Source: a virus. Taken from it: 63,575 nucleotides of DNA. Position numbers and translations under genes: made by a program. The stretch lies in IMG/VR virus record IMGVR_UViG_3300028399_000001, positions 1 through 63,575 of that record. One strand, given 5' to 3'. Position 1 is the stretch's first letter. Each line of letters begins with the position of its first letter. A model generated the notes under the pieces. The model was not told the DNA's origin, made no database searches, and worked only from the letters and a program-made list of their open reading frames with translations. Below are positions 1 to 63,575 of this stretch, in pieces.

Positions 1-103
1 GTCCGCTGCCGGGGCGCCAGCATAAAGCTTTCTCCCGGCTTAGTTTTTGGCGCATTCCGCGAGCGGCTGGGCTGGCAAGCATGCCCACCGTTGATCGCGC
101 TCC
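1..103. repeat. Direct terminal repeat, left copy (103 bp)
   Basis: The first 103 bases are identical to bases 63473-63575. An exact end repeat of this length is what an assembler leaves when it closes a circular or circularly permuted genome, so the two ends should be joined. The repeat begins inside the last unit of the interspaced repeat array, so the left end of the window is the continuation of that array. It could instead be a true short terminal redundancy of packaged DNA; sequence alone does not separate the two. Confidence 0.95.
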
Positions 104-133
104 GCCTAGCGGTGGCGGAATTGTGTGGTTCAT
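1..133 (-). CDS. Possible 48-residue ORF coupled to the TnpB-like gene (partial in window)
   Basis: On the minus strand an ATG at 133-131 overlaps the TGA of the upstream nuclease-like gene (ATGA) and follows a strong site, GGAGGACAACC. The frame stays open to base 1. If the ends are joined, it continues into array repeat 7 and stops at 63461-63459, giving about 48 residues starting MNHTIPPPLGGARS. No family is recognised and the composition is not clearly protein-like. The same stretch could be the leader or scaffold part of an RNA transcribed with the array, so protein coding is only one option. Confidence 0.3.
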   Translation of the reverse strand, partial: MNHTIPPPLGGARSTVGMLASPAARGMRQKLSREKALCWRPGSG

Positions 134-1431
134 TGGTTGTCCTCCTCTGCGAGCGGTTCCGAGGTTTTCTGCGCCTCGTCAACGCTCGCACCGACGAGGC
201 GTACCGAGATCCCCTTGGGCTCGGCTGCGTTGATGATCGCCTGACGCAGCTGGTCCCAGGGGAATGAATTGACGAACCGCCGGTCCCTGTCATCGTAGGC
301 GATTTCGGCGAACCGCCGGCGGTCCGCATAGCCGACCACGTGTGCCGCAATCTCTGAGATCCAGCTGCGCATCCGCCTGTGTTGCTTGCCGACCATCGCG
401 ATGCGCCGGCTGGCGAATCTCGGCACTGGTCGTTGCTCGGCTTTGGTGTCATCGGAGAATCGGTTCAGTCGCCGCGTGTGGTGCAGGATGGCGCCTCGGA
501 TTCTGCGGATGTGGTCCGCGTGCTCGATCCAGAGGCGTTCGTCCTTCTCGTTCAATGCGACCAACAGACTATCACTATCTGTCTTTACAAACAACGTCCC
601 ATGCCGTTTTTGTTCATCTCGCCGCGGTAGCCACGCGACGATCTTCACGACCACCTCCCAGAGCGCCCGCTGTCCGCCTGCATCGCGTTCGGTGATCTGT
701 CGGCTGGACTGTTGCCCATTGCGTCCAGACCGATCCGGTCCGCCGGCACGTCGTCGGTAGATGGATAGCTCGGCGGGTATCGCATCACCGCGGGCGATTG
801 CCTCGAGCGATCGACGCTGGCGTTTGTACCGCGGACCTGCGACGAGGCGCAGGCGCCACCGTTGCCCTGCCAGGGGGACTGACACGATCAGGTCTCGCCG
901 ATCGTCGTCCGTGATTTCGAGTGACCAGTTGGCAGCCGGTATCGGAACGGGCGCCGGATATTTTGCCCGCGGCAGGTGCTCATCGGAAAGCCATAACACC
1001 TTGTAGCGTCTGGCTTTCCATTTCAGCTTTGCTTGCTGTTCGGTCGCTGCCACGGTGACAGACGAGATTGCCGGGAACCGCTCGCGTGCTTCGGGGTACA
1101 GGTAGATCGTCGGCATTGGCGGCAGTTTTTCCATGCCGGGCTCACGCCGCACATCGCGAGCGTACAGCTCATCCACCAGCCAGTTCCAGAGCCGCGTTTG
1201 ATCCGACCAAGCGTCACGCAGCGCCGCGCGGAACTCCGCCCAGGTCGCGTCGAGAGGTTTTGCCACACGCATCGTGATCGCGCGTAGCACGTAGCGAGCC
1301 TGCCAGCACTGGCGGCACAGCACGGCGTCCCCGTGCCGTTTCCACCCGCGAGGCAGTCTCAGTCCGCGCTTGGTCGGCGTCGTCTTGTGCTCGTCCCAGC
1401 ATGACGAGCATCTGATGATATGATCGGTCAT
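130..1431 (-). CDS. TnpB/Cas12-like RuvC-fold protein, compact, no evident third RuvC motif
   Basis: This 433-residue protein reads like the TnpB/Cas12 superfamily. An N-terminal CxxC/CxxC zinc site (C8, C11, C39, C42) is followed by a helical and beta region. A RuvC-I-like strand with acidic residues follows (about 278-297, D285/D287). Next comes a basic bridge-helix-like stretch (303-365), then a RuvC-II-like strand with D380/D381 where TnpB has Glu. Then comes the typical FPWDQLRQAI helix (390-399). The usual C-terminal zinc finger and RuvC-III Asp are missing; the chain ends about 20 residues after the GISVRLV strand. Start at 1431 follows GGAGGATGAACCGAAA. It is last in the leftward operon and its 3' end faces the interspaced repeat array. 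It may be an RNA-guided binder with weak or no cleavage, as known for TldR and Cas12m proteins. Family call is by eye. Confidence 0.65.
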   Translation of the reverse strand: MTDHIIRCSSCWDEHKTTPTKRGLRLPRGWKRHGDAVLCRQCWQARYVLRAITMRVAKPLDATWAEFRAALRDAWSDQTRLWNWLVDELYARDVRREPGMEKLPPMPTIYLYPEARERFPAISSVTVAATEQQAKLKWKARRYKVLWLSDEHLPRAKYPAPVPIPAANWSLEITDDDRRDLIVSVPLAGQRWRLRLVAGPRYKRQRRSLEAIARGDAIPAELSIYRRRAGGPDRSGRNGQQSSRQITERDAGGQRALWEVVVKIVAWLPRRDEQKRHGTLFVKTDSDSLLVALNEKDERLWIEHADHIRRIRGAILHHTRRLNRFSDDTKAEQRPVPRFASRRIAMVGKQHRRMRSWISEIAAHVVGYADRRRFAEIAYDDRDRRFVNSFPWDQLRQAIINAAEPKGISVRLVGASVDEAQKTSEPLAEEDNQ

Positions 1432-1438
1432 TTTCGGT

Positions 1439-1903
1439 TCATCCTCCGGTTTTGTCGTCCACGCCATCGACAAGCGCATGCAGTGCTGGATCTGCCACGA
1501 GATCAGCGGTGATCCGTTCGCAGCGGCTTTGGTAATCATTCGCGATTGCCACCACCTTATTCGCCCATGCCTCCGTTTCGATTGTCAGCGAGAGCAGATC
1601 AATCGGCGCGAGCTTTGTAAACCACCATGGGTTTGTGCCGATTACGTCTCCTTGGAATAGTCGGCCGACCATTCCAACCTGGCGATCGACCAGTGTGATA
1701 CAGGCGCCGGATGGTTCCCCTTCGATTCTCATTGTCGGTGGCTCCGGTATCTCTGGTTGTTCCGGCGGATCTGGGCATTTTTCAGCTGCGAGCCGCACTT
1801 GTTCCATCGCTTTCGCCGCGATGTCTGCCGCGCGTCGCAGTTTCGCCGTTGCCTTTTCCGGCGATATTCCAGCCGCTTCGTAGACTTTTACGTAATTCAC
1901 CAT
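1439..1903 (-). CDS. Unknown protein of the left module (154 aa)
   Basis: The protein starts MVNYVKVYEAAGISPEKATA and is not recognised. The first 40 residues look helical with alternating Ala and charged residues. A Pro/Glu-rich linker follows (about 44-57), then a mixed domain with LVDRQVGMVGRLFQGD and a helical C-terminus. The start at 1903 is set by CGGAGGATGATACC just upstream; an earlier in-frame ATG at 1939 lacks a ribosome site. The TGA stop lies inside the ribosome site of the TnpB-like gene, so translation of the two is probably coupled. The gene has a leader with the repeated GC hairpin at 1948-1976. Confidence 0.75.
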   Translation of the reverse strand: MVNYVKVYEAAGISPEKATAKLRRAADIAAKAMEQVRLAAEKCPDPPEQPEIPEPPTMRIEGEPSGACITLVDRQVGMVGRLFQGDVIGTNPWWFTKLAPIDLLSLTIETEAWANKVVAIANDYQSRCERITADLVADPALHALVDGVDDKTGG

Positions 1904-1947
1904 GGTATCATCCTCCGTATGGTATGAGTCTGGCGGCACACGTGCCC

Positions 1948-1976
1948 CCGCGTAGCCCGCCGCCCAGGCTGCGCGG
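1948..1976. repeat. GC hairpin leader element, copy 1
   Basis: Arms CCGCGTAGCC and GGCTGCGCGG flank a 9-nt loop, with one mismatch. It sits about 45 nt 5' of the start of the leftward gene 1439-1903. It is the weakest of four related elements (others at 2839, 3185 and 3475). All four precede a ribosome site of the form GGAGG(A/T)GAGA on the minus strand. Confidence 0.75.
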
Positions 1977-1993
1977 TGTCAGTGTCGCATCAT

Positions 1994-2800
1994 TCACGCG
2001 CATGCAGCACTTGGTAGCCGGTTGCGTCCTGCAATCTGGTTGAATTTGTCAAGCAGGTCCTTGCGTTTGAACTCCAGATGCAGGTTTCCGTTTTTGCAAC
2101 ATCGGAACCGGAAATACTCCGTTTCCCCGCGCCCGTCCTTTGATGTTTCGATCTCGTCTGCAAGCGGTCCGCTGTATCCCTTGACCATCCCTTTTCCGTC
2201 AAGCAGGTGGAAGATGTTGTCCAGGGCGATGATGTGCTGCCTTCTCATGTAATTGATCCTGAATCCGCCGGAATACCCAGGTTCTACCATGCTTGGCCTG
2301 ATGATTCTGGGTTGCAGCTGGAACTCGCTGTTTCTTTTGTAGTTTGTGCTAGGCTTCCAGAAGTCGTACTCTTCATGGATCGCCTCTTGCATGAATGTTT
2401 CCGCTGAGTCAATCATACCTTCGAGCACGTCGAGTATTGCATCCTCCGTGATCTCCGGCAGTTGTTCGTCCGATTTTCCTTGCAGCGCATCGTCAAGCTG
2501 TTGCACTCGTGCTGACGACATCAGATTGCGGATTCCCAGTTTTTCGATGATGGCACTCCATGCGTCACATCGCATGGATTTTTCCGCTCTTTCCGTTGCT
2601 TCGTCTGAGTACCATTGTCTCCCGTCGAAATACACCCTGATTGAGAACCGATAGGATGAATCGAACGCCTTTTGCAGTCGTTCGGTTTCCTCGTAGATTG
2701 TTCTGATTGCGTCCACGATTTTCGGCGCAGCCGATTCGTAGACGGACGCCAGCATTGTTGCTGTTTTGTACTCTACCATGTCGCTGTCTCTGGAAAACAT
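1994..2800 (-). CDS. DUF4942-type protein (268 aa)
   Basis: The C-terminal half matches the DUF4942 family as I know it. It has a helical segment with ITEDAILDVLEGMI, then INYMRRQHIIALDNIFHLLDG, then the signature TEYFRFRCCKNGNLHLEFKR (about 228-247) near the end. DUF4942 proteins occur on phages and other mobile elements and their biochemical role is not established. Start at 2800 follows GGAGGATGAGACG; an earlier ATG at 2836 has no site. It sits third from the end of the leftward module, preceded by a hairpin leader at 2839-2866. The family call is fairly secure, the function unknown. Confidence 0.85.
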   Translation of the reverse strand: MFSRDSDMVEYKTATMLASVYESAAPKIVDAIRTIYEETERLQKAFDSSYRFSIRVYFDGRQWYSDEATERAEKSMRCDAWSAIIEKLGIRNLMSSARVQQLDDALQGKSDEQLPEITEDAILDVLEGMIDSAETFMQEAIHEEYDFWKPSTNYKRNSEFQLQPRIIRPSMVEPGYSGGFRINYMRRQHIIALDNIFHLLDGKGMVKGYSGPLADEIETSKDGRGETEYFRFRCCKNGNLHLEFKRKDLLDKFNQIAGRNRLPSAACA

Positions 2801-2838
2801 CGTCTCATCCTCCCTATGTACCGGCGGCACATGCACCC

Positions 2839-2866
2839 CCGCGCAACCGCCGCCTAGGCTGCGCGG
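2839..2866. repeat. GC hairpin leader element, copy 2
   Basis: CCGCGCAACC and GGCTGCGCGG pair around an 8-nt loop, followed on the plus strand by AAAACTCGGAC, a tail shared with copies 3 and 4. It lies in the leader of the leftward gene 1994-2800. Confidence 0.85.
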
Positions 2867-2889
2867 AAAACTCGGACGACAGCAGTCAG

Positions 2890-2931
2890 CTAGTCTGACT
2901 GCGCTTGCCTGTCATCTATCGGTTTCGTCAT
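2890..2931 (-). CDS. Possible 13-residue leader or micro-ORF
   Basis: ATG at 2931 follows the same GGAGGATGAG site seen before every gene of this module, and the ORF reads MTKPIDDRQAQSD then TAG. The stop of the upstream gene (2933) lies inside the ribosome site. A 21-bp perfect palindrome (2947-2967) lies just upstream, as for the other cassettes. It may be a remnant of a lost cassette, a regulatory leader peptide or chance. Confidence 0.35.
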   Translation of the reverse strand: MTKPIDDRQAQSD

Positions 2932-2932
2932 C

Positions 2933-3154
2933 TCATCCTCCCGCTGGCGGCACGGTGACCGTGCCGCGTGAGATCAGCGAGCCAGCCTGCAACATGCAGT
3001 ATTCCGCGCTGACCTCAGCGCCGGTCAGCTCGAACTGTTCGAGCGCAAGCCGCTCGCGCAGTTCCTGGCGTGCCACCTGCTCGGCGTCATCCTCCGAGCC
3101 TCGCACCAGTATCATCGTCTCGAAATCTGGCAGCCACACATGGTATTGTGCCAT
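2933..3154 (-). CDS. Small unknown protein of the left module (73 aa)
   Basis: The protein starts MAQYHVWLPDFETMILVRGS and has an acidic, helical middle (EDDAEQVARQELRERLALEQ) and a short beta-like C-terminus. No family is recognised. Start at 3154 follows GGGAGGATGAGACC; an in-frame ATG at 3184 lies inside the hairpin leader and is rejected. The last residues are encoded by a 21-bp palindrome (2947-2967), so coding and structured DNA overlap here. Confidence 0.7.
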   Translation of the reverse strand: MAQYHVWLPDFETMILVRGSEDDAEQVARQELRERLALEQFELTGAEVSAEYCMLQAGSLISRGTVTVPPAGG

Positions 3155-3184
3155 GGTCTCATCCTCCCGGCGGCATGTATTCAC

Positions 3185-3214
3185 CCCGCGCAGCCGCCGC
3201 CAGAGCTGCGCGGG
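3185..3214. repeat. GC hairpin leader element, copy 3
   Basis: CCCGCGCAGC pairs perfectly with GCTGCGCGGG around a 10-nt loop, followed by AAACTCGGACG on the plus strand. It lies in the leader of the leftward gene 2933-3154. Confidence 0.85.
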
Positions 3215-3226
3215 AAACTCGGACGA

Positions 3227-3445
3227 TCACACGACGACAGGCAGGCGCATGCGCTCGCCTATCTCCTGCGCCTGCCGGATCGCAGGCAGCAGGGCGTTGG
3301 TCGGTCGTGTTGGCAATACCCGGACCACCCACCAGTCGGGCGGGTGGTAGTCCGTCCTCTCGCATGCGCAGTCGCATGCGTCCCCGTCACAGATTGCAGG
3401 GCTATATTGCCCTGTGCTATCTGCTATGATCCGTATGTGCGTCAT
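3227..3445 (-). CDS. Small unknown protein of the left module (72 aa)
   Basis: The protein begins MTHIRIIADSTGQYSPAICD, has a Cys/Asp-rich patch (CDGDACDCACERTD) that could hold a metal, then a short PPDWWVVRVLP strand and a helical C-terminus. It is not recognised. Start at 3445 follows GGGAGGTGAGATC; the longer reading from 3544 would cross the hairpin leader and is rejected. It is followed downstream by the 2933-3154 cassette. Confidence 0.7.
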   Translation of the reverse strand: MTHIRIIADSTGQYSPAICDGDACDCACERTDYHPPDWWVVRVLPTRPTNALLPAIRQAQEIGERMRLPVVV

Positions 3446-3474
3446 GATCTCACCTCCCGGCGGCACGTATTCAC

Positions 3475-3502
3475 CCGCGCAGCCGCCGCCTAGGCTGCGC
3501 GG
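3475..3502. repeat. GC hairpin leader element, copy 4
   Basis: CCGCGCAGCC and GGCTGCGCGG form perfect 10-bp arms around an 8-nt loop, followed by AAAACTCGGAC. It lies about 30 nt 5' of the start codon of the leftward gene 3227-3445. Flanking bases CGTATTCACC and the tail are shared with copy 3, so the repeated unit is about 48 bp. Confidence 0.88.
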
Positions 3503-3550
3503 AAAACTCGGACCGCGCACACTGTATGCGCGGTCAATCGTCAATCATTG

Positions 3551-4177
3551 TCAGAGGTCAGGCATGACAGTCGCCAACCGAATATCAGGGCAATGGTCTG
3601 CCGCAGCCGCAATAACAATCTCTACTGGGATACTAGTTCTTGTGATCCCAGCGGAGCAGGGGGACCGCCATGGCCATGTGCCGAGCCACCACCGCGCCGG
3701 CTCGTCAGGCGGGGCGTGCTGCCAGCCATAGGTCTCAGTGTGATAGTAGAAATCGCCGCGACCCAATCGCGGAACGTCGCCCTGATAGTGTGGCCAGTCC
3801 AGTTGGCTCAGCGGGCACGCTTCGCGCGTCTCGCCGATGCGCGCCAGCATGGCCAGTACTTGCCCGATCGACGACGCGGGCAAGAACTGTCGTGCGGGCA
3901 ATCCGTACCCTGGTGATCCAGGCTGATGGTGGTCGATCACCACTGTGGAGAATGCCGGCAGTGGCGACGCGAACGCGCACTCCACGAGTATCACGGTGTC
4001 GCCGGCGCAGAGAGTGTCACCAGTGATGCTATCCGCCTGATACGCATTAGATTGGTATACGCGGTGGCTTCCCGATTGGGCGAACGCGAACCGTTCTCCA
4101 GTTTCGCGGAGGATCTGTCTTATCTGGGACATTTCGCTGTCGGGTGCTCCGAGCACCCAGAGCCTGTGCGATGACAT
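3551..4177 (-). CDS. DHH-motif phosphoesterase-like protein, C-terminus probably truncated
   Basis: This 208-residue protein starts MSSHRLWVLGAPDSEM and carries VVIDHHQPGSPGYG, a DHH-type metal motif, then PASSIGQVLAML. I recall bacterial and phage proteins with the same LGAPDxEM...DHHxPGxPGYG order that continue well past a C-terminal AAAADHC motif. Here the chain stops 13 residues after ADHC, so the 3' end looks lost. Start at 4177 follows GAGGAGACAGAAGG and matches where that family begins. The frame is open upstream to a GTG at 4360 overlapping the previous stop, so a 269-residue form is possible. Substrate unknown. Confidence 0.65.
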   Translation of the reverse strand: MSSHRLWVLGAPDSEMSQIRQILRETGERFAFAQSGSHRVYQSNAYQADSITGDTLCAGDTVILVECAFASPLPAFSTVVIDHHQPGSPGYGLPARQFLPASSIGQVLAMLARIGETREACPLSQLDWPHYQGDVPRLGRGDFYYHTETYGWQHAPPDEPARWWLGTWPWRSPCSAGITRTSIPVEIVIAAAADHCPDIRLATVMPDL

Positions 4178-4356
4178 CCTTCTGTCTCCTCGCCGATTAC
4201 TGGGCTCGGCGCTGCCCATCTCATCGAAATAGAGGCTGCCGGTTGTGTCTCCGGCAAACTCGCACCTCGCCACACACTGTCCGTAGACGCAGCGCCTGTC
4301 TACCTCTTGGCCTCGCGGGCCGTCGGGCGCCAGCAGGCGCCCTCGGGTCCGAGCCG
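4178..4356 (-). other. Leader region with GGGCGCC hairpin
   Basis: The 179 bases between two leftward genes hold a strong hairpin, GGGCGCC-AGCA-GGCGCCC (4325-4342). The minus frame of the downstream gene is open throughout and includes a Cys-rich stretch (CVYGQCVARC). It may be a long leader, a remnant peptide or an N-terminal extension. Confidence 0.5.
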
Positions 4357-4767
4357 TCACGCCATGGCAGCCGCCTGCCGCTCCACCTCCTCCGCGATTG
4401 CCCCGTATACCGGGGCATCGCCATATTCGCGCTCGATGGCCGCGGCCCTGGAGAGATAGCGGCTGGCGTCGTCCCAGTTTCCACGGCGGATAGCCGTGAT
4501 GGCGTCAGCCGCGTATCCAGCGGCTAGTTCGGCCGCGGCTGCCACCTCGTCGTCATACTCTCGCGCCAGCGCCAGCGCATCTGCGTGGTGCTGGCAGACA
4601 GGCTCGTCGTCCACGTCGCATGGCTCCACCACTATCTGGCTGCCGCACCGCGACAGCCGGCGGCATCCAGGGCAGCCTGGCGAAGCCGCCCCGAACGAGT
4701 GCGTCCACGACCATCCGAGCCATGCTGACCTGGCAGCCTCGATCCTGCTGATGATGTAGTCTGTCAT
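4357..4767 (-). CDS. Unknown protein with Cys cluster and helical C-terminus (136 aa)
   Basis: The protein starts MTDYIISRIEAARSAWLGWS. A probable metal-binding cluster follows (CPGCRRLSRC, then C and CQHH about 60-73). The C-terminal half is Ala-rich and helical, with AIRRGNWDDASRYLSRAAAI, like a short repeat-helix domain. No family name is offered. Start at 4767 follows GGGAGGATGAGATC. A 7-bp hairpin (GCGGCAG/CTGCCGC, 4790-4811) lies in its leader, the same plan as the other cassettes. Confidence 0.7.
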   Translation of the reverse strand: MTDYIISRIEAARSAWLGWSWTHSFGAASPGCPGCRRLSRCGSQIVVEPCDVDDEPVCQHHADALALAREYDDEVAAAAELAAGYAADAITAIRRGNWDDASRYLSRAAAIEREYGDAPVYGAIAEEVERQAAAMA

Positions 4768-4880
4768 GATCTCATCCTCCCATCCTACCGCGGCAGACAC
4801 CGGGCTGCCGCATCCCGCCGCGCTCCGAGTGAGCGGGTTGTCGGGGCCGCGGCGCATCCACCGCGGCCCATCGAAGCCGA

Positions 4881-5342
4881 TCACGCGGTGGCGAAGGCAC
4901 TCTCGCACGCAGCCGCGTGCGCCTCACAGTCATTGAGCCCGCGAGCGCGGGCATCCCGATACGCGCGGTGGAATCTGTCCTGATGGCGCCACTCCGCCAC
5001 CAGGTCGCGATGCATCCCCCGAGGCACCCACCGCGGAACCTCATATTCCCCCTCTTGGCGCGCGATGTCCAGGAGGTGGCGGATACCGGATTGCAGCGAG
5101 TCGTCGAAGTCCGCACACGAGGTGCAGAAGTTCACCCGTCCATCGCTGTCCGGATGGGCGATGGTGTACGATCCTCCGTACGGGGTCGCCCATACTGCCA
5201 GCACGTGCCCGCGGTATGCGTACACCACGGGCTGCTGGCGGATCACGCGTTCCGCCCGGCGCGCCGCATCCTGGCGCGCCTGGGCGACAGTCCGCCCAGA
5301 TCCCTCGATGCCCAGGTACTCGACTTTGATCGTTCTTGGCAT
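4881..5342 (-). CDS. First gene of the left module, unknown (153 aa)
   Basis: The protein starts MPRTIKVEYLGIEGSGRTVA. A basic helix (ARQDAARRAERVIRQQ) is followed by a beta-rich domain reading VVYAYRGHVLAVWATPYGGS and ending TIAHPDSDGRVNFC. A helical, His-rich C-terminus ends the chain. It is not recognised. Start at 5342 follows GGGAGGATGTGATC; the ATG at 5402 is too close to the promoter and has no site. It is promoter-proximal to the good sigma70-like sequence at 5424-5451. Confidence 0.7.
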   Translation of the reverse strand: MPRTIKVEYLGIEGSGRTVAQARQDAARRAERVIRQQPVVYAYRGHVLAVWATPYGGSYTIAHPDSDGRVNFCTSCADFDDSLQSGIRHLLDIARQEGEYEVPRWVPRGMHRDLVAEWRHQDRFHRAYRDARARGLNDCEAHAAACESAFATA

Positions 5343-5423
5343 GATCACATCCTCCCACCTCCCGGATCCCGCCGGGCCGGTGCCGCGTGATGCCGCGGCC
5401 ATCGAGTGTATCTCATATCAGTG

Positions 5424-5451
5424 AATATACAGTCCATCGGATACGCGTCAA
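5424..5451 (-). promoter_or_regulatory. Sigma70-type promoter of the left module
   Basis: On the minus strand TTGACG (5451-5446), a 16-bp spacer and TATATT (5429-5424) match the bacterial consensus well. A/T tracts resembling an UP element lie just upstream (5458-5495). Transcription would start near 5417 and run leftward through all cassettes to the TnpB-like gene and, across the joined ends, into the array. Confidence 0.75.
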
Positions 5452-5495
5452 GCGGAAAATCAAAAAAATCACGAAAAAAATCCGAAATCATCCCG

Positions 5496-5872
5496 AGCCG
5501 ATCTGATCGGAGTGCCAGCCGCACCTACGCGTCGCGCCACCTACCGCGGAACCCGCACCTATATATATGTCGGTCGGTGTGATCCGCCGCATCCCAGCAC
5601 CGATCGACGCAGAGTGCCGTATATACCAGGGTTTCCCGCGGTTGCCGCGGCCCGATCAAAGCCCCTTCAATGAAAAGAAATCATCCCTATCTCCATACAT
5701 ACCCGTATGCCCGCGCACACCCACCGGCGCCTCCGCCATACGCATGCACTACCCACCCGCGCATGCCCACCACGCACACCAGCCGACGTTCCCGCGGGGG
5801 GTGCATGGCGGGCGGGCGCAGCAGGGTGAGGCATGGGGTGTGGTCCTGCACTCCGTCCGGTCCGCGAGATGG
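5496..5872. other. Non-coding GC-rich stretch
   Basis: No convincing gene here. The rightward frame from 5567 is open but Pro/His-rich and unlike a protein until the secretin-like part begins near 5970. A TATATATATG run occurs at 5560-5569 and a CCGCGG-containing inverted repeat near 5637. It separates the left promoter from the host-like fragment. Confidence 0.5.
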
Positions 5873-5915
5873 TGTACAGCTGTACAGGTGCCGGGAACTG
5901 GTGTACGCCTGTACA
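5873..5915. promoter_or_regulatory. Pair of TGTACA-type operator palindromes
   Basis: TGTACAGCTGTACA (5873-5886) is a perfect 14-bp palindrome and TGTACGCCTGTACA (5902-5915) is a near copy, with centres 29 bp apart. A tandem pair of dyads like this resembles a binding site for a dimeric repressor. No matching regulator can be named. Confidence 0.5.
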
Positions 5916-5969
5916 CTGGTCGTCGCCCGCGGCGGGCTGGTCCAGCAGCCGCCGCCGGCACATCGGCCA

Positions 5970-6590
5970 CCGCGGTGATTTACACCCTCGAGGGCATGGG
6001 GGATCAGGCCGCGTCCTATGCGATCCGCTTCCTCGCAACGGCGTTCCCCAAAGCTCGATTTCTCCAGGGGGCGCAAGCTGGCCAGGTCGTGGCGTGGGCC
6101 ACGCCGAAAGATCACCAAGAGATCAAGAGCCTGGTCGATCAGATGATTCAGCAGCCGCCGCCGGAACGGGCGCGCAAGGTGACCGTGTATGGGCTAAAAT
6201 TCATCTCGGCCCGCGATGCCATGGAAGTCCTCAAGACGGCCGTGCCCCAGGCCGAGTTCACGGTCTCGGACGACGATCCCCAGCGCTTGACCGCATGGGC
6301 GTGCCCGGCAGAACACGACACGATCGCCAAGATCATCCAGGAGATCGACCTCGAAGGCGATGCCGAATCGGGCTCCAGGCCGTGGTCTACGCGCTCGAAG
6401 GCATGGACACCCGCAATGCCACCATGCCTTGCGGTTCCTGTCCCAGGCATTTCCTGAAGCACAGTTCACGCAAGGCGCCGAGGCGGACCAGTTGGTGGCG
6501 TGGGCGTCGGCCAAAGACCCTGAACGGATCGAGGTGCCGATCGAGGAATCGCCAGATTCAGCACGAACCGCCAAGGTCTATCACCCGGCG
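5970..6590 (+). pseudogene. Broken secretin N-domain repeat gene fragment, host-derived
   Basis: Three tandem copies of a roughly 65-residue repeat can be read. The first two are in one frame: YTLEGMGDQAASYAIRFLAT ... QVVAWATPKDHQEIKSLV, then VYGLKFISARDAMEVLKTAV. The third starts in a second frame near 6378 (VVYALEGMDTRNAT) and continues in a third frame from about 6425 (ALRFLSQAFPEAQFTQGAEA). Two frameshifts therefore break it, and neither signal peptide nor secretin barrel follows. Such ALEGM...LVAWA...KDHE repeats are, to my knowledge, typical of planctomycete secretin-like proteins. I read it as captured bacterial DNA now decaying, and as the best host clue in the window. Confidence 0.7.
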
Positions 6591-6909
6591 CCGGCTCGGG
6601 CATACCGGATGCGCCGTCCTGCTGGCCGCGGGCTGCGTTCTCGGTGGGATCCTGGCCGCGACGGTGGATAGCGGTGGCCGATCGGTCCGGCGGTGGATCG
6701 GTCTGGCGGTGGCAGTGCTTGCCGCCGAGGCGGGCGGGGGTGGGGGGGGTAGGCCCCCATCGCGGCTCTCGTGTATTGTATGTGCCCCTCACAGAATTTT
6801 TTCACTCGCCGCGACCGCCCCTCTTTTGGGTCACACGTCATTGGTTTGTGTTGCGTGGCGGTTATTTTGGCGATGCGGGGTTGTCGTGTTTATTGCTTGG
6901 CGTGTTGTG
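6591..6909. other. Non-coding transition region
   Basis: No gene is supported. A G-run (GGGGGTGGGGGGGG near 6735-6748) is followed by an abrupt change to GT-rich plus-strand sequence from about 6790 that continues to 7310. The base-composition step marks the end of the host-like fragment. Confidence 0.5.
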
Positions 6910-7071
6910 ATGGACACATTGAAGCGTGAGTTGCTTGAGTTGTGTGGTTGGGAGTTTGGTGATGTTGCGGATTTTTTGGGGATGTGTGAGTGTGAGCGTT
7001 TGAGCCTTGAGCGGGCGGATTTGCTTGCGTATTTGGGTGGTTGTGAGGAATCGGATTTGGCTGGCGAGTAG
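6910..7071 (+). CDS. Small acidic protein (53 aa)
   Basis: The ORF reads MDTLKRELLELCGWEFGDVA and continues as an acidic, Leu-rich helical protein ending EESDLAGE. It is the only stretch in the GT-rich region that looks like a normal protein. There is no clear ribosome site, so the start is uncertain; a longer open frame from 5833 covers the secretin fragment in the wrong register and is rejected. It is one of few rightward genes outside the late operon. Function unknown. Confidence 0.45.
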   Translation: MDTLKRELLELCGWEFGDVADFLGMCECERLSLERADLLAYLGGCEESDLAGE

Positions 7072-7212
7072 CTTCGTGTCGTCGCATTGGCATGTAAGTG
7101 ATTGTGTGGCTGGGAGTTACGACGCTTTTGGGCATTTGCTGGCGTCCTTCCGCGTTCTTTCACGATACTACGAGCGTGTATTGTGTACATTTGTCATTAA
7201 GGAGGCGATTTT

Positions 7213-7299
7213 GTGTTGTGTGGTGTTTTGTGGCGAGATACGGAAGTTGTTTTGTGGCGTGTGGTTACGTCGATTTTGGCTGGGGTATTTGGGCACTAG
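7213..7299 (+). CDS. Possible 28-residue hydrophobic peptide
   Basis: A near-perfect ribosome site AAGGAGG (7199-7205) precedes a GTG at 7213. The frame reads MLCGVLWRDTEVVLWRVVTS and ends ILAGVFGH, a short membrane-like peptide. It stops five bases before the palindrome at 7304. A competing frame (7077-7309, GTG start, beginning SSHWHVSDCVAGSYDAF after the first residue) also looks protein-like, so which is used is open. Confidence 0.35.
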   Translation: MLCGVLWRDTEVVLWRVVTSILAGVFGH

Positions 7300-7303
7300 C
7301 CGT

Positions 7304-7331
7304 TTTTAGGTGTCACCCATGACACCTAAAA
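7304..7331. promoter_or_regulatory. Perfect 28-bp palindrome, left copy
   Basis: TTTTAGGTGTCA, four bases CCCA, then TGACACCTAAAA form exact 12-bp arms. The same arms with the opposite centre (TGGG) occur at 62581-62618. It lies between convergent reading frames and touches the stop codon of the 7332-8099 gene. The U-tract is on the wrong side for a rho-independent terminator, so an operator or recombination site is more likely. Confidence 0.8.
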
Positions 7332-8099
7332 TCAGGTTATGGGTGCAAGTAAGTTTAGGTGATAAATAGCTTTGGTGGTGAGGATGGCAGGTTTTGTGGG
7401 TGTGTTTGCTTTGATGAGGGTATCTTCGTCTGGCATGAGTCGTTTGTCGAATTCTTGCGGGAATCGGACGTTGAGGATGCGGTATGCTTTTTCGTGGAGG
7501 TAGGCGCTTTTGACGGTTTTGATGGTTGTGATTTTGGGGTGGAGTTTGAGTTCGGCGATTTTGCGGAAGGACATTTTTTGTTGGTCTCGGAGTGTGACGA
7601 CTTGGTGCATAGCGTTTCGGAGTTCGGCATCCCACTTGAGTCCTTTTGCGGTTTTGACGGCGGCGAAGGGGACGGGTTTGACGGATGGGAAGTTGCGGTT
7701 TTTTCCTGCGAGGCCGTCGAGCCATGCTTTGAGCGGATCGGAGGGTTCTCCTCTTGTGATGCTGCACTGGCACCAGCAGAACTGGATGGTGAAGTCGATT
7801 GATTCGAATTGACGTATGTCTTTAGGTGCGTTGATGATAACGCGGGGATGTGTGACGTAGAGCACGTCTTTGGGTTCGAGTCGGTCTACGAGTTTCGAGA
7901 ATATTCTTCTGAGGCGTGCTGGTTTTTTCCAGGCGTTGTCTTGTATTTCGGAGAAGTCGCCTAGCCAGAAGCCTTTGAGCAGTGCGTTCCTTCGGTTGTG
8001 TCGGTGTTGTTCGACGATGGAAGGGAACGCCCTGACGGGGCAGGCGTACGACATTTCGCACGGCATGGCGATGGCTTCGTGCCAGTCGAAGTCATTCAT
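7332..8099 (-). CDS. Unknown protein (255 aa)
   Basis: The protein starts MNDFDWHEAIAMPCEMSYAC. Patches include GFWLGDFSEIQDNAWKKPAR, VTHPRVIINAPKDIRQF and a basic middle (GLAGKNRNFPSVKP). A C-terminal helical part around TLRDQQKMSFRKIAELKLHP could form a helix-turn-helix. No family is recognised. It overlaps the upstream HTH gene by 8 bases (ATGAATGA), so the two are co-translated. Its stop abuts the 7304-7331 palindrome. A DNA-associated role is only a guess. Confidence 0.75.
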   Translation of the reverse strand: MNDFDWHEAIAMPCEMSYACPVRAFPSIVEQHRHNRRNALLKGFWLGDFSEIQDNAWKKPARLRRIFSKLVDRLEPKDVLYVTHPRVIINAPKDIRQFESIDFTIQFCWCQCSITRGEPSDPLKAWLDGLAGKNRNFPSVKPVPFAAVKTAKGLKWDAELRNAMHQVVTLRDQQKMSFRKIAELKLHPKITTIKTVKSAYLHEKAYRILNVRFPQEFDKRLMPDEDTLIKANTPTKPAILTTKAIYHLNLLAPIT

Positions 8100-8295
8100 T
8101 GAGTTCTCTCTTGAACTGTTCGATGTCTGACTTTGCGATGACGACGTACATGCCTTCTCTCTGTGCTTTGAGTCGGACGGTCTTTCCCGACTTGCTTTTG
8201 ATCCCTTTTGAGATCCACCTTCTGAGCGTATCGGTGGATGGGGTCCAGGTGAACAGGTGCCTTGCCTGCGTGATCAAGAGTTTTTCGTCATCCAT
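8092..8295 (-). CDS. DUF1580/excisionase-like DNA-binding protein (67 aa)
   Basis: MDDEKLLITQARHLF then TWTPSTDTLRRWISKGIKS, a helix-turn-helix followed by a beta-wing and a C-terminal DIEQFKRELNE helix. This matches the plan of MerR-like excisionases and of the DUF1580 proteins common in planctomycetes (TPSxxTLxRWIxKGxxG). Start at 8295 follows AAGGAGATACCGC; longer starts have no site. It lies first in a leftward pair, divergent from the late operon, which suits a regulator of the 8296-8423 promoter region. Confidence 0.7.
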   Translation of the reverse strand: MDDEKLLITQARHLFTWTPSTDTLRRWISKGIKSKSGKTVRLKAQREGMYVVIAKSDIEQFKRELNE

Positions 8296-8329
8296 GCGGT
8301 ATCTCCTTGTAGTTGACGGCATTTGCACA

Positions 8330-8359
8330 ATCTTACCACACATTGCACGCGCTTGTCTA
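8330..8359 (-). promoter_or_regulatory. Probable leftward promoter in the divergent control region
   Basis: On the minus strand TAGACA (8359-8354), an 18-bp spacer and TAAGAT (8335-8330) resemble a sigma70 promoter about 35 bases before the start codon of the DUF1580-like gene. The late rightward promoter should lie in the same 130-bp region but I do not see a clear consensus for it. Confidence 0.45.
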
Positions 8360-8423
8360 TGCATGAAATCACTTGCATATAGCACAATGCTGGCAGGAAC
8401 CATCTTTTCGAAGGAGACGCATT

Positions 8424-9497
8424 ATGCCCGCAACTGAACAACAGACGGGGCTGGATCAACTGTTTTCTGACTTGGTGAAAGACGAGCCTGCGCAGGGCGA
8501 TGAGTCGGTGAAACCGGAGGATTCTCCCCAGGATCAGGGTCAGCAGGAGGGTCAGGTATCGCAGGAGCAGGTGGACGAGGCGCTTGCGGCTGCAAAGGAT
8601 CTCGGGATCGACACGTCGGCGTTTCAGAGTTCGGCGGAGCTGGTCAAGGCGATGCACGAGCGGCTGAACTCATTGCAGCAGGAGCGCGAGCAGCTTTCTA
8701 GGTATGCCGAGATTGGCAAGCAATTTGCCCCTCACCAGGACAAGCTGCAAGAGCTTCTGGCGAAGCAGGAGCCTGAGAAGGCGAAAGAGGACACGGGCGA
8801 GTGGGACGAGGAGAAGTACTGGGAAGGGGTCTGGAAGGCGCCGAAGTGGGACAGCTCGTGGGATCAGTTGATCCGGGCGGGAATCCTGCAAGAGGGCGAG
8901 GGCGGGCTGGTCAAGGCGGTCGATCCGCGTTTCGAGCCCGAGGCGTCCCAGGTCAACAAGTACCTCATGTCCTTGAGGCAGTTCGAGCAGCAGCGGCTGG
9001 CGTCCAACCCGTACAAGGATACGTGGGAGAAGCTGAGCCCTGTGATCGAACGCACGGTGGAGCAGAAGCTGAACCAGCTTCGCGCGGAGATCGAGAGCCA
9101 GCTTGCGGTCGAGAAGACGTTCGACCGGTACAGGAACGAGCTGGTCGATCATCTGTGGCAGCGCGACCCGGTGACTGGCGAGTACAAGGAATCTGAGTAC
9201 GGGCAGCGGTTCTTCGCGTACATCGACAAGCTGGAGAAGATGGGGATCAATGCGCCGGAGGACGCGATGATCCAGCTTGCGTTGGACGCGGTGGGGCGCC
9301 CGGACAAGCCGGCGGAAGCGACGCCGGAGGAGAAGAGCGAGCAGAAAAAGCAGTCGTTCTTGGACGGGGCGAAGAAGCGGTCGGGGCACACGCCGCAGGT
9401 GAGTGAACCCGCGATCGCAGGAAAGGAGCCATCAAGCGAAGCGGAATTGGCGCACTTCATCGAAACGGACCTCACGGAACGGCTTGGATTGAAATGA
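8424..9497 (+). CDS. Probable capsid scaffolding protein (357 aa)
   Basis: The protein starts MPATEQQTGLDQLFSDLVKD. It is strongly acidic and Gln/Glu-rich with long helical heptad-like stretches (about 60-130 and 190-250), with no recognisable enzyme domain. A soluble, coiled-coil acidic protein directly before the major capsid gene is the usual place and make-up of a phage scaffold. Start at 8424 follows AAGGAGACGCATT. It is the first gene of the rightward late operon. The role is inferred from position and composition. Confidence 0.7.
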   Translation: MPATEQQTGLDQLFSDLVKDEPAQGDESVKPEDSPQDQGQQEGQVSQEQVDEALAAAKDLGIDTSAFQSSAELVKAMHERLNSLQQEREQLSRYAEIGKQFAPHQDKLQELLAKQEPEKAKEDTGEWDEEKYWEGVWKAPKWDSSWDQLIRAGILQEGEGGLVKAVDPRFEPEASQVNKYLMSLRQFEQQRLASNPYKDTWEKLSPVIERTVEQKLNQLRAEIESQLAVEKTFDRYRNELVDHLWQRDPVTGEYKESEYGQRFFAYIDKLEKMGINAPEDAMIQLALDAVGRPDKPAEATPEEKSEQKKQSFLDGAKKRSGHTPQVSEPAIAGKEPSSEAELAHFIETDLTERLGLK

Positions 9498-9552
9498 CCA
9501 CGTTATGAAATGCGCGGGCAAACAATGACCGGCGTGAAGTAGGAATCTAGCA

Positions 9553-10695
9553 ATGGCTGACATCCCTCTCCATATCACAGACCTGGCGAAAGAGCTTCAG
9601 GTCACGACGATCCCGAAGTGGTTGAAGAAGGTCGAAGACCAGACCCTGCGTGGAAGCTATTTCTTCAATCGGCTTCTTCAGGGTGGTCGCGTTTTGAAGG
9701 GCGAATCCGGACCGGAGTTGATCTGGCCGCTCAAGGTCAGGAACCCCGAGGTTCGTCCGCTCCAGAACCACATGAATCTCGAATACGCGCCTACCGAGAA
9801 GCACATCCAGATGCGGCTTCCGTGGCGCGGATACGAGGCGACCGAATCCATGTCCATGTTGGACCAGGAGATCAACAAGGGGCCGCAGGCCATCGTGAAG
9901 CTGATCAACAGCAAGGCGAACGACCTGCGCAACGCCATGCAGCAGAACCTGCAAGGCGAATGCTACAAGTCCGGATCGACGGCCAACAGGACCGACCGGT
10001 TCCACGGGCTCGAAACGGGGCTCGCCGAGGGCACGGTCACATCGGCGGACCGCATTGCCGCACCGAACGGATCGTATGCTCAGCAGAGCACGGTCTTGCA
10101 GGCGAACGGCGGGTTCTGGTCGAACGACATGGGCACGCCCAACAACGTCTCGATCAGCACCGACTGGCCGGACGGCAGCGGCGATACCGACTACGACTGC
10201 AATTCGCCCATCCTGATCAACACGTCATCGACGAACTGGGGCACCGGTTCGACGGACCACCGCGTGAACCTGTTCCGCGCCATCTCCCAGGCGCAGATCT
10301 GGCTGAAGCTGCTTGGCAGCCAGAACGCGCCAAAGGGGTTGTGCGTGATCGACGGGTGGAGCTTCCAGGGTTTGCGAGAGAATCAGGAAGCGAAGATGCG
10401 TTTGCAGCAGCCCGCCAGGAGCAGCACGGACATCGGGCTGGTTGGTTCGGACGGTGCCGTCTACCTGGACGGGCTGGAGATCCAACCTGACTTCTGGTGC
10501 CCGCACTCGACGGGATACATCTTCTCGATGGACCGCGTTTCGCTGCACTCACTGTTCTCGGAGGGCGTCTTCCGGAGCAAGGGGCCGGTCGAGTTGGCGA
10601 CGATGGCGTTCAGCACGATCTGGGCGCTGTTCGTATACGGGAACATCCGTTTCCGTGGGATGAAAGGATTCGCGAAGCTCTATCCGTACGCATAA
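9553..10695 (+). CDS. Major capsid protein
   Basis: This 380-residue protein starts MADIPLHITDLAKELQVTTI. It has an N-terminal helical arm, a beta-rich core with GGRVLKGESGPELIWPLKVR, a long spine-helix candidate (DQEINKGPQAIVKLINSKAN) and a C-terminal RFRGMKGFAKLYPYA. Length, position after the scaffold and before decoration and terminase genes, and overall texture fit an HK97-fold capsid. Start at 9553 follows AGGAATCTAGCA. Assigned by context plus texture, not by a diagnostic motif. Confidence 0.8.
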   Translation: MADIPLHITDLAKELQVTTIPKWLKKVEDQTLRGSYFFNRLLQGGRVLKGESGPELIWPLKVRNPEVRPLQNHMNLEYAPTEKHIQMRLPWRGYEATESMSMLDQEINKGPQAIVKLINSKANDLRNAMQQNLQGECYKSGSTANRTDRFHGLETGLAEGTVTSADRIAAPNGSYAQQSTVLQANGGFWSNDMGTPNNVSISTDWPDGSGDTDYDCNSPILINTSSTNWGTGSTDHRVNLFRAISQAQIWLKLLGSQNAPKGLCVIDGWSFQGLRENQEAKMRLQQPARSSTDIGLVGSDGAVYLDGLEIQPDFWCPHSTGYIFSMDRVSLHSLFSEGVFRSKGPVELATMAFSTIWALFVYGNIRFRGMKGFAKLYPYA

Positions 10696-10738
10696 GGGTG
10701 GGCTCATCTGAAAACAATCCCTGAAGGAGAGAAAAACG

Positions 10739-11305
10739 ATGGACGCGATTATGACAATGTTGCGGCAGGGGACGACCTACTTCCAGGGAGATGTCCCGAG
10801 CAGCAGCTACTGGGCAAACAGCACGTTCCTCGAGGGAACGGTGACCAAAGCGGCCGTCTTCGACGAGAAAACGGCTGCGGGTGTGCAGGGTCGCACCCGA
10901 AACTGGCAGCGGATCGTCATGGCGGTCAGAAACTCGGGCGCCACGACCTTGCAAGCCGGCGATGTCGTCAAGTGGACCACGCGGCACGCCCGCGTCACGA
11001 AGAACGACACCGACGACGGCGAGGTTGCTGGCATCGTCATCGACAACCTCAACTCGAACGGGTGCGTCCAGAACGACATCTGCCTGATCGTGCGTGAAGG
11101 ACCATGCTACGCCAACAAGAGCACGTCCGAATCGTTCAGCGCCGGCGATGTCGTGAAGGGCGACAACGGTGGCAAGGTGACGGCGATCGGCGCGCCTGCC
11201 GACGCGACCGCAGCGAGGAACCAGGCGATCAACAACGCCGGCAAGGTTCTTGCGGACGCCGCGGCGAGTGCAAGCCAGGTGCTCATCAACGTACGTGAGC
11301 GGTAA
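10739..11305 (+). CDS. Head decoration or fibre-base protein (188 aa)
   Basis: The protein starts MDAIMTMLRQGTTYFQGDVP and is beta-rich, with two similar segments, TLQAGDVVKWTTRHARVTKN and SFSAGDVVKGDNGGKVTAIG. The AGDVV...V segments resemble the small beta-barrels of DUF2190-type capsid-associated proteins. It sits directly after the capsid gene with a strong site (GAAGGAGAGAAAAACG). A role as head decoration protein is inferred from position. Confidence 0.6.
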   Translation: MDAIMTMLRQGTTYFQGDVPSSSYWANSTFLEGTVTKAAVFDEKTAAGVQGRTRNWQRIVMAVRNSGATTLQAGDVVKWTTRHARVTKNDTDDGEVAGIVIDNLNSNGCVQNDICLIVREGPCYANKSTSESFSAGDVVKGDNGGKVTAIGAPADATAARNQAINNAGKVLADAAASASQVLINVRER

Positions 11306-11307
11306 AT

Positions 11308-11712
11308 GTGGCGGTTACGGAACGATCACTCAAGGCGTGGTTCGGAGACCACTGGCTGCGCGGCATGCCTCCTCCCGTGCGCGAGTCGGTCGAAGGGTCG
11401 CTTGAGGCGATTCGTACCGCCGCATATGAGATATTGAGGAACACCCCAGCCGGTCCTGAGCAGAGCCGTGCGATCACACGGCTTCGGGACCAGTTGGACC
11501 TTGCGATGCTTGCCGCGTGGGAGCAGTATCTTCCAGCATGGCAGGACGCATGGTTTGGTGACCACTGGCTGCGCGGCTTCAAACCGGAAGATAAGTCGCG
11601 TGCAGAAGTCATCCTCCGTGCCGTGCAGAGGGGCGCCGAGTCGCTTGACGGCGACCGGCGCTCGCTGCGCGGTGCCTGGCTGGCTGCAATGCGTGCGTTG
11701 AGGTGTATCTAA
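11308..11712 (+). CDS. Small helical protein, possible Acb2/Tad1-like hairpin domain
   Basis: GTG start two bases after the previous stop; 134 residues. The motif WFGDHWLRG occurs twice (about 11-19 and 82-90). Between them runs a helical hairpin, EAIRTAAYEILRNTPAGPEQ followed by SRAITRLRDQLDLAMLAAW. The P-x-GPEQSRAI..L....A..A pattern recalls the Acb2/Tad1-type hairpin found in phage cyclic-nucleotide sponges, which can occur in head-gene clusters. The resemblance is short and judged by eye; a virion structural role is equally possible. Confidence 0.45.
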   Translation: MAVTERSLKAWFGDHWLRGMPPPVRESVEGSLEAIRTAAYEILRNTPAGPEQSRAITRLRDQLDLAMLAAWEQYLPAWQDAWFGDHWLRGFKPEDKSRAEVILRAVQRGAESLDGDRRSLRGAWLAAMRALRCI

Positions 11713-12230
11713 TGGTCGATGTCGTCAAGTACGTCAAGCATCCAATCGACGAAACCAAGCTGATCGATTTGCTGAAGAGCCCAGCCGTTGACAGCGTGAC
11801 GGTCTACGTGATCAAGGACGTTCCAGAAGAGGATGAGCCTCCGAAAGCGCCGCCTATCATAGCCCGCAACGTGTCGGGGCATCCCGTGTACTTCCCGCTC
11901 GATGTCGATGTGGACGTGGATGCGATGCGAGAATTCTTCCGCGACGGCGCATTCGGTCGCATCGCCGTGCTCGAGCCTGCGAACGGTTACCTTGCAAAGG
12001 TTGCAGCAATCCTGACAGGCGGGGTCGTCTACGCCGTTACGGACGGGGAACTTGACGAACGCAACATGGAGGAGTTCGACATTCGGCATGTGAATGGCGA
12101 CGCGATGCATGTTGGCGAGATCATGGAACCGCAGGAGTTGGATGCCGTCGTGATCGGACCGAGCGAACGCCAGGACGCGCTGGAGGAGGTATGGCGGAAA
12201 CACACGCAGAAGATACTCAAGATGCAATGA
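11712..12230 (+). CDS. Unknown late protein (172 aa)
   Basis: The ATG at 11712 overlaps the previous stop (TAATG). The protein starts MVDVVKYVKHPIDETKLIDL and has a predicted alpha/beta texture: VDSVTVYVIKDVPEEDEPPK, a linker, a helical middle with EFFRDGAFGRIAVLEPANG and an acidic C-terminus. Not recognised. Place between head decoration and terminase suggests a head-completion or terminase-associated job, but nothing in the sequence proves it. Confidence 0.7.
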   Translation: MVDVVKYVKHPIDETKLIDLLKSPAVDSVTVYVIKDVPEEDEPPKAPPIIARNVSGHPVYFPLDVDVDVDAMREFFRDGAFGRIAVLEPANGYLAKVAAILTGGVVYAVTDGELDERNMEEFDIRHVNGDAMHVGEIMEPQELDAVVIGPSERQDALEEVWRKHTQKILKMQ

Positions 12231-12766
12231 CGACGTGCTGCCCGTCGTGCGGCGAGCCGATGCGATACGACGAAGCCGTTGAGGGGCCGATCGGTTATCG
12301 GTGCAAGCTGTGCGATGAACGCGCGACCGAGAGCGACCGGAGAGACAAGGTTATGCGGTACATCCGCGACCTTGTTTCGGCGCAGGTCGATTCGTCGTTG
12401 TACGCACGCGAGACGGTGCCGAGCCTGTCGGACGTTTTGATTTCGGCATACGACGAGTTCGGCGGTCCGACGCAGCTTGGCGTGCAGTGGGCGAGGGTGA
12501 TCAAGACCATGATCGACGAGTGCCTTACGACCGGCGCGAGGGCGGATAAGGCGCACAAGGCGATACTCGACTTCGCCAAGATGGCACACCTGCACGAGGA
12601 GATCGAACATCCGGGCAACTACGAAGACATGACGCCGGAGGAGCTGGAGGAGCAGCGTAAGACCGCGTTATTGCACATGTTCGCCGACATGCTCAAGCGC
12701 GATACATCCGACAAACTGCTTGAAGCAGCGAGAGTACTTGCCGATGCTGAATGTCAACCCGGCTAA
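12191..12766 (+). CDS. Probable terminase small subunit with N-terminal zinc ribbon
   Basis: This 191-residue protein has CCPSCGEPMRYDEA...CKLC near its start, a four-Cys zinc ribbon. A helical body follows (RRDKVMRYIRDLVSAQVDSS, DKAHKAILDFAKMAHLHEEI) with an acidic ELEEQRK stretch. It lies immediately before and overlaps terL, the usual place of the small terminase. Start 12191 follows GGAGGAGGT; 12227 (MTTCCPSC, ATGA overlap with the previous stop) is an alternative. Function is inferred from position and the DNA-binding look of the N-terminus. Confidence 0.55.
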   Translation: MAETHAEDTQDAMTTCCPSCGEPMRYDEAVEGPIGYRCKLCDERATESDRRDKVMRYIRDLVSAQVDSSLYARETVPSLSDVLISAYDEFGGPTQLGVQWARVIKTMIDECLTTGARADKAHKAILDFAKMAHLHEEIEHPGNYEDMTPEELEEQRKTALLHMFADMLKRDTSDKLLEAARVLADAECQPG

Positions 12767-14525
12767 CGCGAAGGTCATCTACGACAAGACGACCCGGATG
12801 CTGTCGGTGGCGCAGCGCGAGTTCCTGCGCGTGTATCGTCCGTTCGGCGAGCAGGAGAAGGTGCATCGGTGCAAGGCGCGTGAAATACTGATCTACGGCG
12901 GAAAGCGTGCCGGCAAGAGCGTCTGCGCAACGGCAGAGTTCACCAGCCGGGTTTTGGGTCTGCCGATCGTGTTGCCGGACGGAAGCAAGATCGAGCCGAA
13001 GTTCCCTGTCTCATCTGTCGAGAACCCCTTGACGTATTGGATCATCGGGCTCGACATGCGCCACATCGGCAAGACGATCTACCGCCTGCTGTTCGCACGC
13101 GGCATGCGCAACAGCATCCGCGTCATCAGGGACAAGGAGACAGGGAAGTGGCGCATCTTCAATGTGAACAACCCGTCCGATGTAGAACGGTTCGATGAAA
13201 GCAGGCTCGCAGGTCCAGCGATCCCGCCGCGGTACATCGAGAAGGACAGCTTTGTGTGGGAGAGCGTCAAGGCTCGCGAGTTCAGATCATTGCGGCTGGT
13301 CAACGGTGCGATGATCTACGCATTCCCGTCCACTGGGGACCACCCTGGGATGGGCGACGCCGTGGACGGCATATGGATCAACGAGGACATCGCCAAGCCG
13401 GACCACCTCGCAGAATGGCAGGATCGCCTCATCGACCGCAACGGATGGCTGATCTGGGACGCCTACCCTCAGATGCACAACCACGCGATCGTGGAGATGC
13501 ACGACCGCGCAGAATCGCAGAAGGACGACCCGGACCCTGACATCGTTTCGTTCCAGCTCATCAGCACGGACAACCCGTTCGCGAGCAAAGAGGGGCGCGA
13601 ACGCGGGATCCGGCGCATGGGCGATGAGGAGGCGGTTGCACGCCGAAGCCGCGGCGACATGCTGCGCGGCAATTACCTCATGTACAGTTTCGTGCCGTCG
13701 ATGCACCTGCTGCGCAAGGGCGCGCAGTATGACGACGAGGACATCAAGAACAGGGTCAGGTACACGCTCGAATCGGTCTACACACAGAACGGTCGCATGC
13801 CAGAAGGCTGGGCGCGATACCTCGTGATCGACCCTAGTCACACGCGCACGGCGGTTTTGTCGGGCGTCATCCCGCCGCTCGAATATAACGGCGTGTCCAT
13901 CGGCAAGCGGTTGATCATCGAATGGGATTTCGTTGCGAAGCGGTTCACGCCGGATATGCTCGCGGAGGCGCTGCTGCCGCTCGTCAGGGGGTTTGAATAC
14001 ACGTCGTTCATCATCGACAAAAACCAGGGCAGGCAGCATACGGTCGGTTCTGACGGTCGTGCGGTGGTGCAGGTGTACGCGGACGCATTCAGCCGGTTTG
14101 GGATCATAAGCCGCCGGACCCGCAGCGGGTTCGAATACGGCACGAACGACACGGCATATCGGCGCAACGTGGTTCGTGAGATGCTTTCGGCGGTAGACGG
14201 CGGTGTCCCGATGCTCCTGTTTTGCGACCAGGCGACATATGAGACGCAACGCGAGTTCAACCGGTACGTGAAGAAGATCCTCAAGGTGAACGGTGTGGAC
14301 GAGGTTATTGACGAGCCATCGAACCCACGAACATGCGACTGCATGCAGGCGTTGGAATACCTTTGCGCACACGTGAAGCCGGAGATCGAGACGGGCGATG
14401 TGTACCGCCATGATTCGGCGCATGAAGCGACGCTTCCGCCTTGGGTGCAGAAGTTTTTGGACGAAACGGACCCGAACAAGCACAAGCGCGGCTCGATCCA
14501 TTTGGGTCCTGGTTTAGCAACGTAA
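12744..14525 (+). CDS. terL: Terminase large subunit
   Basis: 593 residues. Walker A is GGKRAGKS (52-59) and Walker B reads DGIWINEDI near 206-214, giving the packaging ATPase. The C-terminal half has the RNase H-like nuclease features: RYLVIDPSHTRTAVL with its Asp, FIIDKNQG, and a late Asp in RTCDCMQALEYL. It cuts and pumps concatemeric DNA into the procapsid with the small subunit and portal. The gene overlaps its upstream neighbour by 23 bases. ATG 12744 is preferred over a TTG at 12720, though no strong ribosome site precedes either. Confidence 0.92.
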   Translation: MLNVNPANAKVIYDKTTRMLSVAQREFLRVYRPFGEQEKVHRCKAREILIYGGKRAGKSVCATAEFTSRVLGLPIVLPDGSKIEPKFPVSSVENPLTYWIIGLDMRHIGKTIYRLLFARGMRNSIRVIRDKETGKWRIFNVNNPSDVERFDESRLAGPAIPPRYIEKDSFVWESVKAREFRSLRLVNGAMIYAFPSTGDHPGMGDAVDGIWINEDIAKPDHLAEWQDRLIDRNGWLIWDAYPQMHNHAIVEMHDRAESQKDDPDPDIVSFQLISTDNPFASKEGRERGIRRMGDEEAVARRSRGDMLRGNYLMYSFVPSMHLLRKGAQYDDEDIKNRVRYTLESVYTQNGRMPEGWARYLVIDPSHTRTAVLSGVIPPLEYNGVSIGKRLIIEWDFVAKRFTPDMLAEALLPLVRGFEYTSFIIDKNQGRQHTVGSDGRAVVQVYADAFSRFGIISRRTRSGFEYGTNDTAYRRNVVREMLSAVDGGVPMLLFCDQATYETQREFNRYVKKILKVNGVDEVIDEPSNPRTCDCMQALEYLCAHVKPEIETGDVYRHDSAHEATLPPWVQKFLDETDPNKHKRGSIHLGPGLAT

Positions 14526-14556
14526 CCCCTCAACTGAACATCAGTAGGAGACAGAC

Positions 14557-15027
14557 ATGGCAGAGACCAAAGAATTGTCAGACATTTGTCAGCAAGTGCT
14601 TGCCCGCATTGACAACGAGCGCAAGAACCCGCTGCCCACGCCCCCGAAGGGCACGATCGTCGGCTGGATCGACCGCCCGCAGCGGTACAAGCAGCGCGGC
14701 GGCTTGGTGGGCATCGTCACATCGCGCATCGCGCCTGGGCGCGTCAACGTCGAGATTTTCGGCGAGGGGCAGAAGATGGTCCGCAGCGGCGCCGTGTATA
14801 TCGGGCACCCGGAGTTGATCAACCGTGCGAACACGGTGATGAGCAGCGGCGGGTGCTGGTACTACCTCGAGGTCGAGGACAACCCGAAGTTCAAGCCGCC
14901 GAAGAGCGATTACGAATGGCACCTGCAAATGCTTGACAAGCAGGAGGAGCGTGCGCTCGAGGACGAGAAGCTGCGTCAGCAGCAGGAGGAAGAGCGTAAG
15001 CTGCTCGAATCGCAGCAAAGGGTGTAA
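14557..15027 (+). CDS. Unknown late protein with coiled-coil tail (156 aa)
   Basis: The protein starts MAETKELSDICQQVLARIDN. A compact beta domain follows, with GTIVGWIDRPQRYKQRGGLV then GIVTSRIAPGRVNVEIF. The C-terminal 40 residues are a highly charged Gln/Glu-rich helix (EDEKLRQQQEEERKLLESQQ). Ribosome site GTAGGAGACAGAC precedes it. Sitting between terL and portal, it may be a head assembly factor; no family is recognised. Confidence 0.75.
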   Translation: MAETKELSDICQQVLARIDNERKNPLPTPPKGTIVGWIDRPQRYKQRGGLVGIVTSRIAPGRVNVEIFGEGQKMVRSGAVYIGHPELINRANTVMSSGGCWYYLEVEDNPKFKPPKSDYEWHLQMLDKQEERALEDEKLRQQQEEERKLLESQQRV

Positions 15028-15030
15028 CCT

Positions 15031-17250
15031 ATGGATTGGACGGATACCGAGTTCCTGAGACCGTTGGTGTCGGCATGGCTCGGCAAGATCGAAACCGCGT
15101 ACAAGAACGAGCACCGGAGGCACTTCGTGGACGTCGCCGAGGAGTGCAAGATGTTCTACGCGCGGTCATGCGCTGCGCTGTGGAACTCGAAGTGGTCGTC
15201 CAAGTTCCTGAACAACGTCATTGAGCGCCCGCGGTTCCCCATCTCCGTCAACAAGGCATTCGAGCTTGTCGCCGTCATCGGACCGAACGTGCTATGGGAC
15301 ATCCCGTACCGCAAGGTCATGCCGAAGCAGCGATTGGCGATCGATGACGATACGCTCGAACAGCTCATGCGCAACCCGGAAATCGCCCAGGAACTCCAGA
15401 TTCGCATGCAGTTCGACCAGTACAACGTGGCGACGGCGAACGTCGTCGCCGATCTGTTGGAGAAGTGGTTGAACTACACGTCCAGGGAGATGCCCGGCGG
15501 CGGGATGACGCAGCATTCGCAGACGATGGCGATCGACGCCATGCTGACCGGACGCGGTGTGCGGTTCGTCAAGACCTATCAGTACCCAGGATCCGACCGG
15601 AGCATCGTCGGATCGTTTCGTGAGGATCCGCTTGATCTGCTGATCGATCCCGATGTCAAGGACATCAACAATGCCAAGTGGATCATGCTCAAGCACCGCG
15701 AACCGTACTGGGAGGTCGAGGAGCGGTTTCAGTTGCCGAGCGGTTCGCTCAAGGACAAGGCGAGTTTGGAATCGACCTGGAGCTATTCCGAGAGCGTATT
15801 CGGCAACAGCGATTCCACCGCCCAGCCGCGGCTTGAGGAAGAGCGCGACATCGTGGTGTGGTGCGAGATCTGGTCCAAGATGGGACCCGGCTCGAAGATG
15901 GTCCGCCACATGGATGCCGGGTTGCGTGATCATCTTGAGCGTGTGGTCGGCGACTACGCCTACATTGCGATTGCAGCGAACGTTCCGTGGCCGTTGAATT
16001 GCCCGTCGGATAAGATGCGGCGCGGCATGACGGACGACGAGGTGCGGCAGTGCTTCTCGTGGCCAACGCCGCTTTGGGCTGATGACCGATGGCCATGCGA
16101 GGTGTGCGACTTCTACCCGAACCCGGATTCTCCGTACCCTGTGGCTCCGCTCGAGCCGGGCATGGGATATTTGAAGTTCCTGAACCTGATGCTCCCGTTC
16201 CTGGCGCAGCGCACATGGTCTGCGAGCCGTGACTTTTGGGCGGTGTTGGGCTCGCACATGGAGCGGTACGAGAAGTACATCAACAACGGCAAGGACCAGT
16301 GCGTCATACCGGTTGATCCGACGAGCGATGATGTTCGCAAGGCGATCACCATTCTACAGCAGCCTCCGGTGAACATCGACGCTTGGAAGATCACGGACGT
16401 TATGGCCGAATGGTTCGAGCGTGCGACGGGCTTGAGTGCGTTTCAGTACGGCATGAAGGCCGGCGATTCGAACGACCGGTCGGCCACCGAGACGCAGGCT
16501 CGTGCGCGTGCTGCCGGCGTTCGGCCGCAATACATGCAGAAGCGCATCGCCGAGACGGAGGGGCGGATAGCAGCGACCGAGGCGTTCCTGAGCAGGTGGT
16601 TCATCGACGGCAGGGATGTCGAGCCACTTGGCGGATCGACGTTCCGGTACCTCTGGGAGAAGTTCGTGATGAGCGCCGAGGTGGAGATGGTGGTACGTCA
16701 GATGTCCTACACCATTTCCGCCAGCAGTTTGCAGCGTCCCGACCGCGAGCGGGACATGATGATTTGGGACCGGATGATCCAGGTGCTTGGTCCGCAATAC
16801 TTCCAGTATGCGTTGGCGACCGGCGAGTTCAAGGGTTGGAATACGCTCGTCGAGGCATGGGCTGAGAACCTGGACGCCGCCCGCGACAGGATCGACGGTC
16901 TGATGCTCGATCGTCCGGAACCGAGCCCTGAGGCGCAACAGGCTCAGCAGCAGCAGGCGCAGCTTGAGCAGCAGAAGATGCAGATGGAGCTTGCCTCCAA
17001 GCAGATGGACTTGCAGGGCAAGCAGCTTGAGGTCCAGGGCAAGCAGGCGGCGATTCAGGGCGAGGTTGCGAAGACGCTGCTGGAGCAGCGGGTTGCTGCG
17101 ACGGAGGCTGCGGCGGAACAGAGGAAGGCGGAAATCGAAATCGCCAAGGCGAGCGCAGCCTTGGATGCGGCATCGCGCAAGCACGCGATTGACTTACTAT
17201 CGAAGCAGGCGTCGGCGAAGATCGACATAGCCAAGAAGCTAGTGGGGTGA
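15031..17250 (+). CDS. Portal protein
   Basis: 739 residues. It begins MDWTDTEFLRPLVSAWLGKI and contains portal-like segments: RPRFPISVNKAFELVAVIGP, a REDPLDLLIDPD loop, and a wing region with KMGPGSKMVRHMDAG. A long helical C-terminus follows (about 630-735) made of Gln/Ala/Lys-rich coiled coil, as in the barrel or crown of podovirus-type portals. It forms the dodecameric DNA gate at one capsid vertex. Size and position after terL support the call; no single motif is diagnostic. Confidence 0.82.
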   Translation: MDWTDTEFLRPLVSAWLGKIETAYKNEHRRHFVDVAEECKMFYARSCAALWNSKWSSKFLNNVIERPRFPISVNKAFELVAVIGPNVLWDIPYRKVMPKQRLAIDDDTLEQLMRNPEIAQELQIRMQFDQYNVATANVVADLLEKWLNYTSREMPGGGMTQHSQTMAIDAMLTGRGVRFVKTYQYPGSDRSIVGSFREDPLDLLIDPDVKDINNAKWIMLKHREPYWEVEERFQLPSGSLKDKASLESTWSYSESVFGNSDSTAQPRLEEERDIVVWCEIWSKMGPGSKMVRHMDAGLRDHLERVVGDYAYIAIAANVPWPLNCPSDKMRRGMTDDEVRQCFSWPTPLWADDRWPCEVCDFYPNPDSPYPVAPLEPGMGYLKFLNLMLPFLAQRTWSASRDFWAVLGSHMERYEKYINNGKDQCVIPVDPTSDDVRKAITILQQPPVNIDAWKITDVMAEWFERATGLSAFQYGMKAGDSNDRSATETQARARAAGVRPQYMQKRIAETEGRIAATEAFLSRWFIDGRDVEPLGGSTFRYLWEKFVMSAEVEMVVRQMSYTISASSLQRPDRERDMMIWDRMIQVLGPQYFQYALATGEFKGWNTLVEAWAENLDAARDRIDGLMLDRPEPSPEAQQAQQQQAQLEQQKMQMELASKQMDLQGKQLEVQGKQAAIQGEVAKTLLEQRVAATEAAAEQRKAEIEIAKASAALDAASRKHAIDLLSKQASAKIDIAKKLVG

Positions 17251-17253
17251 GAC

Positions 17254-17472
17254 ATGGACGAGCAGATCCAAGAGGCGATCGCGTTGTACAAGCAGGCGTT
17301 GGAGCAGGGCGACGTGGAGACGGCGCAGAAGATCAAGGCGATGCTTGCGGAGATGGGGATAGACGTGGACGACATCCTTGGCGGCGAGCGTGGTATGGAG
17401 ATGCCGATGCGTGGCGCGATGGGTCCGATGGCGCAGCGAATCCAATCCATGTTGAGTCCGGGAGAGATGTGA
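17254..17472 (+). CDS. Small late protein (72 aa)
   Basis: The protein starts MDEQIQEAIALYKQALEQGD, a helical hairpin reminiscent of one TPR unit (ALYKQALEQGDVETAQKIKA), and ends with a Met-rich tail (GMEMPMRGAMGPMAQ). It begins three bases after the portal stop and its stop overlaps the next start (TGATG), so it is translated with both. No function can be assigned. Confidence 0.7.
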   Translation: MDEQIQEAIALYKQALEQGDVETAQKIKAMLAEMGIDVDDILGGERGMEMPMRGAMGPMAQRIQSMLSPGEM

Positions 17473-17663
17473 TGAAGGACGAACGGTGGATCCAGGAAGC
17501 GACCTCGAAGAACAGGGGTGCGTTCAAGCGTCAGGCGGCGCGTCGTGGCATGACGACAGCCGAGTTCATCCGTGTCGTTTTGCGTCCAGGCAGCAGGTTC
17601 AATGCGAGGACGAAGCGCAGGGCGAGCCTTGCAAGGACTCTGATGAAGCTGCGAAAGAAGTGA
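17472..17663 (+). CDS. Small basic late protein (63 aa)
   Basis: MKDERWIQEATSKNRGAFKR opens a very basic protein with GMTTAEFIRVVLRPGSRFNA and RASLARTLMKLRKK. The pattern (KNRGAFKRQAxRRGMT...RxxLAxTLMKLRK) is one I know from small proteins beside portal and head genes in many tailed phages; their function is not known to me. The start overlaps the previous stop. Confidence 0.75.
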   Translation: MKDERWIQEATSKNRGAFKRQAARRGMTTAEFIRVVLRPGSRFNARTKRRASLARTLMKLRKK

Positions 17664-17681
17664 TGTGCTGAGGAGAACGGA

Positions 17682-18164
17682 ATGAACCAGGAAATCTACG
17701 ATGCTGCGATCAAGAACGGGTGCACGCCGCGCATGGCGGAGATGCTTGCCGCGCGCAAGGGTCCTGGTTTGAACACGGACACATCCTGGTGGGCGGGGAA
17801 CACGCATTTCTCCGAAGAGCATGGCGACGAGTATGCGGAGCGGACTCGGAAGCTCGTCGAGCGGCATGGCGGGCACATGGGTCCGCATGACGATTACATC
17901 CCGTGGCTTGCGCGGTTCCCTGGAGATCCGAACGCGGTCATCAGCGGCATGGATGCCAAGTCGGGGATTGCGAGAGCCGCGGAGACGCATCAGGCGGAGA
18001 TCGTGCGCAGGAAGACGAAGCCGGCGCCGCCGCTTGCGCCCGACCTCGTTGAAGAGAAGGTATCGCAGGTTGCACCGGACCATGACAAGCTGCCTGCGAA
18101 GGAGAAGCAGAAACTCAAACAGGAGATTATCGAGAAGCACGCCTATAAACCAGAAGGAGAATAG
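17682..18164 (+). CDS. Unknown late protein (160 aa)
   Basis: The protein starts MNQEIYDAAIKNGCTPRMAE. A first half with aromatic and His residues (WWAGNTHFSEEHGDEYAERT) is followed by a Pro/Lys-rich, likely extended C-terminus ending KPEGE. No family is recognised. It lies between the portal-associated small genes and a beta-rich structural protein; a ribosome site (GAGGAGAACGGA) precedes it. Confidence 0.7.
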   Translation: MNQEIYDAAIKNGCTPRMAEMLAARKGPGLNTDTSWWAGNTHFSEEHGDEYAERTRKLVERHGGHMGPHDDYIPWLARFPGDPNAVISGMDAKSGIARAAETHQAEIVRRKTKPAPPLAPDLVEEKVSQVAPDHDKLPAKEKQKLKQEIIEKHAYKPEGE

Positions 18165-18166
18165 AC

Positions 18167-18934
18167 ATGGCGATTTCAGACCGACTCAATCAAGCCCTGA
18201 TCAGCGCCCTGTGCGATCACACGCTTGGCAGCGAGATCAAGGGATACCTGGACAACGTTTCCGTGCTCTCCGGCACGGAGGCGGCTTACATCGACGGCAT
18301 CACCGAGGGCACGGTGACCGCCCAGAAGGCTGTTGTCGTCGATTCGAACAAGGACATCACGGGCTTCCGCAACATCGGGCTGACCGGCGAGGTGAGTTCA
18401 TCGAGCGGGGCGGGCACCGCGGCGGGTACGGGCGTTGCCGCGACGGAGAAGGGCGACGGGATCATTCACAAGACCGTGTTGACCTTCACGAACGTGGCGG
18501 TGCCGCTGACGGACGAGCCGGGTGTTGTGGCTTACGGCGGATTGAAGGTGTACGACTTCCCGGAGGGTGCGATTCGCATCTTCGGCGCCGTGAGCGACGT
18601 TGACCTGACCAAGAGTTCGGCGGGGGTGATCGACACGTGGGACGGCGATATGTCTGTCGGGACGGCGACCGCCGGGAACGATGCGACGCTTTCGGGCACC
18701 GAGGCGGACATCATCCCGAGCACGGCGACCCCGCAGGCGGTTGCCGGCGCGACGACCGCCAACGCTCAGAGCACAGCGAGCGAGGATACGGTGCACGATG
18801 GGACGACCACGGCGAAGGACGTGTACTTCAACCTGTTGGTTGACGACACGGACCATGACGTGACGACCACGCCGTGCAACCTGATCCTGAACGGGACGTT
18901 GACCATTTTGTGGGCAAATCTCGGTGACTACTGA
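18167..18934 (+). CDS. Virion structural protein, beta-rich (255 aa)
   Basis: The protein starts MAISDRLNQALISALCDHTL and is rich in Thr, Ala, Gly and Val with few Lys, as in capsid or tail surface proteins. Segments such as VLTFTNVAVPLTDEPGVVAY and VDLTKSSAGVIDTWDGDMSV match the texture of phage proteins that form beta-sandwiches. The ribosome site AAGGAGAATAGAC precedes it. A precise role (second decoration or neck protein) cannot be read from the sequence. Confidence 0.65.
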   Translation: MAISDRLNQALISALCDHTLGSEIKGYLDNVSVLSGTEAAYIDGITEGTVTAQKAVVVDSNKDITGFRNIGLTGEVSSSSGAGTAAGTGVAATEKGDGIIHKTVLTFTNVAVPLTDEPGVVAYGGLKVYDFPEGAIRIFGAVSDVDLTKSSAGVIDTWDGDMSVGTATAGNDATLSGTEADIIPSTATPQAVAGATTANAQSTASEDTVHDGTTTAKDVYFNLLVDDTDHDVTTTPCNLILNGTLTILWANLGDY

Positions 18935-20175
18935 TGACGATCTACACACCGACCTGGCCTGAATATGACAGGCTGACATCCTTTGTGACGTATCAGGATG
19001 CCGTCGAGCGGGTTCTTGTCCAGTTCAGCCGACAGAACACCGGTCGTGACGCGATGCTTGCGAGGCAGGCGGTCGGTGATGCGCTTTTGCGGCTGTCGAG
19101 GCACCCGTGGAAGTTCTACCGCAGCATGTACCAGCTCAAGACGGTTGCGGAGTACACGACGGGCACGATAGCCTACACGCACTCGACAAGGACTGTGACG
19201 TTGACCGGGGGCACGTGGCCGTCTTCGGCTGCGATGGGTACGGTGTTGATCGACAGCGTACCCTACCCCGTCGCGTCACGGGACAGCGACACGCAGCTTA
19301 CGCTGCGCGAGGACATGAACCCTGGCGACGACGTTGCATCCGGCACGTCGTACAAGTGGTATCAGGACTGTTACATCCTCCCTCCGGACTTCGAGAGCAT
19401 GTCCGATCCGCTTGACGCCAAGTACCAGACGGGCGGACCGGACTTGATCCGCGTTGATTCGGAGACGCTTGCATCGCTCGGTCAGATGGTGAGCTACGTC
19501 CCGGTGGCGTACCCGCAATACTACACGATCGAGCGCGATCCGAGGTACGGAAAGGTGATTCGTCTGGCGCCGCCTCCGTCGAGCGAGCGCACGTATCTGT
19601 TCGTGTACCGACGCCGCCCGCGCCGGCTGAGTGTGGTGTGCGAATCGACGGGCACGATCACGGCGAGCACATCAAGCACGACGGTGACCGGCTCCGGAAC
19701 GAGTTGGACGAGCTCCTACGTCGGGTGCGTCCTGCGCGCCGGCACGGATTCATCGTCGGAGCCGACCGGTCCGTACGGTGCGATGATCGGCGTGGATCCC
19801 AGCGACGTGCAGACGAATCCTGCCGTATTCGAGCGGATCATTACGGGAGTGACGGACGCGACGACATTGACGATCGACGTGGCGCCGGACACTTCGGTGT
19901 CTGGCGTGAAGTACACGATCAGCGACCCGATCGACGTGGATTGGACGATTGCCGGCGAGTATTTCAACAGGCTGGTCGAGTACATGATGACGGTTGTGGA
20001 CATGGATATTTCGCCTGAGCTTCGCTCGATGAAGAAGGCGTTGCAGCGTGAGGCGTTCATTTTGGCTGCGGACCGCGACCGGGTTCAGGATTCGATACCG
20101 CGTGCTCCGTACGATTGGGATTGGGCGGATTTCGCTGGCGAGCACAACGTCAGCACGAATGATTATGTGACATGA
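18934..20175 (+). CDS. Probable head-tail connector/adaptor (413 aa)
   Basis: ATG overlaps the previous stop (TGATGA). The N-terminal 70 residues are helical (YQDAVERVLVQFSRQ, AVGDALLRLSRHPWKFYRS). Beta-rich insertions follow, one Thr/Ser-rich (GTITASTSSTTVTGSGTSW), and a helical C-terminus (YFNRLVEYMMTVVDMDISPE). Helices flanking a beta insertion, after portal and before tail genes, fit a connector or adaptor ring protein. Assigned by context. Confidence 0.6.
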   Translation: MTIYTPTWPEYDRLTSFVTYQDAVERVLVQFSRQNTGRDAMLARQAVGDALLRLSRHPWKFYRSMYQLKTVAEYTTGTIAYTHSTRTVTLTGGTWPSSAAMGTVLIDSVPYPVASRDSDTQLTLREDMNPGDDVASGTSYKWYQDCYILPPDFESMSDPLDAKYQTGGPDLIRVDSETLASLGQMVSYVPVAYPQYYTIERDPRYGKVIRLAPPPSSERTYLFVYRRRPRRLSVVCESTGTITASTSSTTVTGSGTSWTSSYVGCVLRAGTDSSSEPTGPYGAMIGVDPSDVQTNPAVFERIITGVTDATTLTIDVAPDTSVSGVKYTISDPIDVDWTIAGEYFNRLVEYMMTVVDMDISPELRSMKKALQREAFILAADRDRVQDSIPRAPYDWDWADFAGEHNVSTNDYVT

Positions 20176-20642
20176 GCGTAACGGTAACATCGAACTGGGC
20201 TGCCGCGTTGGACAAGGTGGCGTCGGAGCTGGAATCGCAGGGGATCGACGGCATCGGTCGTGACGTTCGCGTTCAGCGTTCGCCGTTTGACAGCAGGCAG
20301 ATTCGACCGGGGTGTTACGTCACGCCGACGGACAGGAAGTATTCGCGTCCGACGAGTTCGCACAGCACGATCGGCTACGGATGTATGATCACGGTGATCC
20401 AGGGCGTATCGCGCAGGGGCGGGTCATCGCCAGACCGTTTGACTGGCTGGCAGGAGGTTGTATCGCGATTATTCCACGACAAGCGGCTTCATTCGGACGA
20501 CTACAGTTCGGACGTATTGTGTCTGCCCTGCAAGGTGGAGGACGAGACGCCGCTTGAGCCGAGCGTTGTGCTTGAGAAATACCCAGAGGCCGAGGTAACT
20601 TCTTTGGTAGTAAGGGTTTGGCTTAGAGAGGCGCGAACATAA
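20172..20642 (+). CDS. Probable tail terminator or head-tail joining protein (156 aa)
   Basis: MSVTVTSNWAAALDKVASEL starts a small alpha/beta protein with YGCMITVIQGVSRRGGSS and a C-terminal strand SLVVRVWLREART. N-terminal helix plus a central sheet, and position just upstream of the tail tube gene, are typical of tail-completion proteins. The start overlaps the previous stop by four bases (ATGA). Confidence 0.55.
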   Translation: MSVTVTSNWAAALDKVASELESQGIDGIGRDVRVQRSPFDSRQIRPGCYVTPTDRKYSRPTSSHSTIGYGCMITVIQGVSRRGGSSPDRLTGWQEVVSRLFHDKRLHSDDYSSDVLCLPCKVEDETPLEPSVVLEKYPEAEVTSLVVRVWLREART

Positions 20643-20653
20643 GGAGACGTGTG

Positions 20654-20977
20654 ATGCCTTTGCGTGAATTTGCGGTCAAGGGCTTGGAGATGAAGGGCGC
20701 GACGGTATCGAGTTCTGTCGTGTCGTTCAGTTCGTTCGGATTTTCGAGTTCGAACGTCACGAACGCGGATCAGGCGGTCATTACAGCGAGGACCGCGGGC
20801 GTCATGGTATCATGGGACGGGACGGACCCGACGGCGACGTTGGGGCATTTGATCGCCCAGAACGAGTCCATGACGGTGATCGGCAACCAGAAGATTCAGG
20901 CGTTGAAGCTCATTCGTGAGGCTGCGGCGGACGCCGATGTCACCATCACGTTGGAGCAGGCGACGTACAGAACATAA
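20654..20977 (+). CDS. Small structural protein (107 aa)
   Basis: The protein begins MPLREFAVKGLEMKGATVSS and is Ser/Thr/Val-rich with VSFSSFGFSSSNVTNAD, ending with DVTITLEQATYRT. AAGGAGACGT leads to GTG 20651 and ATG 20654; the ATG is preferred. The composition suggests a beta-barrel virion component near the tail tube. Not recognised. Confidence 0.65.
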   Translation: MPLREFAVKGLEMKGATVSSSVVSFSSFGFSSSNVTNADQAVITARTAGVMVSWDGTDPTATLGHLIAQNESMTVIGNQKIQALKLIREAAADADVTITLEQATYRT

Positions 20978-20988
20978 GGAGATAGGCT

Positions 20989-21975
20989 ATGCCTTGCAGC
21001 GGAAGCCCAGCGGTAGGTGTGTATGGCAAGATGCTGATCGAGCCGGGCACGAGCCCGCACACGTTCGACGCATCAAGCGAGCGGTATGTCATCGTGACCA
21101 AGGGGCCTGCCGCGGAGAACATTCAGAAGCATGGTCGGCTGATCGGCGGGCAGGGGATTTCCGGTCTGGTGCGCAAGCTGTCGAGCCGCGTGCGTCAGGG
21201 CGGATACTATTGCTACGGGCAATTCACGATCAACCCATCTCCTGGCGATTTCGATACGCTCCTGGATTACCTTGTCGGCGACGAATCGACGGACGTGTGG
21301 ACGGCGAAGGACTGCCCGAACCCGTTCGGCACCTTGATCTACCGCGACAAGGAGGCGTGGGAGTACAAGGACTGCTACGTTGCCGGCTGGGTTCTTGAGG
21401 GCCGCGCGCCCCAGTATCGCGAGCGCGGCGAGCCGGACATTCTGACGCTGACGGTCCACGTGATCGCCAAGGACGAGAACAAGGGCACATCGTGGCCGAG
21501 CCCGGAGCCGTCGGTGCCGTCGGGCGGAGAATACTACCCATACACATTCCAGGACCTCGACGACGGGGTGTACGGCGGCGTGACGATTGGCGGTGTCACA
21601 CGCGAGATTTACGGGTTCCGACTGACGTATGACAACCACCTGAAGGTGAAATACGCCAACTCGCTCACGGCGCAGGCGATTTTCTCGACAGGTCGGACGA
21701 TCAAGCTGGACGTTTATGCCCCGTGGGACGCGGCGAACGACAACCTCTACGACATGGGGTACACGGGCTCGGCAGCGCAGGTGAAAATGGGCTACCTTGA
21801 ATCCGGCTTGACGAACCCGCATTATACGCAGTTCGACTTGGCGAATCTGAAGGTTCCGCCCGAGTCCCCGTACATCAAGGACGAGGAGGAGGTGGCGTTC
21901 CGGATCAACGGGATCACCTACGGAACGGCATCTGCGGCGGAGTTTACGGTAACGAACGTGGTATCTGTGACATGA
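20989..21975 (+). CDS. Probable major tail tube protein (328 aa)
   Basis: The protein starts MPCSGSPAVGVYGKMLIEPG. Beta-rich with segments typical of tail tube or tail sheath-like proteins: FTINPSPGDFDTLLDYLVGD, then VAGWVLEGRAPQYRERGEPD, and a second half with TREIYGFRLTYDNHLKVKY. Two similar halves would fit duplicated tube domains. The ribosome site AAGGAGATAGGCT precedes it and it directly follows connector genes. Context-based. Confidence 0.6.
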   Translation: MPCSGSPAVGVYGKMLIEPGTSPHTFDASSERYVIVTKGPAAENIQKHGRLIGGQGISGLVRKLSSRVRQGGYYCYGQFTINPSPGDFDTLLDYLVGDESTDVWTAKDCPNPFGTLIYRDKEAWEYKDCYVAGWVLEGRAPQYRERGEPDILTLTVHVIAKDENKGTSWPSPEPSVPSGGEYYPYTFQDLDDGVYGGVTIGGVTREIYGFRLTYDNHLKVKYANSLTAQAIFSTGRTIKLDVYAPWDAANDNLYDMGYTGSAAQVKMGYLESGLTNPHYTQFDLANLKVPPESPYIKDEEEVAFRINGITYGTASAAEFTVTNVVSVT

Positions 21976-22937
21976 GCAAGGACGAACTTGTACTTCGCAT
22001 TGAATCCTTGGAACTGCAGGTGCAGAAGCTCCTGTTCGCGATGCAATCGTATGTGGGCGAGGAGTTGGATTCCGGGATGCGTGCGGACGAGCCGGACGAG
22101 CGGCATCGCGGCGAGCCTGTGCGCGGCGACTTTCGCCCGCGTTTTGTCCAAGGGCGCCCTCCGATCCTTGAGGAACCGGAAGCCGCGGAGGTTCAACCGC
22201 AACGTGTTCCCACGTGGCAGCCTACAGAGCCGAAGGAGGCGGTAGCGCCTGAGTTCACCGAGCCGACGCCCCAGCCGCCGCGTGATATGACGACGACGTG
22301 GCAGCCGCCGGAGGTCGCGCCGTCCCCTCTCCCGGAGATCAAGGACGAACCGCCCCCTCCGCGGGAGGTTACTACGACATGGCAACCACCGGAAGCCCCT
22401 CCGCCACGTCCTGTTCCTGAGCAGGTCGAGGGGCCTCCGCCGCCCCCTCCGCCCGAGACGCCATTCGCGCCAGATCGCACAGAACGCCCCGTAGAGCCGC
22501 TTGGCGGCGCAGAGGAAACACCCATCCAACCGCCCGAAACAGCGCCAGCGTGGCGTCCTGAAGCGAGAATCGAGCGTCTTGAGCCTGTCGAGCCCGAGGA
22601 ATCGCCGCCCGAGGAGGTTGTGTCGCAGCCGTGGGAGCCGCGGAAACCGAGACCGGAGGACATTCGCGGGTGGGAGATGCAGCCGGACATCGTTGACGTT
22701 GACGACATATTCGGCGATAAATCGCAGGAGGAGACTGAGGAGAAGGACACGAAGCGTGACAAGGGCTACGAGGATACCCTGCTTGACCATGCGCGGGACG
22801 TATCGGACCGATACCGCGACATGCTCGACGAGCTTGGCAAGGTGATTCAGCAGATCGGCGATTCCATGATGGGGCTTCGCGCCCAGATGCAGAACACGTC
22901 GGCGCAGATTGAGACAAGCGAAGAAACGATGGCGTAA
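21972..22937 (+). CDS. Pro/Glu-rich protein with TTTWQPPE repeats (321 aa)
   Basis: An N-terminal leucine-rich helix (LVLRIESLELQVQKLLFAM) and a C-terminal helical segment (GYEDTLLDHARDVSDRYRDM) flank about 200 residues rich in Pro and Glu. The short unit TTxWQPPE or near it recurs (about 77-84, 105-113, 138-144) and other PPPP tracts occur. It overlaps the tail tube stop by four bases. The slot is where a tail assembly chaperone and tape measure are usual, but this is neither in sequence. It may be an extended linker protein of the tail. Confidence 0.7.
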   Translation: MSKDELVLRIESLELQVQKLLFAMQSYVGEELDSGMRADEPDERHRGEPVRGDFRPRFVQGRPPILEEPEAAEVQPQRVPTWQPTEPKEAVAPEFTEPTPQPPRDMTTTWQPPEVAPSPLPEIKDEPPPPREVTTTWQPPEAPPPRPVPEQVEGPPPPPPPETPFAPDRTERPVEPLGGAEETPIQPPETAPAWRPEARIERLEPVEPEESPPEEVVSQPWEPRKPRPEDIRGWEMQPDIVDVDDIFGDKSQEETEEKDTKRDKGYEDTLLDHARDVSDRYRDMLDELGKVIQQIGDSMMGLRAQMQNTSAQIETSEETMA

Positions 22938-23695
22938 TGTATATCACATACGGCACCTACACATTCGACCTTGGCGAGGCGACGTTCGTTCGGTTCGAGA
23001 CGCGCATGAAGTACTCGCCGCGCGGTTGCCGTGAATTGGCGGTAAAACGGGTGCGCATCGAGGGCGAGCTGTTGGGGTGTGACGAGTACGAGATCAAGAA
23101 CAAGATCGCGCAGATGGAGGACGCATTTGCGTACAATGGTCGCGACCTGGTTTTGTGGCACACGAACAACACGCACACCAAGCATGCGTTATGGTCGAAC
23201 GCGGCGGACACGGTGATTCCGCCGCGTGTGCGGTTTTTGACGTATCCGAGCGGGGCGCCCGAGGAGCACGTGACCAAGCGTGCATTCGTGATCGAGGCGG
23301 AGACGGTGTTGTATGCCCCCGACGGCAAGCTGACTGGAGGGGACAACTTTGCGAACAGCAGTTTTGTGTACTGGCAGGAGGAGATCATACGATACGGGAC
23401 GGGCGATCCGGCGATCGCCGTGCAAGCCACGCAGGATGGCGTTGTATTCCAGACGATCTACCCTGCAACGCCGGTGAAGTTCATCCAGCGAGGGAAGGCT
23501 GTCGGGCTTGAGGGGTACTGGCTCATCTACCCGTGGCAGGCGTTGATTCCATATGCGGAGCTTGACCCGACGCAGACGATTTGGAAGCCGGGTTCTGCCA
23601 AGCGAGTCGGAAAGAACCTGTTCTACTATCCGTTCGAATGGAGTTTCACGTTTTACAAGACGGGATACGCGGAGGTATTCCCGCGTTCTGTATAA
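22937..23695 (+). CDS. Distal tail-like protein (252 aa)
   Basis: ATG overlaps the previous TAA (TAATG). The protein starts MYITYGTYTFDLGEATFVRF and is beta-rich, with RELAVKRVRIEGELLGCDEY followed by EIKNKIAQMEDAFAYNGRDL. This order (surface strand, then an xxGELLG strand, then a helix) is typical of distal tail or tail-tip proteins of siphovirus type. The second half has SSFVYWQEEIIRYGTGDPAI. Assigned from position and texture. Confidence 0.6.
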   Translation: MYITYGTYTFDLGEATFVRFETRMKYSPRGCRELAVKRVRIEGELLGCDEYEIKNKIAQMEDAFAYNGRDLVLWHTNNTHTKHALWSNAADTVIPPRVRFLTYPSGAPEEHVTKRAFVIEAETVLYAPDGKLTGGDNFANSSFVYWQEEIIRYGTGDPAIAVQATQDGVVFQTIYPATPVKFIQRGKAVGLEGYWLIYPWQALIPYAELDPTQTIWKPGSAKRVGKNLFYYPFEWSFTFYKTGYAEVFPRSV

Positions 23696-23707
23696 GGAGA
23701 GCGAGAC

Positions 23708-24364
23708 ATGGCGACGAACCACACCGATCTAGTGACTTGTTCCGCCGGCTTGACCGTCAGCGGCACCCTGACGCTTCCCACGTCATCGACCGATTTTGCG
23801 AACGACATCCCGCGCGATGCGATCGCGCAGAAGACGTTGGCGAAGGTGCTGCTTCCGCTTCACTTGTGGAAGAAGCACAACGATCCTGCTGCATCGCTTC
23901 CGGCGACATCATCCGGCAGCGATCTTGGACTGTACGGCACGACCTACGGCACGAACACGCCCGAGATCATGACGTACGACGTGAAGGCAGCCGGGGCGCA
24001 ATCGTTGTACGCCCGCTTCCCGAGCCTGATGATCCCGTACGACTACGACGACGGCGAGACGATCCAGATCGTATCGTTTGCCGGGATGGAGGGTGCCGTT
24101 GCGGACACGTCCTGCACGATCGATTTCGAGGCGTACAAGGTCGATGGTCAAGGCGGCGTCACTGGCTCGGACCTGATCACGACGGTTGCGCAGAGCATCA
24201 ATTCCCTGACGTTTGCCGACAAGACGTTCACGCTTGACGCATCGAACGTCGATCCGGGCGACATTCTCGACATCCGCATGACGGTTGCCGTGAACGACGC
24301 GGCAAGCGCGTCGAGCGTTCAGGCGGCGATCGGCAAGGTGTACCTGCAACTGGACATCCGGTAA
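23708..24364 (+). CDS. Tail-associated structural protein (218 aa)
   Basis: The protein starts MATNHTDLVTCSAGLTVSGT and is Thr/Ser/Ala-rich, with repeated beta segments such as SLTFADKTFTLDASNVDPGD and VQAAIGKVYLQLDIR. The second half looks like one jelly-roll. AAGGAGAGCGAGAC precedes the start; the stop overlaps the next ATG. No specific function is readable. Confidence 0.65.
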   Translation: MATNHTDLVTCSAGLTVSGTLTLPTSSTDFANDIPRDAIAQKTLAKVLLPLHLWKKHNDPAASLPATSSGSDLGLYGTTYGTNTPEIMTYDVKAAGAQSLYARFPSLMIPYDYDDGETIQIVSFAGMEGAVADTSCTIDFEAYKVDGQGGVTGSDLITTVAQSINSLTFADKTFTLDASNVDPGDILDIRMTVAVNDAASASSVQAAIGKVYLQLDIR

Positions 24365-25890
24365 TGGCGTATCCGCGAGTTGACCTTCAGGGCGTTCCTG
24401 GGGTGGTCGGCGCCGAGATCAACGTACCCAGAGGCGCCCGTGCTGGCGTTTCGCGCATACGTCTTGCCTACGCCAGCGACATCTCGCCGGCGGCGACGCA
24501 GCTTACGGTATCGGACGGGAACGCCAGCATCTCGTTTGATGATGTCATCCCGGACCTTCGCACGGTGAAGCATGAGCGCAACGTCTTCCGGCACGGGAAG
24601 GCGATGCGCAGCGAGCCACAATGGACGCTGCTTGTCCATGATCGCAGGAAGCGTTGGGAGAACGTCGAGGTCTACGCCAACGTGAACGAGCGATGGCGTG
24701 ACTGCACGATCCGCACGGGGTCGAAGAAGGAGCCGGATGTCGTCCTGAAGGACATCATGAACGTTCTGGGCGAGCAGAACGTCACGGTCAGCTCTCCGCC
24801 GACGGGCATTTATCCTCAGTTCAAGTACGAGGCGAAGCCTGGCGTTGATGCCATCAGCGAGGCGTGCAAAGCCTACGCGATGGACATCTGCTACGAGTCC
24901 GGCAGCAAGTTCACCATCCATGCGTTGGGCACCGGATCGCCGCCGCCGGCTGGTCCGTATCGGTATCTCCAGGACAAGACGTGCTCGACCGAGCGCGGAC
25001 CGAAGATCATCTACGTCACATGCGCGCCGACGCTGTTCCAATCGTATCTGTACCTCGAAGCGGTCGGCATGGACACGGACGGCGAGTGGAAGCGCATCGA
25101 CGATCTTTCGTACAAGCCGTCGGACGGATGGGAGATGGAATGGCCGACGCTCATGTCCGGCGTGGACATACGCTACAGGGATCTTGCCCTGCGTACGGTG
25201 TTCCGGTGCTACCGTGTCATGCTCCAATCGATCCCGCTGTACGATGGCGAGATCGGCACGATCTTCCAGATCGAGTTGGACGACGTACTTGTCGAGATGA
25301 GGGGCACGGACGAGGAGAAGTACGAGATTCCGGCATTCATCGAGGGCAGTTTTTGGCCGCATTCCGATCACCCGGTCAACTCAGGCGCCGGATACCGCTA
25401 CAACGGTCCTTTCGAGATCGACAAGGAGAACCGGATGGTGATCTTCGATCATCCGGTATTCAAGCTGTATTCTTCAACGTGCGTCGGGCAGGCGAACATC
25501 ATGCTTGCGACGAGCTACCGGCTGCGCGATTGGCAGAACATGCTGTATGTCCGCAAGCAGTTCTCCATCGAGCGGTCGGACGGGAGCGGCGTTGAGGACA
25601 TTTCCAGGGATGAGTTATGGGAGACGCGGGTCAACCCGTACAGCGACGGCAAGCTCGATCCGAACCAGGTCGTGAGCAACGAGTCTGTCATTCAGCAGGA
25701 GGCGCAGACCTACCTGAACATCCACAAGCAGAAGTGGGACGGCGCCAAGGACCAGAAGGACGTGGTGTACTCGGGGATCAACAGCAGCGTTTCCTGCAAC
25801 GGCGTGATCGAGAAGGTGAGCTATCGCGTGGGGTATGGGCTGACATCGCAGACGCGAGCGAGCATGAATTGCAAGCACTTGCCGGGGTGA
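24364..25890 (+). CDS. Probable tail hub/baseplate protein (508 aa)
   Basis: The protein starts MAYPRVDLQGVPGVVGAEIN. An early domain (VIPDLRTVKHERNVFRHGKA, WTLLVHDRRKRW) is followed by KEPDVVLKDIMNVLGEQNV and GVDAISEACKAYAMDICYES, which resembles the gp27/hub fold order, where a helix-rich insertion packs on beta-barrels. It sits among tail genes after the distal tail-like protein. The hub assignment is inference from gene order and texture. Confidence 0.5.
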   Translation: MAYPRVDLQGVPGVVGAEINVPRGARAGVSRIRLAYASDISPAATQLTVSDGNASISFDDVIPDLRTVKHERNVFRHGKAMRSEPQWTLLVHDRRKRWENVEVYANVNERWRDCTIRTGSKKEPDVVLKDIMNVLGEQNVTVSSPPTGIYPQFKYEAKPGVDAISEACKAYAMDICYESGSKFTIHALGTGSPPPAGPYRYLQDKTCSTERGPKIIYVTCAPTLFQSYLYLEAVGMDTDGEWKRIDDLSYKPSDGWEMEWPTLMSGVDIRYRDLALRTVFRCYRVMLQSIPLYDGEIGTIFQIELDDVLVEMRGTDEEKYEIPAFIEGSFWPHSDHPVNSGAGYRYNGPFEIDKENRMVIFDHPVFKLYSSTCVGQANIMLATSYRLRDWQNMLYVRKQFSIERSDGSGVEDISRDELWETRVNPYSDGKLDPNQVVSNESVIQQEAQTYLNIHKQKWDGAKDQKDVVYSGINSSVSCNGVIEKVSYRVGYGLTSQTRASMNCKHLPG

Positions 25891-25893
25891 CGC

Positions 25894-27408
25894 ATGACGA
25901 TACAGCACGGACCGGACCAATCGCCGCATCGCAGGCAGCGGTGGATTGAGATCGAGAACGTAGGGTCTTCGGACATCCCGCCGCACGGCGTCGTCGAGGT
26001 GGTGGACCACTACCGCCCTGAGAAGGATTCCACCGAGACGCCGGGCGGCGGTCCTACGGTCGTGAAGGTTCAGCGCCCGACCAAGGACGAGCCGTGCCCG
26101 CTGCTGATAAACGGTCCGTGCACGGTCAAGGTCGGCAAGCGTTCGAGGATCGGCACGAACGACTACCCGGCTTTGGCGTTGTTGGGCGAGTCGCCGGACT
26201 GCACCGGTCAGACGTTCGGGGCGAAGAAGGACTCGTATCAGCTGTGGAAGGGCTTGTGCGGGTTCCTTGTCTGGGGCGACTATGACGGCGAGAAGGCGCA
26301 GGTCGTCCGGTGGGACGATTGCGGCGATCTTGTCCCCGTCCGCGCGTTGGACTGCATCCTTCCAGGCACCATTTCGACGGTCCGGCGCATGCGGTACAAG
26401 TCGAATGGGTCTTATGAGGACACGGGCGAGGATGTCCAGGTAATCGACGTTTACTGCTACATCTTCGCGATCAAGGACGAGATATTCTGGGTGAAGCGTC
26501 AGACGTGCGACTGCGACACGTCATCATACTACACGCCGGTCTACCCGTACGGGAACATCCGCGAGGTTCGGGTCTACAACAAGATCGAGGCGGGCGCAAC
26601 GGGGTATGCGACGGTGCTTGGTCCGTCGTCGATTCCGAGTTGCGTATTCGAGCCGACGAGCTGCACGATCCAGATCGTCAATCACACGAAGCGTCCGCTT
26701 GCGTGCGACACATACGAGGACGTGAAGGCGTTCCTCATGCCCGCCATGTGCTGCTGGGAGGTTCCGAGCGCCCCGCGTCCGAACATGGCGATTGCGACGC
26801 TTTCCTCCGATATGTGCACTGGCGGGAGCGCATCGCTTTCCAATGTGCAGTACAAGGACATCACGCAATGGCCCGTGACGCCGACATCGGCGACCAACCC
26901 GTTCAACCTCGTCGCCAAGAAGGGCGACAACGTGCTGATCGGATTCGACGCATCCGCCTGCGAGTGGTACGTGATCCAGGTCCAACACTGCATTGCCGAG
27001 CGCATCATGTCGGACGTTCGCCGAAACGGATGCTCGATCGAGCGGCAGGTGTACGAGAAGGTCGCGATCCAGGCTTGCGACTGCAACCCGACATGGCAAT
27101 CGGCGATCACGCTTTACACGCAGCAGTTCATCTCGGACATCGCGGTAGACTGCGGCACGGGCGGAACTGGCTCGACGTGCGAGGTGAAGGCGCGCAAGAA
27201 GCAATGCTGCATCTTCGACGATACATGCACGGATCTTGGATGGAGCACGATCCTGTCTGGGACGACCGAAACATTCATGACGGACGTGTACCAGCAGGGC
27301 ACGGACGTATGGGGCGACTTCATGGACGTGTGCGTATTGTGCGTATACGGCACATCGAGCAGCATCGTCCTTGAGGGAACGGATTGTGAAACGGGTACTG
27401 GGACTTAA
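25894..27408 (+). CDS. Cys-rich tail or tip protein (504 aa)
   Basis: The protein starts MTIQHGPDQSPHRRQRWIEI. An N-terminal part (IENVGSSDIPPHGVVEVVDH) reads like a small beta-barrel often seen in phage tail-tip proteins. From residue about 155 Cys becomes frequent, with clusters such as KRQTCDCDTSSYY, PAMCCWEVP, QACDCNP, CEVKARKKQCC and CVLCVYG. Such Cys density is unusual in a virion protein and suggests metal sites or disulfides in an extracellular tip. Function otherwise unknown. Confidence 0.65.
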   Translation: MTIQHGPDQSPHRRQRWIEIENVGSSDIPPHGVVEVVDHYRPEKDSTETPGGGPTVVKVQRPTKDEPCPLLINGPCTVKVGKRSRIGTNDYPALALLGESPDCTGQTFGAKKDSYQLWKGLCGFLVWGDYDGEKAQVVRWDDCGDLVPVRALDCILPGTISTVRRMRYKSNGSYEDTGEDVQVIDVYCYIFAIKDEIFWVKRQTCDCDTSSYYTPVYPYGNIREVRVYNKIEAGATGYATVLGPSSIPSCVFEPTSCTIQIVNHTKRPLACDTYEDVKAFLMPAMCCWEVPSAPRPNMAIATLSSDMCTGGSASLSNVQYKDITQWPVTPTSATNPFNLVAKKGDNVLIGFDASACEWYVIQVQHCIAERIMSDVRRNGCSIERQVYEKVAIQACDCNPTWQSAITLYTQQFISDIAVDCGTGGTGSTCEVKARKKQCCIFDDTCTDLGWSTILSGTTETFMTDVYQQGTDVWGDFMDVCVLCVYGTSSSIVLEGTDCETGTGT

Positions 27409-27410
27409 TC

Positions 27411-28658
27411 ATGCCAAGCGAACGGTGGTTGAAGCGTCGGGCGGAGCGGGCGGCGCAGCAGCGCGTCTACACCCAGCCCGTGCAGTGGCGATCTTCACGC
27501 GAGATTGATTACAAGTGCATCTACCGAAGTTCCACCCCGCTGACGAAAGAGCAGAAGCAGGAGATATTCATGGGCTGCAAGGGATGCGGTCCAGAAATCT
27601 TCTGGTGCTCGAACCCGGAACTCAAGATCGACGGGGAAGACGCACTCTGTTCCGTCTACACACCGTCGAAGTATGAGGAGGTCCACCTGTGCCGGCGGTG
27701 CGAGAAGCGGGACACCGGTGAGCCAAAACCGCCGTTTTCACTCATCCAGAAAACACCGATCGGCAAGAACTACCACATATCAGGATGGCCTTATGCGTAC
27801 GCTTCCTTGAAGCGCCTGTCGAAGCCGGGCGGGATCATTCTGGACGATTTCATCGAGCAGAACTGGTCGTATCGCAAGGATCCGATTGTCTACGACGAGC
27901 CGTGGGTTGGCATATTCCACCATCCGCCGGACCCGCCGGAGTTCAGCCATCCGCGCGAGTGGCTGAAGCTCATATTCGAGAAGGATATATGGCAGGAAGC
28001 GCGGAAGCATCTGCGTCTTGCGATTGCTCTGTCAGACTATTTGGCATCGTGGCTTCGCACGAAACTCCCGTGTCCTGTCGTGAGCATCAAGCATCCGTGC
28101 GAGATCCCGGCAAACGGATGGAGACCGGACAAATGGCGCAGCGGTGACAACCGGATGATCGTTTGCGTCGGGGTGTACCTGCGCAATACGCGGGTTCTGC
28201 ACCAAGCCGACATCGGACCTGACATAGCGAAGTTGCGTTTGCTCCCTCGCAAGCCGCACGTCTTCGAGTGGGACAGCAAGGTTCGCAACTACTGGGAGGC
28301 GAACGGCAGGCATGAGGTGTCGTCGGTTGCGACGATCGGGTACGTTGACAACAGCACGTACGAAGCGCTGTTGTGCGAGAACGTAATCATAACGGAGTTG
28401 TTCGACGCGAGCGCGAACAACGTCGTGATCGATTGCATAGCGAGGAACACGCCGCTTTTGGTGAATCGCCATCCTGCGGTCGTGGACTATCTTGGACCGG
28501 ATTATCCGCTATACTTCAACGAGCCTGGCGAGATCGACGGACTTTTGCGTACGAAGGTGCTCGACGCGCACGAGTATTTGCGTTCGATGGACAAGCGATG
28601 GATGGACGGCGACCGGTTTGCTTTATCGGTTGCCGAGGCGATCAGGAGCCATATCTGA
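27411..28658 (+). CDS. Glycosyltransferase-like protein (415 aa)
   Basis: An N-terminal Cys-rich segment (MGCKGCGPEIFWC, CRRCEKR) precedes a GT-B-like body: VGIFHHPPDPPEFSH, AIALSDYLASWLRTKLPCPV, MIVCVGVYLRNTRV. The acceptor/donor region reads VIITELFDASANNVVIDCIA, then RNTPLLVNRHPAVVDYLG. I know similar proteins as family 4-like glycosyltransferases. Its stop overlaps the radical SAM gene start, opening a four-gene modification cassette inside the tail genes. Target may be virion glycan or host surface; unknown. Confidence 0.75.
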   Translation: MPSERWLKRRAERAAQQRVYTQPVQWRSSREIDYKCIYRSSTPLTKEQKQEIFMGCKGCGPEIFWCSNPELKIDGEDALCSVYTPSKYEEVHLCRRCEKRDTGEPKPPFSLIQKTPIGKNYHISGWPYAYASLKRLSKPGGIILDDFIEQNWSYRKDPIVYDEPWVGIFHHPPDPPEFSHPREWLKLIFEKDIWQEARKHLRLAIALSDYLASWLRTKLPCPVVSIKHPCEIPANGWRPDKWRSGDNRMIVCVGVYLRNTRVLHQADIGPDIAKLRLLPRKPHVFEWDSKVRNYWEANGRHEVSSVATIGYVDNSTYEALLCENVIITELFDASANNVVIDCIARNTPLLVNRHPAVVDYLGPDYPLYFNEPGEIDGLLRTKVLDAHEYLRSMDKRWMDGDRFALSVAEAIRSHI

Positions 28659-29653
28659 TGAACTTTTGCAGGCGGCCGTTTTTCACATTGCAGCTAAACA
28701 ACAAAGGCGATGCCAGGACGTGTTGCGGCGCCTGGATCAGCAGAAAGATCGGCGACTGGCGCAGGCAGACGCTTGACGAGATATGGACGGGCAAGGCTGC
28801 CCAGGAGGTGCGTCAGAGCATCGTGGACGGCAGGTTCACATGGTGCAATCGCGAGTGGTGCGAGGTTCTTCAGAACCCAAACCATGCGTTGCGCAACACC
28901 GATGGATTCGAGGCGAATGTAGTCAATCCTCCGCTGACGCGAATATCGTTGAACATCGAGGGCGCATGCAATCTCGCCTGTCCATTTTGCAGGCATTCAT
29001 TCATGAAGGGGCAGCCGATCCCAGACGATCACCCCATGATGCGTCTGTCGCGCGAGGTGGTTGAGAGGTTCAACACGACAAACGGGGTCACGATTGTGCT
29101 GGTTGGAGCAGGCGAGCCGATGATGCAGAGGACATCGGCTTACATACTGAACAGCATCAAAAGGACGGACGCGAACGGCAACAACAGGATCCACCTCGTT
29201 ACGAACGGTACGCTGCTTGCAAGGAGGTGGCCGAAGTTCGTGAACGCGAGGGAGTTCAGGCGCGTATGCACGATTGCGACAGATGCCGGGACAAAGGAGA
29301 CGTACGAGATCAATCGCCGCGGTGGGAAGTGGCACGATTTGATGCAGGGCATCTCTTTTGCGGTGTCCGAGTTTGATCACGTTTCACTGACGTACATCGT
29401 CCAGGCGAACAATTACAAGGAAGCACCTCGTCTTGTTCGCATCGCCGAGGATTTTGGTTGCGACGCGGTTCAATTTTGCAAGCTGATCAATCGCGGGACA
29501 TTCACGGACCAGGAGTACAGGAAGCGTGCCGTCCATTTCAAGGATCATCCAGAGCACGAAGAGTTCCTTGCAGTGTTTCGGGATCTGAAGTCATACAGCG
29601 TGCGTGTTGACTTGCGCAATCTCACGGGAACAGTAAAGGGGTGTTCAGCATGA
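28658..29653 (+). CDS. Radical SAM enzyme with N-terminal SPASM-like Cys domain (331 aa)
   Basis: The radical SAM cluster motif is CNLACPFC (C104, C108, C111). Following strands read IVLVGAGEPMMQ and IHLVTNGTLLARRW, and SLTYIVQANNYKEAPRLVRI lies in the C-terminal half of the barrel. The first 70 residues hold C4, C22, C23, C63 and C68 in a pattern like an auxiliary iron-sulfur domain. It would use S-adenosylmethionine to start radical chemistry on an unknown substrate. The ATG overlaps the previous TGA. Confidence 0.85.
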   Translation: MNFCRRPFFTLQLNNKGDARTCCGAWISRKIGDWRRQTLDEIWTGKAAQEVRQSIVDGRFTWCNREWCEVLQNPNHALRNTDGFEANVVNPPLTRISLNIEGACNLACPFCRHSFMKGQPIPDDHPMMRLSREVVERFNTTNGVTIVLVGAGEPMMQRTSAYILNSIKRTDANGNNRIHLVTNGTLLARRWPKFVNAREFRRVCTIATDAGTKETYEINRRGGKWHDLMQGISFAVSEFDHVSLTYIVQANNYKEAPRLVRIAEDFGCDAVQFCKLINRGTFTDQEYRKRAVHFKDHPEHEEFLAVFRDLKSYSVRVDLRNLTGTVKGCSA

Positions 29654-30279
29654 CCCCGCTATGGATAGCCGGAACACCGCGCACATGCTCGCAGGTCTTG
29701 TGCGACATGCTGAACCAGACAGGCATGTTCGACCCGATATTCAGCGAGTGGTACAACAGCAACGAGTTCGACGAGTTTCCGAAGACGCCACCGAAGTTCT
29801 GCAAGATATTCCCGAACCAGTACAAGGAGCATTTCGGGCACGACAGGTTCGACATCATCGAAGAGCAGCTTCCCGGCATTCGATGGGTCTACCTGACAAG
29901 ACGTGACAAGATCGCGCAGACAGCAAGCGTTGTGATCGCCAACAACTCAGGGGTTTGGAATTGCGGGGATTCCAACGAGAAGCAGAAGGAGAAGTACAAG
30001 GCATTTGCAGGCGAAGTGAGCGACAAGGAGCTGATCGGCAACTACCGATGGCTCGTATCCATGGACGCGACGCTGGACAAGTTCTTCCGCACGCGCAGCC
30101 ACCTTCGACTGGTGTGCGAGGACATCAAGCGCGACCCCGCCAGCGCCGCAAGGACCATTTTGGGCTACATCGGCAGCGACGGCGAGTTCAACATCAAACC
30201 GCGTTTGGCGGTGCTTGAGAACCCGATGCGTGAAGAGCTGATGCGGCGGCTGCGCAAACTGATAAGGAGGATGCGTTAA
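29650..30279 (+). CDS. Sulfotransferase-like protein (209 aa)
   Basis: The protein begins MTPLWIAGTPRTCSQVLCDM, where the TPRTCS segment matches the 5'-phosphosulfate loop of Stf0-type sulfotransferases. It continues with IRWVYLTRRDKIAQTASVVI, matching the 3'-phosphate-binding region (R-x-D-x-x-AQ-A-S), and SGVWNC. It would transfer sulfate from PAPS to a sugar or protein. ATG at 29650 overlaps the radical SAM stop (ATGA). Third gene of the modification cassette. Confidence 0.8.
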   Translation: MTPLWIAGTPRTCSQVLCDMLNQTGMFDPIFSEWYNSNEFDEFPKTPPKFCKIFPNQYKEHFGHDRFDIIEEQLPGIRWVYLTRRDKIAQTASVVIANNSGVWNCGDSNEKQKEKYKAFAGEVSDKELIGNYRWLVSMDATLDKFFRTRSHLRLVCEDIKRDPASAARTILGYIGSDGEFNIKPRLAVLENPMREELMRRLRKLIRRMR

Positions 30280-30986
30280 TGGACAGGTTCAAGCGATACC
30301 TCGAAGTTGCAGACCAGATGCACGGGTGGTTCGACGTAGGGTGCGTCAAGATGTTCGACGCGATCGACAAGGCGCAGCGGTCGCTCGGTGTGCGCGGCAA
30401 CATCGGCGAGATCGGGATTTACACCGGCAGGAGCTTCATTCCGCTGTGCCTCCTGGCGCAGGATGGCGAGCGGGCGGTCGGGATCGACTGTTTCAGCAGG
30501 CAGGAGCTGAACCTATCCGGCTCCGGTTTCACGCCTGGGATGAACGACCGGAAGATATTCGAGCGGCACGCACGCAGCGTCCTTGACGACATGGATGGCA
30601 TCGTGGTCATCGAGGGCAACGCCTACAAGATGGAATCCAGGGACTACGTGAACGCCGGCGGCGGTCCGTTCCGCATCTGGCACATTGACGGCGGGCACGA
30701 TTGGCTTGAGACGAACCACGATCTGAACGCATGTTTCGGGTGCCTCGTCGGAAAGGGCGTGGTGATCGTAGACGATGTGTTCAACAAGGAGTGGCCGGAG
30801 GTGGCTCGGGCGATGTATGCGTTTGTCGGCGACGGTGCCCGCGTTTCTCCGCTTGCGTACGGGTACGGGAAGGCTGTTCTGTGCTTCCGCAACGACCATG
30901 AGGTTCTTCGCAGCGCTTTGGCACGCGACGGACGGCATTCCGGCTTTGCCAAGTGCTGCGGTGTGAAAGCGCTGTTGTATCAATGA
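30279..30986 (+). CDS. Class I SAM-dependent methyltransferase (235 aa)
   Basis: Methyltransf_24-like plan: IGEIGIYTGRSFIPLCLLAQ as motif I, ERAVGIDCFSRQE as motif II, VVIEGNAYKM, and FRIWHIDGGHDWLETNHDLN with the DGxH of this family. GVVIVDDVFN follows. It probably methylates a sugar or small molecule, last enzyme of the cassette with glycosyltransferase, radical SAM enzyme and sulfotransferase. Starts on the base where the previous gene ends (TAATG). Confidence 0.85.
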   Translation: MDRFKRYLEVADQMHGWFDVGCVKMFDAIDKAQRSLGVRGNIGEIGIYTGRSFIPLCLLAQDGERAVGIDCFSRQELNLSGSGFTPGMNDRKIFERHARSVLDDMDGIVVIEGNAYKMESRDYVNAGGGPFRIWHIDGGHDWLETNHDLNACFGCLVGKGVVIVDDVFNKEWPEVARAMYAFVGDGARVSPLAYGYGKAVLCFRNDHEVLRSALARDGRHSGFAKCCGVKALLYQ

Positions 30987-31639
30987 GCGTTTATTTTTGG
31001 AACGGGAAGCTGCTGTTTCGGAATGGCAAGCTGGCGAAGGGACCGGCGTGCTGCTGTACAGCCTGCGACCCGTTGGATTACGGTTTGTACCCGACTGGTC
31101 ACGGCTTGACGGTTGTTGGCGACACGGAGCTGCATTGGCAATCCGTATGTGACACATGGTGTTTATGCCCGGCAGGCAGTTGGCAGCCATGCCGCATTTG
31201 GAACGACTGCGGCGTTGCGAAGTGGCTTGCCCCGGACTACAACTGCGACGCTTTGCATCCTGCGCAGGATTTCACGGCGAAGCTGGATTTCACGGTTCCG
31301 GACCCGCCGAGCACGATGTGGACGTTCACGGGCAGGGTTTTGGCGGACAATGCGATCTTGTGGGTGAAGCTGAACGGCACGGATTTGGGCGTGAACTGCG
31401 AGCCGCCGAACACATTGACGGACGCGCAGAAGTGCTTCACGTGCTGGTCGGAGTTCCTGATCGGCCCGTCGAACGCGATGGTTCAGGGTGCGAACACGCT
31501 GGAGATCCAGATGCGCAACTACCCATATCCGGGTACATCGGACCCGAGCCCGATGGGTTACGCCGTATTCTTCGAGTGCGGCGACACTCGCGGGCAATCG
31601 CGATGCGATCTCCCGTCGAGCAGCACATGCGACGCATGA
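30983..31639 (+). CDS. Cys/Trp-rich possible carbohydrate-binding virion protein (218 aa)
   Basis: ATG overlaps the previous TGA. MSVYFWNGKLLFRNGKLAKG is followed by a CCCTACD cluster and aromatic-rich segments (LHWQSVCDTWCLCPAGSWQP). A beta-sandwich-like half comes next (FTAKLDFTVPDPPSTMWTFT, VLADNAILWVKLNGTDLG). The latter recalls bacterial adhesin or lectin modules with a W...NGTDLG turn. It follows the sugar-modifying enzymes, so it may carry or bind the modification. Assigned by texture only. Confidence 0.5.
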   Translation: MSVYFWNGKLLFRNGKLAKGPACCCTACDPLDYGLYPTGHGLTVVGDTELHWQSVCDTWCLCPAGSWQPCRIWNDCGVAKWLAPDYNCDALHPAQDFTAKLDFTVPDPPSTMWTFTGRVLADNAILWVKLNGTDLGVNCEPPNTLTDAQKCFTCWSEFLIGPSNAMVQGANTLEIQMRNYPYPGTSDPSPMGYAVFFECGDTRGQSRCDLPSSSTCDA

Positions 31640-31696
31640 TTGGCGACATGCGTCATGGCTTGGTAGAATGGAATCATTGGATACAAGGAGCTGATC

Positions 31697-33085
31697 ATGG
31701 CCAAAAAGAAGGATAACAAGTCGATCGTTGCTCGCAGCCGCCGCATCTACGGCGGGCTGTATCCGGGCGGCGTGAGCAGGGTGAGGGCACCTAGCACAGC
31801 GCCGCGCACAAGCGCGGCTGACATGTTCAAGTATTCATGGCAGGAGTTGAAGCGCGGCCTTGGTGGCATCCTGAAAGATTTCATTTCAGCTCCAAAAACT
31901 CCAGTTCCCAAAACTCCAGTGCGTGGAAAAACTGCTAGCGCGATCAGGGCAGGGATGGCGCCGGTATCCGTTGATGGCCAAACGTACTACCGGCAGCGAT
32001 TGCAGCCGACGTACGGCGCGACAACCAGCGCGAACAAGTTTTTCTCACGCCAGACGACGCCTGTCGGTGCAGGCAGGATGTCAAGCGGCATGACGACCGG
32101 CGGCGCGTTCGGTACTCCGCTGATGGTCGGCAGCAACCTGGCTGTCCCGCCTGCGAAGCCGAAGCAGCAGATGTTGCCTGCCACAGAGAGGTATGCCCGC
32201 GCGAAAGATTGGTCGGCGAGGGAGTTCGCTGGCGAGCCGGCTTACGTCAAAGGCCCCGACATCTCGATTGTCCCTGCGACGAGCGGAGAGCTTGTAGGCG
32301 GCGTGGCACCGCAGGACAACCGGAAGGCACTGATCCGCATCGACTGGCGCGGTGTCGAGCCGAAGGCTGGGCATCGAGCGCAGATGGAGGCGTCCAGGCG
32401 TTCTGCGCTTCAGCGTTTGCGCGAGAACCCCAAGTTCGTAGAGCATGAGGCGCGCCAGCAGGAGGCGAGGTCTGCCGAGGCGCGGGCGGCGGCGTTGACC
32501 AGGATGCGTGAGCAGCGAGCCGCGCGTGACGCCGCGAGACGGGCAGCGGCGCAAGAGCAGTGGATGCTCGGCATGGCTTCGAGGAACCCTTCGATTGCCT
32601 CGTTGATCCGGCAGAGGCTTCAAGCGGGCGGTCAGGTTGCCGCCGCGCAGGAGAAAGCCAAGACATTGGAGCGCATCGAGCAGATGAGGCAGGAAGGCGA
32701 GGCGGCAAGGCAGCGGGATCTGTTGGACTTCTACCGCGAGCAGGGGACTACGGATCCGGAGCAGAAGATTGCGATGCAATCCGCGGCGACGAGCATTTAC
32801 GAGCGAGCCATTGCGAGCGGTGCCACTCCGTACCAAGCAAACATGGCAGCGAGAGAGTTTTATCCTGAGTTCGTCGCGCCTGCGAGCCCGGAGGAGCTTG
32901 CGAGAGAGGAGCCAGCCCCATCGCTATTGGATAGGATAAGGAAACCTGAGTTTTGGATTGACGCATCCTACGCCCCGCTCACACCGCTATTTTCTAGGTT
33001 AGAACGATGGCGATCTTCGAGAACTCGCAGGCGTGAGCCGGTGACATCCGGTGCTCCATCCACACCATCAACCATCGGGAGGTGA
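31697..33085 (+). CDS. Basic internal virion-type protein (462 aa)
   Basis: The protein starts MAKKKDNKSIVARSRRIYGG. A 15-base DNA repeat gives PKTPVPKTPV at about 70-79. The middle is an Arg/Ala/Glu-rich coiled coil (about 232-345, for example RQQEARSAEARAAALTRMRE). The C-terminus carries LLDRIRKPEFWIDASYAPL. It is directly before the 1413-residue protein and both resemble internal or ejection proteins. The start follows AAGGAGCTGATC after a 57-base gap. Confidence 0.6.
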   Translation: MAKKKDNKSIVARSRRIYGGLYPGGVSRVRAPSTAPRTSAADMFKYSWQELKRGLGGILKDFISAPKTPVPKTPVRGKTASAIRAGMAPVSVDGQTYYRQRLQPTYGATTSANKFFSRQTTPVGAGRMSSGMTTGGAFGTPLMVGSNLAVPPAKPKQQMLPATERYARAKDWSAREFAGEPAYVKGPDISIVPATSGELVGGVAPQDNRKALIRIDWRGVEPKAGHRAQMEASRRSALQRLRENPKFVEHEARQQEARSAEARAAALTRMREQRAARDAARRAAAQEQWMLGMASRNPSIASLIRQRLQAGGQVAAAQEKAKTLERIEQMRQEGEAARQRDLLDFYREQGTTDPEQKIAMQSAATSIYERAIASGATPYQANMAAREFYPEFVAPASPEELAREEPAPSLLDRIRKPEFWIDASYAPLTPLFSRLERWRSSRTRRREPVTSGAPSTPSTIGR

Positions 33086-33088
33086 TGC

Positions 33089-36000
33089 ATGCCTCTCGCG
33101 CTAGACATATCCCCAAAGCCGCCGCCGCTTGAATCCATCATTCCGACATTGCGCGATCCATTCCAGCTGCGACGCAGGGCTGATGAAACACGCTTCTATC
33201 CCGAGCAGGAGGAATCCGTCCTGCGCACGCTCGGGCGCGGCTCGCTCGGCGCCATTGCAGGGCTTGGCAACCTGCTCGACGTTCCGGGCTCAATGGTGCG
33301 TGACATCGTTTCGACGATCGCAGGCAAGCCGGAGAACCCGTTCGATCAGCTTCTCCCGTGGAACTGGTTCACCGACGAGGGCAGAATATCCGACCGCGAA
33401 TTTGCGAGGCGGCTTGGCATCGTCGGCAGAAACAAGCCCGGTCTTGATGTCGGGGACGTAGGCGCCTTCGTAGTCGGCAGGCTGTTTGACCCGCTCACAT
33501 ACATGACGCTTGGCGGGTCTGCGTTGACAAGCGGCGGGCGTGCTGCACGGGCTGCCGGGCTCTTAGAGGATGTTGGGCGTGTCTCAGGCTTTGGCAAGCG
33601 CCTCGGTCGCATGGTGCTGACGCCGAAGGCGTTGATCGAAGCGCCTGGGCTCAGTGCGGCAGAAAAGGCGACGCGGCTTTCGAAGTTCATGACCGCCGGC
33701 GGGACGGAGGAGATGCTTGGCAAGCCGCTCGGCGGGCTGATCGGCATCGGGCTTCCGTTCAAGGCGCCGGCTTTCGTGGTCGGCAGGGCGGAAAGCCCCG
33801 TGTCCCGTGCCGTTGCATCTGCAATGGACTGGACAGGCGAGGCGATCGCCGGGACTGCGCCGGTGCGGTACGCACGCGCCCTGTTCAGCCCGAAGATGCT
33901 CGGCGGTGTCGTATCTCGCACGGCGCAGAAGCTTGCGCCGAAGCTGACGCGGGGAATCGAGGAGGGCAAGGCGCAAGCCCTGTATGACTTCTCGGCGGTG
34001 ATTGAGGATCCGGACGTTGCCAGGTATTTCGACTTCGGCACGGTTCGGCGCGAGATGTTCCCGACGCTGAAGGGCGATGATGCCATAAAGGCTGTTGGTC
34101 GCGTGCTGAACGAGCGAGGCTTGAAGGCGTTGCGGTACGTCGAGGGCGTTTCTGATGACATACCGTTGCCTGGCGATCCTGCGATTGCGAACAAGGTGCG
34201 CAAAGCGCTCGACATCGGGCGCAAGCTCAACAGGGCAGAGAATCTGCTGGAGCGACAAGTCGGGCTTGACAGCAAATGGCTCGACGACATCTTCGTTGAA
34301 CACTGGTCGCGTCAGCGGTTCCGGTTCCCAGGCGCTCCCAAGGGTCCAGGCGGCCGCGGCGGCCGGCTGTTCCCGATGAGCCACGGGTTTCAGAAGCCGC
34401 GCCTTGACTTCATGCGCAACATCCCAGGCGGGACGGCGACGTTGCAGGAGATGTCCCTGGACCCGCGGATCAGCGGTTATGCATACCGCAAGGCGGCCGG
34501 CATCGACCCGCTGGCAGAGTTGGACGATGCGGCAGAGGCGATCCTGAAGAACCCATCCCGTCTTGGCGCACCGAAGCTGGAGAAGGAGGAGCTGGACGAT
34601 CTTGTGCGGTACGTCAAGGAGCGGTACGGACCGCAACTCCAGAAGGAAGTCGGGATCCGCGGCGAGACGGTCGGGGTGAGCGATGAGAACATCCGCAAGC
34701 TGACGCAGTACATCGCGATGCTGGATCCCAGGCACGCTTTGTACGAGATCCCGATGTTCGAGCGCAACCCGTTCGCCGTGCTCCAGGCGCGTATCAGCTA
34801 CGGTCGGCAGGCGGCTGAGACGTTCAAGGCGGCGCAGCGGCTGATGGCAGAGACGGCGGTGCATAGCGACGAGGCGGCGCCTGGCGCATCGCGGTCCGTG
34901 CTCGAGGGCTTGCAGGAAATGCTCCGCAAGCAGCGTCCGGACGAGATCCCCGAGCAGGCGAAGATCGCCATGATCGAGCGGTTGAAGGAGACGCCGCGCA
35001 CACGGGAGCTTGTCGAGCGCGTGGAGCAGGAGGTTGCGAGGGACATCGAGCCGTTGCGTAGGCGTGCGGCTGTCGAGGCGACCATCAAAGCGGAGGATAT
35101 GGCGTCGAAGTTCGGCGAGAAGGCGGCGAAATACTACGAGGGGATCGACAAGGCGATGCGTCCGCTGCAAGAGCAGCAGGCGTTGCTGAAGGCGTACAGT
35201 GCGCTTGACCAGGTTCGGCAGGCGGCGGGCGACGTTGCTGGAGGCGTTGTCCCTGTCGAGCAGGGCTTGCGCGACATGAAGGCGCTCGCCGAAGTGCTGG
35301 ATCCGCTGCGTGAGATGTTCGCCGAAAGACCGGCGGTTGCAAACATGGTGGAGAGGGTCAAATCGCTGGTGGACAACATCGCGGACAGGGTGACCGACAA
35401 GAGCGGTGCCGTCGATCTAGTGAAGGCGGAAGAAGCGATGGGGCTCTTGCAGAAGGCCATCTCGCGAGTATCAGGCGAGATCCGCAAGACGCTCCGCGCG
35501 ACGAAGCATGACAAGAGCATCTACGCCGCTGTCGAACAGGCGGAGAAGCTGCTGGGAAAGACGGCGGCAGACGCAGTGAAAACGGCGGAACGCGGTGTTT
35601 CGCGGTTCGGCGCAGAGCTGCCGGAGTCGTTCGTTGATGATGTCGTCGCAGATGCGGGGCAGTCGTTGGCTGGGATACGCAGAGCGCTTGGGGAAGCCGA
35701 GCTCGAGAACATCGACCTGGCATCTGTCAGGCAGTCGGTCAAGGACGCCATCGACAAGATCACGGGGCGTGTCGGCGAGACGCTGAAATCATCCGCAGCC
35801 AGCGCGGTTCCAGAGCCGGACATCACCGGCGCGGTGCTGTCCCGCATCTATGTGCCCCAGGACCTCGTTGAAGACGCGACCCGCGTGGTGAACAAGATGA
35901 TCACCCCCGAGGCGATCGAGGGGTTCAGGGGGTTCCTGAAGCGGTTCCTGGCACATTGGAAGTCGTCGGTGACGCTCCCGTGGCCTGCGTTCCACTCGCG

Positions 36001-37330
36001 CAACCTCGTCAGCGCGTTGACCCGCAACTGGATGGCAGATGCGTTTGATCCAGAATCCTTGGCGCAGGCGTGGGCTCTGTACCGCGGCAAGGTTCCAAAG
36101 GGGCTTACCGACATTCCGATGTTCAAGGGCATGACGGACAAGGAAGCCGCCATTGAATTGAAGAAGTTGGCGTTTTCTCACGGTCTTGTGGATCCTGCCC
36201 AGGGCATGCATTTCACGGAGGAGACGACGCGGCGGATCGTCGGGTTGCCGGGCGACATGCCGTTTTTCCAGGGCGCGCCGCCGTGGACAACGCGGCTTGA
36301 ACGCATGAATCCGTTGCGGATTGAAACGTTCGCACCCTACCGGATCGGCGGAGATATTGCGAGAGGCATCGAATCGACAGTCCGGTTGCAGCCGTTCATC
36401 AACCTGCTGAAGAAGGGTTGGAGTCCAGAAGAGGCGGCTCGCAGGGTGAAGATGCTTCAGATCGACTACACTGCTAGGGCATTGGCGGACCCGACGCTTG
36501 AGCTTGTCTACCCGTTCGTCAAGTTCATGCGTGGTGTCGTGCCGTTCGTCGCCGAGGAGCTGACGACGAGACCTGGCGGGAAGATGGCGCAGATGATTCG
36601 TGCCATCGGGCAGGCGCATCAGGCGGAGCCGATCACGCCGCAGTACGTCGCGGAGACATCGAGCATCCCGGTTGCCGGCACGCCGCTTGAGATGCTGATC
36701 GGCAAGCCGCCTGCTGGCACAACGCGGTATCTGGCGGGTGCTGGGTTGATGTTCGAGGATCCGCTGTCGTTCCTGTCTGGTCCGAAGTCGGCAGGGCTTG
36801 AGCTTCTTAGCCGCATGAACCCGCTGATCAAGGCGCCGCTGGAATATCTGACGGGGCAATCGTTCTTCCAGCGCGGCGTTGCCGGCGGGCGACCGCTTGA
36901 GGATCTGGACCCTGTGATTGGCAGGACGATTGCGAACATCCGGGACATTGCCAGCGGCGGGAAGACCATCTACGCCGAGCCGGCGTTTGGTTCGCGCCTG
37001 TTCGAGACGGTCATTTCAAACGCCCCGCTTACGACCCGCTTGGCGACGACCGCGCGCACGCTGAGCGATCCGCGTAAGTCGTTGGCTGCCAAGGCGTTGC
37101 AGCTCCTTACTGGGTTCAGGATGATCGACGTATCCGAGGCAGCCAAGGACGCGATGATCCAGGAGCTTATCAGCGAGGAGCGCAAGCGGCTTGGCGGTCG
37201 CACGTTTACGAAGACGTACATCCCGGAGAGCCTGCTAGGTCGGATGACGCCTCAGCAGATGCTTGAGGCTGAGCGGCTTCGGATGCTTGAGAAGCTGTTG
37301 TATCAGCGGAAGAAGGCGAGGATGCAATAG
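33089..37330 (+). CDS. Very large internal/ejection-type virion protein (1413 aa)
   Basis: The longest gene in the window. N-terminal hydrophobic and Gly-rich patches (SLGAIAGLGNLLDVPGSMVR, LTYMTLGGSALTSGGRAARA) are followed by long amphipathic helices through about residues 550-920, and a C-terminal part with WKSSVTLPWPAFHSRNLVSA and VYPFVKFMRGVVPFVAEELT. The mix of membrane-active patches and long helices is typical of DNA-ejection proteins or a tape-measure substitute. No protease, transglycosylase or other catalytic motif was seen. Last gene of the rightward operon, convergent with the leftward fibre genes 10 bases away. Confidence 0.7.
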   Translation: MPLALDISPKPPPLESIIPTLRDPFQLRRRADETRFYPEQEESVLRTLGRGSLGAIAGLGNLLDVPGSMVRDIVSTIAGKPENPFDQLLPWNWFTDEGRISDREFARRLGIVGRNKPGLDVGDVGAFVVGRLFDPLTYMTLGGSALTSGGRAARAAGLLEDVGRVSGFGKRLGRMVLTPKALIEAPGLSAAEKATRLSKFMTAGGTEEMLGKPLGGLIGIGLPFKAPAFVVGRAESPVSRAVASAMDWTGEAIAGTAPVRYARALFSPKMLGGVVSRTAQKLAPKLTRGIEEGKAQALYDFSAVIEDPDVARYFDFGTVRREMFPTLKGDDAIKAVGRVLNERGLKALRYVEGVSDDIPLPGDPAIANKVRKALDIGRKLNRAENLLERQVGLDSKWLDDIFVEHWSRQRFRFPGAPKGPGGRGGRLFPMSHGFQKPRLDFMRNIPGGTATLQEMSLDPRISGYAYRKAAGIDPLAELDDAAEAILKNPSRLGAPKLEKEELDDLVRYVKERYGPQLQKEVGIRGETVGVSDENIRKLTQYIAMLDPRHALYEIPMFERNPFAVLQARISYGRQAAETFKAAQRLMAETAVHSDEAAPGASRSVLEGLQEMLRKQRPDEIPEQAKIAMIERLKETPRTRELVERVEQEVARDIEPLRRRAAVEATIKAEDMASKFGEKAAKYYEGIDKAMRPLQEQQALLKAYSALDQVRQAAGDVAGGVVPVEQGLRDMKALAEVLDPLREMFAERPAVANMVERVKSLVDNIADRVTDKSGAVDLVKAEEAMGLLQKAISRVSGEIRKTLRATKHDKSIYAAVEQAEKLLGKTAADAVKTAERGVSRFGAELPESFVDDVVADAGQSLAGIRRALGEAELENIDLASVRQSVKDAIDKITGRVGETLKSSAASAVPEPDITGAVLSRIYVPQDLVEDATRVVNKMITPEAIEGFRGFLKRFLAHWKSSVTLPWPAFHSRNLVSALTRNWMADAFDPESLAQAWALYRGKVPKGLTDIPMFKGMTDKEAAIELKKLAFSHGLVDPAQGMHFTEETTRRIVGLPGDMPFFQGAPPWTTRLERMNPLRIETFAPYRIGGDIARGIESTVRLQPFINLLKKGWSPEEAARRVKMLQIDYTARALADPTLELVYPFVKFMRGVVPFVAEELTTRPGGKMAQMIRAIGQAHQAEPITPQYVAETSSIPVAGTPLEMLIGKPPAGTTRYLAGAGLMFEDPLSFLSGPKSAGLELLSRMNPLIKAPLEYLTGQSFFQRGVAGGRPLEDLDPVIGRTIANIRDIASGGKTIYAEPAFGSRLFETVISNAPLTTRLATTARTLSDPRKSLAAKALQLLTGFRMIDVSEAAKDAMIQELISEERKRLGGRTFTKTYIPESLLGRMTPQQMLEAERLRMLEKLLYQRKKARMQ

Positions 37331-37340
37331 CAGCCTGCGT

Positions 37341-37691
37341 TCACCGTGCTTCTTTCCTGTTGATCACCACCTTGAATGTCCGCCCGTCGGCTGGGAACGT
37401 GTCGAGCTTGCCGCCGGCGGTCTCGGTGACGAACCACGCGAAATAGGTTCCCGCGGTATCCACATCGGCATCTTGGAATGCGTACTGCACCTTGCCGTTT
37501 GCCGCGTCCGTCACGGTCACATTGCTGCTGGTGAGCGAGATCTTGGTTATCCCGTCTACCGATACCATGCAGAACTTGACGGTCAGCCCGGTCAGATCGA
37601 CGGCGGACAGATCCCCGTTCACATCCTTCTGCTTGAGCTGTGCCGCGAGCGGCGTTCGCGTATCGCCTTGGGTCATCGTGTGCACGGTCAT
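37341..37691 (-). CDS. Baseplate upper protein-like beta domain (116 aa)
   Basis: MTVHTMTQGDTRTPLAAQLK, DLTGLTVKFCMVSVDG, VTVTDAANGKVQYAFQDADV and TAGTYFAWFVTE form the strand order of the BppU N-terminal-like domain common in phage baseplate and fibre proteins. It is the last gene of the leftward operon and would be a virion attachment module. GGAGGGCCTTGA precedes the ATG, which overlaps the stop of the upstream repeat protein. Confidence 0.75.
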   Translation of the reverse strand: MTVHTMTQGDTRTPLAAQLKQKDVNGDLSAVDLTGLTVKFCMVSVDGITKISLTSSNVTVTDAANGKVQYAFQDADVDTAGTYFAWFVTETAGGKLDTFPADGRTFKVVINRKEAR

Positions 37692-38401
37692 TCAAGGCCC
37701 TCCAAGACATAGATTTCGGTGCTGGCACCCTCGATACCGTACAGTTCGGTGCTCGCACCGGCAAGCGAATAGATTTCCTGGCTCTGCCCGACGAGCGAAT
37801 GGTAGACGACGACCTGGAACGTGGAGATGTCCGGTGCCGGGATCGCAGCGGTCACAACCGTGACGTTGGGCACAACGGCGACGACGGCGGTAGCGGAAGG
37901 GAACGACGCTGTAGCGCTGACCGCGGTTACTGGCACGATCAGCCCGCCGCCGATGAGGATGACCGGCTGGACGAGGCTTGCTGTCGCTGCAAGCGTCGCT
38001 GGCAGGACGATGACCTGCGACACCGCACCTGGGATGGATGCCGTCGCATCGACCGTACTTGGCTGCATCGCAAGCGTGAGCCCCGGCGCCTGGATGGACG
38101 CCACGGCAGCTACTACGCTCGGCGCCGGCGTCACGGCGGCGATGGCACCTGGAATCGAAGCGGCGCCAGACAGCACAGAAGCGCCGAACGTGACGGTCGC
38201 CGTCGGGGACGGGATGCCAGCGGCAGCGGCGATGGTCGCAGGTGCGGCGATGACAGATTCGACGGGTGCAGGTTGCGAGGCAACCGCCGTCAACACGCTC
38301 GGCAGAGACACGACAGCAGCGGCCGGCGCAGGGATGGACGCCGCAGCGACCAGATTGCCGCTCGTGTCAATCGTCGTCGTGCTGTCCAGTACGATCGCCA
38401 T
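37688..38401 (-). CDS. 20-residue-repeat fibre protein (237 aa)
   Basis: About nine tandem copies of a 20-residue unit fill residues 18-200. Their core is A-x-A-S-I-P-x-P followed by alternating Val/Ala and a Pro-Ser or Pro-Ala turn, for example AAAGIPSPTATVTFGASVLS. A second, 10-residue repeat (GASTEIYVLE type, three copies) ends the chain. Nearly no charged residues occur in the shaft. This regularity fits a beta-solenoid or fibrous shaft on the virion. It lies between a BppU-like module and a Gp53-like tip protein. Confidence 0.75.
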   Translation of the reverse strand: MAIVLDSTTTIDTSGNLVAAASIPAPAAAVVSLPSVLTAVASQPAPVESVIAAPATIAAAAGIPSPTATVTFGASVLSGAASIPGAIAAVTPAPSVVAAVASIQAPGLTLAMQPSTVDATASIPGAVSQVIVLPATLAATASLVQPVILIGGGLIVPVTAVSATASFPSATAVVAVVPNVTVVTAAIPAPDISTFQVVVYHSLVGQSQEIYSLAGASTELYGIEGASTEIYVLEGLE

Positions 38402-38404
38402 CGG

Positions 38405-38821
38405 CTACGAGATGTTGATGATTTCGCCACTTGACCATTGGATTGTAAACGTGTTCCCCGTCACGGTCTGCGCGCCTCCGAAGTCGATCGAGATCATCAG
38501 GGCGTCGCTCAGGTGCGTATCGTCGTACAGCACCGTGTGATACGCCGTGAACGTAGCGCTTGTCCAGGACACGTCATTCGCGCCGAACACGCCTTTGTTG
38601 TTCACGTCGTCGATCGTGACCGACTGCCCGGTGAGTGCCTGCCCGCCGGCGGTATAACCGGTTCCAGTGATCTCGTTGGCAGAGACATCCGCCCACACGT
38701 CGTTTGTGGCATCGAATGCGTGCGTGTTGTTCATGAGGGCGCACTTGATCGTATCTGACGCAAGGTTGTACTCGGCGTCGAGGATGTGCGCCTTGAAGTA
38801 GTTGTACATTCCAGAAGCCAT
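38405..38821 (-). CDS. Phage tail/fibre structural protein (138 aa)
   Basis: The pattern MYNYFKAHILDAEYNLASDT, IKCALMNNTHAFDATNDVWA and then ITGTGYTAGGQALTGQSVTI is one I know from tail-associated proteins in many phages (IKVALL...HxxxxDVxxxEIxGxGYxAGGxxL). Its exact place in the virion is not known to me. It belongs to the leftward fibre cluster and starts with a good site (AGGAGAGCTGAC). Confidence 0.8.
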   Translation of the reverse strand: MASGMYNYFKAHILDAEYNLASDTIKCALMNNTHAFDATNDVWADVSANEITGTGYTAGGQALTGQSVTIDDVNNKGVFGANDVSWTSATFTAYHTVLYDDTHLSDALMISIDFGGAQTVTGNTFTIQWSSGEIINIS

Positions 38822-38822
38822 G

Positions 38823-39017
38823 TCAGCTCTCCTTATCGTTGGGGGCAGTCTTGGCGTTGACGCGCAGGGTCGGGACCTTGATCGTCACGCCGCGTCTGCC
38901 GTCGGGGTATTCCGTGGTTGTGATCGTGAGCTTGATCGGTACGGTGGTGATTTTTCCGCCTCGGTTAACGGTGACCGATCCCATCTGTTGTTTCGTCGTA
39001 ACCTTTGGTTCGTTCAC
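38823..39017 (-). CDS. Small protein of the fibre cluster (64 aa)
   Basis: GTG start at 39017, after GGAGATCGTGTT, overlapping the stop of the lectin-like gene (GTGA). The protein reads MNEPKVTTKQQMGSVTVNRG and then beta-like segments (KITTVPIKLTITTTEYPDGR). A longer in-frame reading to 39125 runs through the upstream gene and is rejected. Unknown function, probably structural. Confidence 0.65.
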   Translation of the reverse strand: MNEPKVTTKQQMGSVTVNRGGKITTVPIKLTITTTEYPDGRRGVTIKVPTLRVNAKTAPNDKES

Positions 39018-39859
39018 AACACGATCTCCAGTGTTCGCTTCTTCTGGACGGGCAGCCCAGGGATGCTTGCAGTTGCAGTCTGTGTGGCTGCGTTGTAAGT
39101 CACGCCCGCCGCTACCGGCCACCATCGCCGGCGGCGGTTGAGAAATTCGTAGCGACCGGATAGGCTGTCCTCGTAAAGCCAGCGGATTTCAGCAGACGCT
39201 AAAGCGCGGTCATACACAATCACATCAGCTAGCCTCCCGGCAAACGGATATTGAGTCCCTGCGCGCGCCCCAAGAATCGTCCCCGCTAGTATATCCCATC
39301 CGGTTCCACCTGTATCTGTCCTCGATATTCCATCAATCCATACCTCGCGCACGCCGTTTGTGCTGTCAAGCACAGCCGCGATATGAGCCCATTCACCATC
39401 CGTCAATATGTTTCCGATGTCAGTGCGCCAATCGGAATTTAATCCAGTGGTTGCGCGAACGACTACCTCGCCATTTCCGCCGGTATGCGTACCGACAGAG
39501 AACCCAACTACGTCTGAGGTAAAGATGATAGAATACGCTTGCCAAGCAATCGGATTGGCCCAAACACTTACGGTAACTGGGTAGGTTGTAGAGATGTGCG
39601 AGTCGTCCACAAGGACATAATCATTCACACCATCAAAATCCAGCGCAATCCCACGATCCGTCTGCACCCAATCCGTCCTTGGGTCCATATTCGTCAGCGT
39701 GCCATGATTCCTTAATAGCGTTAGGTCATACAGCTTCATCCCACCTGAAAGGCTCGGCAGCGGCAGCCAAAACCCAACGAGCCCTCGCGCAAGCTGGTGT
39801 CCATAGTTGATCGGGTTGCCGAGATCAACATCTGCGAGGCTGTCGCTGGTCAGGATCAT
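39014..39859 (-). CDS. LamG/concanavalin-type lectin-domain protein (281 aa)
   Basis: HQLARGLVGFWLPLPSLSGG and then ALDFDGVNDYVLVDD are the opening of a LamG-like jelly-roll as found in phage fibres. It continues with VTVSVWANPIAWQAYSIIFT, GEWAHIAAVLDSTNGVREVW and FAGRLADVIVYDRALASAEI, the closing strands of this domain. It probably binds host surface glycans as part of the fibre or receptor-binding complex. Confidence 0.88.
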   Translation of the reverse strand: MILTSDSLADVDLGNPINYGHQLARGLVGFWLPLPSLSGGMKLYDLTLLRNHGTLTNMDPRTDWVQTDRGIALDFDGVNDYVLVDDSHISTTYPVTVSVWANPIAWQAYSIIFTSDVVGFSVGTHTGGNGEVVVRATTGLNSDWRTDIGNILTDGEWAHIAAVLDSTNGVREVWIDGISRTDTGGTGWDILAGTILGARAGTQYPFAGRLADVIVYDRALASAEIRWLYEDSLSGRYEFLNRRRRWWPVAAGVTYNAATQTATASIPGLPVQKKRTLEIVL

Positions 39860-40284
39860 CAGTAGCTCTGCCCGTATCTGAGTGTGTAACGAGTCGTGAC
39901 CGTGATGGAATCCGTGGCGTTGTTGTTCTTGTGCTGGAGCCGGGCGTAGCGGTATTTCGGCGTTCCGCAGGCGGCTGGCTGTGAGCGAGTCAGGTCCGCC
40001 CCTGCCGTTGTGTCGGCGTAGGCAAAGACGGGATCACCTTCGCCGCTGTCAGGCCAGTTCGTGTTGTCGGGCGAGTATTGGATGATCGCCTCGTAATCCT
40101 GCCCGTCGGTCGTGCCAGCGTTGGTCAGCGCGAAGTCCACGATCAGCTCGCCAAGCAGGCTGCTTGTGGCGTCTTGCAGGTCTACGCTCGAGCCGTTGAC
40201 CCAAGATCCGCCGTTGGCGACTGATAACGCATTGTCGAGCGTCGTGAGTGTAGCAGGCGATTTGATGCCATAGTCCGTAGCCAT
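39859..40284 (-). CDS. Virion structural protein of the fibre cluster (141 aa)
   Basis: The protein starts MATDYGIKSPATLTTLDNAL. One beta-sandwich-like domain: SSLLGELIVDFALTNAGTTD, EAIIQYSPDNTNWPDS, TPKYRYARLQHKNNNATDSI. The last segment is common in small phage structural proteins that pack against fibres. Stop overlaps the lectin gene start by one base. Function not established. Confidence 0.7.
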   Translation of the reverse strand: MATDYGIKSPATLTTLDNALSVANGGSWVNGSSVDLQDATSSLLGELIVDFALTNAGTTDGQDYEAIIQYSPDNTNWPDSGEGDPVFAYADTTAGADLTRSQPAACGTPKYRYARLQHKNNNATDSITVTTRYTLRYGQSY

Positions 40285-40751
40285 CAGATGAATCTCCTAA
40301 CATGCTGGACCTGCCAGACCTGGACGACGCCGAGCCCGAGTTCCTGAGCGCGGCTGACCGATTCTGTACCTAGCGAGTACAGATCATCCTTCTCGGTTGA
40401 CGTGATGACGCCGCCGGACACGAGCGCGTCCACCATTTGCTGCCGGTCAGGCAGGTTCAGATCAAGTTGCGTTCCATCCCGCTCAATCAGTCGCAGCGCC
40501 GCCTTGGCGACGCCGCGTACTGCCGGGCTTGCGTGGTTAGCCGCCGCATCCTCGATACGTTCGTATCGTGACGGTGTTGCGGATGCGTCATCTGCGCCGC
40601 CGCCCGCCCAAGCAAGCAGTTCCGCCGACGAGATCGGAACGATGCGAGTGCGATAGACCGTGTTCAGGTCCGCCGCCACTTCCGCATCGCTCATTGAGGC
40701 GTAACCGCGTCCAAGCGGGTCATTTTTCAGTTCGTCCTGCAATGCTTTCAT
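40284..40751 (-). CDS. Phage protein of the fibre cluster (155 aa)
   Basis: MKALQDELKNDPLGRGYASM, DAEVAADLNTVYRTRIVPIS and AALRLIERDGTQLDLNLPDR follow the pattern of a widespread phage protein (LxxDPLxxGYxxMSDAExAxxLNxxxRxR). I do not know its function; neighbours are structural. GGAGCGGGCG precedes the ATG at 40751; the longer reading to 40856 overlaps the upstream gene in the wrong frame. Confidence 0.75.
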   Translation of the reverse strand: MKALQDELKNDPLGRGYASMSDAEVAADLNTVYRTRIVPISSAELLAWAGGGADDASATPSRYERIEDAAANHASPAVRGVAKAALRLIERDGTQLDLNLPDRQQMVDALVSGGVITSTEKDDLYSLGTESVSRAQELGLGVVQVWQVQHVRRFI

Positions 40752-40978
40752 CGCCCGCTCCTTACAATATCGTTGACAGCCCACCCAGTGAGCCCGAGCA
40801 CTTCGATCACCTCGTTTTTCGTGACGCGCTGTTCCTTGCCGAGCTCGATCGCCCATTCGATCAGCTCGTCAGGTGCGATGCCGCCTGCATGCGCACCGGC
40901 GATGACGGCGTTCGAGACGACCCGATAAACGTCGGCGATGCGTTTTGGTCGCGAAAGCGGAGACACGTCAGACTCCAT
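40748..40978 (-). CDS. Small helical protein (76 aa)
   Basis: MESDVSPLSRPKRIADVYRV opens a helical protein with GIAPDELIEWAIELGKEQRV and TKNEVIEVLGLTGWAVNDIV, which could be a small helix bundle or HTH. The start lies inside the end of the upstream membrane-protein gene (11-base overlap), so it is probably co-translated. No function assigned. Confidence 0.6.
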   Translation of the reverse strand: MESDVSPLSRPKRIADVYRVVSNAVIAGAHAGGIAPDELIEWAIELGKEQRVTKNEVIEVLGLTGWAVNDIVRSGR

Positions 40979-41228
40979 CCTGTGGCGCGGCTCCCTGGCA
41001 CACATGACATCTGGCGATGTCGAGTTCGACCTTGCGCACGCGGTCGAACAGCTCGTTGTGCACGCGGGTGGAATCATCCTTCCGTTTGGCGTTCGCACTC
41101 AGGAGCGTTTCAATCCGCGTCAGCCGATCGCTTGCATTGAGCATCCACCGCCCGCTCGGTATGATGATGGCGGTGATGATGACTTGCATGATCGACAGCA
41201 GCACGAGCAGGATGTTTGTCAGGTCCAT
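40968..41228 (-). CDS. Single-pass membrane protein, holin/spanin candidate (86 aa)
   Basis: An N-terminal hydrophobic helix (LLVLLSIMQVIITAIIIPSG) is followed by a charged coiled-coil-like region (DRLTRIETLLSANAKRKDDS) and a short CHVC motif. One transmembrane helix plus a helical tail is the make-up of several phage holins and i-spanins. Location beside a DUF1353 gene and a secreted protease supports a lysis role, but this is inference. Confidence 0.6.
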   Translation of the reverse strand: MDLTNILLVLLSIMQVIITAIIIPSGRWMLNASDRLTRIETLLSANAKRKDDSTRVHNELFDRVRKVELDIARCHVCQGAAPQDGV

Positions 41229-41237
41229 AGCAACGTC

Positions 41238-41642
41238 CTATCGCTTCTGGTATGACAACCAACCGAACAACCGGACGGCTGCCCACATGATCCATCGTTT
41301 GATTCGCCCGACACCAAGCTGCTTCATCCCGACGCGGAATACGGCATCTGCCAGCACGCGGGGGCAGTTGGCAGCCTTGCGGTAGAGGTAGTCGTGCAGC
41401 ACGGCGACCGGCGCATACTTGCCTGCCGGCGGGAAGAAGCGGTGCAGGAACCACGGGGTGGATGCGAAGTCTGTATCAAACCCGTTCGGCACGACGATCT
41501 TCATCTTCCAAGGATTTTCGTCGTATAAGTCTTCCCATATGATGCCTACGACGAACGGCTTGTTCAGGACGAAGAACGGTCTGCCGCCGCTTGTGCGTCC
41601 TTTCGCAGGCGAAACCGATATTTCCCCGAACTCGATTTTCAT
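41238..41642 (-). CDS. DUF1353 family protein (134 aa)
   Basis: The core motif of DUF1353 is clear: GFDTDFASTPWFLHRFFPP, then AVLHDYLYRKAANCPRVLAD with the conserved HDYLY. A C-terminal hydrophobic and basic segment (RIKRWIMWAAVRLFGWLSYQ) suggests membrane contact. DUF1353 genes are common near phage lysis or tail genes and their function is not established. The ATG overlaps the upstream TGA (TGATG) after GAGGACGAGG. Confidence 0.88.
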   Translation of the reverse strand: MKIEFGEISVSPAKGRTSGGRPFFVLNKPFVVGIIWEDLYDENPWKMKIVVPNGFDTDFASTPWFLHRFFPPAGKYAPVAVLHDYLYRKAANCPRVLADAVFRVGMKQLGVGRIKRWIMWAAVRLFGWLSYQKR

Positions 41643-42004
41643 CACCTCGTCCTCAGCCCGCGTCTGAGACCCGGTTCGAACCGATCCCGATCATCGAGTT
41701 CCGGGTCGTTCGGGGTCCAAGTTTCGATGACGGCATTTGCGGTGATCCTGATGACGCCATCTTCGTTGCGCACGAGCACCCACAGCTTCCCAGGCAGCAG
41801 CTTGTCTTGTTCTCGGTAATGCCGCCATGCGACGCACACGTACCGCCGCTTTGAGGGCCACCAGTCCCAGAAGATCCACTGTTCGAACGAGATATGCCCG
41901 TCGTCGGTGTCGTACACATGGTTGAGTTCGATCAGGTCAACGTGGGTTTGCGGTGCTTCTCCTCGCGGTGCTATCGCCAGCAGGATGATTGCGTAGATAG
42001 CCAT
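41642..42004 (-). CDS. Possible secreted protein (120 aa)
   Basis: MAIYAIILLAIAPRGEAPQT looks like a short signal peptide. The rest has aromatic-rich strands (SFEQWIFWDWWPSKRRYVCV, GKLWVLVRNEDGVIRITANA). It is not recognised. The start lies within the SNase-like reading frame upstream. It may belong to the lysis or host-interaction group of exported proteins between 40.9 and 44.6 kb. Confidence 0.65.
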   Translation of the reverse strand: MAIYAIILLAIAPRGEAPQTHVDLIELNHVYDTDDGHISFEQWIFWDWWPSKRRYVCVAWRHYREQDKLLPGKLWVLVRNEDGVIRITANAVIETWTPNDPELDDRDRFEPGLRRGLRTR

Positions 42005-42231
42005 GCGACTCCATCCAGTCTTTCAGTCGTTCCGTCTTTCCGTTCCTCCTGATCCACAGGACGCCGAGTATTCGTCCGTACTTATCGCGTTGCCGTTCGG
42101 TGACAGAAATAAGGAGCTGCCCCTCCTTGAGCAGCTCCACCAGGGCAGCCCGCGCATCCTTTCCGCGGCGGATTTCATCGTCCGTGACAACGACGCTCCG
42201 TCGCCGTTCGGATTCCCATAATCCAAGATGT
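41937..42231 (-). pseudogene. SNase-like C-terminal fragment in a shifted frame
   Basis: This frame reads DDEIRRGKDARAALVELLKE then LLISVTERQRDKYGRILGVL and DWMESHGYLRNHP, the C-terminal half of a staphylococcal nuclease fold (GKxAR...LL..G...RDKYGRILGxxW...WMxxxGY). Upstream the frame hits a TGA near 42250 and has no good start; the only in-frame start is a GTG at 42140. The nuclease N-terminus is absent. The end of the 42023-42592 gene overlaps it in another frame. It is either a decayed nuclease or the product of a frameshift or sequencing error. Confidence 0.5.
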
Positions 42232-42592
42232 TGGCATGTTTGTCATCTGCGACCTCTACGAACAGGCGGATGCCGGACCGCTCGCATACAGCGGTAGCCC
42301 GGAGCAGGAACCGCAGGTCCGCGCGCCGGTCCCTGGTCAACAGCAGGACCGCCGGCCGTTTGTGCGTGAGAATCGAGTACCACAACGCCTGCCCGACCGC
42401 CTCAGGCCATTTCCTGGCCCAGTCAACCTCAATGGCATACTCATCGTTGAGAAGATCCACCCGGCTGCCATCAAACAGGGTGACCTCGCACTCTGCATTG
42501 TAGCGAGGGGCCAAGCGCATGCATTCTGAGCGCTCGTCAGCATATACTGACGCCGCCAACAGAAATACAATGGCTGTCAATGCGGGCTTCAT
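42023..42592 (-). CDS. Exported PD-(D/E)XK-like protein, frameshifted C-terminus (189 aa)
   Basis: A signal peptide (MKPALTAIVFLLAASVYA) precedes LFDGSRVDLLNDEYAIEVDW and EAVGQALWYSILTHKRPAVL. The VDLL...EYAIEVDWA...QALWY order resembles a PD-(D/E)XK nuclease core with a QxxxY helix, as in some exported or resolvase-like phage proteins. After about residue 125 the frame becomes unnatural, because the SNase-like reading lies in another frame there. The true C-terminus is therefore uncertain. Confidence 0.6.
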   Translation of the reverse strand: MKPALTAIVFLLAASVYADERSECMRLAPRYNAECEVTLFDGSRVDLLNDEYAIEVDWARKWPEAVGQALWYSILTHKRPAVLLLTRDRRADLRFLLRATAVCERSGIRLFVEVADDKHANILDYGNPNGDGASLSRTMKSAAERMRGLPWWSCSRRGSSLFLSPNGNAISTDEYSASCGSGGTERRND

Positions 42593-42598
42593 GGTGTG

Positions 42599-43024
42599 TC
42601 ACTGGTCAGCAGGCACAGAGATAGGAGCATCGCCTAGCTGGGCGTCATCGACAAGCCTCAGCTCGTATTTGGTGTCGGTGTCCGTGAGCGCCGGGAGCTT
42701 CGACGCGAAATATGCCGCGCCGCCCCCAGCGCCTGCAAGCCCGGCGGCTATCAGAGCCCACTTGGCGAGAGTTCCTGCCTTGCCGCCAGGCTTCTGGTCG
42801 TTGTAGACGGTGATGTTGTTGTCGCCGACCTGGATCATGTCGTCGTCGATGGGGTCATCTGTGCGCCGCCCGAGTGTACCGTCTTGCGTTTTGCGAACGA
42901 GGCGACGCACAAGAGCATTTTGGCGCATGATGCGCTGGAAATCAGCCACCCTCTCCGCCTGCCGGATCCCGATCGACCGCTTCACTATCTGCGCTGCTTG
43001 TTCTGGCGTCATCCCCAGCTCCAT
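42599..43024 (-). CDS. Membrane-anchored protein (141 aa)
   Basis: Residues 1-75 are helical and charged (AQIVKRSIGIRQAERVADFQ). A Gly/Ala-rich transmembrane helix follows (LAKWALIAAGLAGAGGGAAY), then an acidic exterior tail. One membrane helix in the middle and position in the lysis region suggest a holin-associated or spanin-like role, unproved. Start at 43024 is the first ATG with GGAGCTGGGG inside the gene, so a shorter form starting at MTPEQAA is possible. Confidence 0.6.
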   Translation of the reverse strand: MELGMTPEQAAQIVKRSIGIRQAERVADFQRIMRQNALVRRLVRKTQDGTLGRRTDDPIDDDMIQVGDNNITVYNDQKPGGKAGTLAKWALIAAGLAGAGGGAAYFASKLPALTDTDTKYELRLVDDAQLGDAPISVPADQ

Positions 43025-43127
43025 TCTGCTGCGCTATCCACTCCGAGACAGATCCATTGTGGAACGCATCATCCAGCGCAGCGATGTCACGGATGAACCT
43101 GCGCTGGATGTCTGCGATTCCACTCAT
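42942..43127 (-). CDS. Small acidic protein (61 aa)
   Basis: The protein starts MSGIADIQRRFIRDIAALDD, a helical N-terminus, then a Ser/Asp/Gly-rich tail. It overlaps the next gene by 83 bases, which is long for this genome, so either this 3' end or the neighbour's 5' end may be mis-called. No strong ribosome site. Function unknown. Confidence 0.5.
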   Translation of the reverse strand: MSGIADIQRRFIRDIAALDDAFHNGSVSEWIAQQNGAGDDARTSSADSEAVDRDPAGGEGG

Positions 43128-43131
43128 TGGA

Positions 43132-43368
43132 TCAGTTCGACTTCGACGATGCAGGTGAAGGACCTGCGGGGGTTTGCTTCGACGCGACCTCGCGGACGCC
43201 GACTGCCTCCTCAAGGCTCACGAGTCGCTTGCCCTCGAGGTAGTCGTAGTCCTGCGCCTTGCCGGTGGTGATGAAGTTGTTCTGCGCGATCACGCCGGAC
43301 TGCGCAAGGGCGCCCATGTTCTGCTCCATGAGCTGATCGTACTTCGAGCTTCCGTCTGGAACCGCCAT
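43132..43368 (-). CDS. Small protein of the lysis/tail region (78 aa)
   Basis: MAVPDGSSKYDQLMEQNMGA starts at 43368 after AAAGGAGAAGATGAG, a strong site; the earlier ATG at 43413 is less likely. The middle (SGVIAQNNFITTGKAQDYDY) and C-terminus (LEEAVGVREVASKQTPAG) show no recognised domain. It sits between the secreted protease and membrane proteins. Confidence 0.65.
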   Translation of the reverse strand: MAVPDGSSKYDQLMEQNMGALAQSGVIAQNNFITTGKAQDYDYLEGKRLVSLEEAVGVREVASKQTPAGPSPASSKSN

Positions 43369-43414
43369 CTCATCTTCTCCTTTCGGTACAGGGATTTGAA
43401 TGGGATCGTCCATA

Positions 43415-44572
43415 TCAGTTTACCGGAACGAATTGAAACCGGATAGGTTCGCCCAAGGGCTTACGCTGCTCTTGGGTCACATTCCCATCTTTGTCGAGCA
43501 TCTGCACGTAGACGGGCGGCAGACGCCCCAAAATGGATCTGGTGATCAGATCCATGTCAATCGCTGCATCGCGTCCTGGAGGCCCCTGGGGGCCTTGCCG
43601 CGGCTGAAATCGAGGGTCGGACGCCATCATGTCCAACAGCTTATGGTAGTCGATGATCGGTGTCTTGCCTGGCGGGCCCGGGTCGCCCTTCGGGCCTTGC
43701 TTCGGCTGGAACCGATCATCCTTCGCCATCATGTCAAGCAGCTTGCTGTAGTCAACCGCAGGCTGTTCAGGCGGCTTCTGTCGAGGTGAGATAGGGGGGT
43801 ACGCCCAGTCATCCCGTTGGACAGGAGGGCTCCGCGGGGTTGGACACTGACCGTCAGGACATGGCCTGTCGATGCTGCGCCAACCACCGACGCCAACGCC
43901 GAGCCCCCATCTGCGTTCTACTCGCTGGCAAAATTCAATCACCGCGGATGGCCGCGGGCCGTACGCTTTCCGGAATGCCTTTGCGTTTTCGACGCGACCG
44001 ATTTCTCCTTGGCCGGCAGTCATCACGCCAACAACCTCTCCCTTGGAGTTCAAGACTGGTCCGCCGCTGTCGCCCTGGAGGATCGCGCAGTTGTAGGCAA
44101 CCATTCCAACCAGATTATCCGTCCCGACCTTTCCGTACCAATGCCTGAGCCTGCCCTGCATACCGCCCCACCCGGCGAACTCCAGAATGTCGTCTGGGCC
44201 AGGAGGGATCGATGCCACAGGCAGCGGGCGGAGGTTCTTTTTCTCGGCGATCACGAATCCGATGTCATGCCCGTATTTGTCCTGCGTTGCATTCTCATGC
44301 GTCACCTTGGTTGTCGTTCCGTCCGGCCATGTGATCGTGGTTGGCAAATCGGAAAGGACGTGTTTTGCCGTCAGGACGCCCTTGACTTTTCCGAGCGTGA
44401 CATAGACGCCTGATCCTCCGTCGATCCTGACGACGGCTTTGTGCCAATCGGCGTCAGGCGACCACTTCCAGACGCCAACGGGCACAAGGTCAGATGCACA
44501 CGCGGGGGTGCCTGCAACAAACGCGACTGCGACAACAGCGGCGACAAGGTACTTGCGAATGAATCGGCGCAT
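43415..44572 (-). CDS. Secreted trypsin-like serine protease with collagen-like linkers (385 aa)
   Basis: A signal peptide (residues 1-26) precedes an S1-type protease domain with the triad in order: H71 in VLTAKHVL, D103 in YGHDIGFV, S169 in QGDSGGPVLN. After about residue 230 come Pro-rich linkers and two collagen-like stretches (GPKGDPGPPG, GPQGPPGRD). Each follows a repeated YxKLLDMMAxDxRFQPxQGP unit. Start at 44572 follows CAGGAGTACACAAAC. It lies in the lysis/fibre region and is exported, so it may cut host envelope proteins or mature virion fibres. Confidence 0.88.
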   Translation of the reverse strand: MRRFIRKYLVAAVVAVAFVAGTPACASDLVPVGVWKWSPDADWHKAVVRIDGGSGVYVTLGKVKGVLTAKHVLSDLPTTITWPDGTTTKVTHENATQDKYGHDIGFVIAEKKNLRPLPVASIPPGPDDILEFAGWGGMQGRLRHWYGKVGTDNLVGMVAYNCAILQGDSGGPVLNSKGEVVGVMTAGQGEIGRVENAKAFRKAYGPRPSAVIEFCQRVERRWGLGVGVGGWRSIDRPCPDGQCPTPRSPPVQRDDWAYPPISPRQKPPEQPAVDYSKLLDMMAKDDRFQPKQGPKGDPGPPGKTPIIDYHKLLDMMASDPRFQPRQGPQGPPGRDAAIDMDLITRSILGRLPPVYVQMLDKDGNVTQEQRKPLGEPIRFQFVPVN

Positions 44573-44658
44573 GTTTGTGTACTCCTGATGGAATCCCATT
44601 CATGCTACCAAGTGTATTGACTTCTGCCAATATGCCGTGCTGTACATGGCTCCCCGAT

Positions 44659-45111
44659 TTACGTAGGCGACAGCTCCTTGATGTAGACGTGCGTCGAGTA
44701 GAAATCGCCGTAGTCCTTGGCGATGTCATGCCGCACGATCTGGGCGTCATCGCGGAAGACGACGCCAGAAAGGGCATCCTCGATCGCACGGCACAGCTTC
44801 AGCCCGTCCGGTTTCTTCGTCGGGTACACAGGGGCGCTCTTCCTCAGCTTGCCGGCATTTCTGCCTGTGCCAAAGTGACCCTTCGGGCGGGGGAGAATGA
44901 ACTGCACCGCCATGAACAGCGGACCGGTGAGCAGCGGACCGTCGTATGCCTGTCTTGCGGCGTCGGCGACGGTGTACCGCCATTCCTTGAGCCTTGGATC
45001 AGCCGACACCATGCGTGTCCCGATCCCACCGTCTTTTCGCTTGAACGTGAAGGCGCGTTTTGATCCTTGTGTGATTTGCTTCCCGTGCACGGTGAACTCG
45101 ATGGATGTCAT
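44659..45111 (-). CDS. rusA: RusA-family Holliday junction resolvase (150 aa)
   Basis: IEFTVHGKQITQGSKRAFTF, FMAVQFILPRPKGHFG, PTKKPDGLKLCRAIEDALSG and VVFRDDAQIVRHDIAKDYGD give the RusA order: N-terminal strand with a basic loop, KPDxxxLxxAxxDAL helix, and the DDxQIV metal site. RusA dimers cut four-way junctions during recombination-dependent replication and packaging. It complements the ERF and YqaJ genes of the same leftward operon. Confidence 0.9.
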   Translation of the reverse strand: MTSIEFTVHGKQITQGSKRAFTFKRKDGGIGTRMVSADPRLKEWRYTVADAARQAYDGPLLTGPLFMAVQFILPRPKGHFGTGRNAGKLRKSAPVYPTKKPDGLKLCRAIEDALSGVVFRDDAQIVRHDIAKDYGDFYSTHVYIKELSPT

Positions 45112-45128
45112 GCTGTCACCATTTTCGC

Positions 45129-45353
45129 TCAGTCGTCACCATCATCCACAAATTTGCGCCAGCTTCGTCGCATCGCCATGCGCAACGCCGGCGGCGCAGT
45201 CTCGAACGCCATGTAATCGCCGTGCACGTCCTTCATCTCCTCGGAGGTCGGGATGCGCAGCCTACGACCACAGTACGGGCATTTCCGTGCGCCGTCGCGG
45301 AAACGCAGCAGGCACGAGTCGCAGACCATGGGGATGTTGCCTCGATGTGTCAT
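45129..45353 (-). CDS. Zinc-ribbon protein (74 aa)
   Basis: Two CxxC pairs, MVCDSCLLRF and KCPYCGRRL, form a zinc ribbon, followed by a helical C-terminus (ALRMAMRRSWRKFVDDGDD). Small ribbons of this type occur throughout this operon (also 46728, 51993 and 52814). Role unknown. Its ATG overlaps the stop of the upstream gene. Confidence 0.75.
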   Translation of the reverse strand: MTHRGNIPMVCDSCLLRFRDGARKCPYCGRRLRIPTSEEMKDVHGDYMAFETAPPALRMAMRRSWRKFVDDGDD

Positions 45354-45850
45354 GATTCCACCTCGCGTTTCTCAAGCACGACGCGCCTCGTGCACACGAA
45401 TTCCTCATAATCAAACAAAACGAAGCCAGAGCACGCCACTCGGAACACATCGCCTTTGCGGTGCCTGGTCTCATCCTCCAGCTCAGGTGATGCGCGCAAT
45501 CCTCGATACCCCAGTTTTATCGGTGCGTCGTAGGTGTGGATGTCGCCGGGTTTCGGTGGAATGCATCTTCCGTCGCGGCAGCAGGATTCCTCGCCGAACA
45601 CCCAGTAAGCCAGTACTGGCGTTGAGTGGTCGATGTAGTGCAAGCCGCTGTCGCAGTCGCAATCGTCACTGCAAATGTAATTAAAACCATCACCATCACC
45701 ATCGCCGTGGCCATCGTCGCTGTAGCGATCGCCGTAGCCATCACCGTCGCCGCAGCCGCATCCACCGCCGTCGCCGCAACTGATGACATCAACGCGCCCG
45801 TCACCACGCGACACGCATTCACGCCAGTACTCAAGGTCAATGACATCCAT
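45350..45850 (-). CDS. DUF7666-like protein with GD-rich insertion, copy A (166 aa)
   Basis: MDVIDLEYWRECVSRGDGRV, then a low-complexity Gly/Asp/Tyr stretch (about 29-62), then a domain reading HYIDHSTPVLAYWVFGEES, KPGDIHTYDAPIKLGYRGLR and RVACSGFVLFDYEEFVCTRR. The last domain resembles the DUF7666 phage family (PGxxH...GLHAS...V...DK.VxxRR). It is a tandem paralogue of 45837-46400. Function unknown; the GD tract could bind calcium or be a slippage product. Confidence 0.7.
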   Translation of the reverse strand: MDVIDLEYWRECVSRGDGRVDVISCGDGGGCGCGDGDGYGDRYSDDGHGDGDGDGFNYICSDDCDCDSGLHYIDHSTPVLAYWVFGEESCCRDGRCIPPKPGDIHTYDAPIKLGYRGLRASPELEDETRHRKGDVFRVACSGFVLFDYEEFVCTRRVVLEKREVES

Positions 45851-46400
45851 TTTGCTGCCCAGCCTTCTCAAGTACTACGCGCCTCGTGCACACGAATTTG
45901 TCATCGCCGATCACAATGAACCCAGAGCACGCGACGCGGAACGCAACGCCAGATCGGTATCCGAATGCATCCTCCAGCTCAAGTGATGCGTGCAGCCCGC
46001 GGTGACACCGTTTTATCGGCGCGTCGTAGACGTGGATATCGCCAGGTTTCGGTGAAAGGCTCATGCCGAGGTGGCTGTAGGATTCCTCGCCAAACACCCA
46101 ATACGCCAGTACTGGCGTGGAGTGGTCGATGTAGTGCAAGCTGACACCGCCACCGCGACCATCTCTTTCGCCGTAACAGTCACCACGACCGCGGCCACAT
46201 CCGAAGCCGTCACTGTATCCGTAGCCATCACCGTAACCATCACCGTCGCCGTAACCAAAATCACCGCCGTAACCATCACCGGCGCCATAGCCGAATCCAC
46301 CGCCGTCGCCGTCACATCCACCGCCGCGATTATATCCGCTGCCATAGCCGTCACCACGCGACACGCATTCACACCCGTACTCCAGGTCTAGGACTTCCAC
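45837..46400 (-). CDS. DUF7666-like protein with GD-rich insertion, copy B (187 aa)
   Basis: GTG start at 46400 after GGGAGGAGGCAAA makes MEVLDLEYGCECVSRGDG, matching the start of copy A; the ATG at 46415 is rejected. A GDGYG-type tract (about 17-80) is longer than in copy A. The C-terminal domain again reads HYIDHSTPVLAYWVFGEES and DAPIKRCHRGLHASLELEDA. Copies A and B come from a tandem duplication whose low-complexity tract has diverged in length. Confidence 0.72.
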   Translation of the reverse strand: MEVLDLEYGCECVSRGDGYGSGYNRGGGCDGDGGGFGYGAGDGYGGDFGYGDGDGYGDGYGYSDGFGCGRGRGDCYGERDGRGGGVSLHYIDHSTPVLAYWVFGEESYSHLGMSLSPKPGDIHVYDAPIKRCHRGLHASLELEDAFGYRSGVAFRVACSGFIVIGDDKFVCTRRVVLEKAGQQNGCH

Positions 46401-46696
46401 TTTGCCTCCTCCCATGCCTTGACGGCATCATCGGTGCATTGGATGATCTTCGACACGTCGAACACGATCATGTCCACGCGCGGTCCGACCCTGGATCGAC
46501 CGATCGGCCCGACGACGGCGAGCGAGTAGTTGCCCTCGCAATCCGGCATTCCGGTTGCCGCCCGCATGAAGCAGTGCCGCGCCCGCGACAGCCTGATGAT
46601 CTTCCTGTCGATGTCGATTTCCTCGACGTATCCGAAGTACATGCCACGGTTCGAGTCGAAGACCACAACTGGCGTTCCTTTTTCTGGTACGTTCAT
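46388..46696 (-). CDS. DUF6948-like protein (102 aa)
   Basis: TPVVVFDSNRGMYFGYVEEI, IIRLSRARHCFMRAATGMPD and FDVSKIIQCTDDAVKAWEEA follow the plan of the small phage family DUF6948 (beta-barrel with I...CT..A at the end). Function unknown to me. Good site GGAGGATGAACG before the ATG. Confidence 0.7.
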   Translation of the reverse strand: MNVPEKGTPVVVFDSNRGMYFGYVEEIDIDRKIIRLSRARHCFMRAATGMPDCEGNYSLAVVGPIGRSRVGPRVDMIVFDVSKIIQCTDDAVKAWEEAKWKS

Positions 46697-46727
46697 CGTT
46701 CATCCTCCTTTTTCAGAAACGTGATTG

Positions 46728-46988
46728 TCATTCCTCGTCCATATCTCCGGCAAGCCGCAGCATATCAACACCATCGGCAAGGCGCTGCCCGAACGGGACC
46801 GCGCGCTCGATGGGCTCCTGCAACCGCGTATTCGCAGCCTTCTTCGCACCCTCGACCGACTTTGGGCATTTGTGACACACCAATCGGTCCAGGGTGTGCT
46901 CAAGCGGGCGATCGCAAGCCACGCACCGGAGCACGCGGCCTTTGTCGTCGTGCCAGAACAGGTAGTCGCCGGATCGTTTGTACGGCAT
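46728..46988 (-). CDS. Small zinc-binding protein (86 aa)
   Basis: RCVACDRPLEHTLDRLVCHKC forms a four-Cys zinc site in a treble-clef-like arrangement, followed by a helix (VEGAKKAANTRLQEPIERAV). The N-terminus MPYKRSGDYLFWHDDKGR is a beta hairpin. No further identification. Confidence 0.7.
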   Translation of the reverse strand: MPYKRSGDYLFWHDDKGRVLRCVACDRPLEHTLDRLVCHKCPKSVEGAKKAANTRLQEPIERAVPFGQRLADGVDMLRLAGDMDEE

Positions 46989-47024
46989 TCTTATTGCGTC
47001 CGTTTGATGATCTCGCCAAGCGAA

Positions 47025-47303
47025 TTACCCATTTTTTCTGGCTCCATTGATTTCGCAAATGATTGCATCCAATGCATCTGCTATTGAGGCATATTTTCCG
47101 GTGAGGGAAGCCAGCCTTCGAATTGCCGCGGTTTCAACATCCCCGGTTTCACCAGAAGAAAACGAAACGTCGTCTGATATACGAAATCCACCTTGTATTT
47201 CGACGCCAGCAGCTTCTTGCAACTGCAACAAACGGCTGATTGCAATAGCAGCCGATGATTCAAGACATTCGATGCACTTCCATAATTTGTGATCACTAGC
47301 CAT
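47025..47303 (-). CDS. Small helical protein (92 aa)
   Basis: The protein starts MASDHKLWKCIECLESSAAI with a CxxC and continues as a mostly helical protein ending ADALDAIICEINGARKNG. AAGGAGGACGAGAAA precedes the ATG, which lies within the end of the upstream gene. Not recognised. Confidence 0.65.
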   Translation of the reverse strand: MASDHKLWKCIECLESSAAIAISRLLQLQEAAGVEIQGGFRISDDVSFSSGETGDVETAAIRRLASLTGKYASIADALDAIICEINGARKNG

Positions 47304-47502
47304 TTTTCTCGTCCTCCTTCAACTTCAAGACATTCACGTCCAAAACCGTGACAATCCCAACCTCGTCTCCGATCTCGTTCGAATGCAAGATCAGACCGCC
47401 ATCACCGAGCAGGATGTCGTTGCACAGCCAGTCAACTTCATCCTGGTCAGTGCCGTACACCTTTTCGTCAACGTCAAGCTCTAAAATCAACAAAAACTTC
47501 AT
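47296..47502 (-). CDS. Small acidic protein (68 aa)
   Basis: MKFLLILELDVDEKVYGTDQ is followed by DEVDWLCNDILLGDGGLILH and SNEIGDEVGIVTVLDVNVLK. A beta-alpha-beta fold is plausible; such small acidic proteins with this register are common phage accessory genes. The stop overlaps the next gene. Function unknown. Confidence 0.7.
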   Translation of the reverse strand: MKFLLILELDVDEKVYGTDQDEVDWLCNDILLGDGGLILHSNEIGDEVGIVTVLDVNVLKLKEDEKNG

Positions 47503-47792
47503 CGTAACCACCCTATCTTGTGCAAGATTTGTTCCGCCTCATCAATCTCGTCAAAGGAAAACCTGCCTTCTTCCGTGCTGAGGACATTGAGTATCCATTC
47601 GATCATATCCGGGGCAGCAGCCATCAGCAGGCCGTCTGTGTCATCAATGATTACCTCTAGGCAATCGTCTTCAACTGTTTCTGACGGATCGGTAGGAGTC
47701 ACGATTCTGGCGCCGTAAGCATCAAGCAGTTCGCAGCTGCTTGTATCAAACCTCCACGGAGATGCTGATACTTTCCTGTATTTTTCTCCCAT
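47499..47792 (-). CDS. Unknown small protein (97 aa)
   Basis: The protein starts MGEKYRKVSASPWRFDTSSC at 47792 after AAAAGGGGATGATGTT; the longer open frame to 47972 overlaps the upstream gene and is rejected. LMAAAPDMIEWILNVLSTEE is characteristic of a widespread small phage protein (NAxLMAAAPDMxxxL). Function unknown to me. Confidence 0.75.
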   Translation of the reverse strand: MGEKYRKVSASPWRFDTSSCELLDAYGARIVTPTDPSETVEDDCLEVIIDDTDGLLMAAAPDMIEWILNVLSTEEGRFSFDEIDEAEQILHKIGWLR

Positions 47793-47796
47793 AACA

Positions 47797-48267
47797 TCAT
47801 CCCCTTTTGGCAGGAAGACCTCTGGCACAAAACCCGCACATGCTCTGCACATCACGAAGCACAACCCCGCACCCAGGGCATGCCTTCTCGCCTTCGATCG
47901 CGTGGCACGGGAGGAGGTTGTGGATGTCGCGTGGCGTGAGACCGTACTGGGCGAACTCATACGGCAGGGCACGCCAGCCCTGATCGCGAGGCAACCACAT
48001 CTCGGCCACTTTTTGGATCGGCATTAGACTTTCATCCGAAGCGGAAACCGATTTCAGGTGCAGCACGAGTGTCATGCTCTCGTTCAAGTAGGCGCGGAAT
48101 TCATAGCACGGATTTTCGCCAGTATCCACGATGATCCCAGCGCTCGGCGTCCACACTGGCGGGACGCACGCAACCTTGATCCCGTGAATCTCACGACGCC
48201 CTAACAGCGCATCCTGATCGTATTTGTAGATCATTCGGTAGATCAGGATTTCGTAGAAGTCTTTCAT
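47797..48267 (-). CDS. Unknown protein with C-terminal zinc ribbon (156 aa)
   Basis: The protein starts MKDFYEILIYRMIYKYDQDA after GGAGGATGGAAC. The middle is a beta domain (CYEFRAYLNESMTLVLHLKS). The C-terminus carries KACPGCGVVLRDVQSMCGFC, a zinc ribbon. It is one of several zinc proteins in this stretch. Not recognised further. Confidence 0.7.
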   Translation of the reverse strand: MKDFYEILIYRMIYKYDQDALLGRREIHGIKVACVPPVWTPSAGIIVDTGENPCYEFRAYLNESMTLVLHLKSVSASDESLMPIQKVAEMWLPRDQGWRALPYEFAQYGLTPRDIHNLLPCHAIEGEKACPGCGVVLRDVQSMCGFCARGLPAKRG

Positions 48268-48284
48268 GTTCCATCCTCCGTTAC

Positions 48285-48437
48285 TCACTTGTGCGTATCA
48301 GTTACCATGACGATGAATGCGTCCAGCGCTGCAACCAGCAGAAAAAGCAGGACATATTCCCAAAACTGGAGCCCTGGAAACAAGCCCCTCAGAAAGACGT
48401 AAAAAGCGATGATCGCAAAAAAAGTGCTGATGCGCAT
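48285..48437 (-). CDS. Two-helix membrane micro-protein (50 aa)
   Basis: MRISTFFAIIAFYVFLRGLF and YVLLFLLVAALDAFIVMVT form two hydrophobic helices joined by a short turn, with a charged DTHK tail. AGGATGGTGCC precedes the ATG. A rightward frame over the same bases (48291-48581) looks unnatural, so this leftward reading is preferred. A small two-helix hairpin could be a holin-like or superinfection protein; no family is recognised. Confidence 0.6.
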   Translation of the reverse strand: MRISTFFAIIAFYVFLRGLFPGLQFWEYVLLFLLVAALDAFIVMVTDTHK

Positions 48438-48464
48438 GGCACCATCCTGCTGATTCCTAGGCAT

Positions 48465-49322
48465 TCACCTGTGCGCTACTGGAATGTAGAACGGCAGGGT
48501 ATCGCGCGTGAACCCAGCGGCGCCTTTGTGCCCGCCGCCGCCGTACCACTTGGCGATCTCCGAAACGTCGATTTTGTCTGAGAACATCGTGACCTTCCAC
48601 TTCTTGCCGTTCCAGCAGAACGCAAGGCAGCCGTCGTAGTCCTTGGGTACCTCGCCGAAGAACTTGCTGTTCACGCCAGAGCGGTTGATCGCGAGCCATC
48701 TGTGTCCAGCGAACTCCAAGGTGAATCCGATACCTCGAATTACCTCGGCAGCATCTTTTTCAAGGTATTCAATGATCGCTCTTCCACTAGCAACCAGCTC
48801 TTCAACCAGCTCCTCGCTCTTCATGAGGTAGATGATACTATCAATCCCTGTTCCAACCAATGCAGATCGTACACCGTATTGCATCTCCAGCACGTTTGGC
48901 CGCTTGATGTCCCAGACATCATATCTCCCTAGCAGGTAGACAATGTGTGGCATTGGGCGATTGTGGAAATAGTGTTTCCACGCAAGCTCGCACGCGGAAT
49001 ATTCTGTCCCAAGCACAGCGTTAACATTGTCGGGCAATCCATGCTTTTTGTAGTCCTCAATAGCCGTCTTGTGGTGATCAATCCACGTAACGGTTCTTGC
49101 GATTTTTGCGATCCTTTGCATGTTTTCCCACGGTTGCAACGAGAAGTCCAGCAATGCCACATCGGCGCATGCAAGATCATTCCACGTCAATCCGTTGCAC
49201 GGCAAAGGATCTCCGTAGTCGGCGCCGACAAGCCGGTAGTCGAAGTCCGTCTGGGCCATCTTCCAGATCGCTGCCGAGCACTTGCCGTCCAAGTCCGCAC
49301 GGTGGTAGATGCAGATTCTCAT
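48465..49322 (-). CDS. DHH/DHHA1 phosphoesterase (285 aa)
   Basis: The metal motifs are complete: HRADLDG (H7, D10, D12), ALLDFS with D59, and WIDHHK (D82, H83, H84). The C-terminal DHHA1 part ends YGGGGHKGAAGF (about 260-271). Enzymes of this shape degrade nanoRNA, pAp or cyclic dinucleotides with manganese. In a phage it could recycle nucleotides or remove a host signalling nucleotide; neither is shown. AAGGGAGCTGAT precedes the ATG. Much more intact than the DHH-like gene at 3551-4177 and not closely related to it. Confidence 0.9.
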   Translation of the reverse strand: MRICIYHRADLDGKCSAAIWKMAQTDFDYRLVGADYGDPLPCNGLTWNDLACADVALLDFSLQPWENMQRIAKIARTVTWIDHHKTAIEDYKKHGLPDNVNAVLGTEYSACELAWKHYFHNRPMPHIVYLLGRYDVWDIKRPNVLEMQYGVRSALVGTGIDSIIYLMKSEELVEELVASGRAIIEYLEKDAAEVIRGIGFTLEFAGHRWLAINRSGVNSKFFGEVPKDYDGCLAFCWNGKKWKVTMFSDKIDVSEIAKWYGGGGHKGAAGFTRDTLPFYIPVAHR

Positions 49323-49522
49323 ATCAGCTCCCTTACCCGATCAATCAAGCGGCATAAGTCGTCATACTTAATTCTCATGCGTCCTGCCTTCGTATTGCTG
49401 CTGGCCTTGCACTGGGTGCGATGCGACCACTCGCCGCGCAATTCGAGCAGAAATTCGAATGCTTCTACCAGCAGTTCTTCAGGCGAATCCTTCTGCCCTG
49501 TTTGATTCGCTTCGTCACTCAT
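49319..49522 (-). CDS. Small helical protein (67 aa)
   Basis: MSDEANQTGQKDSPEELLVE begins after GGAGGATGTT; helices SPEELLVEAFEFLLELRGEW and IKYDDLCRLIDRVRELI are joined by a basic linker. The stop overlaps the DHH gene start (ATGA). Unknown function. Confidence 0.7.
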   Translation of the reverse strand: MSDEANQTGQKDSPEELLVEAFEFLLELRGEWSHRTQCKASSNTKAGRMRIKYDDLCRLIDRVRELI

Positions 49523-49533
49523 AACATCCTCCG

Positions 49534-49917
49534 TTACTTCGTTGATACCAACAACATCAACCATTCCAACCATTTCGCTATTGGCGGAATGACAACAAAC
49601 AGAATCATGGCCGCCACCCGATACGGGCTTCGGCACCACCAGCGCCAAAAGGCATGGATGCGCGGCGAACCTCTTGAAGTGCGATGCACGCCCTGCGCGC
49701 TACTGAACTGCCTCCGCAAATCCTCCAAAAGATCGGGCGAGATGTTGGCCAGGTGAGGATTATTTGCCAGCGTTTTCCGGATGATGTCGAGGCGTTCCTG
49801 CGTCCACTCAGCCTTCGCGTATCCAATCGGCACCTGTCTCATCAAGAGGTATTCGGCTGCTGTCAGTGGTCCGAGCGTTGGGTGGCACACAAACACCTGC
49901 TTCGTTTCGTCGCTCAC
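49534..49917 (-). CDS. Unknown protein with C-terminal membrane helix (127 aa)
   Basis: GTG start at 49917 after GGCAGGAGAATTGTC. MSDETKQVFVCHPTLGPLTA, then helices (EWTQERLDIIRKTLANNPHL, SPDLLEDLRRQFSSAQG) and a C-terminal hydrophobic segment (VAAMILFVVIPPIAKWLEWL). The much longer frame to 50487 is antisense-like and overlaps a real gene, so it is rejected. Not recognised. Confidence 0.6.
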   Translation of the reverse strand: MSDETKQVFVCHPTLGPLTAAEYLLMRQVPIGYAKAEWTQERLDIIRKTLANNPHLANISPDLLEDLRRQFSSAQGVHRTSRGSPRIHAFWRWWCRSPYRVAAMILFVVIPPIAKWLEWLMLLVSTK

Positions 49918-49940
49918 GACAATTCTCCTGCCTCGGTCAT

Positions 49941-50333
49941 CTAGGACTCTTCTCCGCCAACCACAAGAACCGCGGGGTTCAGCACGCCGCCATCGCGATT
50001 CGCTTTCTCGCACTCGTACTTGATCTGGCATTGCATGGCGTGCCATCGACGCAATGCTTCGCCATGCTCCCAAACGTGCCGCAGAATTTGTACCGCGCCC
50101 ATATACTGGTATCCACGCAACCCATGTTTCCCCATGACGCCGCAAGCCAGCTCCTTCGCCTTTTCGGCGCAGCCTTCGACAGTTTCGCCGTTTGCGATGA
50201 ATGCCTCCATGAGGTTTGCCCACGTCTCGGCGAACCAGTAGGCAGCGCCGCAGTATTCCGTGATGCGCCCATGATCGTTGTTCTCCAGTCCCTCGTTCCA
50301 CACATGCTTGGCTTCGTCGTCTTTGAACTGCAT
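49941..50333 (-). CDS. Unknown helical protein (130 aa)
   Basis: MQFKDDEAKHVWNEGLENND after GGAGACAACC. Segments EYCGAAYWFAETWANLMEAF and LRHVWEHGEALRRWHAMQCQ are helical and rich in Trp, Cys and His. I recall similar small phage proteins (YxxxVxxFAExWAxLMExxI...YGMTGAQxGxAVxILxxxWxxGEELRRWHN) of unknown function. Confidence 0.72.
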   Translation of the reverse strand: MQFKDDEAKHVWNEGLENNDHGRITEYCGAAYWFAETWANLMEAFIANGETVEGCAEKAKELACGVMGKHGLRGYQYMGAVQILRHVWEHGEALRRWHAMQCQIKYECEKANRDGGVLNPAVLVVGGEES

Positions 50334-50363
50334 GGTTGTCTCCAACACAAAAACCACTTGGGG

Positions 50364-51317
50364 TCAGAACAACATCGGCTTGGAAGCGCTTGGCGATATC
50401 CATACCGATTCCGTCCTGGGTGCGTGATCTGTAATTGAACCGGAACCTTGCAATTTTGTTCCACGCACACGACCGGCAGCATGGCATGCCGTCTCAATAT
50501 CTCGGCGTTGCCATCCGGCGTCATCAAGCTGTGCGTATATCGGATGGTTGTAGCCGCTGACAACCGCCTTGCCCTCAAGGTTCAGCAGCACCTCGACCAA
50601 CTCGGCGTGTGCATCATCTGACATTTCATGTTCGTACACGTTGCGTGATCCAGAAGCGCGGGTATCGGAGACGTAGGGTGGATCCACATAGAACACCGTT
50701 TCCTTGGAATCCCAATACCGGATGACTTCGATCGCGTCCCGGCAGTCGATCTGCACGCGGGACAAACGCTCGTGCCATGAGTCAAGTAAACGCAAGCGAC
50801 CTCGCCATGAGTTGACTACCTGAGCCATACCGCGCGTTGATGTAAATACCCGTCCCCAATCGCATTCTGCATTGCACTTGCCGCCGAATCCTTGATTCTG
50901 CCCAACAAACATTGCCCACGCCCGATCTACATCGTCCGCCGATTCATCGCCCATTATCTCAAGCGCCTTGCGAAACTCGGCGCGAGAATACATTGTCCAC
51001 GTGAGCTTGTGTGCGAGCAATTCGAACTTCTCGGGATCTTGGAGCACCCGGAACAGCCCGATGGTGCGTTCATCCAGGTCGTTCAGCACCTCGACGGGGA
51101 ACGGCTTGATATGCCAAAACACAGACGCAGCGCCGCAGTACGGCTCTACGTACACTTTGCCTTTCGGGATCAGCGGCACAATCCGGCGTGCAATCTGTCC
51201 CTTTCCTCCGTACCACCTGACAGGCGCCATGATTCTGTTCGGCATCGGCAGCGCCTCACGGACATCTCTGCTTACGCGGAATGCGTCTGACGGCATCCCC
51301 TGCCTTTGGCTACTCAT
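50364..51317 (-). CDS. D12-class DNA adenine-N6 methyltransferase (317 aa)
   Basis: Dam/DpnM-type motifs: VRWYGGKGQIARRIVPLIPK, YVEPYCGAASVFW (AdoMet site, about 56-68) and FYVDPPYV with catalytic DPPY (212-215). It methylates adenine in an unknown target and may protect phage DNA from host restriction. No partner endonuclease is adjacent. Start 51317 follows GAGGATGTGCGTG; later in-frame ATGs (51245, 51230) are alternatives. Confidence 0.92.
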   Translation of the reverse strand: MSSQRQGMPSDAFRVSRDVREALPMPNRIMAPVRWYGGKGQIARRIVPLIPKGKVYVEPYCGAASVFWHIKPFPVEVLNDLDERTIGLFRVLQDPEKFELLAHKLTWTMYSRAEFRKALEIMGDESADDVDRAWAMFVGQNQGFGGKCNAECDWGRVFTSTRGMAQVVNSWRGRLRLLDSWHERLSRVQIDCRDAIEVIRYWDSKETVFYVDPPYVSDTRASGSRNVYEHEMSDDAHAELVEVLLNLEGKAVVSGYNHPIYAQLDDAGWQRRDIETACHAAGRVRGTKLQGSGSITDHAPRTESVWISPSASKPMLF

Positions 51318-51353
51318 CACGCACATCCTCGGCTGCATCGCCATTGGTCGGAT

Positions 51354-51584
51354 CTACGCCCCATGCTTCTTGCACCACAGGACGCCATCCACATCAAGGT
51401 AGAAACGAGAACCATCGTATAGAGGTGCACCGCATACTTCGCACCACCCGATGACATAACGACCATTTATGCGCTCGATATGGATGCCTGGATGTTTTCG
51501 GCGACATTCGTCGATTGCCTCGGCAACGGTTGTTCGAAAATGCTCTTTCACAGGCACCTTGCCGTCGATCACTACGGTTTTCAT
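51354..51584 (-). CDS. Small zinc-site protein (76 aa)
   Basis: MKTVVIDGKVPVKEHFRTTV with a helical segment and then GWCEVCGAPLYDGSRFYLDV and GVLWCKKH, a CxxC...C..H zinc site. Start at 51584 follows GGGGGATGTACG. Pattern known from small phage proteins; function unknown. Confidence 0.7.
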   Translation of the reverse strand: MKTVVIDGKVPVKEHFRTTVAEAIDECRRKHPGIHIERINGRYVIGWCEVCGAPLYDGSRFYLDVDGVLWCKKHGA

Positions 51585-51601
51585 CGTACATCCCCCATGC
51601 T

Positions 51602-51934
51602 TCATCGAACCCAGCATTCCACGTAGATCGGTCCTCTGTGGTCACGCAATGTAGTCTCCTTGAGGTAGTCGCGCGTTTCGAGATCCAGAACGCAGACATC
51701 AACCCCTTCGGAGCTCACGATGTCCACACAGCATTCGTCAAGATCCAGATATACTTCGTAACGCCACTTACCAGGTCTTCTGTAGGCGACGAGCTTGACC
51801 TGGCGTGCATTCCCGATGTCGAAATACTCAGACAGACCTTCTGCACAGAAATAGTAATTGTTGCGCACAAAACAATAGCCACTGCCAATCCGGCAGAGCC
51901 TCATCCACGGCGTCTTTGCGATCTCGGTTGTCAT
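51602..51934 (-). CDS. Unknown protein, paralogue A (110 aa)
   Basis: MTTEIAKTPWMRLCRIGSGY, FCAEGLSEYFDIGNARQVKL and DHRGPIYVECWVR. The same order with PW near the start, YFDxxxARQVKLVAxRxPGxxRYEVxL in the middle and GPIYVECWV at the end recurs in 53742-54128. The pair must have arisen by duplication. I do not recognise the family. Confidence 0.72.
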   Translation of the reverse strand: MTTEIAKTPWMRLCRIGSGYCFVRNNYYFCAEGLSEYFDIGNARQVKLVAYRRPGKWRYEVYLDLDECCVDIVSSEGVDVCVLDLETRDYLKETTLRDHRGPIYVECWVR

Positions 51935-51992
51935 TTTCGTTTCTCCGTGCTATCTTTGTTTTACGGCCTGTCAGAAGAATCGCTTCGCATTC

Positions 51993-52307
51993 TCAATCGT
52001 TATCTGCCGCCAGTCTTTCATCTTGGCATCGTGGGCACTCTACACGTTCAGTACCCAACGGCACCATCACCCATAGCGACACATCTGGATCGATCTCGCC
52101 GCCGCATCTCTCGCAGCGCTCCACTTTACGACCTGGACTGCACGACGCGATGTCGTTCTCGCATGCTGCCACCTCGTCCAGCAAGCACGCGCACTCGAAA
52201 TCGGTATCCACAAGGCCATCGGCGCCCAAGCCAACGAGCCACTTGAACAGGGCCTCGCCAGCCGTGCCTGGCTGGACCCATCCCGGCGTTACCTTTTTGT
52301 CATTCAT
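51993..52307 (-). CDS. Zinc-ribbon protein (104 aa)
   Basis: MNDKKVTPGWVQPGTAGEAL, a helical middle with Cys (CACLLDEVAACENDIASC) and a ribbon CERCGGEIDPDVSLW...CPRCQDE. Such small ribbons recur in this operon. Function unknown. Confidence 0.65.
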   Translation of the reverse strand: MNDKKVTPGWVQPGTAGEALFKWLVGLGADGLVDTDFECACLLDEVAACENDIASCSPGRKVERCERCGGEIDPDVSLWVMVPLGTERVECPRCQDERLAADND

Positions 52308-52779
52308 GGTCCGCCTCCTCGTGGCTCTCCACCGTGATCTTGCCGAGCACTTCGCACAGATCCAGAAGCTCGCGAGTCGTGTTGCGCTGCTGCATGATCA
52401 CGTCGCACAAGTTCCACTCCCGATCCTTACCGCCACATGAAATCTGCAACGTTCCAGCATCTCGCACGGCTTCGATCAGGTAGATTTCGTCTGACCCGAG
52501 CACGGTTTCAAAATTTCCTGGTGTACGGTAAATCTGGAATACGATCTCACCGTGGTATGGCTTCCGCCCATACTCGTTATCCGCACGCTGATCACCGAAT
52601 GCGGCGTACTGCTTCACGCCGATGTAATGATCCTTGAGTGCCGCTTCGCCGTCTGCTTGGATTTCTGTAATCGCGTCCTCGATTGCCGTGAGTCGCACCG
52701 GAGAATCAGGGACGCCGGAAACATGCAGATTCTCCATCGCGCGTTTGCATCTTTCAATGTCTAGCGGTTTCGCTGCCAT
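52300..52779 (-). CDS. Unknown alpha/beta protein (159 aa)
   Basis: MAAKPLDIERCKRAMENLHV starts after AAAGGAGAGACGCG at 52779. Helical N-terminus, then GEIVFQIYRTPGNFETVLGS and YLIEAVRDAGTLQISCG as strands and LLDLCEVLGKITVESHEE. The longer frame to 52944 overlaps another gene and is rejected. No family assigned. Confidence 0.68.
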   Translation of the reverse strand: MAAKPLDIERCKRAMENLHVSGVPDSPVRLTAIEDAITEIQADGEAALKDHYIGVKQYAAFGDQRADNEYGRKPYHGEIVFQIYRTPGNFETVLGSDEIYLIEAVRDAGTLQISCGGKDREWNLCDVIMQQRNTTRELLDLCEVLGKITVESHEEADHE

Positions 52780-52813
52780 CGCGTCTCTCCTTTTGGTTGG
52801 AGCTTGATCGTTG

Positions 52814-52978
52814 TCAGGCATCCTCGTCGTCCCCTTCGCAGTTATGCGCATGGGCGCATGTCGGACAGAGCCACAAATCACATACTGGACAAATCCACAC
52901 ATCGTCATACGGGAAGCTGCGACCGCAGTAGTCGCAGTCTTCAATTAGCGGCGGATAGTAGTCGTCGTTCAAGATCAT
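52814..52978 (-). CDS. Zinc-finger micro-protein (54 aa)
   Basis: MILNDDYYPPLIEDCDYCGR, then FPYDDVWICPVCDLWLCPTC and AHAHNCEGDDEDA. Three CxxC pairs and a final His/Cys make up two small zinc sites, RING- or B-box-like in spacing. GGAGGATGGGTGACGA precedes the ATG. An overlapping rightward frame looks unnatural. Function unknown. Confidence 0.6.
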   Translation of the reverse strand: MILNDDYYPPLIEDCDYCGRSFPYDDVWICPVCDLWLCPTCAHAHNCEGDDEDA

Positions 52979-53093
52979 TCGTCACCCATCCTCCTTGTCA
53001 CTCTGGCCTCTGCCCATCATCGCCAGCTTCAACAATCCGCTTGATGACTTTGCGCATTTGCTGCATTGAGTACACAAGCGACTCTACATTCTT

Positions 53094-53339
53094 TCAGACA
53101 TCACCACCGCGCTCAATCGAAGCCGTCAGCAGAGATTCGTTAGCAAACATGAAAAAATGCTCGCGTGTATTGAGAAGAGCGCCCCTCACTTTGTCCTCGC
53201 ACTTGACGCACAGCCACGTAGCCGCCCCGCAAGTCCACTCCTGCCAACGGCGCGGCATATCCGTACATCCGCATCGCTGGCATGGATACATAATTTTCGC
53301 TTTGACAAAGACATTTTGTCGTTCTTCGCTCGTCATCAT
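53094..53339 (-). CDS. Zinc-binding small protein (81 aa)
   Basis: MMTSEERQNVFVKAKIMYPC, then CQRCGCTDMPRRWQEWTCGA and WLCVKCEDKVRGALLN, two Cys pairs that could form a zinc site. GGGAGCTTCC precedes the double ATG. Downstream bases 52985-53093 hold a possible short helical ORF whose start appears one base out of frame. Confidence 0.65.
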   Translation of the reverse strand: MMTSEERQNVFVKAKIMYPCQRCGCTDMPRRWQEWTCGAATWLCVKCEDKVRGALLNTREHFFMFANESLLTASIERGGDV

Positions 53340-53554
53340 GGAAGCTCCCTGGAAATGATGTCACGCGCGATTGTTAGCACACCAATAAGCGCGCAACAAT
53401 CCATTGCGAGAGATGTGTTGCTTATGCTGTACGATGCTTCTCGAAGCAAATTGATTGCGTTGTCTATCTCTTCGCATGCAACCGTCAACGATTTCTCAGC
53501 GTCAGGAATCCTGACATTCTTCAGTATTGTTGTATACGATCCACACATAGCCAT
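53336..53554 (-). CDS. Small helical protein (72 aa)
   Basis: MAMCGSYTTILKNVRIPDAE, KSLTVACEEIDNAINLLREA and CCALIGVLTIARDIISRELP are helical with several Cys. GGAGACCA precedes the ATG. The stop overlaps the zinc protein gene. Unknown. Confidence 0.68.
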   Translation of the reverse strand: MAMCGSYTTILKNVRIPDAEKSLTVACEEIDNAINLLREASYSISNTSLAMDCCALIGVLTIARDIISRELP

Positions 53555-53587
53555 TGGTCTCCATTCTGATTTCGATTTACCATGCCT

Positions 53588-53776
53588 TCATCGCTTATCC
53601 TCGCCCTGCCGTTCAAGCAGCCGCAACGCTGCGTCCAGCCACTTGCCGGTCGGCGTGTTGGCAATGGCCAGCTCGCACCGAGAACGGCAGACCGCGATGA
53701 ACCGTTGCACGGCAATGTCCGTCAAGCCGTGCCTGATCGCCTCATCTGCGGCTTTTTCTGGTGTTTGCTTGCTCAT
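53588..53776 (-). CDS. Small helical protein (62 aa)
   Basis: MSKQTPEKAADEAIRHGLTD and IAVQRFIAVCRSRCELAIAN with a GKWLDAALRLLERQGEDKR tail, fully helical. GTGGAGCCAGGC precedes the ATG at 53776. Overlaps the upstream gene by 35 bases. Function unknown. Confidence 0.6.
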   Translation of the reverse strand: MSKQTPEKAADEAIRHGLTDIAVQRFIAVCRSRCELAIANTPTGKWLDAALRLLERQGEDKR

Positions 53777-54128
53777 GCCTGGCTCCACGCTTCACCCAGC
53801 ATTCAACGTAGATCGGGCCGTCAATGTCGCTGAGCCCAAACCTTTTGAGGTAGCGTCGAAGCCAAGTTGTCAACATCTCTGCATCTTCCCCGTCTTCAGT
53901 TAGAACCTTAGCGGTTACGTCATCCGCCGGCAGCCACACCTCATACCTCCCATCGCCCGGCTCGCGATGAGCAACGAGCTTGACTTGCTTCGCCCCCTCA
54001 ACGTCAAAGTACTTCGACAGAAGATCCCTACAGACAAACCGCACAGCATAGCCAAACACGCTGCCATCACACCAAAAGCCAGCCGGGCCGTCCAACAGCC
54101 ACGGCGTTTCAGCTATCCGCGTGCTCAT
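53742..54128 (-). CDS. Unknown protein, paralogue B (128 aa)
   Basis: MSTRIAETPWLLDGPAGFWC, LLSKYFDVEGAKQVKLVAHR and IDGPIYVECWVKRG repeat the order found in 51602-51934. The C-terminus has an extra basic tail (ARHEQANTRKSRR). Duplicate of that gene. Function unknown. Confidence 0.72.
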   Translation of the reverse strand: MSTRIAETPWLLDGPAGFWCDGSVFGYAVRFVCRDLLSKYFDVEGAKQVKLVAHREPGDGRYEVWLPADDVTAKVLTEDGEDAEMLTTWLRRYLKRFGLSDIDGPIYVECWVKRGARHEQANTRKSRR

Positions 54129-54163
54129 AGCTCAATACTCCACCCTAGCTCCACAGTACTGCG

Positions 54164-54478
54164 TCACTTCACCTTAGGCATATCAGGACAAATGCACGAG
54201 TCGTCATCACAGTATGCCTCGTGGATATCGTCCCACATCAATCCGTAGTACCATCCGTCAACAAACAGGCTGGAACGTATGCGCCGGCAGGTCTCGCATG
54301 TCCTAAACCTTCCCATGCGCCCGTCCCACTTGCCATTCGTAAGCTCGTACTGCTCTCCAGGGAGAATGTCGCACCCGCATTCGCAGCATTTGTGACGCTT
54401 CCTTGCCGTCACAATGCGATCCACTACGAAGTCTGGGCCGTCATCTACGTACAACGCGATGCAATGGCTGAACATCAT
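54164..54478 (-). CDS. Zinc-binding phage protein (104 aa)
   Basis: MMFSHCIALYVDDGPDFVVD, HKCCECGCDILPGEQYELTN and FRTCETCRRIRSSLF. The CxCGCxIxPGExYE...TCxxCxxIR arrangement is a common small phage zinc protein. Start at 54478 follows AAGCGAGGCC. Function not established. Confidence 0.75.
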   Translation of the reverse strand: MMFSHCIALYVDDGPDFVVDRIVTARKRHKCCECGCDILPGEQYELTNGKWDGRMGRFRTCETCRRIRSSLFVDGWYYGLMWDDIHEAYCDDDSCICPDMPKVK

Positions 54479-54568
54479 GGCCTCGCTTACGTTCGTTCGT
54501 CCAGTTTCAGCATGCAATCACCCGCGCCCGGATTCGATGGTAAAGAGCCCCAGGCGGGAGACCACCTG

Positions 54569-54862
54569 TCACTCATCCAGTGGCTCATAGGTAGCTTCGA
54601 AAACGTCCGGCTTACATGGATAAAGCTCGCCCTTTACACCGCGGATAATCCAATCCCCGAGCTGCGCCGTCATCGTGCCTTCAAGGGTCTCGATCGTAGC
54701 CGTCTTTGTGCTCTGGTCGTACACGACCCCTGGTATGTGCTCTTGGTTAGGATGTGGTAGATTAAACGTTTCCTCAGTAATTTGAATGGCTCTGATGACC
54801 ACTGGTTTCTTTCGATATGGTCGCATACTTCTGCTCCGACAGTCGGGTTTCGGTGGATACAT
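54569..54862 (-). CDS. Conserved phage protein (97 aa)
   Basis: MYPPKPDCRSRSMRPYRKKP, then VVIRAIQITEETFNLPHPNQ, EHIPGVVYDQSTKTATIETL and GDWIIRGVKGELYPCKPDVF. The KKPVVIxAxQ...GDWIIxGVKGExYPCKPDIFxxTYE pattern is widespread in tailed phages; function unknown to me. Start at 54862 follows GGAGGTAATC. A promoter-like sequence lies about 100 bases upstream. Confidence 0.85.
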   Translation of the reverse strand: MYPPKPDCRSRSMRPYRKKPVVIRAIQITEETFNLPHPNQEHIPGVVYDQSTKTATIETLEGTMTAQLGDWIIRGVKGELYPCKPDVFEATYEPLDE

Positions 54863-54958
54863 GATTACCTCCATTTGTTTATTCCGCGTTATCCAAAATA
54901 TCATCCAGCACAAACTGTCGCCACTGTTCCTCAAGCCGCCTCCAGCAGCCACCACGGA

Positions 54959-54986
54959 ATTATACCACTATCATCCATCGCGTAAA
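54959..54986 (-). promoter_or_regulatory. Sigma70-type promoter inside the leftward operon
   Basis: On the minus strand TTTACG (54986-54981), a 16-bp spacer and a perfect TATAAT (54964-54959). It lies in the 163-base gap between genes 55026-55274 and 54569-54862 and would restart transcription of the downstream small-gene block. Confidence 0.6.
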
Positions 54987-55025
54987 CATCATGCATGTCG
55001 GATAAGACATTTTTCGGATTTTTTT

Positions 55026-55274
55026 CTACGGGCGACGGATCGGCTCGGGCATCAGAACATCGGATGCGCAGATGAGGCGGATGTTGCGGCAGCGGTGCAT
55101 GTAGAATTGCCGCGGCTCCTCACGGCAGAGGCACAGGGCGAGGAACCGGTCGTCAGATAGGAATCGGATGGGGCTGGCGATGCGGATCGTGCGTTCGCCG
55201 TGGCGGTCGGTGTACTCGAACTCCAGGACGTATTCGTCGGGGTTGCGCAATGCCTGGATCAGTGCGCTAATCAT
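55026..55274 (-). CDS. WYL-like small protein (82 aa)
   Basis: MISALIQALRNPDEYVLEFE, then HGERTIRIASPIRFLSDDRF, LALCLCREEPRQFYMHRCRN and IRLICASDVLMPEP. The strand order E-F-x-Y...G...R...P...L......R.F...R...I.L resembles a stand-alone WYL domain, a ligand- or nucleic-acid-binding SH3-like fold. The call is by pattern. It may be regulatory. Confidence 0.65.
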   Translation of the reverse strand: MISALIQALRNPDEYVLEFEYTDRHGERTIRIASPIRFLSDDRFLALCLCREEPRQFYMHRCRNIRLICASDVLMPEPIRRP

Positions 55275-55482
55275 CGTTTTCGTCCTCGATCGACTTGATT
55301 GCGAACCGAAGCGTTTCGATCCCGATGACAGGCGGGGTCCACGGTGTGCGCGGGCATTGCATGCGCTTCTGCCGAACGCGGTCGCTCCATCGGCTTTGTA
55401 TGCGCTCGCATTGCTCGCGGATCTCTTCTTGAGAAGGGATCGGCGCCGTCCGTGGCGCCGCCCTTCGCTGCTTCCGTGCCAT
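55267..55482 (-). CDS. Small basic phage protein (71 aa)
   Basis: MARKQRRAAPRTAPIPSQEE, IREQCERIQSRWSDRVRQKR and TPWTPPVIGIETLRFAIKS. The IRxxCxxIQxxWSxxxRxKR...W.PPV pattern is familiar from small phage genes. Start at 55482 follows AAGGAGACGCGCG. Function unknown. Overlaps the WYL-like gene by 8 bases. Confidence 0.75.
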   Translation of the reverse strand: MARKQRRAAPRTAPIPSQEEIREQCERIQSRWSDRVRQKRMQCPRTPWTPPVIGIETLRFAIKSIEDENDD

Positions 55483-55493
55483 CGCGCGTCTCC

Positions 55494-55772
55494 TTACCGG
55501 TGTTTGTTTGCGAGCCGTTCGCTCGGTCGGCACAGCCCACGCGGCTGCGCCCCGCTTTCGTACCACTGCTGACGGATCAGCTTCTTTTCCCTTGAGATGT
55601 AGGCGTCAAGCACCGCTTGCGCCTCTTGATCCGAGTCTGCACGCAGGAACATTTCCCTGATCTGGTCGTCAGTGAGATTGCCGTCATTGCACCGTTCTCC
55701 GCATTCACCACACACAGTTCCAAGCTCCTCCAAGGTCTTTGGTACCAACGGTTTGCGCACACACATCGCCAT
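55494..55772 (-). CDS. Small Cys-containing protein (92 aa)
   Basis: MAMCVRKPLVPKTLEELGTV, CGECGERCNDGNLTDDQIRE and VLDAYISREKKLIRQQWYES. The CxxCxxxC cluster may bind metal; the remainder is helical. Start is uncertain (ATG 55772, no clear site; the frame is open to 55790). Unknown. Confidence 0.55.
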   Translation of the reverse strand: MAMCVRKPLVPKTLEELGTVCGECGERCNDGNLTDDQIREMFLRADSDQEAQAVLDAYISREKKLIRQQWYESGAQPRGLCRPSERLANKHR

Positions 55773-56105
55773 GCGCACAGTACGCCCCAACAGCGCAGAA
55801 GTCCTATAGGGCGGTCATCCTTGATTACCCCAAGGCCTGGCGTCGGTGTCCGATTGCCCAATGCGATCCCCAACCCACCCTACCTCCAAGCGGCCTGTTG
55901 CGAGCAAACCGCCATCGCTCGAAACACCTGGAGCCTACAGCATCACGCTGCGACCTCTGTACGCTTTGGTCCTGTCCACAGGGCGGTGGCACTAGCGGGA
56001 CTACTTGCGCCGAGGAGGCTTGCCGGCTGCCAGCCGGCGCCGGTTTTAAGGCCCGGTACGCCCAACGGTTCGCTGCCACCAGTGGCTATAAGTCGCCGAC
56101 CGTTC
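55773..56105 (-). other. 333-bp non-coding stretch with strong hairpins; candidate structured RNA
   Basis: No frame on either strand looks protein-like, although neighbours are packed tightly. Hairpins include GCCGGCT-GCC-AGCCGGC (56022-56038) and a CCGG-flanked stem around 56042-56058. It lies within the leftward operon, so it would be transcribed. It may be a structured RNA, a replication origin or a decayed gene. No known RNA family was recognised. Confidence 0.4.
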
Positions 56106-56390
56106 TTACGACTGCGGCGCATCGTCAGCGTCGTGCTGCGGTGCGTCTGTTTTCGGGTTGCCTCCGGAGTGCAATGCGGCGTCGATCTGTTCGAACCGCT
56201 CTTTGAGGCGTGAGATGAGATTTGTGATTCGATCGTTCTGTAGTTCAACGGCGTCGTGCAGGTCGTCGATTTTCTTTGCGAGCATTTTGATGGCATGCTC
56301 GTTGAACGTCGAGCGCCGCTCGTTGTTCCCGACCCGATCCATCGTGGAATGGAGCTGGTGCTTGACGTACTCGCTGAGGATACGACCCAC
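56106..56390 (-). CDS. Helical protein, coiled-coil type (94 aa)
   Basis: GTG start at 56390 after AAGGGGTCTGCC. MGRILSEYVKHQLHSTMDRV, then AIKMLAKKIDDLHDAVELQN and ITNLISRLKERFEQIDAALH, a continuous heptad pattern. The frame to 56507 overlaps the helicase end and is rejected. Function unknown; could be a partner of the helicase. Confidence 0.65.
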   Translation of the reverse strand: MGRILSEYVKHQLHSTMDRVGNNERRSTFNEHAIKMLAKKIDDLHDAVELQNDRITNLISRLKERFEQIDAALHSGGNPKTDAPQHDADDAPQS

Positions 56391-56404
56391 GGCAGACCCC
56401 TTGT

Positions 56405-58087
56405 TCAGTAGAGAGCGTCCTTCGGCACATTCGCGATCTTCCGGTGCCAATCGCTTGCCCTCTTGGGCATGAGCGGCAGGTTCCTGGGCGGATGGTGTGC
56501 CTTCCACGGTGCGAACTCGTACCGCGTACCTTGTGCGGCTTCGCGTGCGACGGACATGAAAAACTGCTGATACAGTTGGTTGAACGTCAGTTCACCGCCG
56601 TGCTTCTTCATTGCGTTCCAGTAGAGCCCACGCCATCTGCCTTCGTTTGAAGGGGCGTCCTTGATCTTCCACTGATCGATGGGTTTCCCGGAAACGAGCT
56701 TGAGTTTCCCATCCTCGTGGATGATGTTGCGGCACGGCTTGTTGATGTCGAATTTCGCCCCGCACTGCTCGCAGTAGAGCAGCCGTTTTTTCATGGAGTT
56801 GTGCAGGGCGCCGCAATGCGGGCACGCAACCCCTTCCAGTTTCCCGGTTTCCCTGATTCTGGATATTCGGTTTTTTGCCAGGACGTTTGCGTCGTCGGTT
56901 GCGAACGCTTCGTCCCAGTCTTGGTTTGCATTTGGAGACCCCCACCGCCACCAGTTCCCTCCGTGATCGGTGACGGTGACGGTCTCCGGGGTCAGCTCCG
57001 ACCTGCGTAGAGCACGACCAACCATTTGCAGGTAACTCCTATGGCTTCCTACCGGAGTTGCGAGGATGAGGTTCTTGATGAGGGGTTCATCGATCCCTTC
57101 TCGCAGGACGAACCTGTTCCAGATGATGTTGATTTCCCCATCCCGCCACTGCTGCATGAGTTCTTCGAACAGGCTGTTTTCGGTCCTCCGATCGTGCATT
57201 TCGCCGTCGCACCAGAAGTCGGTCCCATCGACATGCAGTGCTCGGTAGCCCATGGATGTGAACCATCTGGCAGCCCAGAGCGATTCCTGTACTCCCGGCG
57301 CGAACGCGATGGTGTGAGTCCTGGTTTCGTTGAGGCTCTGCCAGCTCTTGAGGATGTTCCCGATGATGGAAGCCCGCTTCTTCCCTTTCTCGGTCCCCCA
57401 CGTTTTCCGTGCCTGCGCCTCGGACATTGACAGGTCCACCTTCCAGGATGTGAGTTTCCTGGTGTCGAGTTCTGACGGCGCGAACACGATCGCTCTTGCG
57501 AGCACCCGTTCCTTGATGAGATCCCACGTTCCTGCTGCGCAGACTAGCTTATCGTATGCGAGCCCGAGCCCGAGCGGCGTTGCGGTTACGCCGATTATTT
57601 TCGCCCCGCGTGCCAGATACCCGCTGAGAAGCCCCAGATTGCCGCCTGTGGCCATTTTGTGTGCTTCATCGACGATTACCACGTCTGCGTCCACCCATTC
57701 GTCAGAATCCTTCTGGATGCGTGATTTGACGGTTTGGATGGTGCAGATTTGGACGGGCTCGGTTCTGTAGTCGAGGTATTCCATTTGTGCCGACCGGACG
57801 CCGAACGGGATGCCTGCTTCGGAGTAGACCCGGATGGTTTGCTGCGTGAGCAGGATGCGGTCCATGAACAAGGCGACCCGTTTTCCTTGGTTGAGAGCCC
57901 ACCGGATGAGTGCCATCTGCATTTCGGTTTTCCCGGACCCTGTTGGGGATGTGAGGCAGACGGCGCGTTCGCCGTTGGAGATGGCGTTGATCGTCTGTTC
58001 TACGCCGTAGACTTGGTGTTTCCACGGGGCGTCTACGGAGAAGATCGACGCTTCGGTAATCATCTCGTCAGCCTCTGCTGTCATCAT
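56405..58087 (-). CDS. SF2 DEAH-type helicase with zinc ribbon (560 aa)
   Basis: Motif I SPTGSGKT (47-54), motif II DEAH (140-143), motif III TATP (168-171), and motif VI QMVGRALR (about 358-365) define an active SF2 helicase. A ribbon CPHCGALHNSM...CEQCGAKF follows (about 425-450), then a C-terminal domain with APWKAHHPPRN. The layout is like phage UvsW/Dda-like or SSL2-type helicases used in replication or recombination. The ATG overlaps the stop of the ParB-like gene. Confidence 0.92.
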   Translation of the reverse strand: MMTAEADEMITEASIFSVDAPWKHQVYGVEQTINAISNGERAVCLTSPTGSGKTEMQMALIRWALNQGKRVALFMDRILLTQQTIRVYSEAGIPFGVRSAQMEYLDYRTEPVQICTIQTVKSRIQKDSDEWVDADVVIVDEAHKMATGGNLGLLSGYLARGAKIIGVTATPLGLGLAYDKLVCAAGTWDLIKERVLARAIVFAPSELDTRKLTSWKVDLSMSEAQARKTWGTEKGKKRASIIGNILKSWQSLNETRTHTIAFAPGVQESLWAARWFTSMGYRALHVDGTDFWCDGEMHDRRTENSLFEELMQQWRDGEINIIWNRFVLREGIDEPLIKNLILATPVGSHRSYLQMVGRALRRSELTPETVTVTDHGGNWWRWGSPNANQDWDEAFATDDANVLAKNRISRIRETGKLEGVACPHCGALHNSMKKRLLYCEQCGAKFDINKPCRNIIHEDGKLKLVSGKPIDQWKIKDAPSNEGRWRGLYWNAMKKHGGELTFNQLYQQFFMSVAREAAQGTRYEFAPWKAHHPPRNLPLMPKRASDWHRKIANVPKDALY

Positions 58088-58965
58088 GATTCTTCTGGCA
58101 CCCCAAGGAACTCCCGCGTGTACTCCATCGCATTGTCGATGGCGTCCATGATGATCGATCGCGTCCCATCGTTTGGCAGATTGAGCGCATCCGCCGCCTT
58201 GTCGATGAGGCGGATCACCTCGCCGAATTTGGCGTCGATCTGGTTCCAGTAGACGTGCGGATCGAGCTTCGGCTGAGGCTTCTTCTTTTTGCGTTTCGGC
58301 AGCGCCTTGATGAGATCGCCGATTTTCGCTGCCTGCCCGACCCTGACCTTGCGCACGATGACGATTTGCTCTTCTTCCGGCAGTTCCGCGAGCGCTTGCA
58401 GCTCCTCTTCGGTTGCGACGACCGAACCGCTTTCAATCGCCCTTCTCGCCGGCGTGCACAGCTTCTCTACGAGGTCGTGGAAATCCACCGCCCGTCTGAC
58501 GGTAGCCCTGGAGAGCCCGAGTTCATTCGAGACGCTTCGCGACTTCGGAGATAAGTCTTTCTCCTTGCGTTGCTTGGGTTTATGCTCGTCCGCTGGTTTT
58601 TCTTCGCTGATTTTCTTTGCGATCGTTTTCGCACGGCATGCGATCCCGATTTTCCTGATCTGGAGCCGTGCTTGCAGGCTGAGGTTCCGCCTGTCGGTTG
58701 CCCTACTGATCGCGATGGCCTTGATTTCGTTCCGCGATCGCCCTACGCCGATTTCTTTCGCCGGACATTGGATGCCGAGTTCCTGCGCGATTTTGAAGCG
58801 GTGCACGCCATCGACGATGATGTTCTTGCTTCCGTCGAACCAGTAGAGTACGGGGTCTGTGATTTCCCCTTCCCACTCAATGGCCGATTTGAGTGCTTGG
58901 TAGTCGTCTGGTTCGAGCGCCGGAATCTCTGCGTGCAGGTCGTCATCAATGAAGAGTTCAGGCAT
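58084..58965 (-). CDS. ParB/Srx-domain protein with HTH (293 aa)
   Basis: N-terminal ParB box: IPALEPDDYQALKSAIEWEG, ITDPVLYWF, VDGVHRFKIAQELGI (residues 51-65), then EIKAIAISRATDRRNLSLQA. A central helix-turn-helix reads VSNELGLSRATVRRAVDFHD, and the C-terminus is helical. No ParA is present, so plasmid-type segregation is not implied. It may bind dyad sites, and the seven-dyad array at 63016-63483 is one candidate. Start at 58965 follows GGTGGAGACGAAA. Confidence 0.85.
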   Translation of the reverse strand: MPELFIDDDLHAEIPALEPDDYQALKSAIEWEGEITDPVLYWFDGSKNIIVDGVHRFKIAQELGIQCPAKEIGVGRSRNEIKAIAISRATDRRNLSLQARLQIRKIGIACRAKTIAKKISEEKPADEHKPKQRKEKDLSPKSRSVSNELGLSRATVRRAVDFHDLVEKLCTPARRAIESGSVVATEEELQALAELPEEEQIVIVRKVRVGQAAKIGDLIKALPKRKKKKPQPKLDPHVYWNQIDAKFGEVIRLIDKAADALNLPNDGTRSIIMDAIDNAMEYTREFLGVPEES

Positions 58966-59011
58966 TTTCGTCTCCACCACCGATCCAGTTTTTTCGATCC
59001 AGCCGTTTCCG

Positions 59012-59407
59012 TCAACGCTGTTTCGCCCATTTCCCGCGAGACGGGCGCTTTGCTCTTGGCAATCTTCCACCCAACCACAAGCCAGCCAAGTACTTGCGAT
59101 CGTAGAATTTTCCGTCGAATTTTTTCTTGAGCCAGAGCAATTCTGCCAACGTGATCTTTGGCATTGCCGCGCCGTCGATGACGCACCGCAGCCCGTGTGC
59201 GAGTTTGTGGCACAGCGAGCAGAGCATGACGACTTCCCGCCGGTCGTCGTGCCTTCTGCCGATTCCAGGGATGATGTGATGCGCTTCGATAATCATCGGG
59301 AAATGCCACGGATCGCCGTATCTCCAGCCGCAGTACCAGCATTCAGCGTTTTCGATTCTTAGGCTTTCGATGGTACTCGGGCTGCGCTGTGTCCGGGTAT
59401 TGTTCAT
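59012..59407 (-). CDS. HNH endonuclease (131 aa)
   Basis: MNNTRTQRSPSTIESLRIEN, then CWYCGWRYG, EAHHIIPGIGRRHDDRREVV and MLCSLCHKLAHG. Zn-coordinating CxxC pairs (C23/C26 and C63/C66) frame the catalytic HH and final H71, a complete HNH site. Role may be packaging, recombination or host DNA cutting. The GGAAGAGCGTCG site sets the start at 59407; the longer frame overlaps another gene. Confidence 0.9.
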   Translation of the reverse strand: MNNTRTQRSPSTIESLRIENAECWYCGWRYGDPWHFPMIIEAHHIIPGIGRRHDDRREVVMLCSLCHKLAHGLRCVIDGAAMPKITLAELLWLKKKFDGKFYDRKYLAGLWLGGRLPRAKRPSRGKWAKQR

Positions 59408-59708
59408 CGACGCTCTTCCATCCATCGTATCCGTCGCCGAGGTATCGATCGAAGTTTTTGACGAAAGCAGAGCTGTCGAGTGCGATTTCCTCGAACACAG
59501 CGACGAGCACAGGCTTTTCGCCCCGGTTCCAGTACAGCTTGTCCGGGTGCATGTATTCCCCCTCGACATCGACTTTGGTTTCCGACGAGAGGAATGGCAG
59601 TTTACACCATTTCGCAAGGGTTGCGATCCCTTGCATCTTCGGTGGTTCGTTATTTTCCTGCGAAACGATTTCAACGCTTCGCACGAGCAGAATTGGCATG
59701 ACTTGCAT
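59343..59708 (-). CDS. Unknown protein upstream of HNH gene (121 aa)
   Basis: MQVMPILLVRSVEIVSQENN, KWCKLPFLSSETKVDVEGEY, EKPVLVAVFEEIALDSSAFV and DRYLGDGYDGWKSVDEQYP. Beta-rich core with a charged tail. It overlaps the HNH gene by 65 bases; possibly a small beta-barrel. GAGGAATCCTG precedes the ATG. Not recognised. Confidence 0.65.
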   Translation of the reverse strand: MQVMPILLVRSVEIVSQENNEPPKMQGIATLAKWCKLPFLSSETKVDVEGEYMHPDKLYWNRGEKPVLVAVFEEIALDSSAFVKNFDRYLGDGYDGWKSVDEQYPDTAQPEYHRKPKNRKR

Positions 59709-59965
59709 CAGGATTCCTCCACATTCTCGTCGTCCTTCTCGGCAGCCGTGCTGTCGGTTTCTTCGAAACCTTTGCCCTCAGCCTTTGCGACGGCCTCAAG
59801 CACCGCTTGAGCGGCTTCGCCGCATTCTTTGCACTGTTCGCCGCCCACAGCCGCGATGGCGTTGAGGATGGCGACAGCCTTTGTGATCGTCCGCATCGCC
59901 TGTGCGGCGACTTCGACGCCGATGTTGCCGTCTTGATCAACCTTGCATCTCACTATCGTCCCCAT
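59708..59965 (-). CDS. Small acidic helical protein (85 aa)
   Basis: MGTIVRCKVDQDGNIGVEVA after GGAGGAACACG, then a helix AMRTITKAVAILNAIAAVGG with a CKEC pair and an acidic tail (STAAEKDDENVEES). It lies between the ERF gene and the HNH-region gene. Could be a recombination accessory; no evidence beyond position. Confidence 0.65.
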   Translation of the reverse strand: MGTIVRCKVDQDGNIGVEVAAQAMRTITKAVAILNAIAAVGGEQCKECGEAAQAVLEAVAKAEGKGFEETDSTAAEKDDENVEES

Positions 59966-60626
59966 CGTGTTCCTCCAGTTCTTTTTCGCAGAGTTCAAGT
60001 TCTTCGGCTGTCCACTGCCGGAAATCGATTGCGTCGAAGTCACGTCCAACGACGCTGCACACCCATTCGCGGAAGCATTCCGCGAGTTTTTCCCTTGGCG
60101 TGTCTTGTGGCAGCTTCCGACCGATCTTCTCGTGCCACTTTCGTTTGATGGCGATCATGTCGGGCTGCGTGATTTTCCCGGCCATCTTCCGGAAGAACTC
60201 CGGGGTGTGCTTTTCGGGGTCCTCTGCCGCGTACGGCAGGTTGAGCAGTTGGCAGATGGCGTATTTGTGCGCCGCGGTGAGTGCCTTGCTTGAGGCTTTG
60301 TCTCCGCCGTCCATGCCTTCACCGACGACGGTTGCGGTTATGCACGAACCATCCTCCGCGTAGAACGAGTATTCCACAGTGAGCATGGAGTATATGATGG
60401 TTCCTCCGTTCCGTGTGGTTCCCATTTCCCGTTTTTGGTCAATCACCTTGGGAACTGAGAATATGCCGTGCTTTGCGAACAGCGGCTGCACGCGGTTGTA
60501 GACCTGTTCTGCTGAGCGGTAGGGGTATTTCTGCTGTTCGTTCATGGCGTCCTTGCCGATTGCCCCGACCTCACGCATGACCGCGATAATAGCCTGTCGT
60601 ATTCCAGCCCCCTCAGAATGGCTCAT
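59937..60626 (-). CDS. erf: ERF-family single-strand annealing protein (229 aa)
   Basis: AIIAVMREVGAIGKDAMNEQ, QKYPYRSAEQVYNRVQPLFA, KHGIFSVPKVIDQ and TIIYSMLTVEYSFYAEDGSC give the ERF domain order. It ends with GGDKASSKALTAAHKYAICQ, the signature helix GDxxDKAxxKAxTxAxKYALxxLL. It anneals complementary strands during phage recombination and circularisation, with the YqaJ exonuclease directly upstream. GGGAGATCGTCA precedes the ATG at 60626. Confidence 0.92.
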   Translation of the reverse strand: MSHSEGAGIRQAIIAVMREVGAIGKDAMNEQQKYPYRSAEQVYNRVQPLFAKHGIFSVPKVIDQKREMGTTRNGGTIIYSMLTVEYSFYAEDGSCITATVVGEGMDGGDKASSKALTAAHKYAICQLLNLPYAAEDPEKHTPEFFRKMAGKITQPDMIAIKRKWHEKIGRKLPQDTPREKLAECFREWVCSVVGRDFDAIDFRQWTAEELELCEKELEEHDGDDSEMQG

Positions 60627-61281
60627 TGACGATCTCCCTGTATTTTTCCCTGAGTTTGTCACGGAACCGGATGACCGCAGGCGCGAGGATTTCGTTGATG
60701 TAGCCGTCATCCCGTTCGACCTTCTTGATGAACAGCGGGTTGACGCCACTTGCCTCGAGGCGTGGGTCGAACGAGCAGAAGCAGTAGAATTTCTTCTTGG
60801 CAATCCACAGCGAGCCCTGCACCTGTTCGATGTGTTTCTCCGGCATTTCGCCATCCAGCATGGTCCTGATGTGGACCGCCGGGTTTGCCGGGCATTTTAT
60901 TTCCAGCAGCCCATCCTCGCCGATGATTCCATCTGGCGAGCATCCGATTCCTGGCTCTGTCGGATGCTGGATGTAGGCGAACTCGCCCTCTGGCAGGGTT
61001 GGCGGCGTTCCGAACCGTTTTTCGATTGCCTCAACCGCGGCGTCGAATGCGTGGCTTTCCCACTCGGATCCCCACCGCATTGCGGCGTTCTGCCATCTGT
61101 CGATCGGCATTCCCGTGAGGAGTTCCGCGAGCAGTTCCTCCATGTACCGCATGGCGGTTTCGGACATTTCGCCGGCATCCCTGGCGGCTTTTGTCCTGGG
61201 TTTGGTGAGCACATCTTTGAATCTGGACGCTGTGACATCGCCCAGGCGTGCCATCCTCCATTCAGTCGTCCGTTGTTTCAT
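60613..61281 (-). CDS. YqaJ-type phage exonuclease (222 aa)
   Basis: TTEWRMARLGDVTASRFKDV, RWGSEWESHAFDAAVEAIEK and then the nuclease core CSPDGIIGEDGLLEIKCP with D117, E127 and K129, a PD-(D/E)XK site. EKHIEQVQGSLWIAKKKF holds the QxxQ/Y helix. It degrades one strand to feed the ERF annealer, as lambda Exo feeds Beta. GGGGGATGACC sets the start at 61281. Confidence 0.93.
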   Translation of the reverse strand: MKQRTTEWRMARLGDVTASRFKDVLTKPRTKAARDAGEMSETAMRYMEELLAELLTGMPIDRWQNAAMRWGSEWESHAFDAAVEAIEKRFGTPPTLPEGEFAYIQHPTEPGIGCSPDGIIGEDGLLEIKCPANPAVHIRTMLDGEMPEKHIEQVQGSLWIAKKKFYCFCSFDPRLEASGVNPLFIKKVERDDGYINEILAPAVIRFRDKLREKYREIVNEPF

Positions 61282-61378
61282 GGTCATCCCCCGCGATGTA
61301 TTCGACGAGCACAGCCACTAGGAGAGGCACGCATATGAGTGCGCACGATATGACGGCGATCACGATGGGGTCACTCAT
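61262..61378 (-). CDS. Single-pass membrane micro-protein (38 aa)
   Basis: MSDPIVIAVISCALICVPLL then VAVLVEYIAGDDHETTDD. One hydrophobic helix and an acidic tail. The ATG overlaps the stop of the DUF1523-like gene (AAATGA), and its end overlaps the exonuclease start, so it fills the gap between them. Function unknown; such micro-proteins are easily missed. Confidence 0.55.
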   Translation of the reverse strand: MSDPIVIAVISCALICVPLLVAVLVEYIAGDDHETTDD

Positions 61379-61752
61379 TTGCATGGATCAGCGCTGATGA
61401 TGTTTCGATACATGGACAGGAACGGAATACGCCATCCGTACACGTTGAACCGGTATGTTGCGCCGGGCTGGATTTCCCCGTATATGTCCGACGAGTTGAA
61501 CTTCAGGTACATCAAACTATCCTTGTTGCACAAGGTTTCCTTGTCCGTGAAGACGAGATAGATGCGCTTTGTGGAACTGCCCGACCCTGTGACCACTGCT
61601 TCGGTTTTCTTTACAGTTGCGGTGACTGAATCGCGTGTCCCGTAAGTAAATGCACACGGAATGGTCACAATGAGGCATACGCCGATGGTGGTCAATGCGA
61701 TGCCCTTGTATCGCCTGATGACTCTGCCGAATTTTCCTTTCATGTCATCCAT
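61375..61752 (-). CDS. DUF1523-like membrane protein (125 aa)
   Basis: MDDMKGKFGRVIRRYKGIAL, then a membrane helix TTIGVCLIVTIPCAFTYG and an outer domain RIYLVFTDKETLCNKDSLMY, NSSDIYGEIQPGATYRFNVY, FLSMYRNIISADPC. The order VFTD...DS...KFNSSDxYG...G..Y.F.VYG.R recalls DUF1523. It is the third gene of the leftward operon and anchored in the host membrane. GGGAGCTGTACG precedes the ATG. Confidence 0.78.
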   Translation of the reverse strand: MDDMKGKFGRVIRRYKGIALTTIGVCLIVTIPCAFTYGTRDSVTATVKKTEAVVTGSGSSTKRIYLVFTDKETLCNKDSLMYLKFNSSDIYGEIQPGATYRFNVYGWRIPFLSMYRNIISADPCK

Positions 61753-62014
61753 CGTACAGCTCCCGGTGTCTGTTTTTGAACTCGATTGCGAACCGCTTCG
61801 GTGGCATGAGGGTATGCCACAGCTCCATGTCGATGGCCCGTGCGAACCGTTCCGCCGTTTGCAGTCGCACCGCCCGCTTGCCGTTGACGACATCTGACAC
61901 GAACGACTGGTGGCATCGCATCTTCTTTGCGATCCTGGTTTGCGTGAGCCGATGTTTCTGCATGGCGTATCGGATGTTCTGCGCAAACCGTTCGACGATA
62001 GCAGGAGTGTCCAT
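61745..62014 (-). CDS. XRE-family regulator (89 aa)
   Basis: MDTPAIVERFAQNIRYAMQK, HRLTQTRIAKKMRCHQSFVS and DVVNGKRAVRLQTAERFARA form a Cro/C1-type HTH with a short C-terminal extension. It may bind the perfect palindromes at 62581-62618 and 7304-7331. AAAGGGGATGAGA precedes ATG 62014; ATG 62020 is also possible. It lies at the head of the leftward operon, the usual site of a regulator. Confidence 0.85.
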   Translation of the reverse strand: MDTPAIVERFAQNIRYAMQKHRLTQTRIAKKMRCHQSFVSDVVNGKRAVRLQTAERFARAIDMELWHTLMPPKRFAIEFKNRHRELYDG

Positions 62015-62016
62015 TC

Positions 62017-62331
62017 TCATCCCCTTTGGTTAATGTCGATGCTGTATGTTGCGATCCTTCGCTCAAGCTTTTCCAGGTATGCGATCCAGTCACACCAGCA
62101 CGATGGCAGGTCGCAGATCCCGATGACGACGACCGGCAACCAGTCGCAATCTGAGACATCAAGCGACACGTTGGCAGTTTGAAGGTCTGGCTCGTGCCAT
62201 ACCTTTTTTCCCATCGGCGTGTCAGCCTCGCATCGTTTTTCGACGATGCAGAGTTCTTTTGCGATGGCTTCCTCGAACGGCTCCAGGAAGTCGTCGCTGA
62301 TCGGGTCGCCCAAGTCGATGACCTTTTGCAT
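62017..62331 (-). CDS. Unknown protein, second ORF of the leftward operon (104 aa)
   Basis: MQKVIDLGDPISDDFLEPFE, EAIAKELCIVEKRCEADTPM and SDCDWLPVVVIGICDLPSCW, ending RRIATYSIDINQRG. Its stop overlaps the XRE gene start (GATGAG). GGAGTCCAGCAT precedes the ATG. A helix plus a beta half; no family recognised. Confidence 0.65.
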   Translation of the reverse strand: MQKVIDLGDPISDDFLEPFEEAIAKELCIVEKRCEADTPMGKKVWHEPDLQTANVSLDVSDCDWLPVVVIGICDLPSCWCDWIAYLEKLERRIATYSIDINQRG

Positions 62332-62343
62332 ATGCTGGACTCC

Positions 62344-62409
62344 TCAGCCAACTACGCGAAGAACCGCGTTGGAAGGGCTAAAAGAAATCATAGCCATTCC
62401 CATATACAT
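62344..62409 (-). CDS. Leader peptide candidate (21 aa)
   Basis: GAGGGGCTATTC precedes an ATG and the frame reads MYMGMAMISFSPSNAVLRVV then G and TGA. The stop is followed immediately by the next gene's ribosome site. It may be a translated leader of the operon, used for coupling. Confidence 0.4.
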   Translation of the reverse strand: MYMGMAMISFSPSNAVLRVVG

Positions 62410-62580
62410 GAATAGCCCCTCGTTTGGTTTTTTTCTGGTTGCAACCGATTTTTGCTTGGATCATCGCATTCCATCGGTCGTCTTTCCGAGATTGCGTCGC
62501 ACCGCGTTGCCAGGCACTTTTCTCTATCCGCTTCGCCCATGCTGCCCATGTTAATTACCATTATTCGGTACAGATGGGCA

Positions 62581-62618
62581 CCTGTTTTTAGGTGTCATGG
62601 GTGACACCTAAAAACAGG
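62581..62618. promoter_or_regulatory. Perfect 38-bp palindrome, right copy
   Basis: CCTGTTTTTAGGTGTCA, TGGG, and the exact reverse complement form 17-bp arms. The inner 12-bp arms are shared with 7304-7331, the centre being inverted (TGGG against CCCA). It lies upstream of the leftward operon's first ORFs and downstream of the left module. An operator for the XRE protein or a recombination site would fit. Confidence 0.85.
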
Positions 62619-62713
62619 CGGGGTTGTCCGGTCCTGGGGGGTTGTACAAAACTCGTGGTGTGTGGCGGTACTTATTGAGTGCCACCATTGCGAGTGCTTT
62701 CGCATGACATTCA

Positions 62714-62794
62714 TTATTTGCTCATGAGGGCACACATTCCGACGGCGAACGCCGCGATCACACACACGAGCAGAATCGTTTCGAGTACGGGCAT
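62714..62794 (-). CDS. Membrane micro-protein (26 aa)
   Basis: MPVLETILLVCVIAAFAVGM ends CALMSK. One transmembrane helix preceded by GGAGGATGCAAGACA, a strong site. It overlaps the preceding gene. Possible role as a small regulator of a membrane protein or a holin-like peptide; not recognised. A 39-residue ORF (62595-62714) starting at its stop and running into the 38-bp palindrome is less convincing. Confidence 0.5.
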   Translation of the reverse strand: MPVLETILLVCVIAAFAVGMCALMSK

Positions 62795-62970
62795 TGTCTT
62801 GCATCCTCCTTGACGAGGTTCAGGTGCCATCCTCTGGCGTCGTAGATGATCCCTTGTGGCCAGACACCGAACATCCGTTTCCAGGTAGCGATTGCTCGGT
62901 GGTACCGTTCGAACGGCAGTGTATTGAGCCACCGCCAGTGTCTCCAGTGTTTTGTAGATTCGTTTGACAT
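62758..62970 (-). CDS. Unknown small protein next to the repeat array (70 aa)
   Basis: MSNESTKHWRHWRWLNTLPF, ERYHRAIATWKRMFGVWPQG and IIYDARGWHLNLVKEDARQC. Basic and Trp-rich, so perhaps nucleic-acid-binding. GCGGAGGATGAT precedes the ATG. It is the first gene after the array in the leftward direction, 45 bases from repeat 1, so it would be on the same transcript as the TnpB-like gene and array. Unknown function. Confidence 0.65.
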   Translation of the reverse strand: MSNESTKHWRHWRWLNTLPFERYHRAIATWKRMFGVWPQGIIYDARGWHLNLVKEDARQCPYSKRFCSCV

Positions 62971-63015
62971 ATCATCCTCCGCAGTTTTTGGGTGTTCTAT
63001 CCCATCATTTTGCTC

Positions 63016-63483
63016 CGCATCGTCCAAACGTTTGTCTGTCCGCTGTCGTGCTGTACATTTTCACCCGCATGTGGCGAATGGGCTACGACCGCAGCGACTA
63101 AACGTTCGTTCATCTGCTGCCTGTAGCCGCAGTCGATTGAGCAAATCTGGTCCGATATCCCGCAACGCCCAAACGCCCGTTTGTCCGCTGCCGGGTGTTG
63201 TGCATCCTTGGAATGGGAGTGAACGGCAATCCCGCGTCGTCCAAACGTTTGTCTGTCTGCTGCCGGCTTTTCGACTGCTATGAGGCGGCAGACGAACGGT
63301 GCCCCCGCAGCGTTCAAACGCCCGTTTGTCCGCTGTTGCCACTCGCGACTTCGACTCGCTGAAGCTTGGGAGCGTACATGCAGTTGATAAACATTCGTTT
63401 ATCCGCTGCCGTACTGGCTAATGTGGAATGACCGCTAGGGCCTGCTCTCCCGCAGCATCTAAACGCTCGTTTGTCCGCTGCCG
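63016..63483. repeat. Seven-unit interspaced dyad-repeat array (CRISPR-like, degenerate)
   Basis: Seven 33-bp repeats start at 63016, 63090, 63161, 63233, 63306, 63379 and 63451, with periods of 71-74 bp. Consensus by halves is CGCAGCGTCCAAACG then CTCGTTTGTCCGCTGCCG. Six intervening stretches are unique, 41, 38, 39, 40, 40 and 39 bp. Each repeat is a dyad: GCAGC/GCTGC outside and AAAC/GTTT inside. Units differ from consensus at 2-9 positions, mostly transitions, more than in an ordinary CRISPR. At positions 10 and 23 the bases covary (C-G in 1, 3, 4, 5; T-A in 2, 6; T-G in 7). It lies between the 62758 gene and, across the joined ends, the TnpB-like gene. Confidence 0.85.
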
Positions 63484-63575
63484 GGGCGCCAGCATAAAGC
63501 TTTCTCCCGGCTTAGTTTTTGGCGCATTCCGCGAGCGGCTGGGCTGGCAAGCATGCCCACCGTTGATCGCGCTCC
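63473..63575. repeat. Direct terminal repeat, right copy (103 bp)
   Basis: Identical to bases 1-103. It begins in the last third of array repeat 7. Joining the ends removes one copy and places the array about 120 bp from the 3' end of the TnpB-like gene. Confidence 0.95.

What the first reader, a model, noticed from the sequence alone, without database searches (positions are those of the whole stretch)
130..1431. Compact TnpB/Cas12-like protein without an evident third RuvC motif
RuvC-I and II-like strands and the bridge-helix region can be read, but RuvC-II has Asp instead of Glu. The chain ends before the usual zinc finger and RuvC-III Asp. A zinc site instead sits at the N-terminus. Nuclease-dead TnpB relatives (TldR) and Cas12m act as RNA-guided binders, so a repressor or interference protein is plausible.
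Basis: partly seen in the sequence, partly recalled or inferred. Interest (0 to 1): 0.82.

Follow-up and report, generated by a model that had tools for sequence, protein, structure and literature searches.

The report
Phage CRISPR-like module without DNA cutting
A phage carries a small Cas12f-type RNA-guided protein that has lost its DNA-cutting site, next to its own helper RNA and an array of guide sequences; in related phages some guides match the phage's own genes, so it probably silences phage genes by binding DNA rather than cutting it.

Summary
Window 130-1431(-) encodes a 433-aa protein of Cas12f ancestry with an N-terminal Cys4 zinc ribbon and Asp in place of the RuvC-II Glu; it stops before the second zinc finger and RuvC-III. 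Searches gave about 22 related viruses plus single cellular copies. All full-length members end at the same point, and the RuvC-I Asp is not conserved. The same RNA and array follow the gene in nearly every relative. An anti-repeat in the RNA covaries with the repeats (0 of 500 shuffles), so it behaves as a tracrRNA. Some relatives also carry "micro-arrays" of 11-12-nt repeats. In four relative lineages a spacer matches the phage's own genome perfectly over 35-44 nt (capsid start codon, head protease, methyltransferase, others), mostly the scaffold-proximal spacer. No Cas1 was found. Best reading: a nuclease-dead, phage-borne type V-F derivative that silences phage genes by RNA-guided binding. 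The window's own targets are unknown.

The parts
130..1431 (-). Effector gene, 433 aa, Cas12f-derived and predicted nuclease-dead
1306..1410 (-). N-terminal Cys4 zinc ribbon (C8, C11, C39, C42)
   Evidence: Conserved in 22 of 22 members that have the region
550..597 (-). RuvC-I strand region (residues 279-294); catalytic Asp position most likely K283
289..306 (-). RuvC-II strand (residues 376-381) with Asp-Asp in place of Glu-Asp
1..129 (-). Scaffold (tracr-like) RNA between gene stop and array; bases 1-103 are repeated at 63473-63575, and the RNA runs on across the circular join to about 63486
   Evidence: Conserved structure in the family:
102..118 (-). Scaffold hairpin P1 with loop ACCGCTA
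   Evidence: Covariation
57..66 (-). Scaffold core motif CCGCTCGCGG
   Evidence: Alignment of scaffolds
34..39 (-). Anti-repeat GCCGGG, pairs with CCCGGC at the start of repeat 1
63015..63485 (-). Array of 7 diverged hairpin repeats (~36 nt) with 6 bounded spacers of 35-38 nt; repeats at 63450-63485, 63378-63413, 63305-63340, 63232-63267, 63160-63195, 63089-63124, 63015-63050
63414..63449 (-). Scaffold-proximal spacer 1 (36 nt), no target found

Best explanation
This is a phage-borne, nuclease-dead CRISPR-like module derived from type V-F. Shown by sequence: a Cas12f-type effector without a usable RuvC site; a co-encoded tracr-like scaffold RNA whose anti-repeat pairs with the repeats; an array of hairpin repeats and ~36-nt spacers. 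Inferred: the array transcript is cut into guides that pair with the scaffold and load the effector; the complex binds matching phage DNA and blocks transcription without cutting. Because spacers in relatives match the carrier's own lineage (capsid start codon, head protease, methyltransferase, a replication-type gene), and about half of the carrier records encode integrases, I think it acts mainly in lysogens: it would silence genes of identical or related superinfecting phages, and it tolerates self-matches because it cannot cut.
For: Cas12f ancestry by profile and fold. Shared C-terminal truncation and non-conserved RuvC-I Asp. Array 3' of the gene on the same strand in the window and nearly all relatives. 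Scaffold covariation and anti-repeat/repeat covariation. Perfect self-matching spacers in four lineages, enriched at the scaffold-proximal position, and spacer 1 differing between two viruses 99.6% identical over 8.6 kb. Targets are head, methyltransferase and other phage genes. Integrase in 12 of 23 virus records. Two spacers of L073 look like two alleles of one coding site.
Against: No target was found for any of the window's own spacers, and its repeats are diverged. Most spacers of the family have no known target. No RNA or binding data exist. The five protospacers show no obvious shared PAM. No Cas1 was found, so how spacers turn over is unexplained. No integrase was found in the window phage.
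Confidence: 0.6

Rival explanations
1. Regulator of the phage's own genes: self-derived guides repress the carrier's late and replication genes, for example to hold lysogeny or time the lytic programme.
For: Perfect self-matches at the capsid start codon, the 5' part of a methyltransferase gene and a gene just upstream of the effector.
Against: Only about 5 of 100 spacers match self; array content changes quickly between near-identical phages; micro-spacers are not enriched for self.
Confidence: 0.2
2. TldR-like control of host genes by phage-encoded guides.
For: TldRs are phage-encoded dead TnpB repressors of host genes (PMC13418256); most spacers have no phage target known.
Against: No significant match of window spacers to the host bin (E about 1 for the best); known matches are phage genes.
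Confidence: 0.1
3. Decaying remnant without function in the window phage.
For: Window repeats are only about 70-80% alike; one of 7 no longer folds well.
Against: Open frame with conserved motifs; repeat stems kept through paired and G-U changes; anti-repeat still matches repeat 1; relatives L019, L022, L066 and L072 have near-perfect arrays.
Confidence: 0.06
4. RNA-guided transposition module of the CasMu-V kind.
For: CasMu-V also has a Cas12 inactivated by loss of RuvC-III (PMC10910872).
Against: Carriers are phages with terminase and portal. Mu transposase models found nothing, but their controls were silent too, so this is weak.
Confidence: 0.03

Closest known systems
Cas12f (type V-F), e.g. 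AsCas12f1
   Same: Sequence profile and fold; CRISPR array; tracr-like RNA.
   Different: No RuvC-III or TNB zinc finger, altered RuvC-I/II, zinc ribbon at the N-terminus, phage-borne, micro-arrays and self-matching spacers in relatives.
Nuclease-deactivated Cas12f (PDB 9n9c and related entries)
   Same: Dead Cas12f of 365 aa in the PDB chain; profile E 1.2e-4 and fold E 1.0e-13.
   Different: From my memory those are bacterial and linked to sigma factors; no sigma factor was seen among the neighbours examined here.
CasMu-V
   Same: Cas12 inactivated by loss of RuvC-III, next to a CRISPR array (PMC10910872).
   Different: CasMu-V goes with MuA and MuB in transposons; here tailed-phage genomes, no Mu genes detected. 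Direct sequence comparison was not possible.
TldR
   Same: Nuclease-dead, phage-encoded, RNA-guided binder.
   Different: TnpB-derived with one guide RNA; here Cas12f-derived with arrays.
Cas12m (type V-M)
   Same: Interference by binding without cutting (PMC10442227, PMC11013384).
   Different: Larger, weaker structural match (E 3e-6).
Phage type V systems of huge phages and landfill viruses (PMC7162821, PMC12607003)
   Same: Compact phage type V effectors next to arrays, mostly without acquisition genes; a 'dCas14' and small proteins lacking RuvC motifs are mentioned.
   Different: The uniform truncation, self-matching first spacers and 11-12-nt micro-repeats are not described in the texts I could read.

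Membership tests
Cas12f / type V-F | Profile similarity to Cas12f | tested here: met
   PADLOC Cas12f E 4.2e-7 for the window protein, best member 2.3e-13; PDB Cas12f 6e-11 to 2e-9 with the family profile
Cas12f / type V-F | Cas12f fold | tested here: met
   Top 16 Foldseek hits are all Cas12f, best E 1.6e-17; TM-scores only 0.4-0.5
Cas12f / type V-F | Intact RuvC D-E-D triad | tested here: not met
   RuvC-I Asp not conserved, RuvC-II Glu to Asp, RuvC-III absent
Cas12f / type V-F | C-terminal TNB zinc finger | tested here: not met
   Chain ends first; Pfam TNB matches only positions 1-29 of 60 in two relatives, below cut-off
Cas12f / type V-F | CRISPR array next to the gene | tested here: met
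Cas12f / type V-F | tracrRNA with anti-repeat | tested here: met
   Covariation of scaffold hexamer with the repeat, 0 of 500 shuffles; expression not tested
Cas12f / type V-F | Works as an asymmetric dimer | not testable with these tools
   Only a monomer model was made
Adaptive CRISPR-Cas with its own acquisition genes | cas1 | tested here: not met
   No Cas1 in the host bin, G349 or 9 virus contigs, while 9 of 14 controls rang; contigs may be incomplete
TldR | TnpB-derived with a single guide RNA and no array | tested here: not met
   Closer to Cas12f; array present
CasMu-V | Linked MuA and MuB | tested here: inconclusive
   No match to Mu-transpos_C or DDE_2, but the controls were silent as well
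dCas12f with sigma factor | Adjacent sigma factor gene | tested here: not met
   No sigma domain among the neighbours scanned in the window, L019, L024, L025 and L027
Cas12m / type V-M | Closest match to Cas12m | tested here: not met
   Cas12m ranks far below Cas12f

The most novel reading that the evidence does not exclude
These phages insert fragments of their own (or an identical phage's) genome next to the scaffold without Cas1, building a memory of self guides for a DNA-binding, non-cutting effector that enforces immunity against sister phages. In some lineages the array has shrunk to micro-guides with 11-12-nt repeats served by dispersed tracr copies.
Probability: 0.28. Interest if true: 0.92.

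Novelty: new variant of a known kind. Interest (0 to 1): 0.77.

Why it matters
If right, a family of phages has turned Cas12f into a non-cutting silencer that can safely carry guides against its own genome. That makes a concrete, testable case for RNA-guided homotypic immunity or self-regulation in viruses. The micro-arrays (11-12-nt repeats, many spacers only 10-20 nt) are far shorter than the repeats I know from CRISPR arrays and, with scaffold copies scattered over one genome, suggest how single-guide RNAs and tracr/crRNA pairs can interconvert. Spacer turnover without a detectable Cas1 raises the question of how new guides are written. A ~400-aa natural DNA binder could also be useful as a tool.

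Tried and rejected
Pfam and PHROGs on the window protein alone gave nothing significant. tblastn against cultured phages gave nothing significant for the window protein or a relative; a relative gave no match in plasmids. A single-sequence AlphaFold model was useless, pLDDT 37; with 9 sequences it reached 81. Automatic RNAalifold on the MAFFT alignment recovered only part of the structure, so for the covariation counts I cut out P1 and the anti-repeat myself, guided by a script; that choice favours pairing, and the locus-permutation test (one of 21 rows, L068, was cut too short and scored as a failure) is the fairer control. Rfam had no match in two relatives. A scaffold hit in an Aphanizomenon phage lies inside a replication gene with no effector annotated beside it; treated as chance. 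Micro-spacers are not enriched in their own genomes. Searches for the window's spacer targets failed (two 20-nt cores in IMG/VR). A sigma-factor or transposase neighbour was looked for and not found in the loci examined.

Full report
What is there. The frame at 130-1431(-) is a 433-aa gene. Window bases 1-103 repeat at 63473-63575, so the contig looks like a complete circular genome of 63,472 bp, and what lies 3' of the gene is at the far end of the window. The genome is that of a tailed phage: terminase and portal, YqaJ and ERF recombination proteins and a Cro/C1-type HTH. The host bin holds a second copy, on contig C799, 47% identical over its whole length.

Family. Starting from these two, profile scans of IMG/VR gave 3, then 9, then 24 loci, about 22 distinct viruses (L020/L021 are 99.6% identical where they overlap, L070/L071 have identical arrays, L026/L078 lie on one contig). 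A bacterial genome of the same phylum (G349) carries one more. No cultured-phage or plasmid record has a convincing member.

Ancestry. The window protein hits PADLOC's Cas12f model at E 4.2e-7 and the best member at 2.3e-13; C799's copy did not reach the list and G349's was weak. The family profile matches solved Cas12f chains at 6e-11 to 2e-9. The AlphaFold model (pLDDT 81, pTM 0.57) matches AsCas12f1 at E 1.6e-17, with the first 16 hits all Cas12f; TM-scores are only 0.4-0.5, so the domain arrangement is uncertain.

Dead nuclease. All full-length members stop 32-55 residues after RuvC-II. In two members the Pfam TNB domain matches only its first half, below its cut-off. The RuvC-II Glu position is Asp in 21 members and Glu in one. 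The RuvC-I Asp is not conserved under either possible register: residue 283 is Arg in 15 of 24, residue 285 is Asp in 10 of 24. The truncation is a shared, old feature, not a sequencing error in the window. That the protein cannot cut is an inference from this.

Scaffold and array. Immediately 3' of the gene and on its strand come a ~120-nt conserved RNA and then hairpin repeats of ~36 nt at a 71-75-nt period: 7 diverged copies in the window, 4-6 in C799, 9 in L019, 6 in L022, 6 in L027, about 14 in L066, 9 in L072. G349 has the scaffold and one repeat. In L067 the contig ends too soon, and in L073 the scaffold lies about 750 nt further on. The scaffold has hairpin P1 with a nearly fixed ACCGnCA loop and a freely changing stem: 97% of cells paired, covariation 0.79 against 0.20 in shuffles. 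Just before its conserved GAT is a hexamer that pairs with the 5' end of the first repeat: 99% paired, 0.94 against 0.21, 0 of 500 shuffles, and 0 of 5000 when loci are permuted. Within one genome the two L024 copies differ by a compensated change (CTACGG/CCGTAG versus TCACGG/CCGTGA). I read this as a tracrRNA anti-repeat. In the window it is GCCGGG (34-39) facing CCCGGC of repeat 1.

Micro-arrays. In L024, L065, L066, L074 and less clearly L023, L075 and L077, many units keep only the 3' 11-12 nt of the repeat (for example GGTCACTTCGGG, GGAAGCTGCGGG), followed by variable stretches mostly of 10-30 nt. In G406 (L065) a single effector gene goes with at least three scattered scaffold copies, each with such an array. 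The first repeat's 5' half is complementary to these short units, so tracr-crRNA pairing in trans is a natural inference.

Spacers. Five spacers match the carrier's own lineage perfectly over their length: L020 spacer 1 over the ribosome site and ATG of the major head gene, L021 spacer 1 in the head maturation protease, L022 spacer 5 at the start of a DNA methyltransferase, L027 spacer 1 in a small gene upstream of its own effector, L069 spacer 1 in a phage gene of unknown function. L021's target was seen on the L020 contig because its own contig ends first; the two viruses differ in spacer 1 and share the rest. By my hand count four of 18 first spacers and one of about 84 later ones match self (Fisher p 0.003). 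L027 spacer 6 matches a gene with a weak replication-protein hit at 26 of 27 positions. Array L073 has two spacers that look like two alleles of one coding site. These facts fit turnover at the scaffold end, with targets in the same or related phages. The window's own spacers have no known target.

Mechanism. A cutting effector with self-matching guides would be harmful to its carrier; a dead one need not be. Binding at a start codon or inside essential late genes would block transcription as Cas12m does (PMC10442227, PMC11013384; abstracts read). Twelve of 23 virus records encode a tyrosine integrase, so a role in lysogens against superinfection is the most economical account; self-regulation is the main rival. 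The module is optional: the relative L062 (77% identical over 11 kb) has the flanking genes without it. No Cas1 was found in the carriers searched or in the two bacterial genomes, so how spacers are acquired is open.

Known work. Phage V-F/V-U systems, a phage 'dCas14', and phage spacers against core genes of other phages are reported (PMC7162821). A landfill survey lists small phage type V-like proteins lacking RuvC motifs (PMC12607003). RuvC-III loss is described for CasMu-V (PMC10910872). RuvC inactivation is a recurrent trend in type V (PMC12669027). I therefore call this a new variant of a known kind. The uniform truncation, self-matching first spacers and micro-arrays are not described in the texts I could read, but most subscription papers and preprints were out of reach.

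Noticed in passing
window 1932-1976, 2821-2877, 3168-3224, 3457-3513: Repeated G+C-rich intergenic boxes (about 45-57 nt, core CCGCCGCCtAGGCTGCGCGG) just upstream of small minus-strand genes; regulatory or terminator-like.
   Followed up: no
window 1994-2836 (-): DUF4942 protein (PF13708, E 1e-35) two genes upstream of the effector, with a weak PHROG link to a DNA methyltransferase.
   Followed up: no
L065 contig (G406) 4871-5071, 20388-20644, 43471-43613: Scattered extra scaffold copies with micro-arrays in a phage with a single effector gene.
   Followed up: partly
L073 array (about 2847-3400) and L064 array (about 11381-11760): Pairs of spacers within one array that look like two alleles of the same target site.
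   Followed up: partly
L028 (genome G349) 1480-2800: A bacterial genome carries the effector gene with scaffold and a single repeat, next to a TonB-receptor-like gene by eye.
   Followed up: partly
family C-termini: Many members end in a short acidic tail with a pLA-like motif (for example EPLAEED, PSLAVS, DPLAETQ), a possible partner-binding site.
   Followed up: no
BFVD A0A1P8DIN8: Best viral structural match (467 aa, E 5.6e-17), unnamed in the tables; may be a further relative.
   Followed up: no
L022 1-584: About 20 head-to-tail copies of an 18-nt unit just upstream of the effector gene.
   Followed up: no
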